Positions 1 to 64,000 of a stretch of DNA of 64,000 nucleotides are shown piece by piece; position 1 is the stretch's first letter; each line of letters starts with the position of its first letter. This stretch comes from Antedon mediterranea. Its lineage: Eukaryota; Echinodermata; Crinoidea; Comatulida; Antedonidae. The stretch spans positions 5,118,922 through 5,182,921 of the forward strand of contig NC_092678.1 in the NCBI RefSeq assembly GCF_964355755.1, in the 5' to 3' direction. The notes beneath the pieces are model-generated. The model was not told the origin of the DNA. It saw only the letters and a program-made list of their open reading frames with translations, and searched no databases. The position numbers and the translations under genes were made by a program.

Positions 1-710
1 TATAGTTGTAGAAAGCGCCATGCCTCTAGTGTGAGTATAGTTGTAGAAAGCGCCATGCCTCTAGTGTGAGTATAGTTGTAGAAAGCGCCATGCCTCTAGT
101 GTGAGTATAGTTGTAGAAAGCGCCATGCCTCTAGTGTGAGTATAGTTGTAGAAAGCGCCATGCCTCTAGTGTGAGTATAGTTGTAGAAAGCGCCATGCCT
201 CTAGTGTGAGTATGGTTGTAGAGAGCGCCATGCCTCTAGTGTGAGTATAGTTGTAGAAAGCGCCATGCCTCTAGTGTGAGTATAGTTGTAGAAAGCGCCA
301 TGCCTCTAGTGTGAGTATGGTTGTAGAGAGCGCCATGCCTCTAGTGTGAGTATAGTTGTAGAAAGCGCCATGCCTCTAGTGTGAGTATAGTTGTAGAAAG
401 CGCCGTGCCTCTAGTGTGAGTATAGTTGTAGAAAGCGCCATGCCTCTAGTGTGAGTATAGTTGTAGAGAGCGCCATGCCTCTAGTGTGAGTATAGTTGTA
501 GAAAGCGCCATGCCTCTAGTGTGAGTATAGTTGTAGAAAGCGCCGTGCCTCTAGTGTGAGTATAGTTGTAGAAAGCGCCATGCCTCTAGTGTGAGTATAG
601 TTGTAGAAAGCGCCATGCCTCTAGTGTGAGTATAGTTGTAGAAAGCGCCATGCCTCTAGTGTGAGTATAGTTGTAGAAAGCGCCATGCCTCTAGTGTGAG
701 TATAGTTGTA
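1..710. repeat. 35-bp tandem satellite, about 20 copies
   Basis: The first 710 bases are about 20 head-to-tail copies of a 35-bp unit starting TATAGTTGTAGAAAGCGCCA. Copies are nearly identical, with a few recurrent variants: a TATGG/GAGAG form at about 211 and 316, and a GCCGTGCC form at about 401 and 541. The array begins at the window edge, so its true length is unknown. The unit length is not a multiple of three and no gene is seen in it. Confidence 0.97.
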
Positions 711-2100
711 CAATATCCCAAGCTCTTGCATCTGACATAGGAATAGGTTGTTTTCCTAAATGAAATGTATACATTTGTACGCAATTCTAGTATTAAGTAA
801 ATTATTTTTGTTTACATTTCAGAGTGTCTGACGGAGAAAATATCATCTAGATATATAGATATCAAAAAGATCTAAATTGACGAAGCAATCAAATTACATG
901 GAATTGTCATCAATTTGTGTTAAGTTTAGTAAGTCTCTCATTGGTTCCCATGCATGGATGTAAGCGCACCACAAATAATTTGACCAATCATGACACGATG
1001 ATTCATACAAACTGTTGCTTGTGATTGGTCAACTCACTTGCATTGGGTGTACGCGTCCTTGCGTTACGTTGCTAGTGGAACCCAAAGTTACACTACAGAG
1101 GGTGACTAACAACTACTGTAATGAACTAACACTTGTCATCAAATCATACATTACTTACATACAGTACTGTGTTAAGTCTTCCACGTGCATAACAGTACCC
1201 GATTCCCCTAATAGTTTCTGATTGGACGTCAATCTGTATCTATCTGTATCAGCCCTCCCAACTTGTGAATTTTAAGTGAATTCTCTAGTTGAATGTACTG
1301 AATTTATATACATTTTTTAAATAGTTTACATAAATCTTGTATTCTCTCATGTTTTAGTTATTAAATTTTAATACAATAATATTGAACCTTTTAAATTTTT
1401 GCCAAAGATTTTTAAACTTGTATTAGTCGTAAAGACAAAAACTGTATATTTGGTATTTTACAATAGTTTATATATCATATTGAATTGTAAGATTTCTTTT
1501 TATAGATTACATATATTACTCTATTTTTAGAAGGGAAGGAGGTTAATTCTTTTATCATATGTATTTATTTTTCTTTTATTTGTTGGTCGTTTGGAATATA
1601 TATAGTTAATTGAAGTGTTTTATGCAGTCTGTTTTGAGTGTCTAGCGTTTTGTGTTTATTTTTGTCTTTTTTTATTCATGTTTGACAAGTAGAATGTTTT
1701 TTTTATTTGTTGCCGGATAATGTTTCATTATTTCTTTTTAAATTCTTTTAATCCATGGTTTCTTTCATTTGTTGTGTGATTCAATATTTATAGTGCAGTA
1801 TTTTGAGGTTTTTAAATGGAGTTTTTAATTTTTATTTTAGTCACAAATATGAACACATAAAATGATTCGTATTAAAGGATAAAATACATACAACTTTATG
1901 ACTCAAGTGATGTATTTTGTTTAGATAGCGGCTACTAGAAAAATCCGTTCATGAATATGTATGATCATCTTATACATATTCATGAATTTTAAATACATGT
2001 TCATAATGAAGTAGACTGATAATCGCGTTTTATAATCTGTTGAGGATGATGTCAATTTGTAACGCGAGAACGTTTTGTTTAAATTGCCGAAGATAATGGA
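711..2100. other. Intergenic DNA, no gene seen
   Basis: AT-rich sequence without a supported gene. About 975-1072 carries a copy of the dispersed MITE family called A here, recognised by TTGACCAATCAC-like arms and an ACGCGTCCTTGCGTTACG edge. A short palindrome around ATGAATATGTAT lies near 1950-1995. The short open frame at 1015-1221 overlaps the repeat and looks non-coding. Confidence 0.6.
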
Positions 2101-2276
2101 AAGTCACGTGTATACTACTGCTGCTCCTTAGCGTCCTCCGTAACCAAGGTGACGGAAGTAGGAGGATAAAGTGATTGTGGATACGGTAAAACAGTTCAGC
2201 ACATCGTTAATAGTTACGTATGCAGGTCGCCAGATTATCGCTATTATTTGTTAGAATGTAATTTCACGATTTTAAG
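2100..2276 (+). promoter_or_regulatory. Candidate promoter and 5' non-coding exon of the CNBD2-like gene
   Basis: A GC-richer patch holds GTAACCAAGGTGAC at 2140-2153, one mismatch from the RFX X-box consensus GTNRCC(N0-3)RGYAAC, and a CACGTG at about 2105. It is followed by a good splice donor, TTTTAAG|GTAAGT, near 2275. The nearest downstream coding gene on this strand is the CNBD2-like gene starting at 4344, so this may be its TSS and untranslated first exon. That link is inference from position and motif only. Confidence 0.4.
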
Positions 2277-4343
2277 GTAAGTTATTTGACATAAGTTTAT
2301 TTTTTATTCATTGCAATACGAATGCTAAATTCGTCACATGCAAGTTTATTAAGAAATTAATTACTTCTAATTTATATTATTTGTATAGGTACTCTACCTA
2401 TATGCATGGTAGTAATTAGTGAGGCTTAATATCATTGTTTAGGTAACACAATTAACATACTTATTAAAAGCCAAAAAAAATTTAAAATTAAGAGAGATAA
2501 AATATAGATGCTTACTCAGTCGCCAGTCGGAATGATAATGAGATGAAAATCTTCACTTTGGTTTGGGCTAGTGTCATGTTTCTGATTTCCTGTGGTTAGA
2601 TAAAGGATGTTTTAGACTAGGTCTGCTAAATTTATAAGCCAATCATAATGGTATAATTTTGGTGGGAAACTTTGGAGGGAACATTTTATCCTCCTCTCAA
2701 GCCCCTAATTTGCATGTTGCATTGTATTAATAGTAAAAATACTGAGTTACAAGAAATAAAAGTAGTTATAGTTAAATATGCTTTTTGTATGTGGAATCAT
2801 TTAGCACAGTCTGTGTACGTCTCGTGGAATAATACGCATTACGATCGAAATCAACACCCTACTACCAAATATAAATACTAGTTTACAAAGCGATATACTG
2901 TATATCGAGTCATACACAATGATCAATTTAAGGTTAGATTATATAAATAAAGAAACTAGTATTAAAATAAAAATCAATTGGCAAAATCTCTTGTCCATTT
3001 ATGAACTGACCCATACTGAAACATTATACACAAAATATTCATGGTCATTTTCCCGCCAGTTGGATGAGGTGATGGTCACTTATTCCAGTTTTTGCTTTAA
3101 TAGGTTTCTCATCAGATTCAAGTCAGATTCAATAGATAAATCATTCAAGTATTAAGTATAAGCATACCTTACACTCATGTATCGAAAAGCCATTATCGTT
3201 CTCTCATTTGAAAGATTCACAATTACTACCAAGTGCTGAGGTTATTTAAAAGGGCTTAATAGACATAATAAAACACTCTTTATAGTATTTTTACGGTTTC
3301 CATAGCAAATAACAATGTTTTAGCTTGTCTTTTGTAAGTATTAGTTGAACCGTAGCCATGACGACAACAAAAGAAATGAATTTGAGGAAATGAGAGAATT
3401 TAGCCATTTTAGTATCGTAATCAATGCCAGGTAACTTTAGTTATAGTTTGTTTACTACCAAACCAGGGCTGTAGTTGTAAGAGAATCTACCACCCAAACG
3501 TCGTAAAAGTCCATGGTAGCAGATTGGTACAATAGGCCCATATTACTAATCTGCTTTAAAAAAAATTCTGATTCTAGATGATAAAAAACTAACTACATTA
3601 TAAGGTAGGTTAGCGACTTTTTGATTACTCGTGATATAGATAGGCCTACATCAACATTAAATATGTTGGGTCTATAGTTCTAGGCCTAGATTGGTAATTA
3701 TTCAAGTTTGAACTTCTGCTTTGAATTCAATACACTTTCTACAAACACTCACTAGTGTGTTTTCAACTGCAGTGGTTAATACACTAGTGAGTTGTAAAAG
3801 GTGTATTGAATGCGACAGAAGAACTGATTAACTTTAATCTATAACTTTATAGGCCTAAAGTGTATATTCAATACAATATCTTTAATGAGCCAAATAAAAA
3901 ATGTTACTTTATATTGATTTATTACGATATATTAAAAGCTTAAACTTCTTTCAAAACTCCCAATCGTATTTAAACACAAATCTTACTTCAGTTAAGTTTG
4001 AACTGGAGTAATACAACTTTTACCCGTCTAATTTTCAGAAAAATATGATCTCGCGACAGGTGCACATCTTCGTCAAGCCCCGTCAATCAACGTATATATT
4101 TAAGTACCGCACTACTTTATAAGATTATTGATATGTGATGTGTAATCTGTGGAAAAGCAAACATTGAATTTTCCGATAATATACAACAGGTGAATAAATT
4201 GTACAAGGTAAACTCGGATGTCAGAAAGCTGGTATAAGTACGATTTTGATTGGTTAATTAAGAGAAACAGACGTAATGTTCCAAGGAGACAGCCAATCAG
4301 ATAGAAGATCTAAGACAAACAAGATAGAACGCATCTTTTTATT
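2277..4343 (+). other. Probable 5' intron or flank of the CNBD2-like gene
   Basis: About 2 kb of AT-rich DNA with no supported coding exon. It contains a foldback of about 90 bp at 3722-3812, listed separately. Short open frames at 2672-2881 and 2919-3155 have no protein-like composition and no splice context. Confidence 0.45.
3722..3812. repeat. Short foldback (inverted repeat)
   Basis: The arm ATTCAATACACTTT...CTCACTAGTGTG is repeated in reverse complement as CACTAGTGAG...AGGTGTATTGAAT, separated by about 20 bp. It resembles a small MITE or a solo pair of terminal repeats. No coding content. Confidence 0.6.
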
Positions 4344-7300
4344 ATGAATATCGTGCGATATGATAAAGACATGTTTTGCAATATGAATAAGCATATACCA
4401 GTGCACAGGTCTACTAGAACATACCATCTCAATAAGGGAATTCCTGGTAAAATTTCTTATGAGATTCTTTGGAAACAGCGTCAAGAAAAGTCGCACGTTG
4501 TTAATGATGACCAGCTATCTTTTGGCGGGCTAACGTCAAGATCATCTCAACGTGAATTTATGAACGCGCAGCGCAGAAAACAACATTTAGGATCCGTGCT
4601 TGAAATGATGGGCAGACAACGAAGACGTCATAAACGGAGACGACATGAGGCGGAGCAGTTTAACTTGAAGTACGGTGGTTCTATGAGTGATTTTGAAGCT
4701 ACTGAAGCCTACAAAAACGAGAGAAGAAGACGTCTCGCCATCCCTGATAACAAAATGAGAACTACGTATAAGGACATGATGATGCAGGTTGACAAGAAGA
4801 CGGACAACACAGACAAAAACAAACACAGTACAGCAGAAGTGAGTTCGTTATTATTAAGTCTTGTCGGCGCACAAGGACGTACGCGCAACGCAAATGAGTT
4901 GACCAATCACAAGTGACAATTCTGATGATTAGTATTGTGTCGTGATTGGTCAAATTGACGTCCTTGCGTTTAAGCTTGAATTTAAGAAGCGCAACGAAAG
5001 TAATTTGACCAATCACGACACGATGAATTATCCGCACTGTCGCTTGTCATTGGTCAACTCGCTTGCATTGCGCTTCATCTTTGCGTTACGACCTTACTTA
5101 ATGATAAATAAACATTGAATACTCTCTATGAAATAAATGGTTCGTTTTCAACTTTGTTGTCGATCACTGAATTCGTTTAAAAGCATTTAAAATCATCATT
5201 TCAGAAAAGTCAAAAGAGAAAGTTCTTTTCTAGAGTTACTTTAATCATCCTATTACTTCGGATGGCTAAAACATATATATTTAGGTAAGTAAAATGCATA
5301 CTGCGTTTCTTTGAATAATACTAATAACATTTATAAATGATATATTAACCGGTTGTGAAATTTAAAAATCTTCGTAATCTTCTTGTAGTGAGAGTGATCG
5401 AAAGTTGTTGAATCTCTACACGGCACTAGATGCTGCACAGGCGGCTGATAGCTATAAAATACAGAACGACTTAGTCTTCGATATCACGAAATTTAAAGCC
5501 AGTAAAAAGGTAAAACATAAACGTAGTATTTTTTTATACTCAATGTGACAGAGTGTTTTGTTTTGTATTTTCTAAGAGATGCATTAAAATAAAATTGTTT
5601 ATTATTTTGCAGAGGCGCGTTTCTATGGAAACGAAACGCGTTTTAAATCTCCCGACCGAACAACGCACGGATGTGGATATATACCATGTAGGTGTTGTTT
5701 TCTATCTTTATTCAATTTTAACAGTCTGATATCGATTCGAAATTAAGTTTATTATCCCATAACAGACGCACACACAAAATGAACTAAACTAGTATACCGT
5801 ATTGCACTAATTCCTTTCTACAACTAGTTCGGAACAGCTGTGCATGTACACTTTTACATTTATATAATAATATTTAAATGTAGGTTCAAGTTGAATTGCA
5901 GAGGTTGAAACATTTAGGAAGATTTCCTATTGAAATGCAGAAAGATTTAATCAGAAATGCTTGGTTTGAATCCTATGAACAGCACCGTGTTTTGATACGC
6001 TATGGTCGCCGTCCGTGGACGTTTTATGTCATACTTTCCGGTTCAGGTAGAATACAACTAATATTTGTTTTCATGGTGACATTATGGGAATAGCATCTTT
6101 ATTAAATAAAAGAATGGTTAACTGTTTCAGCTGCACCATCAATTGGTTCATTTCCGGTTGTGGGTCGATTAAGATTACAGTCCTTTCTCGCTTAATAACC
6201 ACCTAATCACCCATCGACCAAGTAATTTCTATCTTATTCGACGACACCTCAGTGATTTTAATCAACGTTTTCGACTTATAAGAAACATCAATGCATATTA
6301 TGATTTTTTTAGCTATTATATTTACTTTAAAAATACCAACGTATTATTTTATTAGCTGTCATTTTAGAGGGAGATCCGTCAGATATTGGTCGTGAAGTTA
6401 TACCTATTAATCCAGGAGGAACATTCGGTGTAAGTTGCCAATTTTCTTCCCGTGTTCTTTAATGTACATTGCGGGATTTAATTGATATAAAACAACGTTT
6501 CTATATCAAATCAAACCCGTCAACTACGATAAACTACTTAGTTTAAAATTTATGAATTTTATCATTTAATTATTTTTCTGTAGGAGAAAGCAATAACTGA
6601 TAGACGTCATCATAAAATAACTGTAATATCAAAGGAACGAATCGAACTGATGTGTCTTTCAGTTGACGTAAGTTTATTTTCTTCAATAAATTTCTTTTAA
6701 ATTCACCCATCATATTATTCCTTAAGTCTATTTCTATTTTATTTCTAGGATTATATAGATATTTTCTTAGCGACTGGTATAAAACATTTAAGTAACAGTG
6801 AAGATCGTAGGTAAGAAGTTAATTTCTGAAAATGTTAATTACTTAATGAATATTTATATTACCTAATGAATATTTAAATTACTTGAAAATTTAAATGTCA
6901 TGTTTTTATATGTCGTAATTCTGTCGACAGTGAACACTCGAACTGTGAAATCAAAACTCAACAGCCAAAGAAAAGGGTCTCGATTGTGAACCTTACGAAC
7001 CAACTCGATATTTTTTTGAGGTAATTATTATTTCAAGATTGTCCATCATGTCCATCACTACCAATATTATCTTGGTTTTACTAATGTTTTTTTTTTAAAG
7101 TTTTTTCTAAAGTCCTTACGAACCAACTCGATTTTTTCAATGTTCAATGCAATGTTCTTACAAGATTGTCTATTATGTCCACATTACTAACATTACCTTG
7201 ATTTTACTAATACTATCTTCTTTTTCTAAAGGTCTATACGTATATTTGATTCCTGGCCTATTCATCTATTGATGTCAAATCCAGACAAATGCACATTTGA

Positions 7301-9189
7301 ATTTTACAAGTAAGGCTTGTTTATACACATTATCTCCATGTTGTTAATATTTTCATCAATCAACAATTGTTCAATCCAACATGATTAAGCAAATGTATGA
7401 GTTATTTCATCATGTTTAAGGTAATGAAATGTTATTTGTTTACTAATTAGACCAAAGGCAATTATCGTGGAAGATAGTAGGACGTCAGACTGGGTATATC
7501 TCATTAAATCGGTAAGTCTGTAGATTAAGTATATACTTTATTCTTAATCGAGAAATATTGCGTTACTTGGAAATTTTAGTATTCAGTATACAGGCTTACT
7601 ACTATATAATGTTTATTGTGAACTTTATTCAATCAATCGTAATATTGAAATTAAATGTATAAATAGAGGTGAAACATAACTGCACACATTTTTAAAAATT
7701 AAAATTATTTAGCAGTTTTGTAACTCTTGTTAGCTTTATTTGTTGGCATGCAGGGTAGCTGTGCTGTTATGAAAATCTTGCAGTATAAAATAAGAGAAGT
7801 TGTTGAACCAGTTCAATCAGAAATTCTGAGTAAGTAGACAAGTTTGAAAACAAACAAATTCATTAATAATGTTTGACATTTAAATATACTGTGCTTTTAA
7901 TTGGCTAGCTATTACACACAGTCAACTTTTAATACATATTGTAATGTAATGCAACATTTATATAGCGCTGTCATGAAGATCAGAGCACTTTTTCAACAAC
8001 ATTCTTCTCCCCTTTAGCTAAGCAAAAATTAAGATTACATGAACATCCATTTGGATACCATGAGAACGTAATAAAGCAAAGAAGTCGAGCGTTCTTCAAA
8101 AACAGAGCAGAACAATTGAAAGGAAAGTGGATTCGACCAGCAGAACGACCAACGAACATGATACAAGTTAAAGTCAGAGATGATACGCATGTTAAATATG
8201 ATAATGAAAGAGACATGACAACGGAAGAAGAGGAGGACAGAGAAGAATCAAAGAAAGAATGCGAAAGGAAGAAAATGCACAAAGATAGGAGGAAACTGGA
8301 AAACACAGATGACATAGAAAATGGTAGAATAGAAAAAGCAATCAACTTTACAAAAGTAAGAATAGATTAACATTAATATGCATACACTATGATACACGTA
8401 ATAATAGAAAAAACGATACACTTTACAAAAGTAGGATTGTATTCAAGAATACATGTGATATCATTTGAAACCAATGACAATGCTTAAAATGAGTTAAACT
8501 ATTTCACCTTAGGGTCCGTTCTTAACACATAAAGTGGCATCTGATGGCGAACAGAAACTAAACATAGAAGCTGAACTTGAAGGACTGACTGCTAAACGTA
8601 GTGTTAGTAAAGATAGACAGATTAATTACCTGAAGATAGATACACTGGAAAAGGGAAATGTTTTTGTAAGTATATATAGTTTAAGAAGACGGAGAAATTA
8701 GTATAAGAATTCGTATGAATGACAATGGAAAAGAAATTTAGAATACTTTGAAACGATCAAAAGGGAACGCCTAAAAAAAATTTCTGTTTCTTTACATTCT
8801 AGGGAGTTCTGGATCTGGTATTCGGAGAGCAGTCAAAGCTAAGCCTAGTCAGCAATGGTGCAGAATGCGTTTTGATTTCAAAGAAATTCTTTACTCAACA
8901 TTGCAATGAAGAAACCATGAAGGACATCTCGGAACACGTATGTTCATGATTTGTTCTTCTTTTGACCGCGTCCAATTCCAAATTTGGTCATTGTATTGTA
9001 ATGTAGCCGCCACAGAATCCCACAGAGAATTTGTTAATTTTTCAGATGCGGCCGTACCCAAATGACGAAACTTCCCGACGAGATCTCAAAGAAAAGTTAA
9101 ACTGGAGGAAAAAACGTGACCTAACTATGCAAGATGTTGTTAGCAACTTCAGGAGGAATATCAGTCTTCGGACGCAGATCAGACCATGA
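4344..9189 (+). CDS. CNBD2: CNBD2-like cyclic nucleotide-binding-domain protein, plus-strand copy
   Basis: Exons: 4344-4838, 5205-5284, 5389-5509, 5613-5687, 5884-6046, 6356-6429, 6584-6667, 6749-6810, 6931-7020, 7232-7309, 7451-7511, 7754-7829, 8018-8355, 8513-8665, 8803-8937, 9046-9189. They join in frame to 742 aa. A basic N-terminal region (1-165) precedes a cyclic-nucleotide-binding fold from about residue 258, with WTFYVILSGSG and then GGTFGEKAI. The phosphate-binding cassette keeps F335-G-E337, but the Arg expected 11 residues after that Phe is His346, so ligand binding may be lost. The middle (exon 13) is charged and coiled-coil-like. In mammals CNBD2 is a cAMP-binding sperm protein; that role is family knowledge. 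Exon sizes match the inverted copy at 10006-17194. A polyadenylation signal AATAAA lies at 9249. ATG 4344 is the first in the open exon; whether exon 1 starts further upstream is unsure. Confidence 0.78.
4868..5095. mobile_element. MITE family A, tandem or foldback pair in intron 1 of the CNBD2-like gene
   Basis: Two facing copies of the arm CGCAACGCAAnTGAGTTGACC/GGTCAA with internal TTGTGATTGG-type motifs. The same family recurs, complete or partial, near 975, 10233, 12915, 23170, 39868, 42928, 45138 and 47617. Typical copies are about 100-150 bp with ends like GACGCAACGCAAGGACGT. No transposase is encoded. Here it begins about 30 bp after the exon-1 donor. Confidence 0.75.
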
Positions 9190-9431
9190 ACCAGTTACCC
9201 ATTCTTTCATTTTTGTAATGAATATTTATGTTTTTTATTGTGAATGGAAATAAAGAAACAAACCCATGACCCCCAATACCCCCAACCCTCTCCTCCAGGA
9301 TCAACATGTTCAGCTGCAAGAAAGTGTTTCCCTTTAAGATATTTCAAATCCGACTTGTTTGGGAATTTGAATAATGAACTTGTATTGTACATTATATACG
9401 TTTATGTATTTCATAACGCTTTTGAATTGAA

Positions 9432-9625
9432 TTGAAAAATATATTTATACTTGGTAACCTCTTCAGTCAAAGACTGGTCTCCCAGAGGGCCAAGTTGGTG
9501 ATCAGTGGCTGTGATGTACTAGTACACCGGGGTAACCCCCTACTCGTCTCGAAAGATGTACTAGGTTCTCTAAAGTTCACACGAGCTAGATGTGTACACT
9601 GGACCTACGGTTTATAGTCCTTATC
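9432..9625 (-). mobile_element. SINE-like repeat, reversed copy
   Basis: This stretch is the reverse complement of the 3' body of the tRNA-derived element at 39340-39650. Shared blocks include CTCTTCAGTCAAAGACTGGT, GTGATCAGTGGCTGTGATGT and GTACACTGGACCTACGG. It lacks the tRNA-like head. It supplies the spurious open frame at 9432-9617. Confidence 0.75.
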
Positions 9626-9886
9626 CAAGAACTAGGGAAGAGTTAAATTTACAGTAATTTAACTCTTCCCTGGTTGAACTGTCTTGATATTTTGTAAATA
9701 AACAAACTTTACCACATCTACTCGTAAACCTCTGATTTATTTCAAGCAATATAAAGCATTGATTGTAGTTGTAGCACAAAATAATTATAATCTGTATTTC
9801 TATTGTTTAAAACATTTTTGATCACATCGCATCCGGGCTATTTACTATTGCACATCTTGTCTAACAATGAATTTTGTGTTCTATCA

Positions 9887-10000
9887 ATAGATAATCTATT
9901 GTCGTTCATATAGATAATCCATTGCCGTTTATATAGATAATCCGTTGACGTGTATATAGATAATCCATTGTCGTATATAATCCACTGTCGTGTCGATAGA
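9887..10000. repeat. Short tandem repeat, about 24-bp unit, about 5 copies
   Basis: Successive units read like ATAGATAATCCATTGTCGTT with drift (CCGTT, TGACGTG). It sits immediately downstream of the minus-strand CNBD2-like stop codon. Confidence 0.6.
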
Positions 10001-10005
10001 TCCGA

Positions 10006-13000
10006 CTAAACACCCACGTCAACTAAGGATCTTTTAGATGATTTTTCTGCATTCTTTATGTTAACTGTTTTCTTTAATGTTCCGATTCTAAACTCCTCCC
10101 ATTTCATCTCCACTTCTAACTGGGCCTGCATTTCTTCATCCGTTGGATATGGATATTCCTAAGGATAAATAGCATAATGGCTGACAGACGTATGGAATGG
10201 AAAAAGGCAGCAGAAGTAAGAATGAAGATTGGTTTCTACTAGGACGCAACCGAATTGACCAATGACAAGCGAAATTCGGATAATCCATCGCTTGTGATTG
10301 GTTATTTACGTTGCGCTAGTACGTCCCTGCGTTGCGTCCTATTGGAAACCAAGCTTTATGCACAGATTAATAAAGACTGTTCTTTAATTTTCAAATAAGA
10401 TTATTTGTTACACACCTCTGTCCTTAGTTTCGTCATCATATGCGAGTCCACGTGCTCCAAGTACAACTTCTTAGAAAGTAAAATGCACTCTGCACCATTA
10501 CTTACAACTGCAAAACTCGGCTGGAGTCCGAAGGCTAGCTCAGCTAGACCCTACCAATACAAATAATTATACACATTGTTAGAAGAACATCGAACAATTA
10601 CAATTATTGGCTTGGTTGGAATTCATTTTATCGTATTAGTTTATGTTGTACAGCGCTTAGAGGTTTCACAACATACAGTTGTAATTACACGTGTAATTAC
10701 AATTGTTTTAAATACTTACAAAGACCGATCCTTTCGTAAGGGTTTGAACTGTAACCCATATATGTTTTACTCCATCTTCTGCATTTTCCTGTAAACGAAG
10801 TTAAAACATTTGTAATAGATTGAAATAGTAAGCATTAATACTACGTAACGAGATGAAAAGGATGATGGGTAATTTGTTTGTATCAAATACCTAAAAGTAA
10901 ATACTGTCTTTGTACCCACCTGGTCAAGATTGGTGTCGATAACTTCGTCCACCATTGTCTTTCGTTTCCCACTTGGCTGGCTACTGTTCGTTGTAACTTT
11001 CGCGTCACCTGGTAAAAAATGAATTTGATTTGTTTTATATCATTTTCTGTAGTTTAAAGCTCCCGTATTTGTGTTTTGTTTAAAATGTTTTCCTCGGCTT
11101 ACCTGTAATCTGGTAGAACCGTTTCAGCGGGTCATTGTCATCCGCAGCCTCCTCATCGTCTGCTTCTGACGTGTTATCCTCTTCGTCGTCTGCTGCCTCG
11201 CCTTCTTCTATGGATTGTTGGTTTGCGCGTCGTCTTTCCAAATGAGGCTAGAATTATAATAGCTTACCATAATTAATCATTAATTACATTAAATCAACAA
11301 TTATAGACAACCATGTGCTTGATATTGCTACCGTTAAATCTGCATTAGTTTGTCTGAGTTAGTTTACAGTTACTATTTTACAGTGTGTTTAATATCAATG
11401 ATCTAGCCTACTTTCTTAACACTTAATGGAAGTGTTGACGACCGTCTGTTTTTATATGTTTTTGTCGCAGCATTATGTATTCCACTACTTCGTCTTCTAT
11501 CAGTTCCTTCCTCCTTCTCTGCTTCTCCTTGTTGAAATGAAACCCTCTTACTGTCGTTTTTATTTACTCCTCCTAACACTCGTTTTCTGTTATTTGCATA
11601 AAGTTCGTTTGTGTTTAGATCGTTCAAGAAGTTTTCAAACTCTTCACGTCTTTTTCGTTGCTCAAAATTCTCGAAGCTCCTGCCTGCAACTTTCTCCATA
11701 CCAGGGAATAATGACAGACGTTTCCGCCTCCTCATATGATCGGGGAACCCCTTACCATCTAGTAAAGATCAAATAACCTTATTGAATTATCAACATTATG
11801 GTTAATATTATGTTAATCCCGACTGGTATATAATTACCAAAAAATTAAGAAGAAATAAATATTGATTATGATGAATAAAATGTGTGATCATACTGACCTG
11901 AGATTGAAACCCGCCGCGTATAACTCTGTGTTTGTTTTACCTCTTTCAAACGTTTCATTACTGAACAGCTTCCCTATATAAAATATAAGCATTACCGCAC
12001 ATATAAATTAAAATTAATACAATAGAAAATATCTCGGTTGCATTAGTGTGAGAGTGTGAGACTGAGAGATGAATGAATTGCTTACCGATTTTACAATAAG
12101 AATCCAGTCAGTGGTTTTGCTGTTCTTTATCAATACGTCACCCCTCCTGAAAATAAATTAAGCGTCATGATAAAAGCAACCATTGATACGCAGAAATGCT
12201 TAATAGCGTCCCATATTAATTCTCTCTACTCATAACAATTTCTTAGGCCTGGGTCAATAGTTGATACTCACATAAAGTAAGAAAATACACATTTCTTTCT
12301 GTTTCCGACTAATAAGTGTAATGGCCATCCATCTAGAAATTTCAAGTTTCTGAAAATGAATAATTATCATCACGTTTATGATACACAGAATTAATATAAT
12401 CATTCGTATTTCACTTGCCTAGTTTAGTTCAGCAATAATCGATAATCAATAATAAGCAATAATCGAAATATTTAGTTTAACTTACTTTACAAAATCGTTT
12501 TCTGAATCGAACAAAGATGAGATTCCACCAGCCATGAAAATCTGAACGTAATTCTGTTTTTTTAAATAAAAATGATACAAAAAAGTGGGTCATTATTAAT
12601 TGACAGAATACTTTAAATAATTTTCCTTTATTAATTTAAGTATGTTATCGGTTTTTATCGGGTTTTATCGGTTGTTATTGATTGATACTCACATCAGCAT
12701 CTATGCAAAGAAGTTCAATTCCTTCACGGGCGATGATCGTTGACTGCCTCTGTGCTTTATTTACAATCGCAAGTTCCTATTAAACGGAAACAAAATAGTA
12801 AACAGCATGTATTAATTTTTACTTACTAATTTCATACTTTTTATATTGTTTTCGTAAATTTCAGATATCTAATTCGTTATTCTGTTATTTTTAAACAAGT
12901 GCGTTTGCTCTCCAATAAAGCTTGTTCACACTTTGACGCAATGCAATGACGTAGGCCCAACGGAAAAAGTGAGTTGACGAATCACAAACGAGTTCACATG

Positions 13001-16000
13001 ATCAATCGGGTCGTGATTGGTCAAATAACTTGAGGCGCGCTTTTATGTCATTGTAAAACTATTCAGACAGATAAATGATACGTACCCCAAATGTCTCTCC
13101 TTTATGTAAATAAACTACGGTCTTTGCGTACAAACTTCCTTGTTCTAAAACGTTTACAAGTACTAAAGTAAAAACAGACAGTTATCATCAATTTTTGGTA
13201 GATTTCAAACTTTCAGATGTAGCCTATATACGTCACATTTATTTTGAAATCCTGGTTTCTAATTGGATAATGATTTGGGCTTACCTGATCCAGACAGAAT
13301 AAAGTAGAAATTATGCGGCTGATGACCCTGGCGTAAGATGACCCGTTTTGCCGAATATGTTTCGTACCATGCGCATTGAACGATGGCTTGTTGCATGGCT
13401 AACGGATACTCAGAAAATGTCTTGTAATTTCTTAGTGATATCAAACACTGAAATAAAAGATTAATGTATATGAGATGAGATATGAACAGACAGACAATTG
13501 TTGGTTGATTGCGAAAGAAACTGAAAATGCGACGAAGCGTGAAAAAAGGTTATATAACTGCAATGTATCATGGGATATGTCATATAGAATAAGAACAAGA
13601 GTTTCATACGTGGTATTTTTCTTTGTCAGTTCGCTCATGCGCACTTGTAGTCAAAATCCTCTTTGCGTCACTTGAAATACCAGCCTAATTTGAGAAACAA
13701 ATATAATATGTCATTATATTACACTTATAAGAATGTCTTCAATGTATATTTAGAACTAACAGATAAAACACTTACTTTTCTGTTTGCTTTAAAATAAGTT
13801 ACGTCAAATAGAAGTTCTTTCTGTTCGTCATCTACAACAAGTCCTCGTGTTGCGGTTCCTCTATCATTAGCACTGTAACATTAACAACAACAGTTTTAAA
13901 ATATTATATTTTAGAATTTGCTCGTTCATGATTTAATGTGTAAATATGCTGTGTGGTAATTTGTAATTTATCAATTTATTCAAAATTCTGGATTCAAGAA
14001 CATGCCACAAATGTTCCAATTATGTTCTTAAAATTGAACGATAAAACATATCATTGTCTTCGTTTAATAGTCCAATAATAAACCAGCTGTTTTAACACAC
14101 TAAATGACACATTTACCTGAGATAATGAGTTTTGCAGAGTCGATACAAAAATATTATAATCTTGGCAGACGAACGAAACTTGCGCAATCGTTTCTCCTGT
14201 CAAAAGAACAACATTAACGAAATGAATGGAATGATGTATGGCAAACATCCGCCATGTTTGAAATATTACGTTCTATGTAAATTACTGATACTCTCTCTTT
14301 CTCTTCATAAGTATATTGCAAATATTGTTGAATTTAGTATCAACTCTTCATTAATGTGTGGAAATGATAAATGGAAATATTATTATGATAAAATAAATAG
14401 GCAAACGAAAAATAGAAACAGTAAGTAAACATCATGTTAACTGTTAAACCATATGGTTTCGTAATCATTGTACTATTTATCTTTTAAATATCGTAAAGTA
14501 AAAGTGTTAGTATTACTACTATTTGTTACTATTGTTGAATTTAACATGTACAACAACCCATCTTCATTAAATGGGCGGAAATATTATGATAAAATAGTAA
14601 GAAAACGAATAATGTAAAGAAAGCATTAAGTGAAAATCATGGTATTTCAAAAAGGAAAACTGCTAAACCATATGGTTTCGTTGTGGTGATTGTTTAATTT
14701 TACTATTTATTTAAAAAATTACCACAAAGCTATAAAAGGTGCATGAAATCGTCTCATTGGACAACACGTTTATCAGACGGATGGTTAACAGTATATACTT
14801 TTATTGAATTATACCTGAGCTCCATAGAGACACAGACTGAGGGTAATACTATCATTCCCAATGGAAAAAACCTGGCAATGAACCACAGAAATGAATATCA
14901 AAGGTAAGCATTCGTTCATGGTTCTAGTAAATCAATTTATTTTTTAACAAGAACAAGCGCGTTACCTTCTGTTGTTGCTAGGACACTCAAAAACAATTAA
15001 AATTATCAGAATTCGAGTTCATATTCAATAATCTATTACAAAATAATTCTTTTCCAGAGGAAAAAATCGATATACTGTAGGCCTACTGTATAGATTTGTA
15101 ACAATCAATTAATAGGCAAAACACAATCTTTTTCAAAAAAGATATTTTTTTAATAGCAAAATGTAATGTGTCATCAACGCTCATCCCATTATCTATTTTA
15201 AATATCAAGACTGAAAGGTGGCACCGACAAGGCTACTATTTACTTTGTAAAATGGGGATCAAGTCAACGCCCTTTGTTTACCCCCTTTGTTCATGGTTAC
15301 CGAGGAAGATTGATTACAATGAATAAAGCTATATTGACTTAGGAGAACGATCAATGCCTTGTTTATTGGTTAATTAGAGACGAAATCAATGTTATTGTTG
15401 TCAAATTTAATTCTAAGATTACGTGAGGTGAAAAGTTGGAGAACAAACACTACAGTCAAAATGTTACACAAGGTGATGGTGGTTATGCAAAGAAGTTTTA
15501 AAGTTTTTATTTCAAACATGAAATTAAGAATCAAGAATGGAATAAGAATTAGATAAATGAAACAAGTGGAATAGTTTTAAAAGCATTGAAAATGTATAAT
15601 TATTTGTTATATATTATTATATGGTTGTATAGAGCCCAGTGGGACTACACACGAGGACCAAACATCCTTCTCCTAGATACGCAATGAGCCTCTGAAAAAT
15701 CCACAGCAAACCACTTGGCTAAGTAAATGTAGTTAAGAACGATCTCACTTTTTAAGTACGGTCATTACTTGAAATTCGATATGAAATCAAACACCATAAC
15801 ATTACTAAATATATTTGTATTTCTTTTGAAAGTAATCTTAGTGCGTGCAAACCCATTGGAAAGCACGCATGAAACAACAGAAACCGAGTGTAGGGCCATA
15901 GTTTACAGTCTATCATCGCGATTGAAAGAGGTTTGTGTTTGGTAAAGTTTAAAACATATAGAGGCATGTTTGAACATAAGATGATTTTGGGAATCTAATG

Positions 16001-17194
16001 ATGTGAGTCTAAGCACTGACCACAAATATTTATAAAATGAAAAATGTTTGTTTAGTGAACAATAACTTTCTGAAAATCAATATTTAAATAAAGAACTATG
16101 TTAATGAAAGTGCATTAAATTGAGTATTGCAATTCGGTAACGAAGAATTCTTCTTTTTTAGAAAAATATACTTATAAAGTAGTATCATATTCGGCCAGGA
16201 AAGAGTGAATAGATGATTTATACATTATTTTGAGCAACCAAATTTTGAGTTATCTTAGGTATGAGTGATGGAAAGAACATTTACATTTTAAATTGAACTT
16301 GTTGCCTCAGTTTTAGTGACCATAAAATACCAACATTTAACTGTTTAAAACACCGCAAAATATAAATATTAATAAAGTCACACTTACTCTATTTCGTTGA
16401 CGTAGTTTTTTGAGTTGAAAATGCAACTTGAATGAGCTCTGCGCAACGCCCAGTCCAGTTGCTAAGAAACCTGTACCGTTAGTCTTAGTTGACCCCCTCC
16501 TCGGCCCTGTTACCCCTCCCCGTACATCAAACACTACATCCTGTAAACGAGATAACGTTGAACCTCGCCGTCCATTCCTAGATTTAGGTTTATCATCAGT
16601 AGTCTGAGATTGTAAACTATCTCTTAGTTTATGCATTAAAGATCCTCTTCGTGCCGCTGTGACCACTGGCTGCTGTCGGTGGACTTCTCCATTTGACGAT
16701 TTTGATTCAACTCCTAGAAATTCGTCGATTTTAATTAAAACTGATCCTTTTGTGCGTCTATCTTTAGTGACAAGCTCATTTGTTTCGGAGATTAATAATG
16801 CATCATCACTTATCGGCAACATCGTTTTCGTTCGTGCTATTGTACTGGACGTCACGTTATTGTTAGTATTATAAACTCTGACATCTCGTAATCCCTGCTG
16901 CGGTGATTCTAAACTGTTCTTTTCAGTCGCTGTTTCTTCTTTTATGTCAGAAAATCCGTTGGAAAAAGCAAGACTTCCTTTACGAAGACTCATTCTCTTT
17001 CGTGATTCAGGGGACGAATGGAACGAAGTCCGTTGAGCGTTACTTACCCCTGCATCCCCTCTCATCAATCGAAGTGATTTTAGCATGCTCTCTCGTCTGT
17101 GTTCGCTGCTTAATTTATCGGTGGCAGAAAGGTTGAATTCATTTACCATCATCTGCCTATTCACTTTAGCTTGAGATGAATGATATGATTTCAT
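10006..17194 (-). CDS. CNBD2: CNBD2-like cyclic nucleotide-binding-domain protein, minus-strand copy
   Basis: Complement exons, 5' to 3': 17194-16388, 14196-14117, 13872-13776, 13684-13610, 13447-13285, 13162-13086, 12776-12693, 12553-12486, 12349-12272, 12146-12086, 11973-11898, 11758-11412, 11247-11103, 11008-10920, 10788-10720, 10550-10416, 10158-10006. They join in frame to 867 aa. The first 269 residues are a low-complexity tail with PKA-type RRxS sites at Ser36, Ser185, Ser212 and Ser235. The cyclic-nucleotide-binding domain starts near residue 354 (NFYFILSGSG). Its cassette begins F432-G-E434-L and keeps Arg443, so it looks able to bind cNMP. Exon 13 is very acidic. Exons of 80, 75, 163, 84, 78, 61, 76 and 135 bp have equal-length partners in the plus-strand copy, which proves shared origin. 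The CNBD2 name rests on family resemblance. Confidence 0.78.
10233..10352. mobile_element. MITE family A copy in an intron of the minus-strand CNBD2-like gene
   Basis: A complete-looking copy of about 120 bp. It opens with TTTCTACTAGGACGCAACCG and closes with GTCCCTGCGTTGCGTCC, with ACCAATGACAAGCG and CGCTTGTGATTGG inside. The arms are inverted. Confidence 0.8.
12915..13050. mobile_element. MITE family A copy, diverged
   Basis: An intronic copy with GACGCAATGCAATGACGT, GAGTTGACGAATCACAAACG and TCGTGATTGGTCAAAT. It is more diverged than the copy at 10233. Confidence 0.65.
14197..16387 (-). other. Large intron 1 of the minus-strand CNBD2-like gene
   Basis: A 2.2-kb intron. It contains a local direct duplication of about 200 bp: the stretch near 14325-14480 recurs near 14530-14700, both ending in TAAACCATATGGTTTCG. 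A splice-like segment near 14817-14870 could be an extra exon but is not needed for frame. No other gene is seen. Confidence 0.6.
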
Positions 17195-18550
17195 GATTTC
17201 CGCATACTCTTATATACATCATCAATAGAAAAACCCTACAGAAAATTTACATTTTTAAATAGAAAGATCTTAAAAATGATAGAATCTGCAATTATCGAAA
17301 CAATGAATTTTGAAGTTCGACGTCGTATTCCTTGTCATGCCTTGCGAACTAATCTGCACATCCCACAGATTGATCAAACTTTGGTAAAAGTATTGAACTA
17401 ATTCATCCGTCAATTATAGTTAGCGCATCACGTGTGCAAAATTAAATTGACTATATTCCGTAACATTCCATAACAAAATTGACTAATTGACAACACATGA
17501 TACAAATTGCCGTTGCTATCAAACTTCGGCTTTACTCTAATAATTCGTGTATCCCTTTAGTTCACCACCAGTATTGGTCATAACTCAGCGATTGCCTTAC
17601 ATACGTCACTTGGTGATGGATGAAAAGCAAATAAAATGCATAATTTCTTCCAATGAAAAACAGGAAAGTGCTTTGATGAAAGAATGCGAACTAAACACAA
17701 GAAATGCAAACATACAAACAGCTCGTGTTACAGTCAAACGTCGAACATGACCCATTTTGTTTTTTTTTAAATTAATGTTTTTACTACCATTGTAAGTGCG
17801 CCAATTAGGATAACTAACGATATAATTAACAATGGATAATTAAGTTATTTAACGTTTAAGTAAGAAAGATTATGTACCGTGATTTCTTAAGTGACAATTA
17901 ATGTTGACAAACGTAGGTAAAGACTGGAACAACTTGTTAATTCTTGAGACAAAAGAATAGAAATGCGCGCATATTACCATTGTTGACTGCAAGGTGTCAG
18001 ACGTACACAGACAAAACGTACATACAAAACAAAATACATCTTCTTTGTATATATTTTTTTTATTTCAACAGATTAGACATCCTTTTGTGTTATATTCTAC
18101 TAAATTGCACACATTCGTGGACGCACATATAAACCGAAATATTAATATTATCAACATATATTTATTCGTTTCTTCACCTATTAATTTAATATTACATTAG
18201 ATAAGTGACCTTTTGAAATATTATTTTGTATTATGAATTTGTTGTGTCTGTTATTTAATTTGCCAGTGTACTTATACTAAACAATAAAAAAATAAATAAA
18301 AATAATTGGACTGAAGTATTATAAAATGAAAATGTATAAAAGTAAAACATAATGAGTTTTTATTCGGTATCATAGAACTTTGGCCAAAGTTATGTTACGG
18401 TGTTTCCTGACGTCATCACCGTAAATAAAACACAATACTTGTCTAAACAGTGCTGTGTAAACATAAATTCAATAAGTTCTTAATCAGGCTTTTATTCGTT
18501 GCCTACACTGCACCCTTCACCCTTCTCCTTCAAAAGGTCCCCTGTGATAG
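17195..18550. other. Divergent 5' flanks of two genes, no coding gene seen
   Basis: AT-rich sequence between the minus-strand CNBD2-like start and the gene at 18679. GTTGCTATCAAAC at 17512 weakly resembles an RFX half-site. Short open frames at 17547-17750, 17944-18132 and 17994-18200 have no splice or family support. Confidence 0.5.
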
Positions 18551-18564
18551 GTTGCCATGACAGC
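18551..18564 (+). promoter_or_regulatory. X-box-like RFX motif upstream of the unrecognised gene
   Basis: GTTGCCATGACAGC has a perfect first half (GTTGCC), an AT spacer and a second half matching four of six positions of RGYAAC. It lies 115 bp upstream of the ATG at 18679, where a cilia-gene promoter would carry it. Motif recognition only. Confidence 0.4.
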
Positions 18565-18678
18565 AAAGAAGCTTAACTTAACTCTGTTGTTTATAGCAGT
18601 TCTTGAGTTCAGTTAGCGAAGCGTAGGCCTACTGCACTAGCCCGTTTTAATTGTTTGGGCTGGTGTCGTTGGGGAATA

Positions 18679-20402
18679 ATGGCGAATCATACCAGGGCAC
18701 ACACCGCACGGAAATCATCGTAAGTAAACATTTAATTAAAATGAAGCATAGTATTTATACATTGTAATGCCTTTTTTTTAATGTATTGTTATGTAATGTA
18801 CCTAATTATGTAGCTTTAACCACGTAAGGTGATGTACAATACAATTTTAGATCTCAAAATGTATAGTACTTTATTAATTGGTGTATTACATAATGATTGT
18901 TGTGATCCATTCCCGAAAACACTGAGTACATCATTGCACAATTGTCGTCTCAAAGCTAGCATTATTATCATTTTAAAGAATTTTAAAATAGTCAGTTTCA
19001 ATTGAAGATTGCATTAAATTCTGTCATTCATTAAAAACTAATGATATTAATGTTTGTTGTCAGTATGACATTCTTTTCAAAGAATGACCCCGTTCGATTA
19101 CCCCAAGGCCATACTGACCACTGGACGAATATGAAATTAAAGGTAAGGCCAAAATATGTTTTGTCATTAAGTTACATCATTTGTTGTTGCCGGTGGTCTA
19201 GGATGGTTCCAGTGAAATATATTTAAATATGGTATAAAAGTTATAATAATAATGAGAACATGCATTGAAGTTTAGTTTTAGTTTAAGTTTTAGTTTAAGT
19301 TTAGTTTAAGTTGTTTTCAAATTTTGTTTAAATGTGCCGTAGGGCCCCTCAGAAGAGCAGTTTTATTTTATTACTGAGAGGGCTACCCTACTGAAAGAAA
19401 ACTAAATAAATAAATAAATAAATCACCTATAAAATGCTATTTCAAAGTATTTCAGTTTTTCAGTACGCTAGAATTCAACAAACGTAACACAATGTAGTGA
19501 ATTATCTGCTACCTTGATTCTTTTTTTATTGATTGATACGTTTTATTCGTTGCATTTCATTGTTTTGAATTTTCCAATGTTTTAGTTTTGTAGGCCTACT
19601 GTGAGTCAAGAATAATCCTTCTTTAATATCCGTTTGCTTATAAAATTATTTAACTTAATTTCTTTCTTTCAGTGTACCACTGTCCAGGTCGCAATGCCTT
19701 CTGGGAAAGTGATCAATCATGCAGGTATGTTTTCATGTTTTGTGAGTTTCCATTTTCGAATTTTTTTTTTGTCTAGGTAAATTTGTTTTGTTAGTAATTA
19801 ATTGTGGAACACGCTATATAAATATACACATACCATCTATATTTCCCTCTCATCCTTTATAACAATAACTGTGTATCTATTTATCTAGTTTGGATCTAAT
19901 CTAATTATTACATATACTCTACTTTGAAATTGTGATTTGTCCAGGTTCAGCTCCTGTTAGTGTACCAAGAGATCAGTGGGTTGCTACATTTCAGTACAAC
20001 CCCGACGGCTCGATGTCCCGTCTAGAGGACCACACATTTTCCGATATTCTCGTAAGCAAACTGAATGGTACCGTGCCCGGAGGATATGACAAAGAAAGAA
20101 GCAAACCAAATAAATCTAGCAAACTACGAACTTCTTATAACACAAAAGCTAAAGAAGGCTTCGCTTACTGGAATATAGAACGGCCTAAGCCAACAAGCTG
20201 TAAGTATAACATTCATAAATACAGAACTCTTTGTGTTTTATTGTGATGTACATAATTTAATAACGTAAATATGCACACGTTACGTTACGATGATCTATAC
20301 TAAATTATATGTCTTATATCTTTGTCTTATTTTTCAGTTGCTAAATCTGGTATTGGATCAGCAAACACTGTTCTCGGCATAGGAAATTCAGTCAGAACTT
20401 AA
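18679..20402 (+). CDS. Unrecognised 163-aa protein, five exons
   Basis: Exons 18679-18719, 19064-19142, 19673-19724, 19945-20199 and 20338-20402 all have GT-AG borders and join in frame from MANHTRAHTARK to a stop at 20400-20402. The protein is small and soluble, rich in Lys, Ser, Pro and Trp. It has no signal peptide, membrane segment or familiar domain. Notable segments are RLPQGHTDHWTNMKLK, RDQWVATFQYNPDGS and EGFAYWNIERPKPTS. Its short aromatic/proline motifs resemble those of ciliary microtubule-inner proteins, and an X-box-like site lies upstream, but I do not recognise a family and give no function. AATAAA occurs at 20599. The frame-consistent splicing is the main reason to believe it. 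Confidence 0.75.
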
Positions 20403-20853
20403 TCAATCAATCAGACGGAATTCACAACACTAAATTCTCCAACTTTGAAACGATAAACATGATTACATTGCTAGCTACCGCGAATAAACCTTCTCGGAAG
20501 CCTGCTTGTCCATCCTAGATAGCCACATCTTAAAATATCGTTAAACCAGTAAAATCAAAATGTTGTAATAATAATAATAATGATAACAACAATGACGTAA
20601 TAAAACTTTAAACCGCATCATGTAGAAGATGCGACATTGCAGCTGAAGTAGTTATAGAATTTAAACCTAAAACCGATAACTGTGTTATCAGGTATTGTGG
20701 GTAACGAGCTGATCAAAAACGACAGAAAGCTGGTGTGACGTGTGTTTGTTTTGCTGTGCACTATTTTCTATAATAAGCACATGTTTAAAATATACTTGTA
20801 GAAGATATGAACCAACATAGTTTTAAATATTGTCATGTGTGTATGTTTATTAT

Positions 20854-21031
20854 CAGTCTTCCTTTTATGGATACCAATCTTCCTTATATGGATACTTGTC
20901 TTCCTAATATTGAAACCAGTCTTCCTTATATGGATACCAATCTTCCTTATATGGATACTTGTCTTCCTAATATTGAAACCAGTCTTCCTTATATGGATAC
21001 CAGTCTTCCTAATATGGATAACGATCTTCCC
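20854..21031. repeat. 21-bp minisatellite with 63-bp higher-order period
   Basis: About 8.5 units of a 21-bp repeat (CAGTCTTCCTTATATGGATAC). The variant TTGTCTTCCTAATATTGAAAC recurs every third unit. Because the unit is seven codons, two frames stay open across it; I judge these artefacts. A partial copy recurs at 21233-21278, followed like the first by AATTGAGGGCGCTG. Confidence 0.9.
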
Positions 21032-21380
21032 TAAATTGTTATACAGTGTATTATGAATTGAACAACAATTGTGTATTAAATTGAGGGCGCTGTGTTGTCA
21101 TTTGGAATTAAATTTACTTCAGGTGATATCGTGTTTTTACTTTTATTTTAATTATTCTAGACGCACATTCACTTAAGAAGTGTGGTGCCACTGTTTCAAA
21201 AGCTTATTATTATTTTAAAAACTTTAAAGATTAGTCTTCCTTATATGGATAACAGTTTTCCTTATATGGATACCAGTCTTTGTGTAATTGAGGGCGCTGC
21301 GCGTTGTCATTCCATTGTTGATCGTCTGATCGCCGCTAGGGCCGGCTAGAGCCTAGGCCTAGTCTGTAACTTCTAGTAAA

Positions 21381-23839
21381 ATGTCTTCGAATAGTTCTAT
21401 AAAATGCACAGTTAAGAAGCCCGTTGAAGTGAAAATATCAGATACAAAATCAAGTTTATGCAGTGGGCTATCAATTGTTGATTTGTCTTTTCCAAATAAT
21501 TCTGAAAAGGGCATCCAACAGGTACGTATACGTTGGTATGGGATCGGGCAGGAACGAGGCTAGGTCTGTGTCATGGTCGTTTCGTCCCTGCTGCAACGGT
21601 CGTCATAGTAATCTACGCCCGGCAGCGATTTTTTTTTTCGTACATAAGTTGGGGACCCCATGTGAAAGATAGCCGAACTACTTCCTAAATATAACTAAAC
21701 CTAACCCTTTAAATAATCTCTCTCTCACTATAAAGTAAAAGAAGTAGCTCATGGGAGTCGAACCCCATACATCGACATGTAAAGTCCATAGTCTTATCCA
21801 CTCGACTACACAGACGGCTCGACAGAAATCGTTTGCATTAGCGAATTGTAGTTAGCTGAATTCTTACGTCACACCTTATGGATATGATTAATGAATATTC
21901 ATGTTTATTTTGTGACGTTTCACGAGGGGTCCCCAACTTATGTACGAAAAGAAATATCGCCGCCCGGCAGGGCCCGGTATCTCCCGCGGTAGGGCCTTAT
22001 TATATAAAATGTTATCAGTACGTTCTAACATTATATTTAATGTTGTTGTGATATTTAATTGTACGTTTTATACATTTTAAATGTGAAAAACTGTCAAAAT
22101 ACTTACTGATTGATTAGTTAGGCCTAGTTAGGCCTAGAGCTAGTTTAGGTTTTCCGAAACTGAATACTAGGCCTATTACTATTTATAATAATCTTCTAAC
22201 ATGTTGTTATTATTATTATTACATTATTAAACATAATGTTATTAACATGCTCTAGTGGTAAATTGAACTTAAATTATATATAGTTTTATTTCCAGAAAGC
22301 AAGTTAAAATTACTCTGCAATATAAACCTTACTGTTACTGTATATGCTTTTTTTCCCAAAAGATTGAAAGTATTTCATTCAAGAATGCATACACAGCCTT
22401 TCTGACAATCAAAGTTAAAAGTGAACAGAATTCATCAAGTACTGGTGGTAAGTTAATTATATGCAAAGTAATTTGCCCAAATATGGTAGTGATAAGATGT
22501 CATCGTGTCCATATATGGGCACATCACATTTTTTTTGTTTTAAGGTTGATAAAAACAGTTTGTTTTTTATGGGATGGGCAGCTGATAAAAAGTGGGGAAT
22601 GATTAGTTGTAAATCTGCGTCTTCTTTTCAGGTAAATGGAAGATGTGCCTTCATCGTTACCAATTAATGACATCACCTCATTATGAATCTGGAAGCCAGG
22701 ATTATTTCAAAATACCATCATCACAGGTTTGTAGCAATCCCAGAATGCATCCTCACTTCATTCAGATAATTATAATCATGTTGAGTGCACTTTATTAACA
22801 TCTGCAAATTCACCCTTTTTCTTTAGATGTTGTTTATAGCACAAAATATACTAGAATTAGAGAATTTATTAATAATAATTGCTCTTGGTTTTCAGATGTT
22901 GTTTGTACCACAAGATGTAGTAAGTGTACGACTAATCCTACAGCAACCATCATCCGCATGGAATCAATTTGGAATTGAGCAAGTGTCTATAGAAACACCA
23001 ACAGAAAATGTAACTAATACTGTATATTTACACTGGTGTACTACCTATTATTAGTAATTCATAGCAATTATAGTAACCCCTATTATATTCGGGTACAAGT
23101 GTCCTCAAATGGCAATTTCTTATAAATAAGTCTTGGCTGTAGTGTTCAAATATTGTCCTGGAAAGTGCCTTGGTTTCCACTAGGACACAAGTAATATGGC
23201 CAATCACAAGCTATGATTTATTTGAACTGTCGCTGGTCATAGGTCATCTCGCGTTGGGTTTACATCCTTGTATTGCGTCATAGTAGGAACCAAGCTTTAA
23301 TAGAGATGTCATCTGAATACGAGTTGCTTCATAGGGCTACACATTCATTTGGTGCTTTATTTAATCAATTTCATGAATATATTATTTTTTTGTAATTTCA
23401 GACAAACGAAGAAGAAGCGATCTCGAAATGGCTCCAACAACATCTCAACTTAAACTCTACGGTTAAGAAAAAGATTGAGGTAAAAAAATAAAGTAGTTTT
23501 TAAAATTTTAAAGAAAATAGGTTGTTGAATATTCATATTATCCTCTTCTTGTTAAGTAAAAGTTTTAAATACTGTTGTATATTGAATAGAATGTAGAAGT
23601 AGATGAGGTATCGGGCGGTCTTCACAGGATGTGGGCGCTAACCGAAACCGTAAAAGCTCAACAAACGTCCGCATCACTCGGCAGATATGAAGTAAGTAAA
23701 ATCACTTTTATCATAGCTAAGATGTTAATACAACCTTTCAATCTAAGTACTACACTCAGTATTGTACAATACTGATGCAAAGCTTGATTTGTTTTAGGTT
23801 GACGATAGTTACGAGATAAATCTGTTATCTTACACATGA
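21381..23839 (+). CDS. NICN1: Nicolin-1, tubulin polyglutamylase complex subunit
   Basis: Exons 21381-21521, 22363-22447, 22632-22726, 22896-23009, 23402-23479, 23590-23691 and 23798-23839 join to 218 aa, close to the usual length of about 213. Family hallmarks are visible along the chain: SIVDLSFPN, then ISFKNAYTAFLTIKVK, KWKMCLHRYQLM, VRLILQQPS, MWALTETVKAQQTSASLGRY, and the C-terminus DDSYEINLLSYT. Nicolin-1 is a non-catalytic subunit of the complex that adds glutamate chains to tubulin tails in axonemes and neurons (family knowledge). The protein is a compact beta-rich domain without signal or membrane segments. ATG 21381 is the first in frame. AATAAA lies at 24199. Intron 1 carries a MITE (21626-21959) and intron 2 a fragment of MITE family B. 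Confidence 0.95.
21626..21959. mobile_element. MITE with tRNA-like insert and 10-bp target duplication
   Basis: Left end CGATTTTTTTTTTCGTACAT and right end ATGTACGAAAAGAAATATCG are inverted, sharing TACATAAGTTGGGGACCCC. CGCCCGGCAG flanks both sides (21616-21625 and 21960-21969), as expected for a Mutator-type 9-10 bp duplication. Between the arms, on the minus strand, 21745-21820 looks like a tRNA-derived sequence with TAGTCGAGTGG (A box) and GGTTCGACTCC (B box). It lies in NICN1 intron 1. Confidence 0.7.
22466..22560. mobile_element. MITE family B fragment in NICN1 intron 2
   Basis: The inverted pair TGCCCAAATATGGTAGTGAT and CATATATGGGCACATCACAT is the core of MITE family B. The full element has ends AAGCTCTGTCTACACTATCAAAC (see 34335-34444). 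Confidence 0.75.
23170..23303. mobile_element. MITE family A copy in NICN1 intron 4
   Basis: Complete-looking copy: TGGTTTCCACTAGGACACAA ... CATCCTTGTATTGCGTCATAGTAGGAACCAAG. It has mirrored arms and internal GGCCAATCACAAGC. Confidence 0.8.
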
Positions 23840-24450
23840 TGTAGCAGCTGTATCCGGCTTTAAGGCAATTCATTTTGATAAGTGACTTGGGTCCGGTTTC
23901 TGTTGCGAAAAAGTAATGGTTGAAACACTCAAACAATTTGAGTTTAGAACATGATTTAACCAGTTATTTCTGTTCAATGCAAAATAACAGTTATTTGATT
24001 GACAGCTGTAGTAACTTGAAGGTTTGACTGTCGGATTTTTTGGCCACAAATTTACCAACAATAATGGTCAGTCTAAAAACTATATTTTTAAAATAAACTG
24101 TTTATTCTGCACAATGCAGCAAAAACAGGCCTTAAATAACAGTTGTATATATTTGGTAAATAAGCAGGCAGTGTGTTTTCCTTAAGTTGAGTATTGAAAA
24201 TAAAGTATATTCTTGTGATTGTAAAAATAGTATGTTGTTTTGTGTATAATAATAATATTTATTAAAACCCGATCAAATATCGAAAAACTGCACTGTTCAT
24301 TTTCACATACTGTTTTTTGTAGTAGTTTGTGGAAATACTTTATTTCTAAGTATAGAGGGCGCTAATTCACATTTGTTTTTAATTGAAACGCGACGTTAAA
24401 AAAAGCGGTCTTTGCTGCTGACGCGGTTTGTGTTGTTTTTCTCTAATAGG
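23840..24450 (+). other. NICN1 3' flank and candidate USP promoter with 5' exon
   Basis: After the NICN1 stop there is AT-rich 3' sequence with AATAAA at 24199. Around 24395-24449 a GC-richer stretch ends in the splice donor CTAATAG|GTAAAT. This could be the untranslated first exon of the downstream USP gene, whose coding exon opens after an acceptor at 24875. Confidence 0.4.
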
Positions 24451-24903
24451 TAAATATTGTTTTCCTCTTCTCTATAAAAGTTTATTTTTAGTTATTTTTA
24501 AAGCTTGATAATTAAAGTTATATATAAAAAAATGTATTTATTAATAAATTCTAAGCCTATCGAAATGTTTAGGATAAAGGGCTAGGCCACGGCCGACTTG
24601 AAAGTTAGCTTAGAGATAGGTCAGTCTTCGGCATACCATACCGTGGAAGACGTGCATATGTTTGTAATAAAAGTCATTTGGACCTTTTTTCGTTTCTGAA
24701 ATATGGCGTTATTTATCTTGTTTGAACTTGTTAAAAGCTATAAGTACGTCTTATCTTTATATTATTCAAATAATTATTGTATTAAATGCGACTTTTCAAA
24801 CTAATAAAATATTGTAATTTATTATAAATATTAATTATTAATAATTATTTATTTATTATATTTATTAAAATTCAGAGCCCAGCAACGAAGGAAGTTGTTT
24901 GAT

Positions 24904-27166
24904 ATGATGATGGCGGCGTTTGTATCAATGCTTCTAGCGTCGATTGGTTTTGGTTTAATCGAGTTTGCTGTTTTTCTTCTGGTGGATTACATTGTAAAGG
25001 CTTTATTACAATCTGTCAAGTGAGTATAAAATAATTTAGCTTTTTATAGATTTACAAAAGTATTACAGTATATATGATAATAGTATTTTGTTTTATGTTA
25101 AACGTATTTAATGTACTGTACTATTAGTATATTAGTAAGTAATGTCTTATGAATCATAAGCCCTGCTTATTTATAGACTTTCAGAATTTCTTAAAAATGA
25201 ATTTATTACAGCTTCAGCTGAAATAATCAATTAACCATTCATCAATGTTTCAATCTTTGAATAATTCAATCCTTGATTATTTCAATCAATATTCAAAACT
25301 AGAGTAATTTAACAACCAGTCGTTCAATCAATCTATACACTAAATTTTTCCTTTTTTTTTTGCAGTGATAAAAGGCAACATTGCCATATATGGGCATTTG
25401 AAGCAATGGTATTGTTTCTTCTATCAAGTATCATTTACGCTGTGCACCATTTGCCATACCTCCTCATCATACTCGCCACCATCACTTTTGTTTCTGCCAT
25501 CCTCCAGTATTTTGATCTTGTTTACAATATTAACAATTTTTTATCCAACTTTCACAACCGTTTTCGTTATCGAAAATTTTTAGACTTTTCTTTTGATTAC
25601 GAAGAAGAATTATCTGAAGACTCTCCCGTACACATGAATTCAAGAGTGCATGCTCGTCCAACTCTACGTCGAGAGCCACCGTCTCCGACGTCGATTGATA
25701 ACTTTATTTCACCGATTCGTAATCGTATTGAAAGCCCTGCAAATTTTACACCTAAAAACATCGCTAGAACGTCAACCCCCTGTTCAGATCAAAGTTTAAG
25801 TGTAAGGTCAAAGTTGAAAACATTGGTGGGGATAAATCCTTATGTGAATCTACCACCTGGACTACCAAACCGTGGAAACAACACCTGTTATGTAAATTCT
25901 GTTGTTCAGTGTTTAGCCCATACTCCACTTCTTGTCAAATCACTCATAAAAGAAGTAAAATTTATTTCACATGCACTAAATGTCGAAACTCATTTTTTGA
26001 AAAAATTCGCAGAAATATTAGAACAATGTTCTGTTCCTCCTGGTTCGTCCGATAAGAAGATAGTCGATAACGTGCCGTTTTGTAATGCCGTTTCGATGTT
26101 AGTGCCGCATTTAGTGTCAAATCCACGCCACGGACCTCAACAGCAACAGGATGCCGCAGAGATACTTCTCTGGTTGCTTAACAAAACTAACGAGTTACTT
26201 GTTTTGAACGGAAATAAACCTAACGGGCCGCAGACTAGAAGTAGACTGCTGAAACCAGCCGTTGCTAACAACTTTAAGTGGAGAAATAAAGTGGTTAACA
26301 AGTTGCTTTGCAGCTACGAAAGCAATGAAACCAATAAATTAACAGCAATCAAAAATGAGGAAACTTCAAAACTGAAAAAATATGATACTATGCACTCGCT
26401 TTCTTGTTTCCAGTCAGTCGCTGTGTTATCAGATGTATCCTGGGTAAAGTATTGTCGTAATCATGCAACCGTCATCACCGAACTGTTTGCGGGGCAGTTA
26501 GCTGAAGTTCGACAAAGCTATATAACCAATCAAGTGTCGTTTAGTACGCAAGCGTTTCACATTTTGCCGGTTCCGCTCGTTGATCCCCGTACGATATCCG
26601 GACTCGTCCACCTCCAAGATTGCATACTAGCTATGGGATCGCTAGATCAACTCGGTAGCGAGGATAAAAGCTTGCACGATAGCGTAACCAATTTGAACAG
26701 AAGCGACGAAGTAAGAAGCGCTTCAAATAGTTCGTTGCTGAGTAATCATTCATTTACCGACGGACAATATCAAACCATTTTGCGGTTTCCACCAAAATGC
26801 TTAATTCTTCAACTTAACCGGTTCTGTTTTGATCACGATGAAAATATAGTTCGCAAAATTCGTTCCCCGGTTAATATCCTAGAACAAAATCTTGATCTAT
26901 CATGTTTATCATACGATAAGAAAAACGTAAATGGCCGCAGTAATACAGACTACCTGTACGATTTGTACGGAGTTTGTGTCCACGAAGGAGGAGGTAATTC
27001 GCAGTATGGCCATTATTTATCGCTGTGTCAACTTGACGATGGTAAATGGTATAAATTTGATGATGAACTTGTGTCGCAGGTGAACATTACCTATGAATGT
27101 AGTTCACTGCCCACAAGAGAAGGGGCCTATTTGCTCTTTTACAAACGTCAAGCTGATTTTAGATAA
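24904..27166 (+). CDS. Ubiquitin-specific protease with N-terminal membrane segments
   Basis: Two coding exons, 24904-25019 and 25366-27166, give 638 aa. Residues about 5-35 and 53-88 are long hydrophobic stretches, so the enzyme is probably membrane-anchored with its catalytic part in the cytosol. After a Ser/Pro-rich linker comes the USP fold. The Cys box is GLPNRGNNTCYVNSVVQCL with catalytic Cys213. QQQQDAAEILLWLL follows, then the His box YGHYLSLCQ (His588) and the Asp box KWYKFDDE (about Asp604), ending GAYLLFYKR. The catalytic triad looks intact. The CxxC zinc pair usual after the GQL motif is absent (FAGQLAEVRQSYITNQVSF). USP30 is another N-terminally anchored USP, but it has one helix and different flanks, so no symbol is assigned. 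ATG 24904 is followed by two further ATGs. AATAAA lies at 27629. Confidence 0.88.
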
Positions 27167-28637
27167 AATTCTTGCCAACAAATGTTTTATCATTTTTTTT
27201 TATGACTACTAAATTGACATGCTGACTGATTCACTACTCTATGTAGCTGTATTTCATGTAATGTAAGTTATTTCGATAATATTTTAACAAGAACATTAGA
27301 GTTAAAGTGCAGTGCTCTCATACTAAACGTCCTTCAAGTCCTGTCTAATTTTTATGTTATTAATATTTTAAAGTTAAATGCTTTTGAAGCGTTTCAATTT
27401 AATATTTTGTTTGTGTAAATACTCTGTTAATTTAATATTGCCCTATTTCACTGTATATAGTTTAGTAGTAATAATTGTTTATATTTATTTGAGGGTAAAA
27501 ATTTAATGAAGTGGCGATATGGCAATTTTAATTTAATTCGTAAATAGAAGTGAAAAAATGTATTTCATAATAGTAGTGTTTTTTGAAATGTTACTTTACT
27601 AATGTACAACTATTTGTATTTTAAAAATAATAAACACTTAATACAAAGATAAATTATTGATTATTATTTTGTTGGTTTTCATTCATTTGCAATGCAATTA
27701 AATTACTACAGTAATAAATAAAAAAAACATATTAAATCCCTGTTTTATTAATATTATAGAGGGCGGTAGACCAAATTAATACCAATAACCGAGGGGCTAT
27801 TGCATCCTCAGGGAATAATTTCGCCAGTGTAGCATAGCAAAAAGCTATACAAAACAACCTTTGCTACAGATTTTTAAATTTGTGTAGCAAAAAATACAAT
27901 ACAAAACTATGTTTCTAGACTAAACAAAATTTAAAAATGAAATTTTCCCCTGATCCTTTTTTATATATAATTACCATTGATTTTATACTTTTATACAAAT
28001 TTTAATATTGAGAATATGTAAATATCTTTGTAATTCAGCTAAGGCTGTGATGATGATATCGAAATTCAAGAAATGAAATAAAAAAATGTTTAAAAACACA
28101 ACCCTGCCACAAGAAGCAAATAATCGCAAAAATACTTCAAATGATTTTATTATTCAAAAATTATAGTTTCTATAAATGATCTATTAATAAATAACTTTTA
28201 AAATGTACTGAAATAATGTAAAATTAATTAAACTTTACATCATATTTTATATCTCTCCAGAAGTAGTAAAAGCCAAATAAAGTTCTATTACTACTAAAAG
28301 TAGTGTCCAAGGAAATTGTATTTCATCCGCAATATAATAGAAAGATTCAAAACATCAAAACCTGTTTCTGGGTTAATTAATTGTGATTTCCTTTCTCACT
28401 CGATTTCCAGGGTACAGTTTGGTGGATAGAGTCTCCAGGGCACGAGTCTAACAGCGTAACACAGATTGGTGAACAGCCACTGGGTCCCCTCCAACGCTGG
28501 AGACATAGGTGTTTTCAGCCTTTTTCAACATATTTTAAAGTGGTTTAGCCAGTGAGCGCTCATAGCTGTTGCGCTCAATACTGTAGCTCAATAATCGGGG
28601 TAAAAGGCTTCTCTTTGCCAAGTCCACTCTCAAATGA
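27167..28637. other. Convergent intergenic region between USP and COG5
   Basis: Very AT-rich 3' flanks of both genes with the USP polyadenylation signal AATAAA at 27629. Nothing else is supported. The stretch 28370-28620 is less AT-rich and adjoins the COG5 stop, so it is probably COG5 3' UTR. Confidence 0.6.
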
Positions 28638-31600
28638 TTAAATGTGCTGTGAGCCTTTCTGAAGGATATCAAGCATTATGGGATAGATTGGTGCAAATTC
28701 CTTGGCTTGTCTTGATCTCACTGCTTGTACATACGCTTCCAACGTTCCTCTAAAAGTTTAATGTTTAATAAACAATTGAATGAAATTAGAATTTGAAACA
28801 TTATGAGATAACAAGTAATTTATTTCGAACTCAACACAGCCTAGGTGGATTGAGCAGACAGTAAACTACTCCCCGTAAAGGTCTTATGTACAGCACATTG
28901 AGAGCTTGCTCATATGCGCTATATAAGAATGAATTATTATTAAGTTAATGGCGTGATTTTTTAAAATAAAATATGTGCCACACTTTTTGAGAGTTACTCT
29001 TCAAATTTAATGAATCCAAGTTATTTATGTGAACATAACGTGGACGTCCATGTCATGTTTACATTTATAAGTAATTACCTTAGAAGAGCAAGACGCTCAT
29101 TCTCAGACGTATGCTCATCAAGCCATTGTGAATACCGTGACACTGACCAACCAGCAAGCTATAAAATAACAAAGACAAAAGAAAGAAAGATAAAAGCATT
29201 TTAATGAACTCTTTAATCTGTACAATGTTAATATCAATTGTTTTACATTTTCTGTCCAAGATTCCTCAAATTGTTAAACAAAAGCTCTATACAACCTCAT
29301 GTACTAACCTCATGCGGTGATTTCATTTCCAAGGGTGCCCTCGCAAAGAGGAAGTGAAGTGCCGTAGAGTGCGGAATTATGTCTCCTAACGCCGGACTAC
29401 TTGCGATGTGTTCTGGTGTCTGGAACAATAAAGGTCTGAAAGAACGTAGTAACTTGTATGGCTTTCCTAAATCAGACACTCTCTTACAAAGCGGCGTGAC
29501 AGCCAGCTCCATCTGAGCGAAATCACCAGCAAGTCGCATTTTACCCCCATCACCTAAAGGTCGAATCAGTGAAGCGTGACGAACAAACAGTTCAACAGCA
29601 TGACAAGCTATTGGATGAACACTGAAAGAAACAACAACATTTAAAAAAAACTATTTCAGAAAATGACAAATTATATTCGGCTGGAGTTTGATGAAAGGGA
29701 CCTTTCTACTGTATTTGTAATGACCTCTGCATATTGTTGACCTTGACCCAGAATCTGCCAAATGTATCAAGTGAGAAAGCACAGTGTCTCTCTATGCATA
29801 AATAAACATGATGTACTGTAACTAGATTTTAGGTTGTCACCAAATCAAATGCTCCCATATGGTAAGAATAGTGACAATAGGGGACACAGGGCCTGCAGAC
29901 TATCGAAATGACCATCATGCTCTGTTATTACTGTCACCTTTGTTTATGATGCGAAAGCTTCCTCAATAAACAGAGAGAATACACTCTTTGTTACTTACGT
30001 TTGAATGACAAAATCTGTACACTGGAATGGCGCTAAGTACTCCGCCTGGACCCTGGCTACGAAGCCCTGTAACTCCTTCATGTACAGTGAGCATGGGTTC
30101 TCTGGAGATTCACGTGTATTGCTTACAGCCACTGAACTGAAATACAAATAACGAATTCATAGAAATAAGATGATGGAATGATACACAATTAAAACATTTT
30201 TAACAAATTCATTGAAGGTAACAGGAGGGATTCAACTTACGATTTGAAGTCTTCACTGTGCATTGTGAGTATGATGGCCTCAATCGAATCAAGCACAGAA
30301 TCCAAAAGTGGTTTGATAGCATTCCCCATTAAAGATACTATATCCTGAAATATGCAAAAAAAACACATGTAAACAAATGGTTAAGACAGAGTACCGCAAA
30401 CTACATCCATACTGTAATAATGGTGAGGATTCAAGTCACTCCTCAGCCATAGTGTTGCAATCTGTGCATGTTATTTTATATATGCCTCGTCTTTAAAAAA
30501 AAAAAATTTAAATTGAAATTACAAGCAATGCTGATTGGATGGCTGCTACGGCTTGCTCTGGACAATTGACAAGACCATCGACCAATCGGCAGATGAGCTG
30601 ATGAAAACTGTAAAGACTGTTAACGACTGCAATATTACGCTGTTGACCGACAGATGGGGGCGCTATAACCTGACTGGCTTCACCATCAGTTGAAAGCTAC
30701 AATAAGGAAAAAACAATAATTATTTCAAGTTTTGAACTTGCAAATAAAGATAACTGATCATGTAACCCATGACCCTTAATTGACCCATGTTGTTTTATAC
30801 GTACCAATTGCTCACTTTTAGCTGCAAATAACTGAATTGTCTTGGCCACGTTCTTTGCAACCACTATGCTTAAGCCATGATCTATACTTGCCACCGACAA
30901 CTCACTAACAAAAATAAACAAATCAATTATTCCCAAAGTGGCTATATAACTTATTGAATCAATCAACAAAAACAAAAATAAGTGGAATTACCTTGATATT
31001 GTTTTAGAAATTCCATTTACTTCATCCTGTGAGGGCGGTGTTGTTCCGCCGGTTGGGAATACTAAATTAATTGGGTCAAACAGTCGAGACAGTGACCTCG
31101 ACAAGTATGCGTTCTCAAAGGTTTTGATAGACGACTTAAAAGCTTTTTCTGGACTAAAAAAATTAAAGGCAAAAAAAGAAAAATATTAAAACCAATTTTG
31201 TTCACACTTAAAAAGCATGCATGTTAATTGGAGTTCTGTGAATAGCTTTATCACCTAGTATAGTCCTATTGGACAACATTTGGGAACAATTAAGGAAGTA
31301 TTATTACCTATAATCACTGCCTTTTATCTGCTCAAACATTCCTTTGTCTTTGTGGTCACCAATCACGTCAGATGATTGTGTCGTAACGATGTTTGAACTA
31401 TATTGCTGTAGGCGTTTCCATAAATCATTGTATAAACGTAGTAGCTTAGGGTATTCCCCTTCAAAGGCTTGCCGGATGAAAGTTGAATCTAAAAATATAA
31501 AGATTAAATAATAAAATATTAAGTAATATTCACATATCTGATATAGCTTACTGTTAGTTCATTTCACTGTGTAATGTGATGTGCCCAAATATGGCAGTGA

Positions 31601-34600
31601 TATGACATCATCATATCCATATGGGCACATCATATCCATATGGGCACATCACATTTTCTTTGTCACATGTTTGATATTAGACAACCAGCTGCAACTCAAC
31701 TGATAGCAGTTAAGGGTATTACTCTTCAAAAGCTGGTGGTTTTATGATTTTTCATTCAAAAAATAATTGTTTAAGCTATTATTTTTAGACAATACTACTG
31801 TGAACCTACTTTCTGCAGCAAATGCAAATTCTCTCTGTAGTATCCCAGTAGCAGACTCCCAAAAAGATTGCAAAATACTCGCCTCACTTTCCTTAAAAAA
31901 AAAGAAACACACATTAATGATTTGAGTCATAAAAGGTGACATTAATGTCAATATAAATAACATATTTTAATTCAAAAGTTTTATGAATTATAGAATAAAG
32001 TTTTTAATATGAATTTATTTTTTTATATAAATGAACAGTATGTTACCTTCTGTAGTTCCTCTATGAAACATATGTGAGTGACAGGGTCTCTCTTCTTGCT
32101 TAAGACTTTTTGCAAATGTTGTACCTAAAAAATAATTGGACATTTTGTCATTAAATATTTCAAACAACAAATAAATAAATAAATAACCTGCAATGTTGGA
32201 GGAAGACTGATATATGTATATTTAATTGCCCAAATATGGTAGTGTTATGACATCATCGTCTCCATATATGGACACAACACATTTTGTTGTCACATAAAGT
32301 TTGATAGTGTAGACAGAACTCAAGATAAACCAGAAACATGAAAGTAAATAGAAGACAACAACCTAACCTGTCCACAAGCTGAATAAATCTGATTCATAAG
32401 CTTCTCAAGATTGGTCCATAACGTTGCTCTGAATGCTGCTGTGTTGCCAGGCAACGGCATTGATGCCCGTCCTGGACCAGCTGAAATTAAACGAGTTCTT
32501 TCAAGGCAGTGTTATTTTTATCTCTTCTTATACTGGGAGACCTCTTCAGTCAAAGACTGTTCTCGCAGAGGGCCCAGTATGCAGACAAACAGTTACAAAG
32601 TTTAAAAGACAAAACATAAGATAAAACCAATTATTGATAACAAAAAATCAGACTTGCCAACCAGATCTTCGAAACTGTTAAATTCTTATTTTTATCAATC
32701 AAAAGTTTATTAAGATTTCAATCACAAAATCTATATTTTATGATTAAATATTTCAAATAAAAAGCATTAAAAAAATAAGTTTGATCGTACACTTTGTTTG
32801 TGATTGTGTTGGTTTGACGTTCAAAGCATCTTGTATGTTCTTCTGTAATGTCTCTTTGCAACCTGCCATCATTTTGTTTACAGTTTCTTTTAGGCATCCT
32901 AAATTGTGGAACACTTGGAGCGCTGTCCCCACTTGTGTTTGGTTCTGGGTCTCCATACCTTGCTCCAACATCCGTTGAGCTTGACCTTCTACGTTCTTCT
33001 TTGCCTTCTTTATAAACAATGTCTCTTCTTCAATGACCTCGATGCCAGAAAGGTCGATACCATGGTACAGGTAATCTAATTGGTTAAAGAAAGTTGGTTA
33101 CAATTTTGTTATACCATAGCTTTATCACCACCTGTAGTCACCAATGTCACTGTCATCAAAATGTCACCAACACTATCATATTTACTGTCACTAACACTAT
33201 CATATTCACTGTCACCAACACTATCATATTCACTGTCACCAACACTATCATATTCACTGTCACCAACAATGTCACTAACACTATCATATTCACTGTCACC
33301 AACAATGTCACTAACACTATCATATTTACTGTCACCAACACTATCATATTCACCATCACTAACACTATCATATTCACTGTCACCAACACTATCATATTCA
33401 CTGTCACCAACAATGTCACTAACACTATCATATTTACTGTCACTAACACTATCATATTCACTGTCACCAACACTATCATATTCATTGTCACCGACACAAT
33501 CATATTCACTGTCACTAACACTATCATATTCACTGTCACCAACAATGTCACTAACACTATCATATTTACTGTCACCAACAATGTCACTAACACTATCATA
33601 TTTACTGTCACCAACACTATCATATTTACTGTCACCAACACTATCATATTCACTGTCACCAACACTATCATATTCACTGTCACCAACACAATATGTACCC
33701 AATTCATTGAGACTTTGAGCTGCCTTGGTTATCTCTCTTGCTCCTCCTTGTAGTTGCCCATGGAGACGCTTGCTTAGATACAAGATGCGGATGATACGAC
33801 GCAATAAGTCACAAGTTTCCTGCAAATGAAAATTTCAAATAAAGTATATAAAAAAACAACTGGTAAGCACCGCTTCTTTTGGTTGCCTATTGTAAATGTG
33901 TCAATAAATGTCAAATACAGATTATTACTGCATGATCTACATGGAAATTCATAATAGAAATAATAGGTTTAACTGACCTGTAGTCGTCTAAGCTGAGCTG
34001 TACGTGCAACCACTTTGCTATAAGGCTCTACAAGTTTACTCTTTATCCTGTAACATAAATACATTGTTTGAATTTACTAACATACTAACAACTACATCTA
34101 CAATGAACAATTGCTATGGTCAATCACCTATGTCCTGTTAATGAACAGAGAAGGTACACTTTTTAGGGGAAAAATGTAAAATTAAGACACAGGCAAAGCT
34201 TTACACATCACAACTTAAATTAGGCATATTACTAGAGTTAAGCAATTAAAGTAACTTAAGTCTATGTTGGGAAGTTGGGCATAGTGTATAAGGTTATATA
34301 ATAAAAAAATGTGTGAACATGTCTAGCAATCCTCTTAAGCTCTGTCTACACTATCAAACTATCGAATATGGACACGATGACATCATAGCACTACCATATT
34401 TGGGCACATCACATTATGTTTGATAGTGTAGACAGAGCTTAAAGATGCAATATATTAGAAAGTAAAGTTCTTGTTCTACCTATCAACAGCAGACTGCAGA
34501 GCCTGTATCCTTGTATGCATCATTTGAAGCACGCCATCTAAAGTTTCAATTCCAGTCGCTTGGGAAAGTAAATCACTGTGGTGTGCGGCAACCTGAAAAG

Positions 34601-36364
34601 AATTTAAAATATCAAATAAACTTGCATACTGAATAATATCTTATATGAATTTAATTATCAAAATTTTTTGGTATTTGATACAAAAAAAAGCCATGAGACA
34701 GAACGGTTTATTACAACATAAAATCTTTACAACAACCTTTAAAAAATTTATGTATAGTATATATATATTTACCGATTAACACAAGAAAACATACAGTGGG
34801 AAAAGAGGGTTCTTAGCACCTAGCATATATATATATCGCTGTGGCTAAAGATACGGTACCGTATTCTAACTTCTGTTTACTAAAGGTACGGTAAAATTGC
34901 ATTACGTCATAATCAGCCAATGGGGTTCTGGTACGTGTGTGACGTCATCATATAAGGATTTTTTTTTCATATCGCGTCTGTTGTATGTAGAGAATTCCTG
35001 TCGGCGGCGCCAGGCTGCATGGATGTGTGTGCGCTGATGAGGGTTTTATTTTTATTCCAAATGGCCTTTAGGCCTATATTTTTTATTAAACTTTGTTTAC
35101 AATGGTGACCATAAACAACAAGCAAATGCGGACAATAAAGGGGCCCTCAAATACTATGATTTTTAGACAGTAGCCCCAGGGCTGAGTCAATCATCAGCGC
35201 ACACATGCAGCTGGCCCCAGCCTGGCATCGCTTTCCTTACACACAAACAAACTCATATAATGAGGTTATAGTACGTAGTAAGTAGGCCTAGGCCTCTTTT
35301 GAAACGGTTTTCTGTATTCTAGAATTAAAATCAACATGTTTTGGCTTTTCAATAATAATAACAGACGTAGGCTGCATTTAGTTTTTGTCACACACGACGG
35401 CGATAATAGCGATAAATGAAGCATAAAGAAAATGCGGTTGATACTGTTTTCGCGATATGAAAAAAAAATCCAAAGTCCTTATACGATGACGTCACACACG
35501 TACCAGCACCCCATTGGCTGGTTATGACGTAATGCAATTTTACCGTACCTTTAGTAAACAGAAGTTAGAATACGGTACCGTATCTTTAGCCACGGCGTAT
35601 ATATATATATTAGTAGTTACCTGTGAATGGAGCTCCTTGTCCAGCAGTGTTATCCCTTCGGTCAGCTTGGACAACTGATCCGATATCGCCATAGTCTGCA
35701 TCACATGGTTTGTATGCGCCTTTACATCGAAATCGTCTTGGAGAAAGTTACGAAACGTTTCTATTAAAAAAAAAATTATATAAGATACTTATTAAATTAA
35801 ATATCATTTAGCCTACACTGTGCATTGATAATAATATTGATCCTAATGTACATCATTTCATTTTACTATTAATATTTAAATAAAATCCACATGCCTGATG
35901 GGGAACAGCAAATAGAAAAAATAAACCTTTTTTTGTGAACATTTTTAATTTTATTAAATAAATATATAATTATTATTAATATTAGGTTTAGCCTATATTG
36001 TATGATAGAGAATAAAACAAAACTGCAACAGTTAGTGCAAAGGATATAGCTGTGTATAGCATACTTTAAAAATGACAAAAATAAAGATTGATAACACGCT
36101 AGGCTATGAGTCTCATTTACGCAATGACGTGGCAGGAGCGGGAGCCACTGGGCCCCGTGATGATGCAGAATTGACTGACTAACTACGAACGGCCTAGCTT
36201 ATTCATATAGCTATAACTCAGTGAATATATCTTAAAATTATCCACAACTATTGGTCAGTTTTCTATATTATATGTTAAGTCATTAACTAATATTCACTAA
36301 AACATAAATTCCAATTTAATTGAATAAACCAACCATCTTCGTTCATCTGTAAAATAGCCTCCAT
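28638..36364 (-). CDS. COG5: Conserved oligomeric Golgi complex subunit 5
   Basis: Eighteen coding exons on the complement, 5' to 3': 36364-36334, 35760-35621, 34592-34480, 34047-33978, 33819-33699, 33075-32791, 32480-32368, 32124-32047, 31891-31810, 31488-31308, 31153-30992, 30904-30805, 30696-30523, 30344-30241, 30136-29999, 29621-29309, 29158-29079, 28749-28638. All borders are GT-AG and the frame holds for 798 aa, near the 839 of human COG5. Recognisable blocks include [69 protein letters not shown] and [17 protein letters not shown] at the C-terminus. COG5 bridges lobes A and B of the COG tether that recycles Golgi glycosylation enzymes (family knowledge). A minisatellite fills intron 5 and a foldback transposon fills intron 2. 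It sits head to head with ARIH2. Confidence 0.97.
31573..31660. mobile_element. MITE family B fragment in a COG5 intron
   Basis: GATGTGCCCAAATATGGCAG and repeated CATATGGGCACATCACATTT. Only the core is kept and the outer AAGCTCTGTCTACAC ends are missing. Confidence 0.7.
32226..32318. mobile_element. MITE family B fragment in a COG5 intron
   Basis: TGCCCAAATATGGTAGTGTT, CCATATATGGACACAACACA and CACATAAAGTTTGATAGTGT are present. The element is truncated at the left end but retains part of the right terminal repeat. Confidence 0.75.
32517..32590 (-). mobile_element. SINE body fragment in a COG5 intron
   Basis: CTGGGAGACCTCTTCAGTCA, AAGACTGTTCTCGCAGAGGGC and CCAGTATG match the 3' region of the tRNA-derived SINE (39340-39650) in reverse orientation. 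Confidence 0.6.
33150..33690. repeat. 24-bp minisatellite filling COG5 intron 5
   Basis: About 20 copies of a 24-bp unit (minus strand GTTGGTGACAGTGAATATGA plus TAGT), with 12-bp half-unit insertions (AATGTCACTAAC on plus) at several points. It starts about 10 bases inside the intron after exon 5 (donor at 33698). Because the period is a multiple of three, several frames remain open on both strands. The minus frame continues from COG5 exon 5 as acidic VGDSEYDS repeats. Confidence 0.93.
34335..34444. mobile_element. MITE family B, complete short copy
   Basis: TTAAGCTCTGTCTACACTAT at the left is mirrored by ATAGTGTAGACAGAGCTTAA at the right, within about 110 bp. The core holds the ACTACCATATTTGGGCACATCAC motif. 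It lies in COG5 intron 3's upstream neighbour, just downstream (gene sense) of exon 3. It is the best reference copy of the family in this window. Confidence 0.85.
34825..35610. mobile_element. Foldback DNA transposon in COG5 intron 2
   Basis: A non-coding element of about 785 bp whose ends are inverted repeats of about 145 bp: GTGGCTAAAGATACGGTACC at the left is mirrored by GGTACCGTATCTTTAGCCAC at the right. It is flanked by TA-repeat tracts. Inner segments (GCGCTGATGA ... TCATCAGCGC) also pair, so most of the element could fold on itself. The arms are almost identical, suggesting a recent arrival. The right end lies only about 10 bases past the donor of COG5 exon 2. Confidence 0.85.
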
Positions 36365-36973
36365 TTTGCGATACGAATGAAAGAAGGGCGACGACCCTGG
36401 ATGACCTAACAGGAAGCAAATCACTACATTTGACCTTATTAGCGATGATGTCACTTCCTACAATTTCTATATATAGAACACAACAAACCTGCTGGTAAAC
36501 AAAAACAGGGTGGGTTTCCGTCAAAAACGTAATTAAACACAGGTATATTTTATTTAAATAGAATACTAGTTGAATAGTTTTATAGTTTAGGAATACAATA
36601 AGGAAAAAAGTTTATAAAATATGTAGTTTTAATCTATGAATTTGTTCTAAATTTAAAATGTTGGCTAGGCATGCTGTGATTTAGTGTGAATGCATGTTGA
36701 TCGACTTGTCTACACGGTAGAAACTCGATTTGTCACGTTGACATTGTGTGTGGCAGCCTGTCACCTAGCCTAGGCCTAGAGTACATTTCGATGATACATG
36801 TAAAACACATATTAATATATTCACCATAGTGTCATAACACAGATTACCTGCTTATCCCCTGTTTTTCTTGATGTACTGTTCTTTGTTACTTATTAATACT
36901 GTATTAAACTATATAAAAATAAAAATTATTCATTTTAATTACTGCTAATGCAGTATTTTTATATTGTTTATAG
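36365..36973. promoter_or_regulatory. Shared (head-to-head) promoter region of COG5 and ARIH2
   Basis: About 640 bp separates the COG5 ATG (36364, minus) and the ARIH2 ATG (37002, plus); ARIH2's coding exon opens at an acceptor near 36973. GATGATGTCACTTCCT at 36445-36459 reads AGGAAGTGACATCATC on the minus strand, a combined ETS/CRE-like motif seen in housekeeping promoters. There is no clear TATA box. A 5' exon for ARIH2 must lie in here but I cannot place it. Confidence 0.5.
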
Positions 36974-37001
36974 AAACCAGCTTCCAAAAGAACTCTGTGA
37001 A

Positions 37002-40000
37002 ATGGACGAACCAGAATATGATGATGAATATGACGATGAAGAAGACGATGATGATGACGACTATTACGGGGAAAATAATGATGACGAACTTGAACCAGCT
37101 GCAGATAAAGAAAAAGATCCTGAATATTTTGAATATGAATGCTACACATTGGAACAAGCAAAGGATGTACTTGATGGAGAAAAGGACAGAGCTGCTAAGA
37201 TTCTTAAAGTATATCGAATCATGTTTCTTTCTCTGCAACACACTTCACTGACTGGCACACACACTCATTCCATATATCCAGCCACATTTCAACACACACA
37301 CACATCCACTGACTTGAAAATTCTCTAAATTAATGTTATCAATAATTAGTAACAATCGTTACTACCATTTTTCTTTGTAGGTCGCGCCCCCTGTTGCCCG
37401 AGTTTTGTTGATGGCCCATAACTGGATGTTTTCGGAAATAGAAAATAGGTAGGCAAAATGTATTGCGGATATTGAATGTTAAAATTCCAATGTGGCTGCT
37501 TTGAATATTGAATTAATATTGCATTTTTTATTTACAGGAACCAACAAGATATTTTGAATTTACTAAAAGATTGCAAGGTGATACCAAGAGCTGATCAAAG
37601 TGTTCCAAAGGTTTGTCATTCAGTTTCTGTATGGAGTACAAAAAGTGACTAAAAATACCCTGGCTAACAAAAACAAAGATTGTGAATAACATAATGGTAT
37701 ATTTGTTATTATAGGACATTGCGGTGCCTAGCAACTATACTTGTCCAGTATGTGTCCAGCGTGTTCCTAGTGGGAGCCTTCAGACACTCACGTGTGGTCA
37801 CTTCTTCTGCAAGGCCTGCTGGACAATGCATCTGGAGTTCCAAGTGCAAGATGGAGTAGCTACAGGTATAGTTACTTCCTTTTTCTAGAAACGGAACAGA
37901 ACATATATTTTGTCTTATATAAAAACCTCTGGCCCTTTTACATTATAACTAGAAATATTATATCAGTGTAGGAATGAAACTTTGTAGTTAAACCACTCTT
38001 TTGACATATGTGATGATAATCGATTTTGTCTTTCTTTTAGATATTCAATGTATGGCTAGTGATTGTTCTATTATTGCAACAGAAGACTTTGTTTTACCGC
38101 ACCTAAACAAACCAAAATTTAAAGATAAATATATGATATTCTGTATGCGAGATTACATAAAGGTTAGTATGCCTAGCAGCAAGCAGGCAAGGGTTACACC
38201 ATGGTTATACATAATGATTATTGTATTAGCAAATCTTGGTAGTACTAAAAACCGACCTTTTTAAACAACAAAGGTAGAGATCTAACTAAACATCTTGTAT
38301 TTGTGACAGACTCATTACAATCTACGACAGTGTCCTGGTGTTGACTGTGAGGTCACTGTAAAGTCTAACTCTCCTCAACCGAAGAAAGTCGTTTGTACTA
38401 AGTGTCAGACAAGCTGGTGGTAAGGATCCTTTAGTTTTTTCTTGGTACCTAATTACAATCCACCAGAGTGTTTACTTACGAAAACAATAGTTGATAAACA
38501 ATATATTGATTTATCACTTTGCATGGTGAATAAACCCAAAAAGAAAATAAAGTAAAGTTGACAATACCTTGATGTTCCAGTTATACTATAATTGTAGCAT
38601 AACAAAATCCTATACCATATTCTAAATATGTTATCAATATTTTGTCTTATTTAACATATATCTTTGTTATATTGCTTTTGCTAGTTTTCAATGTACAGGG
38701 AATTACCACGCACCCGCAGACTGTGACACTATCAAACGATGGCTAACTAAATGTGCTGATGATTCAGAAACTGCAAATTACATTAGTGCTCACACTAAAG
38801 ATGTATGTCAAATCTTCTAGTTACTAGATAGATATCAGATCAAATCTGTCTATTATTCTACTTAAATAATACAAAATCTATAGATCTAGACATACAGGAT
38901 TCTCACCCATAGAATCAATAATAGTCCATCATAATTTATCCTGTTACCTTGCCACTAACCCTATACGTGTTGATACCAACAGCCATGAGCCGTCTGCATC
39001 TATATGCATGTTCTTTAAGTTGATATTCCAATGTTTATTTTTCAGTGTCCTAAGTGTAATATTTGCATTGAGAAAAATGGGGGATGCAATCATATGGTAA
39101 GTGAAGCATTGAAGATAGGAAAAGACCCAAGTTTAGAGTATTAAGGGTATAAGGGCCACAAAAAATGTCATAAACTAACTGGATTACTTTAACACAGTAA
39201 ATATTATTTTTCCAGCAATGCTCAAAATGTAAACATGACTTTTGTTGGATGTGTTTGGGAGGTAAGCAATACAAAGTTGTTTATTATAATGGTTGTTAAT
39301 ACAATCTCATGAAATTTTTTTGTTACATTTGTACAACATTACTTTTGAGTGAGTGAGTGGCCGAGCTGTAATTACGTAGCCATAACATCGGCAGGGGTTC
39401 GAGGCTCATTCACTCCATGGTTCTGGTGGTAGAACGAGTCTTCTTGGATAAGGACTATAAACCGTAGGTCCAGTGTACACATCTAGCTCGTGTGCACTTT
39501 AAAGAACCTAGTACATCTTTCGAGACGAGTAGGGGTATTAGTACATCACAGCCACTGATCACCAACTGGGCCCTCTGGAAGACCAGTCGTTGACTGAAGA
39601 GGTTACCCAGTATAAATATATATTGCAATCAATCAATCAATCAATCACTACAGTCAGAAATAAGTGCACAGCAATAAACTGTACATTTTTATAATCTTCA
39701 TTTTGTTTGCAGACTGGAAGAACCACGGCAGTGAATATTACGAGTGCAGTCGCTACAAAGAAAATCCTAATATATCAAATGAATGTGCTAATGTAAAGGC
39801 AAGAGAAGCACTTAAAAAATATCTATTTTACTTTGAGAGAGTAAGTGTACATTGTCAACATTTTAAAGCGTGGTTCCCACTAGAACGTAACGCAAGGACG
39901 TAAACGCAACGCAAGCGTTTTAACCAATGACAAGCGAAGTTATAGACAGTTAGCAATCACAAGCGAATAAGTCAACGCTTGTGATTGGCCACCAATAGTG

Positions 40001-41575
40001 GGAACCACGCTTAAGAGGACAGGGTGTATGTACAGATTAAACGTTCCATGAATAATATCTGTATAAATAATAATGGTATAAGATACCCTTATTCTTTTAA
40101 AAATTTAAATGATCGACTTTTGTGAGTTCATATTTGGGCACATCACACTTATTTTGTCAAACTAATTTGATAGTGTAGACAGAGCTAATGAATTGTTGTC
40201 TCCGTTAGCTGGTTGAAAATAAAGCTGCCCCTATGTATTTATATCTAATAAATTAACTGAAGAATGTATTAATTTTGATAAAACACTAATTAATTATGTT
40301 TGTATCTTTAAAGTGGGAGAATCACTCAAAGAGTTTAAAATTAGAGGAACAAATGTTGGATGGAATTAATGAGAAGATTCACGGTAAAGTGATGAGTAAC
40401 ACAGGCACCTGGATTGATTGGCATTATCTGTTGGACTCGGCAGCCCTGCTTACAAAAGTAAGTCTGGCTCGTGTTTACTTTAAGAAAAGCTCAGTTCATC
40501 TTTCCAAAGAGTAGGTGGTTACCCTGGTATACTGGTCCATTCATCCCCTGTCGTTGGGGACAGACAAACGGGTACCGTTTGGTGGCAGCACTTGCAATGA
40601 AGGGACCCTTAGGAGAGAAGAAAGTTGTTGTATGTGTCGTCCACACCTGTGCGCAATTCAGCTCAGTTAGGCTGCAAGTCACAGGTTATTCCCCCACATT
40701 TACAAATAAATTACACTTACCACTGTAAGTAGGCCTACTGTACTCGCATTGATCACCTTCCTTACTTACATCAAAATAAACACTGAATGAATAAATGAAT
40801 AAGCACTAGCTGGATAAATTAAGCAAAATTACTTTAAATTATTCTCCTATGGAGTAGAAAGTGATCAATGCGTCATCCACAAACACACCTGCATTGTATT
40901 CAAATTAGCAAAACTAAAGGAGTTAAATTATACTAAAATGATAATGATTTTGTTACGATAGTGTCGGTACACGTTACAGTACACATATCCGTATGCGTAT
41001 TACTTGGATTCTGGACCAATGAAGGACTTGTTTGAGTACCAACAAGCGCAGTTAGAAGCTGAAATTGAAAATCTTGCCTGGAAAGTTGAAAGAGTTGAAA
41101 CGACAGATCGAGGGGTAAGTAATAGTAATAATGGTAGTCTTATATAGCGCCTAATACAATGTTTCTAAGCGCTTTACATACAAAAATGATCTATAAAATA
41201 TCCTAAAGCTCTGTCTACACTATCAAACTAGTTTGACAAAAAAGTGTGATGTGCCCAAATGTCTAATGTCTAAATATGGTAGTGATATGTCGAAATATGG
41301 TAGTGATATGACATCATCATGTTCATATTTGGGCACATCACATTTTTTTTGTCACATTTACACCGCTCCGTTCTCCTTAGTGTACTGCCCGAACAACATT
41401 GTTACTTTCTGTGGCTAGAACTACTGACTGATGTTTTTATTATAGAATAAAAATTACAAGTTATATGTATTTATTTACAATCATAGTATTGTTGTTTTTT
41501 CTTTAGGATTTAGAAAATCAAATGGATGTTGCAGAGAAACGACGTTTAACTCTACTTCAAAGGTTTTTTCTATAA
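37002..41575 (+). CDS. ARIH2: E3 ubiquitin ligase ARIH2 (Ariadne-2, RBR type)
   Basis: Thirteen coding exons: 37002-37208, 37381-37448, 37538-37610, 37715-37865, 38041-38162, 38310-38419, 38685-38802, 39046-39096, 39216-39261, 39713-39840, 40314-40457, 40962-41114, 41507-41575. They give 479 aa against 493 in human. A very acidic N-terminus is followed by a UBA-like helix ([16 protein letters not shown]). Next comes RING1 (CPVC...[10 protein letters not shown], from Cys126), then IBR cysteines, then the RING2/Rcat domain GGCNHMQCSKC with catalytic Cys297. The Ariadne helices end in [11 protein letters not shown] and [18 protein letters not shown] ligases pass ubiquitin through that cysteine; ARIH2 works with neddylated CUL5 complexes (family knowledge). 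The last residues (QRFFL) differ from the vertebrate end. Several introns carry MITE/SINE copies. Confidence 0.97.
39340..39650 (+). mobile_element. tRNA-derived SINE in an ARIH2 intron
   Basis: The 5' head GTGGCCGAGCTG resembles a Pol III A box and GGTTCGAGGCTC a B box, about 45 bp apart. The body continues through CGTAGGTCCAGTGTACACAT and the tail is CAATCAATCAATCAATCA. Head, body and short-repeat tail fit a SINE. Partial relatives are at 9432, 32517 and 40458. Confidence 0.75.
39868..40013. mobile_element. MITE family A copy in an ARIH2 intron
   Basis: GCGTGGTTCCCACTAGAACG at the left and CCAATAGTGGGAACCACGCT at the right are clean inverted ends about 145 bp apart, with CAATGACAAGCG and CGCTTGTGATTGG inside. 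It is a good type copy of family A. Confidence 0.85.
40128..40190. mobile_element. MITE family B half-copy
   Basis: ATATTTGGGCACATCACACT followed by TTTGATAGTGTAGACAGAGC. Only the right half is kept. It lies in the intron before ARIH2 exon 11. Confidence 0.7.
40458..40720 (+). mobile_element. SINE-related repeat directly after an ARIH2 splice donor
   Basis: CTGGCTCGTGTTTACTTTAA and TTCATCTTTCCAAAGAGTAGG parallel the SINE body at 39480-39530 (GCTCGTGTGCACTTTAAAG, ACATCTTTCGAGACGAGTAG). The remainder differs. It starts within a few bases of the exon 11 donor (40458) and explains overlapping spurious open frames. Confidence 0.5.
41206..41360. mobile_element. MITE family B, complete copy in the last ARIH2 intron
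   Basis: AAAGCTCTGTCTACACTATC starts the element. TGTGATGTGCCCAAATGTC and CATATTTGGGCACATCACAT form the inner inverted pair. A duplicated ATATGGTAGTGATATG is present inside. The right terminal repeat is partly lost. Confidence 0.75.
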
Positions 41576-41680
41576 CATGACTAGCAACTCAAAACTCTTG
41601 AATTTGAACAATTAATGCAAATAATCTAAAAAATCCGTGATCGTAACACAACTTCAACTACTAAAATATGCTATAGAAAT

Positions 41681-41790
41681 AGAGTGCGGTATAATCTCCA
41701 AGGGAGTGCGGTATAATCTCCGATAAAGTGCGGTATAATCTCCGATAGAGTGCGGTATAATCTCCGATAGAGTGCAGTATAACCTCCGAT
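41681..41790. repeat. 22-bp tandem repeat, five copies, in the ARIH2 3' UTR
   Basis: The unit GAGTGCGGTATAATCTCCGA plus TA is repeated five times with little drift, about 105 bp after the ARIH2 stop codon. Confidence 0.85.
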
Positions 41791-42230
41791 ATTACATATG
41801 GTGGATTGCCTAAATGGAAATCCAAAAAGTAGGTATGCACTATGTTTTTATCTGGCAAAATGCCAATTAACTACTGTTTTGTGAGATGTGGAGACCGTCA
41901 CCATCAAACATATATTCAAACAAAAATATATTACTACTTCTGCCTCCTGCACTCTTTTTTGAGAAAGTTATTCATTAACAACCAGCTCCAACAGGTTAAA
42001 ATATATAAGAGTATATTATGTTTAAATATTTATTCTTTCACATGTTTAAATTCATGTACAGTATATAATATCATGACTTAAAAAGTACATGTCATCATTA
42101 TCAAGATATTAATAATGTGCAAAATATATTAAAGTATATATAAATATTTTGTTCAGGGCAAGTCAGGTTTTACACGATGCAATGATGAAAAGTAACTAAG
42201 TTGTATTGCTTTAACAATAGTGGTGATACT

Positions 42231-42372
42231 AAAGCTCTGTCCACACTATCAAACTTTATGTGACAAACAAATGTGATATGCCCATATATGGACATGATGA
42301 TGTCATATCACTACCATATTTGAGCATATCACTACCATGTTTGGAAACATTACACTATATTAAAATAGACAG
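42231..42372. mobile_element. MITE family B copy downstream of ARIH2
   Basis: AAAGCTCTGTCCACACTATC, GTGATATGCCCATATATGG and CCATATTTGAGCATATCAC are present. The right end is decayed (TACACTATATTAAAATAGACAGA). Confidence 0.7.
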
Positions 42373-43604
42373 ACATTCCTAAAACATGTTTCTCAATCAT
42401 TTATATAATTATAAAATTTCTTTGGGATGCTGTATATATTCTAAAACTAAATATTTTATGAGCAGTTCCTCCAGTTCATACTATACGTTATCATTATATT
42501 ATCAGCATGTGTACACCTGTGTGTTATTTATCCCAGTGAATGTAGGGTATATAATCGGGTCTACTCACACTGCCGCCGTGTCCACAACAAATTTTGTTCT
42601 AATGGGTGTAATTAAGTGTAGAATATACTTGTTTTTAATATGAGGCGTCGGTAGCCAAATGGTCTAGATAAGTTTGTTTTAAAAAGAAATAAGAATATTT
42701 AGTTTCGCAATTGGTACTTTATGTTGTATTTTATTATATGCTATAAGAAATAGTAAAATCAAAGGCCTATATATAGTTCGTTTTTTCATATTTAGAGTTA
42801 ACAAATTGATTTGTAGAAACTTTTTAGATAGATTTTGTTTTGTTTTATTTAACAAGAACAATTGTATTCAATAAACAATACTGTACACATAAGAGAACAC
42901 GTGGTTATTTCCCTATCATTTATTCATTTGCGTTGCGCTTACGTACATCTTTGCGTTTTGCGCATACGTCGTTGCGTTGCGCATATGTCGTTGCGTTGCG
43001 CCTACGATATTGCTTTTACGAGCTGTTGTCTTTTTGACAGTATATCATTTTCTCTATTATTTCGTCGGCACATTCGATTAAATAAGATTTATATTTTAAC
43101 CAATAAGAAACATGATACACTTCATATAATGCGTTTAAGACATTTGAGATTTTGTATTAAGTAACATGCCAGTTTTGTACACTTTGCGCAATTTCCTTTC
43201 TTTTAATATAATTATAATTGTTATATAGCTGACGTAAGTCATCTGTTTGGTTGTTACCATGGATCTGAGATTTTAATCAGACTTGTAGCGCTTACAATAA
43301 TACCTTTCGAGATGTGCTCGTACCGAGACTGACATGATTTTCTACGCACTCTGAAATGTGTTGAGAAAACAAATAGGCGTTCAAAAGCTGACAATAGATC
43401 AGTAGTTTTAATAGGGGTGTTGTGGCAATAGGACGTGTGAGACCCGCGTAAGTGCGCTACATGTATCGCATAGTAACCAGTACGCGCACGCTCTAACGGA
43501 AAGATATCACCGCCGCCGCCCCAGGTAACCACCAATACAAACTGCACGTACTCAACAACTCAACAAGAAAGCTAAACTTTACTAGCTTGTTAACGTTTTT
43601 CGTA

Positions 43605-46600
43605 ATGGAAACTATAAGCGAACTAACAGAGTCATTGCAGGAGAGGGAAAAGGATGGAACCGGAGCAGGAGACAGTAGGCCTACTATATTGCCCAGTATT
43701 GAAACATCAAACACCAGTATGACAAGAAAACGCGGTGAGTTATTTAATCTTCTTAAACTTCTTCTGCTTTTGACAACCTATACCTACAGTAGGCTACCTC
43801 TCGATATTTTTTTTCTGAAAATGTTAAATACACGATTTTATCTTGCATCTAGACTATGAATAAAGAAGAGTATTTTGTAGGCCCTAGGCTACTTAATATA
43901 GGCCTATTCCTATGTCTATTGATATGATGTTAGGCCGGATGTTGGTTATTAAAATATTATATTAATTCATGATTTATTGTCATTCTATTTCTATCTTTTA
44001 CAATACAATATTTACTTTGCCATAATAAAAGCGTAGGCCTATATTAAATACAGTATTCGCGTGAAATCAATAATATTTTAAAGCGACATTTCAAAGTATA
44101 GGCGCCTACTTGTTGATATTAAAACATCTATATCAACAGCAGCTGTTCATACTTCCTGTCTTTAGAAATTCAAATTCAAGATGACCACCTCAACGCCGCC
44201 GAGATGTGTAAGATTGGTTTTTGAAATCAAATGTTTATCTTTAGCAGTGTCCGTTAAGCTACGTTTACACTGAGCAGAACACCGGATCAAATCCGTACGG
44301 AATCCGGTGTTGGTTAGTGTGAACGCTTCTATTCTTAACACTAAACCCATTCCTCGATTGTTTTCAGTGTGAACCTAGCTTTAGAAATTACAGAAATTTT
44401 AACAATTAGTTTGTTTAATTAAAATTATATTTTAGACGTTGGCGTTCCATAATGTTTAATTATAATGACATGACGTCCTATAGAAATGTATTAGCTCCAA
44501 TCATACCGTACCATATTTCACAGAATTTTGCTAATAATACATCATTATTCATCTGAAAATTACAGATATCAGACGAAGTGCAATGGGCGAATACATTGTT
44601 CCAAATGGGGAGGTTCCTCTCACTCAACAAGGTAAACATTTTTGTTGGTTATTGTTTGTAGGCCTTTAACATAATTTAAAGATAATGTTACGCGCGCGTC
44701 AATAGGAAATTCCATAATAATGTAAACTTTTTTTCTCAATCAAAGCAATTCCGTTACCAGGCCCTGCTGATTACCAACCAAAAGTATATCTGACGTCACC
44801 TCTGAAACCACAATACTCTATTGTTGGCCGACCAAAACCTGCAAAATGTAAGACAAACAGACAGTTATTATATTGATACTAAACAAATTGATTCCTATCG
44901 CACTTACAATTGATAAGATAGAAGTTTGAATAGTCCGTATTGCACTTTAAATAGTACCGTATTGCATTTTATTTTATAGTGCCTCAACATCCGGGTCCAG
45001 CAGACTACAAAACGACAGGAGATATGACATGGAGAGACAGACACGTGACTCTTAAGTCTAAGGGTAAAACATGTCCACATGGTTTAAAACGTAAGTATAC
45101 AAAATATGCAATCTATATAATTATTTTGACTGTGATCTAATGTTGGCGGCAACACAAGGACGTAGCTCATCGCATTTTGGACTAATAACAACGCAATGGA
45201 TCATCCGAACTGTCGCTCATGATTGGTCAACTTACTTGAGTTGCGCGAGCGCCTGACGTTACGTCCAAGAACTGACTAAACGTAGCCGTTTATAATAATA
45301 ATAAAGAAAATGAATTAATTGTATTTTATATGATAGCTGATCATCATTTAACGTGCAGTCTGGGACCTGCTGGGTACGCAGTACAGTACAACGATACAGG
45401 CAAACACGCACCAAGAGTTGGTATGTCGTACCGACACGCGGAGGGCGTGAACGCAGGCCATCCGAGCCAGTTGGTACAACCAGTAGACACCTACGGTATG
45501 TGATATTCAAGAATTTATGGTGCGGCAATCAATATAAGTATGCGCTGTCGAATAGAAATATTCGATCGTGTACTTCAGAACCCCGGTGCCCGCAAGGATC
45601 TGGTTTTGGCAACGGCTTTTGCTTTGTGTGTACTGTGCGCGGGCGTTAAAACGGTCAAGGCGATATCAGGACGGTCAATAAGATGGTCAAGACCGTCAAG
45701 CGCTTATTGAAATGAAACCATATTGTTAGTTATTACTTGATAAATAAACAATTAAATTTTATATACAGGTGTCAAAACACCCGGGCCAAATGCTTATCGC
45801 CCAAAATCCCCCACTCGTGGCCCAAAGAAATCTTTTGGAAGTGGTCGTCGAATTAATGCGGAGACGCTTGGCCCGGGCCCAGCTGGTTACACCATTCAAG
45901 ATACAAGTGTAATAGGGCCGGCGTACAGTTTATCAAAGAGGCTACCATCGGAATGGCAAAAAGGTAATAACAGTTATTGTAATTATTAATAACAATGTAG
46001 TTTGATAACTATAGTTTTTAATTTATTTAAAAGTAAATATACGTTTATATCCCATTTACCTTTTCAGTGTCAGACAGCCCATCTGCAAATAAATACAACA
46101 TAGGGACAACCATAGGCAAAGGAGTTGCTATGTCGATACACAGCAGGCAGCCATTGCGAAAGAGTGGTAATGTTGCATTGTTTTTTTAATATTATGCTGT
46201 TTAAAAATTTGATGTTAAATAATACATTCATTAACTTATTTGTTCTTTTTTTTAGATGAAGACCCAAAAAACATTGGACCTAGTCCAAACGCTTACGTGA
46301 TGCGTGATCTTATGACGTATTCGTACGCGCCAGCTTACACCATGACGTACAAACCATTTGAAAATAACGGTAAGTACGGTGACCTATCACGCGCGCGCTT
46401 CTTGTGACGTAACGTCAAACTTTTTCAATTTTTAAAAATTATTTTTATAGAAAAATCGGAACCGAGTCCTGCCCACTACAAACCCAGTAGCAGAACTCTT
46501 CCTAAAGCGGCAGCATTTTCTTGTGGCAGACATTGCAAACCGTGCTTTCCGGACATCCTAGAATATCCAAATATGGGTAAGATACGTCATCTCTCAGTAC

Positions 46601-47498
46601 ACGTCATCTCTATGACGTAGTACAAAAGTGAAATGAGCTAATTGTACTGTTTTTAAAAGTCAAACGTTGTTTTTGTTTGCACCTGCCATATTTTAACATT
46701 TGTTTTCTTAAATTTAAGCTAAGAATAATACGACTCCTGGTCCAGGTGCATATCACAGATCTAAGAAGTTCACCGATAACGATAAACCAGCATACACAAT
46801 GAAGGGACCCGCAAAATCAAAAACAAGTAAGAAAGCTAGCCTACTTTTTTATGCACCAACTATTGTGCTATTTTTTTCTATCTTTCTTTTTATTTTTCAT
46901 TTTCTTCTGCAGACGAAGTTCCTGGACCGAACCACTACGATATAACAGTGTTACATCGACCAGACGGTAAAACAGCACCAAGTTTCTCAATGGCCAAACG
47001 ATGTACAAAACCAGTAATAAGTAAGCCAAACTTAACTCAGTATTGACTTAACTCAGTATAGACTCTCATCTGTAGGCCTACGCGTATTTTTAACAATGTG
47101 CGCGCAACACACTGTTTCTGCCAATTAGAAAATTAACAAATTCTTTTTCGCCAACAGAGAATGACAATCCGGGACCAAACGTTTACAATCCTCGCGTGGA
47201 CACGAATGATGGCCCTAGTTATAGCATGACAAAACGACCACAGAAAATGAAACGTAAGTTCGTACTTAACTAGATTTAGTTGGTTTTTCAAAAGCTGCTG
47301 TCTGATAAACGTTTACTAACTGTTATTTTCGCCATTTCAGTAAAGCCAAGTCCAGCACCTAATTCATACATCGTAGGAACAGGTCAAACAAGTAGAGGTC
47401 ACTATTCAGGGGCAAAGGCAACATTCAAATCACGTGGTACTCCATACGTATATGGTGGTTTCGCCTTACAGTCATCGGTTAGGCTTCTACAGAACTAG
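43605..47498 (+). CDS. Sperm-tail PG-rich (STPG/SHIPPO) repeat protein, ODF3/CIMAP family
   Basis: Thirteen exons: 43605-43734, 44566-44631, 44746-44847, 44980-45090, 45337-45495, 45769-45963, 46068-46166, 46256-46369, 46451-46576, 46719-46826, 46913-47020, 47158-47253, 47341-47498. They join to 523 aa. Nearly every exon carries one or more PGPxxY-type repeats: PGPADYQPK, PGPADYKTT, LGPAGYAVQ, PGPNAYRPK, PGPAGYTIQ, SPNAYVM, SPAHYKP, PGPGAYHRS, PGPNHYDI, PGPNVYNP, PAPNSYIV. Each is followed by a phrase like PSYSMTKR. Such proteins bind along axonemal or sperm-tail microtubules (family knowledge). At 523 aa it is about twice the length of ODF3, so the exact orthologue is uncertain. Every intron is phase 1, so each internal exon can be duplicated without frame loss. 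AATAAA lies at 47542. ATG 43605 opens the first exon. Confidence 0.9.
45138..45285. mobile_element. MITE family A copy, diverged
   Basis: Intronic copy with CAACACAAGGACGTAG, CGCTCATGATTGGTCAACTT and GCGCGAGCGCCTGACGTTACG. It lies in the intron before the exon at 45337. Confidence 0.65.
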
Positions 47499-47616
47499 TC
47501 CGCATCAATACATATAATAGGCCTAGACATTTACTAATTAAAATAAAACGATTATAAGAAACCTATTGTAAACGCATTTTATGTTGGATCGGGATTTCGT
47601 TAGAAAATGAGTGAGT

Positions 47617-47735
47617 GTCTAAGCTTGATTCCCAATTGGCTGCAAGTAATTTGGCCAATCACGAAGCGATTACTCAAGTTTCACTTGTGATTGGTCAACT
47701 CACTTGCGGCCAATTGAGATTCATTTTAATTTGCT
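47617..47735. mobile_element. MITE family A relative
   Basis: CTTGATTCCCAATTGGCTGC and GCGGCCAATTGAGATTCA form the ends, with TTTGGCCAATCACGAAGCG and CACTTGTGATTGGTCAAC inside. The ends differ from the other copies, so it is a subfamily. Confidence 0.6.
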
Positions 47736-47989
47736 ACGTGTTTCAATTGATAATATATTGATCTATATAATGTAGAAAGGTAAAAAAATACACAACTTTA
47801 CATAAATTTCGATAAACAAACTTGTACAAAATAGAAAGTATTTTATTCAGCTTGAAAACAATAAAATAACATTAATAAGCTTAAATCTTCGTCCAGAATA
47901 CACAACTGTTATTAAATTTATTTGTTTATACTGTATCGTCAAACCAGGAATGTGATAAGTAAAGTTATATTTGTATTTTAGTAAGTAGA

Positions 47990-48210
47990 TCTGTGATTAT
48001 TATTCTGTGGAACTGACGTTTACAGTCATGGCAACGCGTATGCGCATGCGTAATCATCATGTGATTTAAATTTATTATGAACTACTGGCCAATCAGAAGC
48101 AACATCAACCATCTACCACACACACGTGACCAGGCGTCAGGCGACACCACCACCGAGGCGCGGCCCTTCAAACGGACATATCGACGACACGGCGAAATAA
48201 AATAAAAGTG
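47990..48210 (+). promoter_or_regulatory. Promoter-like region with splice donor but no assigned gene
   Basis: Within 220 bp there are ATGGCAAC (an RFX half-site, 48028-48035), an NRF1-type TGCGCATGCG (48041-48050), a CCAAT box GGCCAATCAG (about 48087) and CACGTG (48123-48128). A CG-rich stretch follows, then a strong donor AAAAGTG|GTAAGT with GT at 48211. This is how TATA-less housekeeping promoters with a non-coding first exon look. No downstream plus-strand coding exon is found before 63148. The transcript could be a lncRNA, a gene broken by the transposon at 48259, or a very distant first exon. Confidence 0.5.
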
Positions 48211-48258
48211 GTAAGTAATACATTCATTGAGAATTGTCTGAATTTACGTTGTTAGTAT

Positions 48259-51200
48259 TAGTAGAGAGGCCAAATACACAAAAGTCCTCTATAAAAAGTT
48301 TGGGGGGCATTTTTTGTTAATAGCAGGCAACCATGTTGAATGTATCCTTTGTGGGGTGACAAAAACGATAGGGGTGGATGCCATCTTCAGTTTTGGGTTT
48401 TAAGGTCAGTTTATGTGGTCAAGAGGTCAAACAAGGTCAAAATATAGGATTTTTTTTTATTCACGGAAAATCATCTACATCATCAGATCTATCCAAAAAA
48501 GGTATATCTGAAGATCAACTGATGCTTCATATTATAGTAATTATGAGATAAACATTTAATTTTACACATAAAAACATAGGAAATTAGATATAAAAGTGTC
48601 ATTTTCTCAAAATGTTATTTTCACATATTTCTGTAAAGTACACACAGTTTTTTAATAGGCTTTTCCCAGTCTGTTGTAAATTTGTCTTTTTTATGTTGTC
48701 CACCAGTCATCGTTTTGATTTTTGTCGGAAAAAATAGGTCAAGTGTTATATGTATGAAACGCCATATGTGCCAAAAGATTGGTCTTTTACTATAATATTA
48801 ATATTACCTATAATAATGTAATACAGTAATATTTAGAAATTTGTTTTTAGAAAAATTAATAATATTACCTATAATAATGTAATAATATTTAGAAATTTGT
48901 TTTTAGAAAAATTTCGAAAACAGAGACCTAATATGACCTAATGTCGAGATGTTTTGGTTTGGGTCAGAGACCCCCTATAATGTAATTATTTAAACATATT
49001 TTTCATTATTTCAATGATACAAGTTTTTATTGAAGTTTGTTGTTTCAAGAAATCTCGAAAGAGAAACCTGGGTATCGAGTCTTTGTTTTAAAAAACCCTG
49101 ACTATTGGACTTTATCAAGGTTGGAAGGAGTGTTAATTGGGGACTTCTTCTTGAGGCCTTCGCATCTATGCTATCATGGCTGACGGTGATAACAAATATA
49201 AAACTCCTTAAGTAATTAAGAAGTCCTTTATACACATGGATAAAGACGGTTTTAACGTTATTTACAAACCTTACGTTACGTACTGTGTCCAGGTATGAAA
49301 TCCATTTCTCCCAAAAAGTAAATGCACTTGAAGAGGACAGCGTCATGCGACAAATCAAATTCCAGCTACCCATTCTTATTCATATGAAGATCGTTTAAAG
49401 TTGGCTTGGCCGAACAACCCTGTATGACGGACGAATTCATGGTGACTTGATTGAAAATTTTCAAAAGATTTCGAGGGTGTAGCCAAGGAAGACTTCCTTC
49501 AAATAAGATGCATTCAAGCAGAGATACACAAGGACATCAGCTTAGACTTTTTAAACCTAAATTTCACAAAGGACTGATAGGAGATCCACTTTTTCACAAA
49601 TTAGTAATTATATATTTTAATAGTTTGCCAACCAAAGTCGTCATTTCTGAAACCACCAACACATTTAAAAACCGATTGGATTCGTTGTAGAAATTAGGTC
49701 AAAAGGGTAAACAAATTTACTATCAGAACCAATATTCTAAACACTGAGTGGATGATTGATCAATTCAAAATAGAATCATTGGTATAACAAGAAACGCTGT
49801 ACTTCATTGATAGGTTCTGCATGACATGGTCAGACTGATCACGAATCACACATAATACACAATATTCTTTCGAACTGACAGATGATAAGGAAGATCTTAT
49901 ATTTAAAGTAACAACTTATTGAAAGAAAGAAAAACAGTAGAACTTAGAACTACATGAGCCACTGAGAAAGCATCGCTCTAAACCTTTGCGGATTTCTATA
50001 AGGCAACTGTTTTGATAAAGTATATAACTGACAGAAAATCTGCTGATGAACCATTGGAGTATGATCATAACCCAATTTTAATATCTTTAACCAAATATGA
50101 CTTCACATATCTTGATGGATGGCGTTGAAATACCCACAGATGTTCCAGAAGAAAACTTACAGTAAAAACATGATGGTCATGCACTATAGGATGCAGTAAA
50201 CATGGCTGTAAACATTTGGTGACTATGCAAGTATTTATGCAAGTTACCTAGATATTTCGTCATTTTGTTGTATTTGATCATTACATTGGAAAGGGGTGGA
50301 TAAAAGCAGTGACACGATTGAAAGGATAGTCCCAATGTACTAATCTGTACTTCCGTATGTGTTTTGGGCCACACTCATCGGTTTGGAGGAGAACAAATAT
50401 CACACAGTTTTTAGACATTCTTTATGTCAATAACAAAGAGCTTGCAATTATACATGAAAGTTGATGTTAATTAATGATATGCACTTTGTAACAGTAGCCT
50501 TCAAAAGTATGGACGATGTCTGGTATATATAGTGAACAATAAAGTGGTTGAAAACCTATTAAGAATAATCTAACCAGCTTCCATGCCATTGCAGCACATC
50601 ATTATTTGCTGATTATGGGAAGAGGTCATACTGGAAATCATTTGTAACGCATCCACTCCTTGTAAATGGAATTGATTAAGATTAAGACTTTCCACGTACA
50701 GTGTACACTAAAGTTTAATATTGCCAAATATATGGTACTCTTCAGCAGATAACTGTATAGACTACAGACTACTCTTTGGTGCTACCTCCATCTAGACTCA
50801 GTGACCATATACCATTCACACTAGTGATATATTTCCCTTAAATATTAAGTATTTCACTTCACTTAATAAATATTTAAGTACCTGTATTTCTACTTCGGGA
50901 AACACTTAAAATTAAAAAAACTCACCTATGGTGAATACAGACATCATAGAACCTAAACATACGAGCCAACTATTAGCAGAGATCAGGTTGTGGCCTAAAT
51001 GAATCGGGTCGTTTGGAAGCCCCTAACCCAGTTGTCAGTTTGGAACTTGTTACATGTGTATGTAAACTAAAGAGCCAGATGAAGTTGTTACAGAAAGCAT
51101 GCATATGTGGTTGTGATTCAATCGTTTGCCGTTACCCAGATGGCCAGTAGGCATTATATATCAGTGCTTGAAGAAATACCCACCACAGAGCGTTACCTCC

Positions 51201-51841
51201 TTCCATCCCAGAAAAACTTCGAATATTGGCATGTGCCCATGCCGCCCATTACTCCCAACCCACAAACCCTCTGTGACCGTTTTTAAATGAAATTTAAGAC
51301 ATTCCAGTAGGCCTCCAATTTCGGTTATTTTGATACTCTAGGACTCAGCCTCTCCATTCCTTGAACACCTTCCAAGAGTGACTCAAAAATTTTAAAATCT
51401 TCCCAGTACAATTCTGATCTTTTTGATACCACACTATAACCATCAGCCCAAGGCTATCATGAAAATTATATTTATTTCAATTATTAATACCGATAATTAA
51501 CAGTGTCTGTGCTCTATTTGACCTTATGACCTTGAAAATGACCTTTAAACTTGTAAGTTGAAAAATTGATGAACTTCACCATCTGCAGCAATATGTCAAT
51601 AATGATCCAACAATGGTTACATTTCTTTTAATTAGCTTATATGTTGTTGAAAACAGCTTAAACCTCTATTTTACCATATTTGACCTTATAACCTTGAAAA
51701 TGACCTTTGACCTGAAATTTGAGAGCGGCATCCACCCCTATCTTTTTTGTCATCCCATAAGGGATATATTCCACATGGTTGCCTGCTATTAACAGAAAAT
51801 GCCCCCCATGATGAAAAAGCTCACATTGGCCGCCCTACTAT
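48259..51841. mobile_element. Decayed DNA transposon with long terminal inverted repeats
   Basis: The left end (TAGTAGAGAGGCCAA, GGGGGGCATT, GTTAATAGCAGGCAACCATG, ATAGGGGTGGATGCC) is mirrored at the right end (GGCATCCACCCCTAT, CATGGTTGCCTGCTATTAAC, AATGCCCCCC, GGCCGCCCTACTA). The imperfect repeats are over 100 bp long and 3.6 kb apart. Repeated AGGTCA motifs lie just inside both ends. No intact transposase frame remains. Part of a non-LTR reverse transcriptase sits inside (49200-49692), so the insertion is old or composite. The target duplication is not certain (perhaps TA). Confidence 0.8.
49200..49692 (+). pseudogene. Non-LTR retrotransposon reverse-transcriptase C-terminal remnant
   Basis: With frame jumps and stops, the plus strand reads YCVQV-NPFLPK, HSYSYEDRLKLAW, FKRFRGCSQG, RDTQGHQLRLFKPKFHKG and LPTKVVISETTNTFKNRLDS. 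This is the order typical of the C-terminal thumb region of jockey/CR1-type reverse transcriptases (SYEDRLK..., RGH...LFKP, LP..VV....NTFKNRLD). Several stop codons and shifts show it is dead. It lies inside the larger transposon. Confidence 0.8.
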
Positions 51842-52358
51842 ATGATGAAAGGCATGACACAAACGAAGTAAATATGAAACTAAACGTCGTTATCACCTAC
51901 CTGCAAGTCCTAGCTAGGCCATCCTACTATAGTACTACCACAGCACGGAACTAAGAACCAGGGAAGAGAATGATTTGCCTCGTACATATACGCGAACACA
52001 AGTATCGAATCACGTCGGCCTAGGATTAGATCGAAAATAACTTCTGTGGGTGAACTGCCTTGACGTAAGTCTCGGCCAATAATCACAATTGGATCTGAAT
52101 TAGTGTCTACTACTTTCTAACATGTTTTAAGTACCAAAAAATGTTTTTAGTTGTAAACTTATCATTACTACAATCCCCTCACCTAAAACCCACCCCCCAA
52201 AAATACCATTGTTCAAACAATATCATAAGTAGATTTTTGTAAGCATATAAAAAGGCATGGAAAACAATATGAGAATGGAAAGAGAAAGAAAATAATTAGA
52301 TTAAATTTTTTAAATAAAATCAATCATAATATTATTATTAAATATTTATTATTATTAA

Positions 52359-52558
52359 TTAAAGTTCTGTTTTTGAATTGTCTATAACTGATTTATCTAA
52401 TTCCTCTTTTACTATATCGCCTTCAAAATTATCTGGTAATACTTCGTCTTTTTGATTTGTTTCTTTTTGTTTGTTGGTTTCATTATTGTTACTGGTTTCT
52501 TTTTCTTCTTCTTTTTCTTCGTTTGTGTCATCAACTATTTCTTCATCGTCCTCTTCAT
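52359..52558 (-). CDS. CRELD alternative last exon, acidic tail ending KTEL
   Basis: After a TTTTTTTAAG acceptor the exon reads on from the common donor (phase 1) as EEDDEEIVDDTNEEKEEE through a Glu/Lys/Asn-rich tail of 66 residues ending DNSKTEL and TAA. KTEL is a plausible KDEL-type ER-retrieval signal; human CRELD2 likewise ends in an acidic tail. There is no membrane segment. An AATAAA (complement of 52344-52349) follows the stop closely. This exon is a choice against the one at 53599-53795. Confidence 0.75.
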
Positions 52559-55500
52559 CTTAAAAAAATGAAAACAGGCATCTGTTACTTTTCTGGTTTT
52601 CAGAAAAAATGTATCTCTGATTTTTTTCTTTGTTCTACCACAATGATAGTCCTGGCCAAATCACAAGAACGTTATGCACATTGTTATTGTGATTCTTTTA
52701 TTCTCATCTACTGTATTCACTTTACAACTGTCACTGATCTTCAAGGCCAAGCTCCAAAGTGAGCCACCTGGAATAACTAGTACTTATGAACACAAATATG
52801 AACACAAATGACACAAATTGGTCCCTAGACTTAATAGGAACATATAAAAGTACCAAATTGGACCTTACAATGATAAAAGTAAAAGATAATTCAAATGTAA
52901 AAAATTCTTATACAGTATTTATTTCATAAATAGTATACCACATCTAACCTTACAACACAGCACTTTCATTACACATATAAAATTGTTTTAATAAATTACA
53001 AATTAATTTCAATACAGGTGGTTCTTAATGTCCAAACATTACTTATTCAGCCTATGGTAAAAACACATTGATTTGAATACAGGTGGTTTTATTTAGTTTA
53101 AATAATTGAATATACAGGTGCCAGCTCAGTATATTGAATAAATTAAGGTCCTTTTCTTAACAACATAATTGTACCTGGAAGGATATCTCAAAGGGTGAAC
53201 AATCACCAAATTATTAAAATGTTAATAACATATTCTAATACCGCATTAAGCACACTTAAAATGGAGGTTCAAAGGTCAAACTATTTCAAGTATAAACTTG
53301 GTAAGTATTGCATAAGTCCAGACCAAATCAGTATCATCCACTATTGAATAAAACTATTATTGCAAATTGTGTTAAAAATGGACGATACCAAGAAGCACAT
53401 TCAATCTTGGTTTCTTAACTAACTCATTAAAAAAACAACCCACACTCTCTTACTTTAACTTAAGTACATGTACACATTCAATACAAATAAATAAAATCAT
53501 GTACTACAAATGGACATTTCTAAGTACTATTACTTCAGAAGAAATTTAAAAACTTCAGAAAATTCATGATAGAAATTACAAGTTTGCAAGATTAGAATTC
53601 AACCATCTAATTTCAAAGGCTTATCAAATATTTTCGACAGATACCAAAATCCAAGGCCTAGACCAAATACCATAGCTAGCAAGGGACTGTTACGACTGGC
53701 TATTATGGACCCAATTAGTATAAAGAAATACAAAACATAGGTAAGGATCTCCCCGGTGGTTGAAAGCTCAGTTCTCTTCTGTGATAACTGTGAAACTGGA
53801 AGACAAGAAGAAAAAGGGCCTAATAAATCAAATGAAATAGAAAATAAAATCAATAAAAGCCTAGCAAATAAGTTTGAGAAGAAGGGTTACCTATTTGATA
53901 TATATTACTCTAGAGAAATAGGACTACAAAACCACAAAATATTATGACCTCTGACCTAACCAATCAAAACTACTATGATCACCTCCGCAATAAATGCTTA
54001 AGAATGATTGTAGAATACTTAATAAGTTAGAATACGTACTTAATAAGTTTGAATACTTACTTAATAAGTTTGAATACTTACTTAATAAGTTTGAATACTT
54101 ACTTAATAAGTTTGAATACTTACTTAATAAGTTTGAATACTTACTTAATAAGTTTGAATACTTACTTAATAAGTTTGAATACTTACTTAATAAGTTTGAA
54201 TACTTACTTAATAAGTTTGAATACTTACTTAATAAGTTTGAATACTTACTTAATAAGTTTGAATACTTACTTAATAAGTTTGAATACTTACTTAATAAGT
54301 TAGAATACGTACTTAATAAGTTAGAATACGTACTTAATAAGTTTGAATACTTACTTAATAAGTTTGAATACTTACTTAATAAGTTTAAATACTTACTTAA
54401 TAAGTTAGAATACTTACTTAATAAGTTAGAATACTTACTTAATAAGTTAGAATACTTACTTAATAAGTTTGAATACTTACTTAATAAGTTTAAATACTTA
54501 CTTAATAACTTAGAATACTTACTTAATTTTTTATCAATGCACTCTCCTCCCATCAATTCAAAGCCATCCTCACAATCACACCGATATCGTCCAGGAACAT
54601 TCTTGCACATTTTGTGTTCGCCTGTGCATCCATGGTCATCACCTTCACATTCATTTATATCTATAAAAACATAAAATATACCGTTATATATGTCTTTCAA
54701 GTCAATCGGTTTTGAAACTTTTAGTCTTAGCAGCACTAAGTCTAACTTTGTAGTATAGGCCTTAAGCTCTGTCTACACTATCAAACTTTATGTGACAAAA
54801 AAATGTGATGTGCCCATATTTTACTTCTGCTGCCTCTCGCTTATGGAATGACCTACCCGCCTCTATTAGATCATGTTCTTCTACTATCGCCTTTAAATTT
54901 CTTTCAAATTGAGCTCTCTCATACTTACTGCTGGAATTGGCGCATTACAAATTCGTATTATTATTATGGGCCCAATGGTGTCATATCACTACTATATTTG
55001 GACACATCACGCTTTTTGATAGTGGAGACAAAGCTTAAGCCTAAATTGCCTTTCTTCGCAATATTTATTGCTTCCAAGATTGCCAATTGTTTTGTAGTTT
55101 TTGGATAACAAAATACGACACTTCATTTAAGATCATGTCAAAATTGTTCTTCTCCAGTTACTGCAGTAACTACATTTTCTACCTTATGAACGCACATTAT
55201 TTAAACGTGGAAGTTTATAAGGGACTCGCTGCAATAAACCATTTGTTTATATTACCTAAATGAGGCTTGGTTGCTTACCTTCACAAATTCCTTCATTCAT
55301 GATGTAACCATCGCCACATTTCACGCATTTATCATTTCCTTTACCCAGACATTGATCACAAGAAGAATGACACGATTCACAATCATAAGATCCTTCGTTA
55401 TTTTCACAATATTCAGTGGCTTTGCAGGGAGGCTCTTCTGCTTCACATTCATTAACATCTGAAATCAAGTCAATTATATTACAGTCACTTTATACTTTAT

Positions 55501-58500
55501 GAGAATATCCTTTTGAAAATGCACTTTTTGCATTTCATACATACATACAATCTATCTAATAGTTATGACCAACAATATTGACTTTAGTTACCTTGGCAAC
55601 CAAGCTCATCATTCCATAACCATCCATCTTTGCATTCTTCACACTCTTTTGGTTCCGGTCCTTTACACTTTAAACGGCACGACTTATGGCATTCTACAAA
55701 TAAACAAGAAATATTTCTTACAAAAAACGCTGCTCGCTTTATTGACGTAACAGTTTTAAAGATATATTGTCCCTCTGAAAAATATTTTTTATTTCAAATT
55801 TGTTTTTGAATGTGTCATTTTATTGTCACATAATAGTTATTTTACCTGAAAAAATGTAATTAAAAGCAAAAAATACTTCAATTGTCTGTCAGACAATGTG
55901 GTTTTTGAGTTATAATAATTAAACGTTTCTTTTCTCTTTTTATAATGTGAATTTTGTTACAGAAGTGAATAACTTTGATATGAAACAGACTCAATTTAGT
56001 TTATTTTATTGCTAAGGTCAAGTCTGGGGGTCACTTCATCACTTAGATACTTCAAGTGTGAAGTATCATATTACAAACAAAAACTTTCATGGACTGTTTT
56101 GATAATAATTCAATGATTATCTGACAGCGAAATACAGTATTGTCATGGGACTCATAAATACCAGAAATGCAGCTGGTACACATAAATTATAGTCTAGTTT
56201 CCATTTTAGCAAAAATGTCAAAGTGTAGTACAGTACTATAACTGCTGCTTGATTTCATCTAATAAATTAGTCATCTCGTGCGACGTAGCGGGCTAGAGCA
56301 GCAGCGTGAAAATACATATCAAAATGGGCAATTATTGAATAGGCACTAGTTAGTAAGAGTACTGTATAGGACTGCCATAGTAATTCACTAGTGTTTTAAC
56401 CTATAGATATACTATAAGCTATAATACTAATAACCATTTATTTCGACTGATAAAAGTATTGCAGTTTGCTCTGTCTGGCGTCTGCACTATCAAACTAGTT
56501 TGACAAAAAAATGTGATGTGCCCAAATATGGTAGAGATATGACATCATTGTGTCCATATATAGGCACATCACAATTTTCTCTCACATAGTGTAGACAGAG
56601 CCTAAGAACTAGACAATTTTGGAGTTTAATGAGTCAGCAATCTTCATACCTGTACACAGAGTATCTGTTTCATTTTTAAACTCTTCATAATGTCCATCTT
56701 TACACTCGTCACATACCAAGCCAGTGTAGCCAGCTTTGCAGTCACATTTTCCACTGCCTGCTCTTGTACCACTACCCTACAAAATAGAATTCACCTCAAA
56801 TTAGCTGCAATGCAATGGCGTAAATGGCAGAAAATCCTATTTTCCGTTTAAGCCTCACCCAAGTGTCCTAAAAATTGTTGAGGTTTTACGGTATTTATAA
56901 AGATTACATTATATAGTACTGCTTAAATAGAAAACAAAATCATGCTCTTACAAAAAAGCTAAAGATTTGTAAATAACTTGCTAATTACAGTATAGATAAA
57001 TTGTAGGCTTAAGGGGTGGAGTAGAAATAGTAATGAACCCTGGACCACCAAGCTATAGCTCCATGACATCAAAACATCTACCAATTTAAGACTAAAACAT
57101 GTTTAGTAGTACGTTACACACCTTACATTCCCCCTTGTCTTGACATGGTCTTTCTATACCTCCAGGACATTCTAAATCAAATAGAAAATAAACTCTGATT
57201 AACATCATCTGTCCATTAAATAAAATTTCTTTTTGAACAACCAAAAACTAATATAAGCGAACTTACAGTACGTTTCGAAACCTATCAGGTTTCATTCTCA
57301 ACTGGCGTTTCATCGTCTAGCGTTGTTAGTCCCATGACGACGATGAGTTGGTATAGCGCCACCAATAGGTCCAACGCTAGACGATGAAATGCCAGTTGAG
57401 AATGAAACCTGATAGGTTTCGAAACGTACTGTAAGTTCGCTTATATTAGTTTTTGGTTGTTCAAAAAGAAATTTTATATAATACCTATTGCACAACCAGA
57501 TGAAATGAAACAAATCATCTGTCCAGGTCTGAATTTCTTAGGCATACAATACGGGCAAAGCACTTACCTTGACATTCAGGACCAAATGTTCCATTAATGC
57601 AACAATCTAAAAAAAGCACAAAATGTTAATGTGTGATGATTTTAAAGTTATTCTACAAGTGTTGATACAGTGGATATTCCTACAAAGGACACTGTTCTGT
57701 TTTGACCAGTGTGGCCCACTAGAGGGGGTAAGATCCAATTTTATCATTTTTTAATTATGTAGAAAATGTTTTAAATCACATACATTTTAATAAGTCTATA
57801 CAAAACCACTGTAAAAGATCTGGAAAATCTTGTTGATGTTCTTTCCACCACTCTTCTAAAATTTCTTCATTTTCTTCTAGTAATGTATGACACTGTAAAA
57901 GTAGAAAGTTAATACAAGCCATTAAATTCTGTTTATTTTTGTAGCCATTGTGTTGGTTACTGGTTATTTTAACCACCATATTGGTTACTGGCCATTTTAG
58001 CTGTTTTGGTGTTTACTGGCCATTTTAGCTGCTGTGGTGTTTGCTGGTCATTTTAGCTGCTGTATTGGATACTGGTCATTTTGGCTAAAAACTTTTACAA
58101 AAAGATTTTACCTCATGTTTTGATGATTCACATATATTATCTGTAATTTCTATAAATCTAGTTTCACTGAAAAAAATAAGAAAAAACCAACAATAAAAGT
58201 CAGACATATTAGGAAAATATCAACAGATATTAAGGACACTTTCTTGGCATAGACAAGACATTTACTGATCAGTGATAGTAAGTTTTCAAATCAAGTGCAC
58301 TGATCTTCACTTAATACCATCAGTGACTTTATTCCTACCTAGTTTGGTAGGTACCAAGTTTTTTCTCCTCCCAATCCACATCACCTCCTCCAAAATTGTA
58401 CCTTGAAGTGCGAGTAATGCCCTGTAAACAAATTATAACACAAAATTAAAATTAATAACTTCAACTTCAAAACAATGTCTTATTCATTTTTTAGAAATAA

Positions 58501-58660
58501 GAGCTTGAAGAGAAGGGAAACTAACCTCTTGAAAACCATTTACAATGTTTCTGCAAGTTTGACATTTCTTAATGGTATCTTTTCTTTTTCCTGCAAAACT
58601 GCTTTGATGAAGTAAACTTACAAATATTAAAATCGTCAGACTTGTCCACGAGACGTTCAT
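52359..58660 (-). CDS. CRELD: CRELD: cysteine-rich with EGF-like domains, with alternative C-termini
   Basis: Common exons on the complement: 58660-58526, 58421-58339, 58166-58112, 57892-57784, 57606-57568, 57171-57122, 56776-56650, 55693-55592, 55458-55279, 54660-54523. Two phase-compatible last exons follow: 53795-53599 (404 aa in total) or 52558-52359 (405 aa). The product has a signal peptide (MNVSWTSLTILIFVSLLHQ) and a CxxC early motif (CQTCRNIV). A WE-type segment (ILEEWWKEHQQDFPDLLQWFC) follows, then EGF-like modules (GKCDCKAGYTGLVCDECKDG), furin-like cysteine repeats, and two calcium-binding EGF modules opening DVNECE and DINECE. In vertebrates CRELD1 (membrane) and CRELD2 (ER, stress-induced) are two genes acting in ER protein maturation; here one gene could make both forms. 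The ATG is one base after an acceptor (CCCACCAG|C), so a 5' UTR exon lies upstream. Confidence 0.93.
53142..53598 (-). other. Probable 3' UTR of the membrane CRELD form and intron of the other
   Basis: AT-rich sequence between the two alternative last exons with no coding potential that I can see. The same holds for 52560-53141. Confidence 0.5.
53599..53795 (-). CDS. CRELD alternative last exon, double membrane segment
   Basis: The acceptor TCTTCCAG is followed in phase 1 by SQLSQKRTELSTTGE, then two hydrophobic stretches (ILTYVLYFFILIGSIIA and LLAMVFGLGLGFWYL) separated by SRNSP, ending DKPLKLDG and TGA. This is the paired-helix C-terminus of CRELD1. TTTATT at about 52918 (AATAAA on the minus strand) could serve as its polyadenylation signal. 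Confidence 0.8.
54010..54535. repeat. 21-bp minisatellite made of copies of the CRELD splice donor
   Basis: About 24 units of a 21-bp repeat. On the minus (gene) strand the unit is GTAAGTATTCAAACTTATTA plus A. The first unit is the authentic donor of the exon ending at 54523 (TTAA|GTAAGT). Twenty-one units keep GTAAGT and three have GTACGT. Each copy is preceded by TTAA, as in the real donor. The unit is seven codons, so the frame stays open as LSKYSNL repeats. Confidence 0.95.
54762..55038. mobile_element. MITE family B split by a LINE 3' fragment
   Basis: TTAAGCTCTGTCTACACTAT to GTGCCCATAT (about 54818) is the left half. From about 54969, ATATCACTACTATATTTGG to GTGGAGACAAAGCTTAA is the right half. 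The 150 bp between translates as SAASRLWNDLPASIRS..., a typical end of a CR1/L2-type reverse transcriptase, with one stop, and finishes in ATTATTATTAT. It is a LINE tail that landed in a MITE, within a CRELD intron. Confidence 0.8.
56467..56605. mobile_element. MITE family B copy in a CRELD intron
   Basis: GCTCTGTCTGGCGTCTGCAC at the left, GTGATGTGCCCAAATATGG and CATATATAGGCACATCACA inside, and TAGTGTAGACAGAGCCTAAG at the right. Nearly full length. Confidence 0.8.
57219..57479. mobile_element. Foldback element with arms of about 107 bp in a CRELD intron
   Basis: The left arm (57219-57325; ...AACTTACAGTACGTTTCGAA...) is mirrored almost base for base by the right arm (57372-57479; ...TTCGAAACGTACTGTAAGTT...). 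About 46 bp of loop lies between (CATGACGACGATGAGTTGG). It has no coding content. The arms differ at very few positions, which implies recent insertion or gene conversion. Confidence 0.9.
57955..58085. repeat. 28-bp tandem repeat, about 4.7 copies, in a CRELD intron
   Basis: Units read GGTTACTGGCCATTTTAGCT plus GNTNTNGT with moderate drift, the first unit being the most diverged. Confidence 0.8.
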
Positions 58661-58687
58661 GCTGGTGGGAAAAAATGTTTATATTTA

Positions 58688-59262
58688 CTGAATACGAGGA
58701 ACGTCTCACTAAGCTAAATTGGCCTACACTATCTAATCGAAGAAATTATCTTCTGTTATCCTTTGTTTGTAAATCACTTATTGGAACGGTTGATTGTAGT
58801 AGTGTTCGTCAATCTTTAGTTGTTAATGGCCGTCACCTTGATACACTTAAGTTCATTCATCACTATGCTCGAACCAATTGTCTTCATCATTCCGCTATTA
58901 ATATATTCCCTAGGTTGTGGGAAGAATTACCGGAAATGATTAAAAATTCTTTAGTTTTAGACAGTTTTCAAATATTTTTAAATTCACTTAAATCACATGT
59001 TTTATATTGACTTTGTTGAATCGACTATTTTGTATTTTATCCGTTTATTTTATATTGACACTGTTGATTCGTCTATTTGTTTTTTAAATATTTTTATATA
59101 GTTTATTTTATATCATTGTTGTTACTTTGGGAGTACGGAACCTGAACTTTTGTTATAGTGATTAGGTTCACTTTTAGGTTCCTGCCTACTCCCTTAGTTT
59201 CTGTGTTTTGTTTGTTTGTAACTGGTTTTTTTGGCAATAAATAATAATAATAATAATAATAA
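58688..59262 (+). mobile_element. 5'-truncated non-LTR retrotransposon (LINE) 3' end
   Basis: An open frame to 59010 reads YEERLTKLNWPTLSNRRNYL, ARTNCLHHSAINIFPRLWEELP and SFQIFLNSLKSH, the C-terminal pattern of CR1/L2-like reverse transcriptases. Its 3' UTR has a hairpin (GGGAGTACGGAACCTGAA versus TTCCTGCCTACTCCC) and ends in an (AAT)n tract at 59238-59262. The frame is nearly intact, suggesting a young insertion. It lies on the opposite strand about 25 bp upstream of the CRELD start-codon exon, in its presumed 5' UTR intron. Confidence 0.85.
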
Positions 59263-60078
59263 GAAGTATAGTATGTATAGGCTTTAGATGACAAGATAAT
59301 AAGTTAAAAAAACATATTTAAAAACTTGGTTGATTTAAAATAAAAATACTGCAAACAAAATGCCTATTATTAGTATAATTAACAATATTATTATTATTTG
59401 GTTGAACCATGGAGGTATACCTCCATGGTTGAACAAGCCTATTTATTAAGTGAAACGTAGTTCAATTTTGGGCCAAAACATCCCAGGTAACACCGTGGAC
59501 GAATCATTCCTAGTCTATGTAATAGAATTACCATGTAATATGCGGCTCTGACTTGTTGTGGTTGGTCGTCTTGCAATTTTAGGCCGGCCTAGCCTTTAGG
59601 GGCCTCTCCTCTAGCTTAGTTAGTTAGCTAGGGCCTAGGCCACTTTTTGTTGTGTAGTACTAGCCTAACCAGGCTAGTAGACTAGGCTAGGCCCTACGAA
59701 TACCAGCCCTACTAGTACCACTACTAGTACTTAGTAGGATAGTAGTAGTAGACGACTAGGCTAGTGACATCTAGTAGGCCTAAGAAAGTAAGACTAAGCG
59801 TAGGCTCTCCTACTAGCTAGAGGAGGCCCTAGACGCCTGGCTAAAACTTACTAGGCATCATGACTAATAATAAATCATTAGTGAAATATTTGAGTGTCAC
59901 GTATCACAAGATAGACATTAAAAATACATACGTTTTCGACTTTTGAGAACTTAACAATCGTCGGGATGACAGGCCGCCTAGCTCTTAACATCCACCACGT
60001 ACACCCGCACCGGTCTCCACTCTTTGTCTACGATAATTGCTTGAGAGTTGACGACACCTAGCTTAGCCGCATGCTTCG
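59263..60078 (-). other. CRELD 5' flank with candidate untranslated first exon
   Basis: No coding gene. Rich in CTAGGCCTA-type words. A minus-strand donor GAAAAC|GTATGT with GT at 59931-59930 could close a 5' UTR exon spliced to the acceptor at 58662. A perfect 26-bp palindrome (AACCATGGAGGTA and its mirror) is at 59405-59430. Confidence 0.45.
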
Positions 60079-60097
60079 CGTGGGCCAATCGTATTGG
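60079..60097 (-). promoter_or_regulatory. ER-stress response element (ERSE) upstream of CRELD
   Basis: On the minus strand the sequence is CCAAT, nine bases (ACGATTGGC), then CCACG. This is an exact match to the ERSE consensus CCAAT-N9-CCACG bound by NF-Y with ATF6/XBP1. It is oriented with CRELD and about 150 bp upstream of the candidate first-exon donor. A second CCAAT in opposite orientation overlaps. Mammalian CRELD2 is ERSE-driven (established knowledge), which supports the reading. Confidence 0.65.
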
Positions 60098-60310
60098 TTC
60101 ATTGCTGAACTATGACATTTAAAAAGCAAATTTTTTGTTCTCTCTTCTTATGGAACGCCACAGCCGTCTAAATTTTATATATCGTATTTTTATTGCTACT
60201 CAAAACATAAAAGGTACAAGATTTACAATTGGATATTAGTTTATTAGTTAAAAAAAAAAACACCACAAAAATTCTATAACGCTATAATGGCCTTTATGTA
60301 GCACTAACAA

Positions 60311-61363
60311 TTAGGTGTATATTTCCCTTCCCGGCTGTGCATACAGTGGTATTTCTACTCTACGATATGTGACTTGTTTATTTTCAATACTATTAGGAAT
60401 TACCATCTTTCCAAGGCGTTTCCACCTTCGTTTATATGGTCTTTTCATTTCCTGAACTTTGGACTTCAAATGCACTTTTAAATGGTTTTTTAAACTTTTA
60501 CTATCCCTAAAATTTCTTCCACAATTTTCACATTTGTACGGCCTTAAGTGTATTTCCATATGTTTTTTTAAATGTTCATTACGGCGAAACTGCTTACCAC
60601 ACCGATCACATATACATAACCTCTCCCCCGTGTGTGTTTGCAAATGCCTTTTAAAATGGTCTTTTCTTGCCAATATTTTACCACAATGTTCGCACTCAAA
60701 TCCTGCATTATCAATGTGTCTTTTATAATAATCTTTTCGAATAAATCTCATACCACATTTGTTACACTCATAAGGAGTCTCCCCTGTATGCAGCCTAACA
60801 TGTATTTTTAAATAATGGCCATGTTTAAATTTCTTTCCACAGTGTTTACATTCAAAGGGTGTTTCTCCCGTGTGTACTCTCATATGAACTTTCAATGAAC
60901 ATTTTTGGTTAAACCCCTTTCCACACAATTCACATTTGTAAGGCAGTTTACCTGTGTGTACTGTCAAATGCCTTTTTAATACTGATATTTTGTTAAATAT
61001 TTTTTCACAATGTTCACATTTATATGGTGTCTCTCCACCATGTATCATTAAATGTCTTTTTAAATAAGACTTTTTACTGAATGTTTTCCTACAGTGTTCA
61101 CACTCAAATTGTTCAGCCTTTTTTACTCTATGAATCCAAAGATGTACTTTTAAAGTTCCATTGTGTTTAAATTTCATCCCACAGTGTTCACATTCATATG
61201 GCTGCTGATCATTTGAATGTTCCTTTAATCCTGGAACTGAAACTGAATGTCTTTTTGAATTTCCTTCTAACTCTACACTGTTTTCAGATTCATATTTTGT
61301 TATTGTTGTCAATATTTCACCGGCATCAACCTCCTTTTCAATCTCATCCTCCTCCAGTGGCAT
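60311..61363 (-). CDS. C2H2 zinc-finger protein, nine fingers
   Basis: A single open exon of 350 aa. Residues 1-54 are acidic and without a known domain. Nine C2H2 fingers follow from YECEHCGMKFKHNGT to YKCENCGRNFRDSK, joined mostly by TGE(T/R)P-type linkers, and a basic tail (KRPYKRRWKRLGK) could be a nuclear localisation signal. Finger 6 (YECNKCGMRFIRKDYYKRHI) runs straight into the next finger with DNAGFEC and lacks the second zinc-binding His, so it is probably degenerate. It is presumably a DNA-binding nuclear protein; no orthologue is assigned. The ATG has a strong Kozak context (GCCACCATG) and an acceptor-like TTTTAG just upstream, so a 5' UTR exon is likely. It lies upstream of CRELD in the same direction. 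Confidence 0.92.
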   Translation of the reverse strand: MPLEEDEIEKEVDAGEILTTITKYESENSVELEGNSKRHSVSVPGLKEHSNDQQPYECEHCGMKFKHNGTLKVHLWIHRVKKAEQFECEHCRKTFSKKSYLKRHLMIHGGETPYKCEHCEKIFNKISVLKRHLTVHTGKLPYKCELCGKGFNQKCSLKVHMRVHTGETPFECKHCGKKFKHGHYLKIHVRLHTGETPYECNKCGMRFIRKDYYKRHIDNAGFECEHCGKILARKDHFKRHLQTHTGERLCICDRCGKQFRRNEHLKKHMEIHLRPYKCENCGRNFRDSKSLKNHLKVHLKSKVQEMKRPYKRRWKRLGKMVIPNSIENKQVTYRRVEIPLYAQPGREIYT

Positions 61364-63083
61364 GGTGGCTAAAATGGTTTCTAAACTAATAAGATGTTTG
61401 TCTTATTTATTATTATATTTTGATTAAGATTTCAGTTTTACTAGTGTATTATATGATAAATCGGCCACCACATCAGAAACTGCCAGCTTGCTGCTGCGAA
61501 TAAATAAAATTGTATAATTATTATAATATAATTCTACTTATTTATTATGAATTTAATATTAATAAAGTTAGGTCTTTTTAAGCTAGCCTGTCTAGAGAGG
61601 CTAGTAATAATCTCTCCTAACCTAGGCCTCATCCCAGTCTACCCTACTTACTACCAAGACCATGCTGCTGGGCTTGGCCCTGGCATTTATTTTTTAATAG
61701 GCGCGCCTAGCTAGGCTAGGCTAGGGCCTAAAAAAATAGCCTAGCTAGAGGCCTACTACAGTATAATAACTACTTACTAGCTAGCTACTACTAGGATCAA
61801 AGCAGCGTCGCCCACAGCTACATATGTATAAAATAATACAAACCAAACAAACGTGTTTGACAACAAATTAACTTATATTAATTAATAAATAGAGGCCTAG
61901 GCCTAGGCCCTAGTAGTAGTAGGTCTATCTAGCCTATCCGAACGGGTGGTGTAAAAAAGAGACATTAAATTCCGCCCTCTAGGATGAGGCTGTCAACAAA
62001 CCACCAGATGACAAATTTAAACGCGTTTTAATACATTTTCAACGTATTAGTCGTTAGCAACATTTAAAGAACACAACAGACAAAAAAAGAGAGGGCAGTA
62101 TAACAGATATAGTCAAAACAATCGAAATGATTTAATTTGTTTTTAACCGTTTATTTATCGCCTTTTCGTCAATAAATTAGCAAATTATTGCATGCAAGAG
62201 GTGTGCATATTTTTAAGTTATTGGTACCAATGTAGTCTGTGCACTGCTTCCTAGCTAGAGGCCATTACTAAACTAGTGTAGGAGGCCTAGCTAGCTAGCT
62301 AGGCCCTACTAAATAAAACTAACTAGCCTACTAGAGGGTAGTAGTAGCAGCACTGCAGCCCTCTAGAGGTAGCCTACTAGCAGAGAGTAGTCTAGTAGGG
62401 GCCTACTAGCTAGAGAATCAGGCTATCTAGACTTGTTCTTACTGTTCTACTGTATCAACAACAAACCTTCCAAGTAGGCCAGTCATTCAAACAGGACATG
62501 CCCCTATCTAAAATACTATGCCCAGGCATTTTTAAAATGTTATGCTTTATTAATATTTGTTAATAACAATAGGCCTAGTTAGGCTATATTATTTATATAT
62601 ACATTACTAACATTACATACATATTTCGAATTTGTTTATAAAGTTAATAATAACTAATTAATAATAAATTAATATTATTATTAATATTAGTATATTGTAT
62701 TTATAATTTAATTATAAGAATATTTTTCAACATTTCCATAGTCATCATACAACCCCCTCCGTTAAACAGTTACTTCAGGAGAATTTAACTCAAATTGGTT
62801 GTTATGTGGCATACTGAATAATATGTAAAATAAATTACATATATTTATTTATAATAATAAATCAATGCATATTGATGTAGTCGCACTCAATATCCATCCC
62901 ACCCACCAGGCAATAAACTTTGTAAATGTAAATTTTATTGAATTTTAACTATTGTTGTAATAATACTTTATTGAATTTTGTATTGTTGAGGGCCCCTCAA
63001 AATCAGCTTACGCTGGCTGGGTCACCCTACCCTCTTTAAATATTGTTGAATAAATAAATAAATGCATTTGTTCTTTCTTTCAG
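61364..63083. other. Intergenic region between the zinc-finger gene and the gene at 63148
   Basis: No coding exon is supported. Dense CTAG/AGGCCTA words and AT tracts make up most of it, with a small simple repeat AATAAATAAATAAATG at about 63045. The 61900-62050 part is less AT-rich and may include a divergent promoter, but nothing decisive is visible. Confidence 0.5.
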
Positions 63084-63147
63084 GTACAAGGAATTTTAAT
63101 TTACAAATAAGATTCAGGACCTGCACAGCATAAAATAACTCATCAGC

Positions 63148-63241
63148 ATGGCTTGTGCCTGCTCCCAGGAAGGATGTCAAGAAAAAACCAGTCAAGTTGT
63201 CAAAGGAGTTCATGCAAAGTTGCGCAAGAAATTCAGGGAAG
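63148..63241 (+). CDS. First coding exon of an unrecognised gene, truncated by the window edge
   Basis: After an acceptor TTTCTTTCAG (exon from 63084) the first ATG at 63148 opens MACACSQEGCQEKTSQVV, continuing HAKLRKKFREG to a donor GAAG|GTTAGT with GT at 63242. Thirty-one codons plus one base are visible. Four cysteines lie near the start and a basic segment follows. No family is recognised and no second exon is found before 64000. The clean splice signals are the only support, so it could also be non-coding. Confidence 0.45.
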
Positions 63242-64000
63242 GTTAGTAAAATTATCTTACTATATTCAGGCCAAATAAAAAAACATACAAGTTTTTAAGC
63301 GTCACCGCCCGCTCCTGATTATCCAGCCACCTCTCTTTTTATTTTTATTTTTTGTTTACCCATATACAACGGAAAGTTCAGCGGCCCGGCCCAGCTCCAG
63401 AGCAGGGCTCGAAATTCACGCTAGCAAACTAGCATTTTGCTAGTACAGTAGATTCTTCATAATTGCTAGTTGAAAATTTCAAAACTAGCAAATGTTTGCT
63501 AGACTAGTGTAATTTTTGAAAATACGTACTTTTTAGCTTAGCCACGCTAGCCGCCGATCGCTCTATGTCGACAACGGCAATTTGGTGAAAACAATTGATT
63601 TACGTCAAGGAAACGCGAATAGCACCATGAATCATGTAATGTGGTAAACAGCAAGCTTTTTCCCCAACACATTAAATCACGTGCATTTAGTACGTCGCTG
63701 AGGATTACATCATCAGTCACGTGATTACAGAATACGCGATTATCAATTTAGGGATTTAATGAAATAAATATTTTGCCTACACAGTGGTCGAAGCGCGTTT
63801 TTTATAGGTTCGTAAATAGGAAACACCCCATACATAATGGACTCTACCAATTTTGTTTACGATGATCTCGCGCTCGAGATCGGCACACCACGAGGTCCTG
63901 TTGGGCGATGGGTTTTCTTATGCCTGGTTTACCTGTGGAATAATTATACACACTTTTCACATCACAACTTTAAATAACTGATTTACACAGCAATTGGCAA
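63242..64000. other. Intron or 3' side of the truncated gene, with a repeat
   Basis: At 63410-63510 a palindromic cluster of GCTAGCAAACTAGC / AACTAGCAAATGTTTGCTAG words looks like the edge of a dispersed repeat. The rest, including CG-richer 63840-63930, shows no coding exon I can support. Confidence 0.5.

Follow-up and report, generated by a model that had tools for sequence, protein, structure and literature searches.

A splice-donor array at the edge of a CRELD exon and its apparent counterparts in other genes of Antedon mediterranea

Introduction

In the human IFI6 (6-16) gene, a minisatellite is described as giving multiple splice donor sites (Turri, Cuin and Porter 1995, NAR 23:1854). 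Two downstream repeat units are reported to serve as donors, resulting in three mRNAs (PMC4526556). In avian exon stuttering, described for dot chromosomes, the lateral part of an exon is copied into the intron together with its donor or acceptor (PMC12954441, 2026). Exon stuttering is recurrent across genes, shows strong length polymorphism (shown in chicken), has been noted in gerbils and is tied by its authors to GC-rich DNA. Internal tandem repeats are also found at exon–intron boundaries in human segmental duplications, where they alter splicing (PMC2812944), and introns originating from tandem arrays have been described (Zhuo et al. 2007, PNAS, as cited in PMC2891723). A literature search for identical tandem donors in invertebrates returned nothing beyond the papers cited here.

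Here, we describe an array of 24 splice donors in a CRELD gene of the crinoid Antedon mediterranea. Like IFI6, this gene has tandem units at an exon end, with the array adjoining the exon and a donor in each unit. It differs from IFI6 in gene, unit and organism; furthermore, use of downstream units is reported for IFI6, while the CRELD donors are known from sequence alone. As in avian exon stuttering, there is a local expansion over an exon edge and its splice site, and the exon itself is intact. The copied exonic part is 5 nt in CRELD and 18–38 nt in four other genes discussed below (DHX8, TDP2, UTP6 and HUWE1), and over all cases it spans 4–38 nt, versus 20–187 nt in birds. The association with GC-rich DNA and dot chromosomes, which is a reported feature of exon stuttering and not its definition, does not extend to this genome, where the arrays lie on several large contigs and the 64,000-nt window around CRELD has a GC content of 34%. 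The arrays resemble those of PMC2812944 and Zhuo et al. in being minisatellites (units of ~30 bp on average) at exon–intron borders. Those studies deal with how new introns arise, whereas the CRELD intron was not born from its array: both acceptors that it can use (53795 and 52558) lie outside the repeats.

The CRELD gene and its two last exons

The stretch of DNA analyzed (the window) comprises 64,000 nt and corresponds to positions 5118922–5182921 of contig C9 in the genome assembly G000 (354 Mb, 18 contigs). The CRELD coding region occupies 52359–58660 on the minus strand of the window. Ten of its exons are common to both predicted products, and these are followed by a choice of two last exons. 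The exons, rebuilt from the sequence, have consistent phases and ordinary splice sites, and the gene is complete. Its product contains DUF3456 and EGF domains (matches to PF11938 at 8.7e-10 and PF07645 at 2e-07) and carries CQTC, a CXXC motif, in its N-terminal region within DUF3456/WE, consistent with membership of the family; a search of NCBIfam with the product gave no match. At the level of similarity searched, CRELD is a single-copy gene, with all strong matches at its own locus. A genome search for CRELD retrocopies, which would reveal real splicing, found none.

Exon 10 (54523–54660, minus strand) is the last EGF exon. It encodes a calcium-binding EGF module, DINECEGDDHGC...CIDKKL (PF07645 at residues 294–333), and ends in phase 1 at its donor. 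From here the transcript can continue to exon A (53599–53795, minus strand), which encodes two hydrophobic segments ending in ...KLDG and gives a product of 404 residues, or to exon B (52359–52558, minus strand), which encodes an acidic tail ending in KTEL and gives a product of 405 residues. The acceptors of both exons are in phase 1, and both products are open. In Caenorhabditis elegans, alternative last exons of crld-1 result in CRLD-1A and CRLD-1B, a membrane or a KDEL isoform, and vertebrates have two genes (PMC6245729). The predicted products thus follow the crld-1 pattern: from a single gene, the choice of last exon gives a C-terminus with either a pair of transmembrane segments or an ER-retention-type tail. 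The tail is KTEL here and KDEL in C. elegans, and the available part of the crld-1 account mentions no donor array (PMC6245729).

The introns flanking exon 10 measure 618 and 727 nt. The second of these, between exon 10 and exon A, would measure 244 nt without the 23 extra repeat units, and it is in this intron that the choice between the two C-termini falls.

The window holds other features besides the donor array. CRELD holds another minisatellite (57985–58086; 28-bp unit), which starts ~26 bp past the donor of exon 3, and a long inverted repeat within a CRELD intron (~57250–57450) is probably a small inverted-repeat transposon. Several C2H2 zinc fingers are encoded by a single minus-strand open frame at 60311–61402 (363 codons). 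An element containing GTCTACACTATCAAACT... and CACATCACATTTTTTTGT... recurs at 54760–55040, 56440–56600 and 41266–42343, as well as near one of the arrays elsewhere in the genome (L068, see below), and is probably an abundant miniature transposon.

Anatomy of the donor array

The array (54023–54526, minus strand) consists of 24 tandem 21-bp units, TTAAGTAAGTATTCAAACTTA, that read LSKYSNL in the frame of the exon. In the output of Tandem Repeats Finder (TRF), it is a single array at 54016–54527 with a period of 21, 24.4 copies, 97% matches and no indels. As a tandem repeat it is far beyond chance. The authentic donor of exon 10, GTAAGT at 54517–54522, is the first of the series. It is followed at 21-bp steps by 23 further copies (54034–54501; 20 GTAAGT and 3 GTACGT), so that donors are found at 54522, 54501 and onwards to 54039, with TTAA|GTAAGT in 21 units and TTAA|GTACGT in three (54333, 54312 and 54039). 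The array ends in a degenerate half-unit, TTAAGTATTCTA, from which an open frame runs to the stop that ends the intron-retained reading (53942–54022, minus strand). The bases shared between exon and array are just the last five of exon 10 (ATTAA). The array has a GC content of 19%.

All donors in the array carry A, not G, at position −1, and they pair with U1 at moderate strength (−7.5 kcal/mol in GTAAGT units, −3.8 kcal/mol in GTACGT units), compared to −2.4 to −11.7 kcal/mol for the other donors of CRELD. Twelve neighboring units (12–23) are identical, which suggests recent growth of the array as judged from its sequence. Its copy number probably differs between individuals. A DNA search of the 354-Mb assembly that skipped common words, and that leaves absence unproven, did not find a second array of the same unit.

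These results bear out much of the original prediction. Its count of 24 tandem 21-bp units with 21 GTAAGT and 3 GTACGT donors is exact by unit-by-unit reading, and its identification of a CRELD gene with two alternative C-termini agrees with the domain matches and the rebuilt exons A and B. It had also stated that all donors share one phase and that no stop interrupts the frame, which is true for all 24 donors with either last exon. Its description of about 24 donor copies needs an adjustment: there are 24 donors, of which the first is the authentic one, leaving 23 extra.

Reading frame of the array

With all 24 donors in phase 1, each step into the array adds seven residues, and reading through the entire array remains open until the stop near 53942. 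The spliceosome might therefore pick among the donors, generating proteins with 0 to 23 extra seven-residue blocks and a ceiling set by the repeat number of the individual. The in-phase, stop-free arrangement of all 24 donors is what such a mechanism would need, and the two downstream IFI6 units reported to act as donors (PMC4526556) provide a precedent. However, near-identical units make a stop-free frame a test of one unit and not of 24. When random 10–60 bp units from the window are repeated 24 times, 25% of the resulting arrays have no stop in a given frame, which is the share of in-phase open arrays expected by chance. For random 21-bp units, the share open in the given frame rises to 63%, and for 21-bp units containing TTAAGTAAGT in the frame of CRELD to 65%. 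Such a ladder is moreover possible in only two of seven comparable arrays in the genome (see below). Selection on the phase was accordingly rejected as evidence, the in-phase frequency (2/7 arrays; null ~25%) being about that of chance. Periods divisible by three are likewise about as common as chance would have it (21, 30 and 39 bp; three of eight arrays).

Purifying selection on the LSKYSNL code was considered as well and rejected. The array contains four distinct substitutions, three of which alter the amino acid. This is as expected without coding constraint, given that the 63 possible changes to a unit comprise 43 non-synonymous, 11 synonymous and 9 stop changes, although four substitutions are too few for power; it also argues against a ladder of protein lengths. 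We consider it unlikely that donor choice along the array sets the length of CRELD. Equally doubtful is the outcome that it would have for the cell, in which one individual makes graded CRELD chaperones through measurable use of the inner donors, the LSKYSNL blocks preceding whichever tail, membrane or KTEL, is present. The 21-bp period probably falls in frame by chance rather than as a dial for protein length.

Exon-edge arrays in other genes

The rest of the genome was surveyed with searches for arrays containing strong donor motifs, and the sequence upstream of the first motif was read for 32 other arrays (L061–L092). Given that the survey is biased toward the motif and covers the first places of each search, it informs on recurrence and not on rate. 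Seven of these 32 arrays start at the donor of a coding or coding-like exon, in genes for DHX8, TDP2, UTP6, HUWE1 and a TPR protein and at two unassigned loci (L068 and L073).

In DHX8, the exon end and donor are repeated ~22 times with a frame-breaking 37-bp unit (L061 1357–2160; C1:17776256–17777060), each unit consisting of the last ~28 nt of the exon and 9 nt of intron. DHX8 is itself a splicing helicase. The TDP2 array repeats an exon end and donor ~28 times with a 31-bp unit (L062 1448–2346; C1:41208047–41208945), and the UTP6 array does so ~10 times, again with a 31-bp unit (L075 ~976–1320; C1:454875–455220). HUWE1 has an exon end in its intron with three donors and a 30-bp unit that is in frame and open (L083; C9:24970928–24970996, minus strand); this is perhaps an early stage of exon-edge copying. 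The products of the first donors identify these genes in sequence searches of the PDB. DHX8 (E 6.7e-58; 102/102 residues) and HUWE1 (2.1e-32; 93/93 residues) align to human chains at equal lengths, and matches were found for TDP2 (7.5e-30) and UTP6 (9.6e-46). Each unit carries at least 28 exonic bases in DHX8, at least 24 in TDP2, 22 in UTP6 and at least 18 in HUWE1 (range 18–38 nt), and the units of these four genes are hard to account for other than by copying of an exon edge.

The remaining three cases are less complete. The gene for the TPR protein, which has weak TPR matches, contains an exon end in two blocks of 39-bp units ~2.6 kb apart (L079 and L093; C2:634624–638108, minus strand). 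Its junction VPPR|DNFA is in frame, and the first step of the array measures 40 bp instead of 39. For the L068 gene, the junction LFGFD|DEAYLD is in frame, and its product gave no match in the PDB search or in NCBIfam. For the L073 array, the downstream exon was not found. A mirror case at an acceptor is present in DDX54 (match 6.3e-37), where the exon start and acceptor occur three times with a 39-bp unit (L099 307–391; C1:41235906–41235990). Here, a unit with TTTTTCAG|GTCGTGTAG is repeated upstream of an intact exon. This was the one mirror case among ten arrays read in a scan for acceptor motifs.

The positive arrays lie on contigs C1, C2, C3, C4 and C9 and range in GC content from 19 to 48%. 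Between 20.09 and 23.67 Mb, contig C3 also carries numerous blocks of the satellite families AGGTGAGTAACATTAGATCATTAGGGACAGGTAT and AGGTATGTACACACTATAACAA, possibly a pericentromeric region.

A coincidental origin of the CRELD array deserves consideration at this point, with an ordinary intronic minisatellite abutting the donor and an accidental match to TTAAGTAAGT. Minisatellites make up ~5% of the window, and the array shares just five bases with the exon. Genome-wide there is also no excess of donor-motif arrays: threefold GTAAGT gave 7481 matches versus 7495 for the reversed control, and threefold AGGTAAGT gave 177 versus 236. Other motifs are in excess genome-wide, which looks to be carried by a few satellite families. 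Counts of motif arrays thus do not show donors to be struck more often than other sequence. Against coincidence, the array begins exactly at a real donor and each unit restores that donor, and at least four genes, each identified independently, show this arrangement with long stretches of exon in the unit. We therefore regard coincidence as quite improbable. As read from these sequences, exon edges have repeatedly been copied into introns in this genome.

Which donor is used

An open, in-frame product results from all donors in CRELD (24/24) and HUWE1 (3/3). In the other five of the seven comparable genes, an open product requires the first donor (DHX8, 1/22; TDP2, 1/28; UTP6, 1/10; the TPR gene, 1/5; the L068 gene, 1/4). 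DHX8 and UTP6, among others, have kept frame-breaking arrays, which suggests that the inner donors are not used often, as such arrays should otherwise have been removed. The simplest inference from these sister arrays is that the first, exon-bounded donor would be the one used. This agrees with minigenes containing two identical CAG/guaagu donors, in which exon definition leads to exclusive use of the upstream donor (PMC9225289); this rule comes from human cells and from two donors, versus 24 in CRELD.

Under intron definition, the preference is reversed and the downstream one of two equal competing donors is favored (PMC9225289). If this applied to CRELD, the last strong donor would be constitutive and the protein would always contain ~150–160 repeat residues. 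However, the CRELD introns (618 and 727 nt) are in the range of exon definition, and the donor of the last unit is among the weakest of the array (GTACGT, −3.8 kcal/mol). Splicing from the last donor would break the frame in DHX8 (+800), and stops intervene in TDP2 and UTP6. Constitutive use of the last donor is thus very unlikely.

The extra donors could also act without being spliced, by binding U1 and slowing splicing to exon A, thereby altering the ratio of membrane to KTEL forms or favoring intron retention. The array lies within the intron of this very choice, and one pre-mRNA can bind several U1 snRNPs, the surplus being removed later (Hodson 2012, as cited in PMC8283771). Yet there is no sign of conservation or constraint on the array, and similar arrays occur in DHX8, TDP2 and UTP6 without an apparent choice of last exons. 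We hold such a regulatory role to be highly improbable.

The best reading of CRELD, drawn largely from its sister arrays, is use of the first donor; the other 23 would be mostly silent, with low-level use of inner donors possible. The insertion point in the CRELD protein is a linker, where use of inner donors could be tolerated, unlike in DHX8. The original prediction had proposed the array as a source of stepwise variation in protein length. This proposal is not supported: five of the seven genes are barred from it by frame, the phase is that of chance, and the minigene rule favors the upstream donor.

Proposed origin and consequences

We find it probable overall that the CRELD array is an exon-edge minisatellite whose first donor is mostly used by exon definition, whose frame is due to chance and whose copy number is probably polymorphic. 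The end of exon 10 and its donor, together a short block, would have been amplified in tandem into the intron, presumably by slippage, while the authentic exon and donor stayed intact at the 5′ end of the array. The same mutational habit has affected several other genes of this genome, either at a donor or, in at least one case, at an acceptor. Splicing would proceed mostly via the first donor through exon definition, and the 23 copies would bind U1 transiently at best before being lost with the intron. The consequences would be a longer intron (from 244 to 727 nt to exon A), a copy number that probably varies and no more than minor amounts of isoforms carrying additional LSKYSNL blocks.

The original inference that the repeat was born by duplication of the donor is supported, the signs of exon-edge copying being far clearer in DHX8, TDP2, UTP6 and HUWE1. 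For CRELD itself, exon-edge duplication is likely, with its birth at the donor resting partly on analogy, as its unit contains only five exonic bases.

Outlook

The CRELD case alone is ordinary for this genome; its interest lies in the recurrence of such arrays and in the ready-made test of donor choice that they offer. What is new here is the presence of exon-edge arrays in an AT-rich invertebrate genome, following the precedents of IFI6 (1995) and avian exon stuttering (2026). Exon stuttering has so far been tied to GC-rich avian dot chromosomes, and its apparent occurrence in an AT-rich genome suggests that GC-richness is not required. Frame-neutral arrays (CRELD and HUWE1) and frame-breaking arrays (DHX8, TDP2 and UTP6) coexist in this one genome. 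Together, they provide a natural test of which of two dozen near-identical donors a cell uses.
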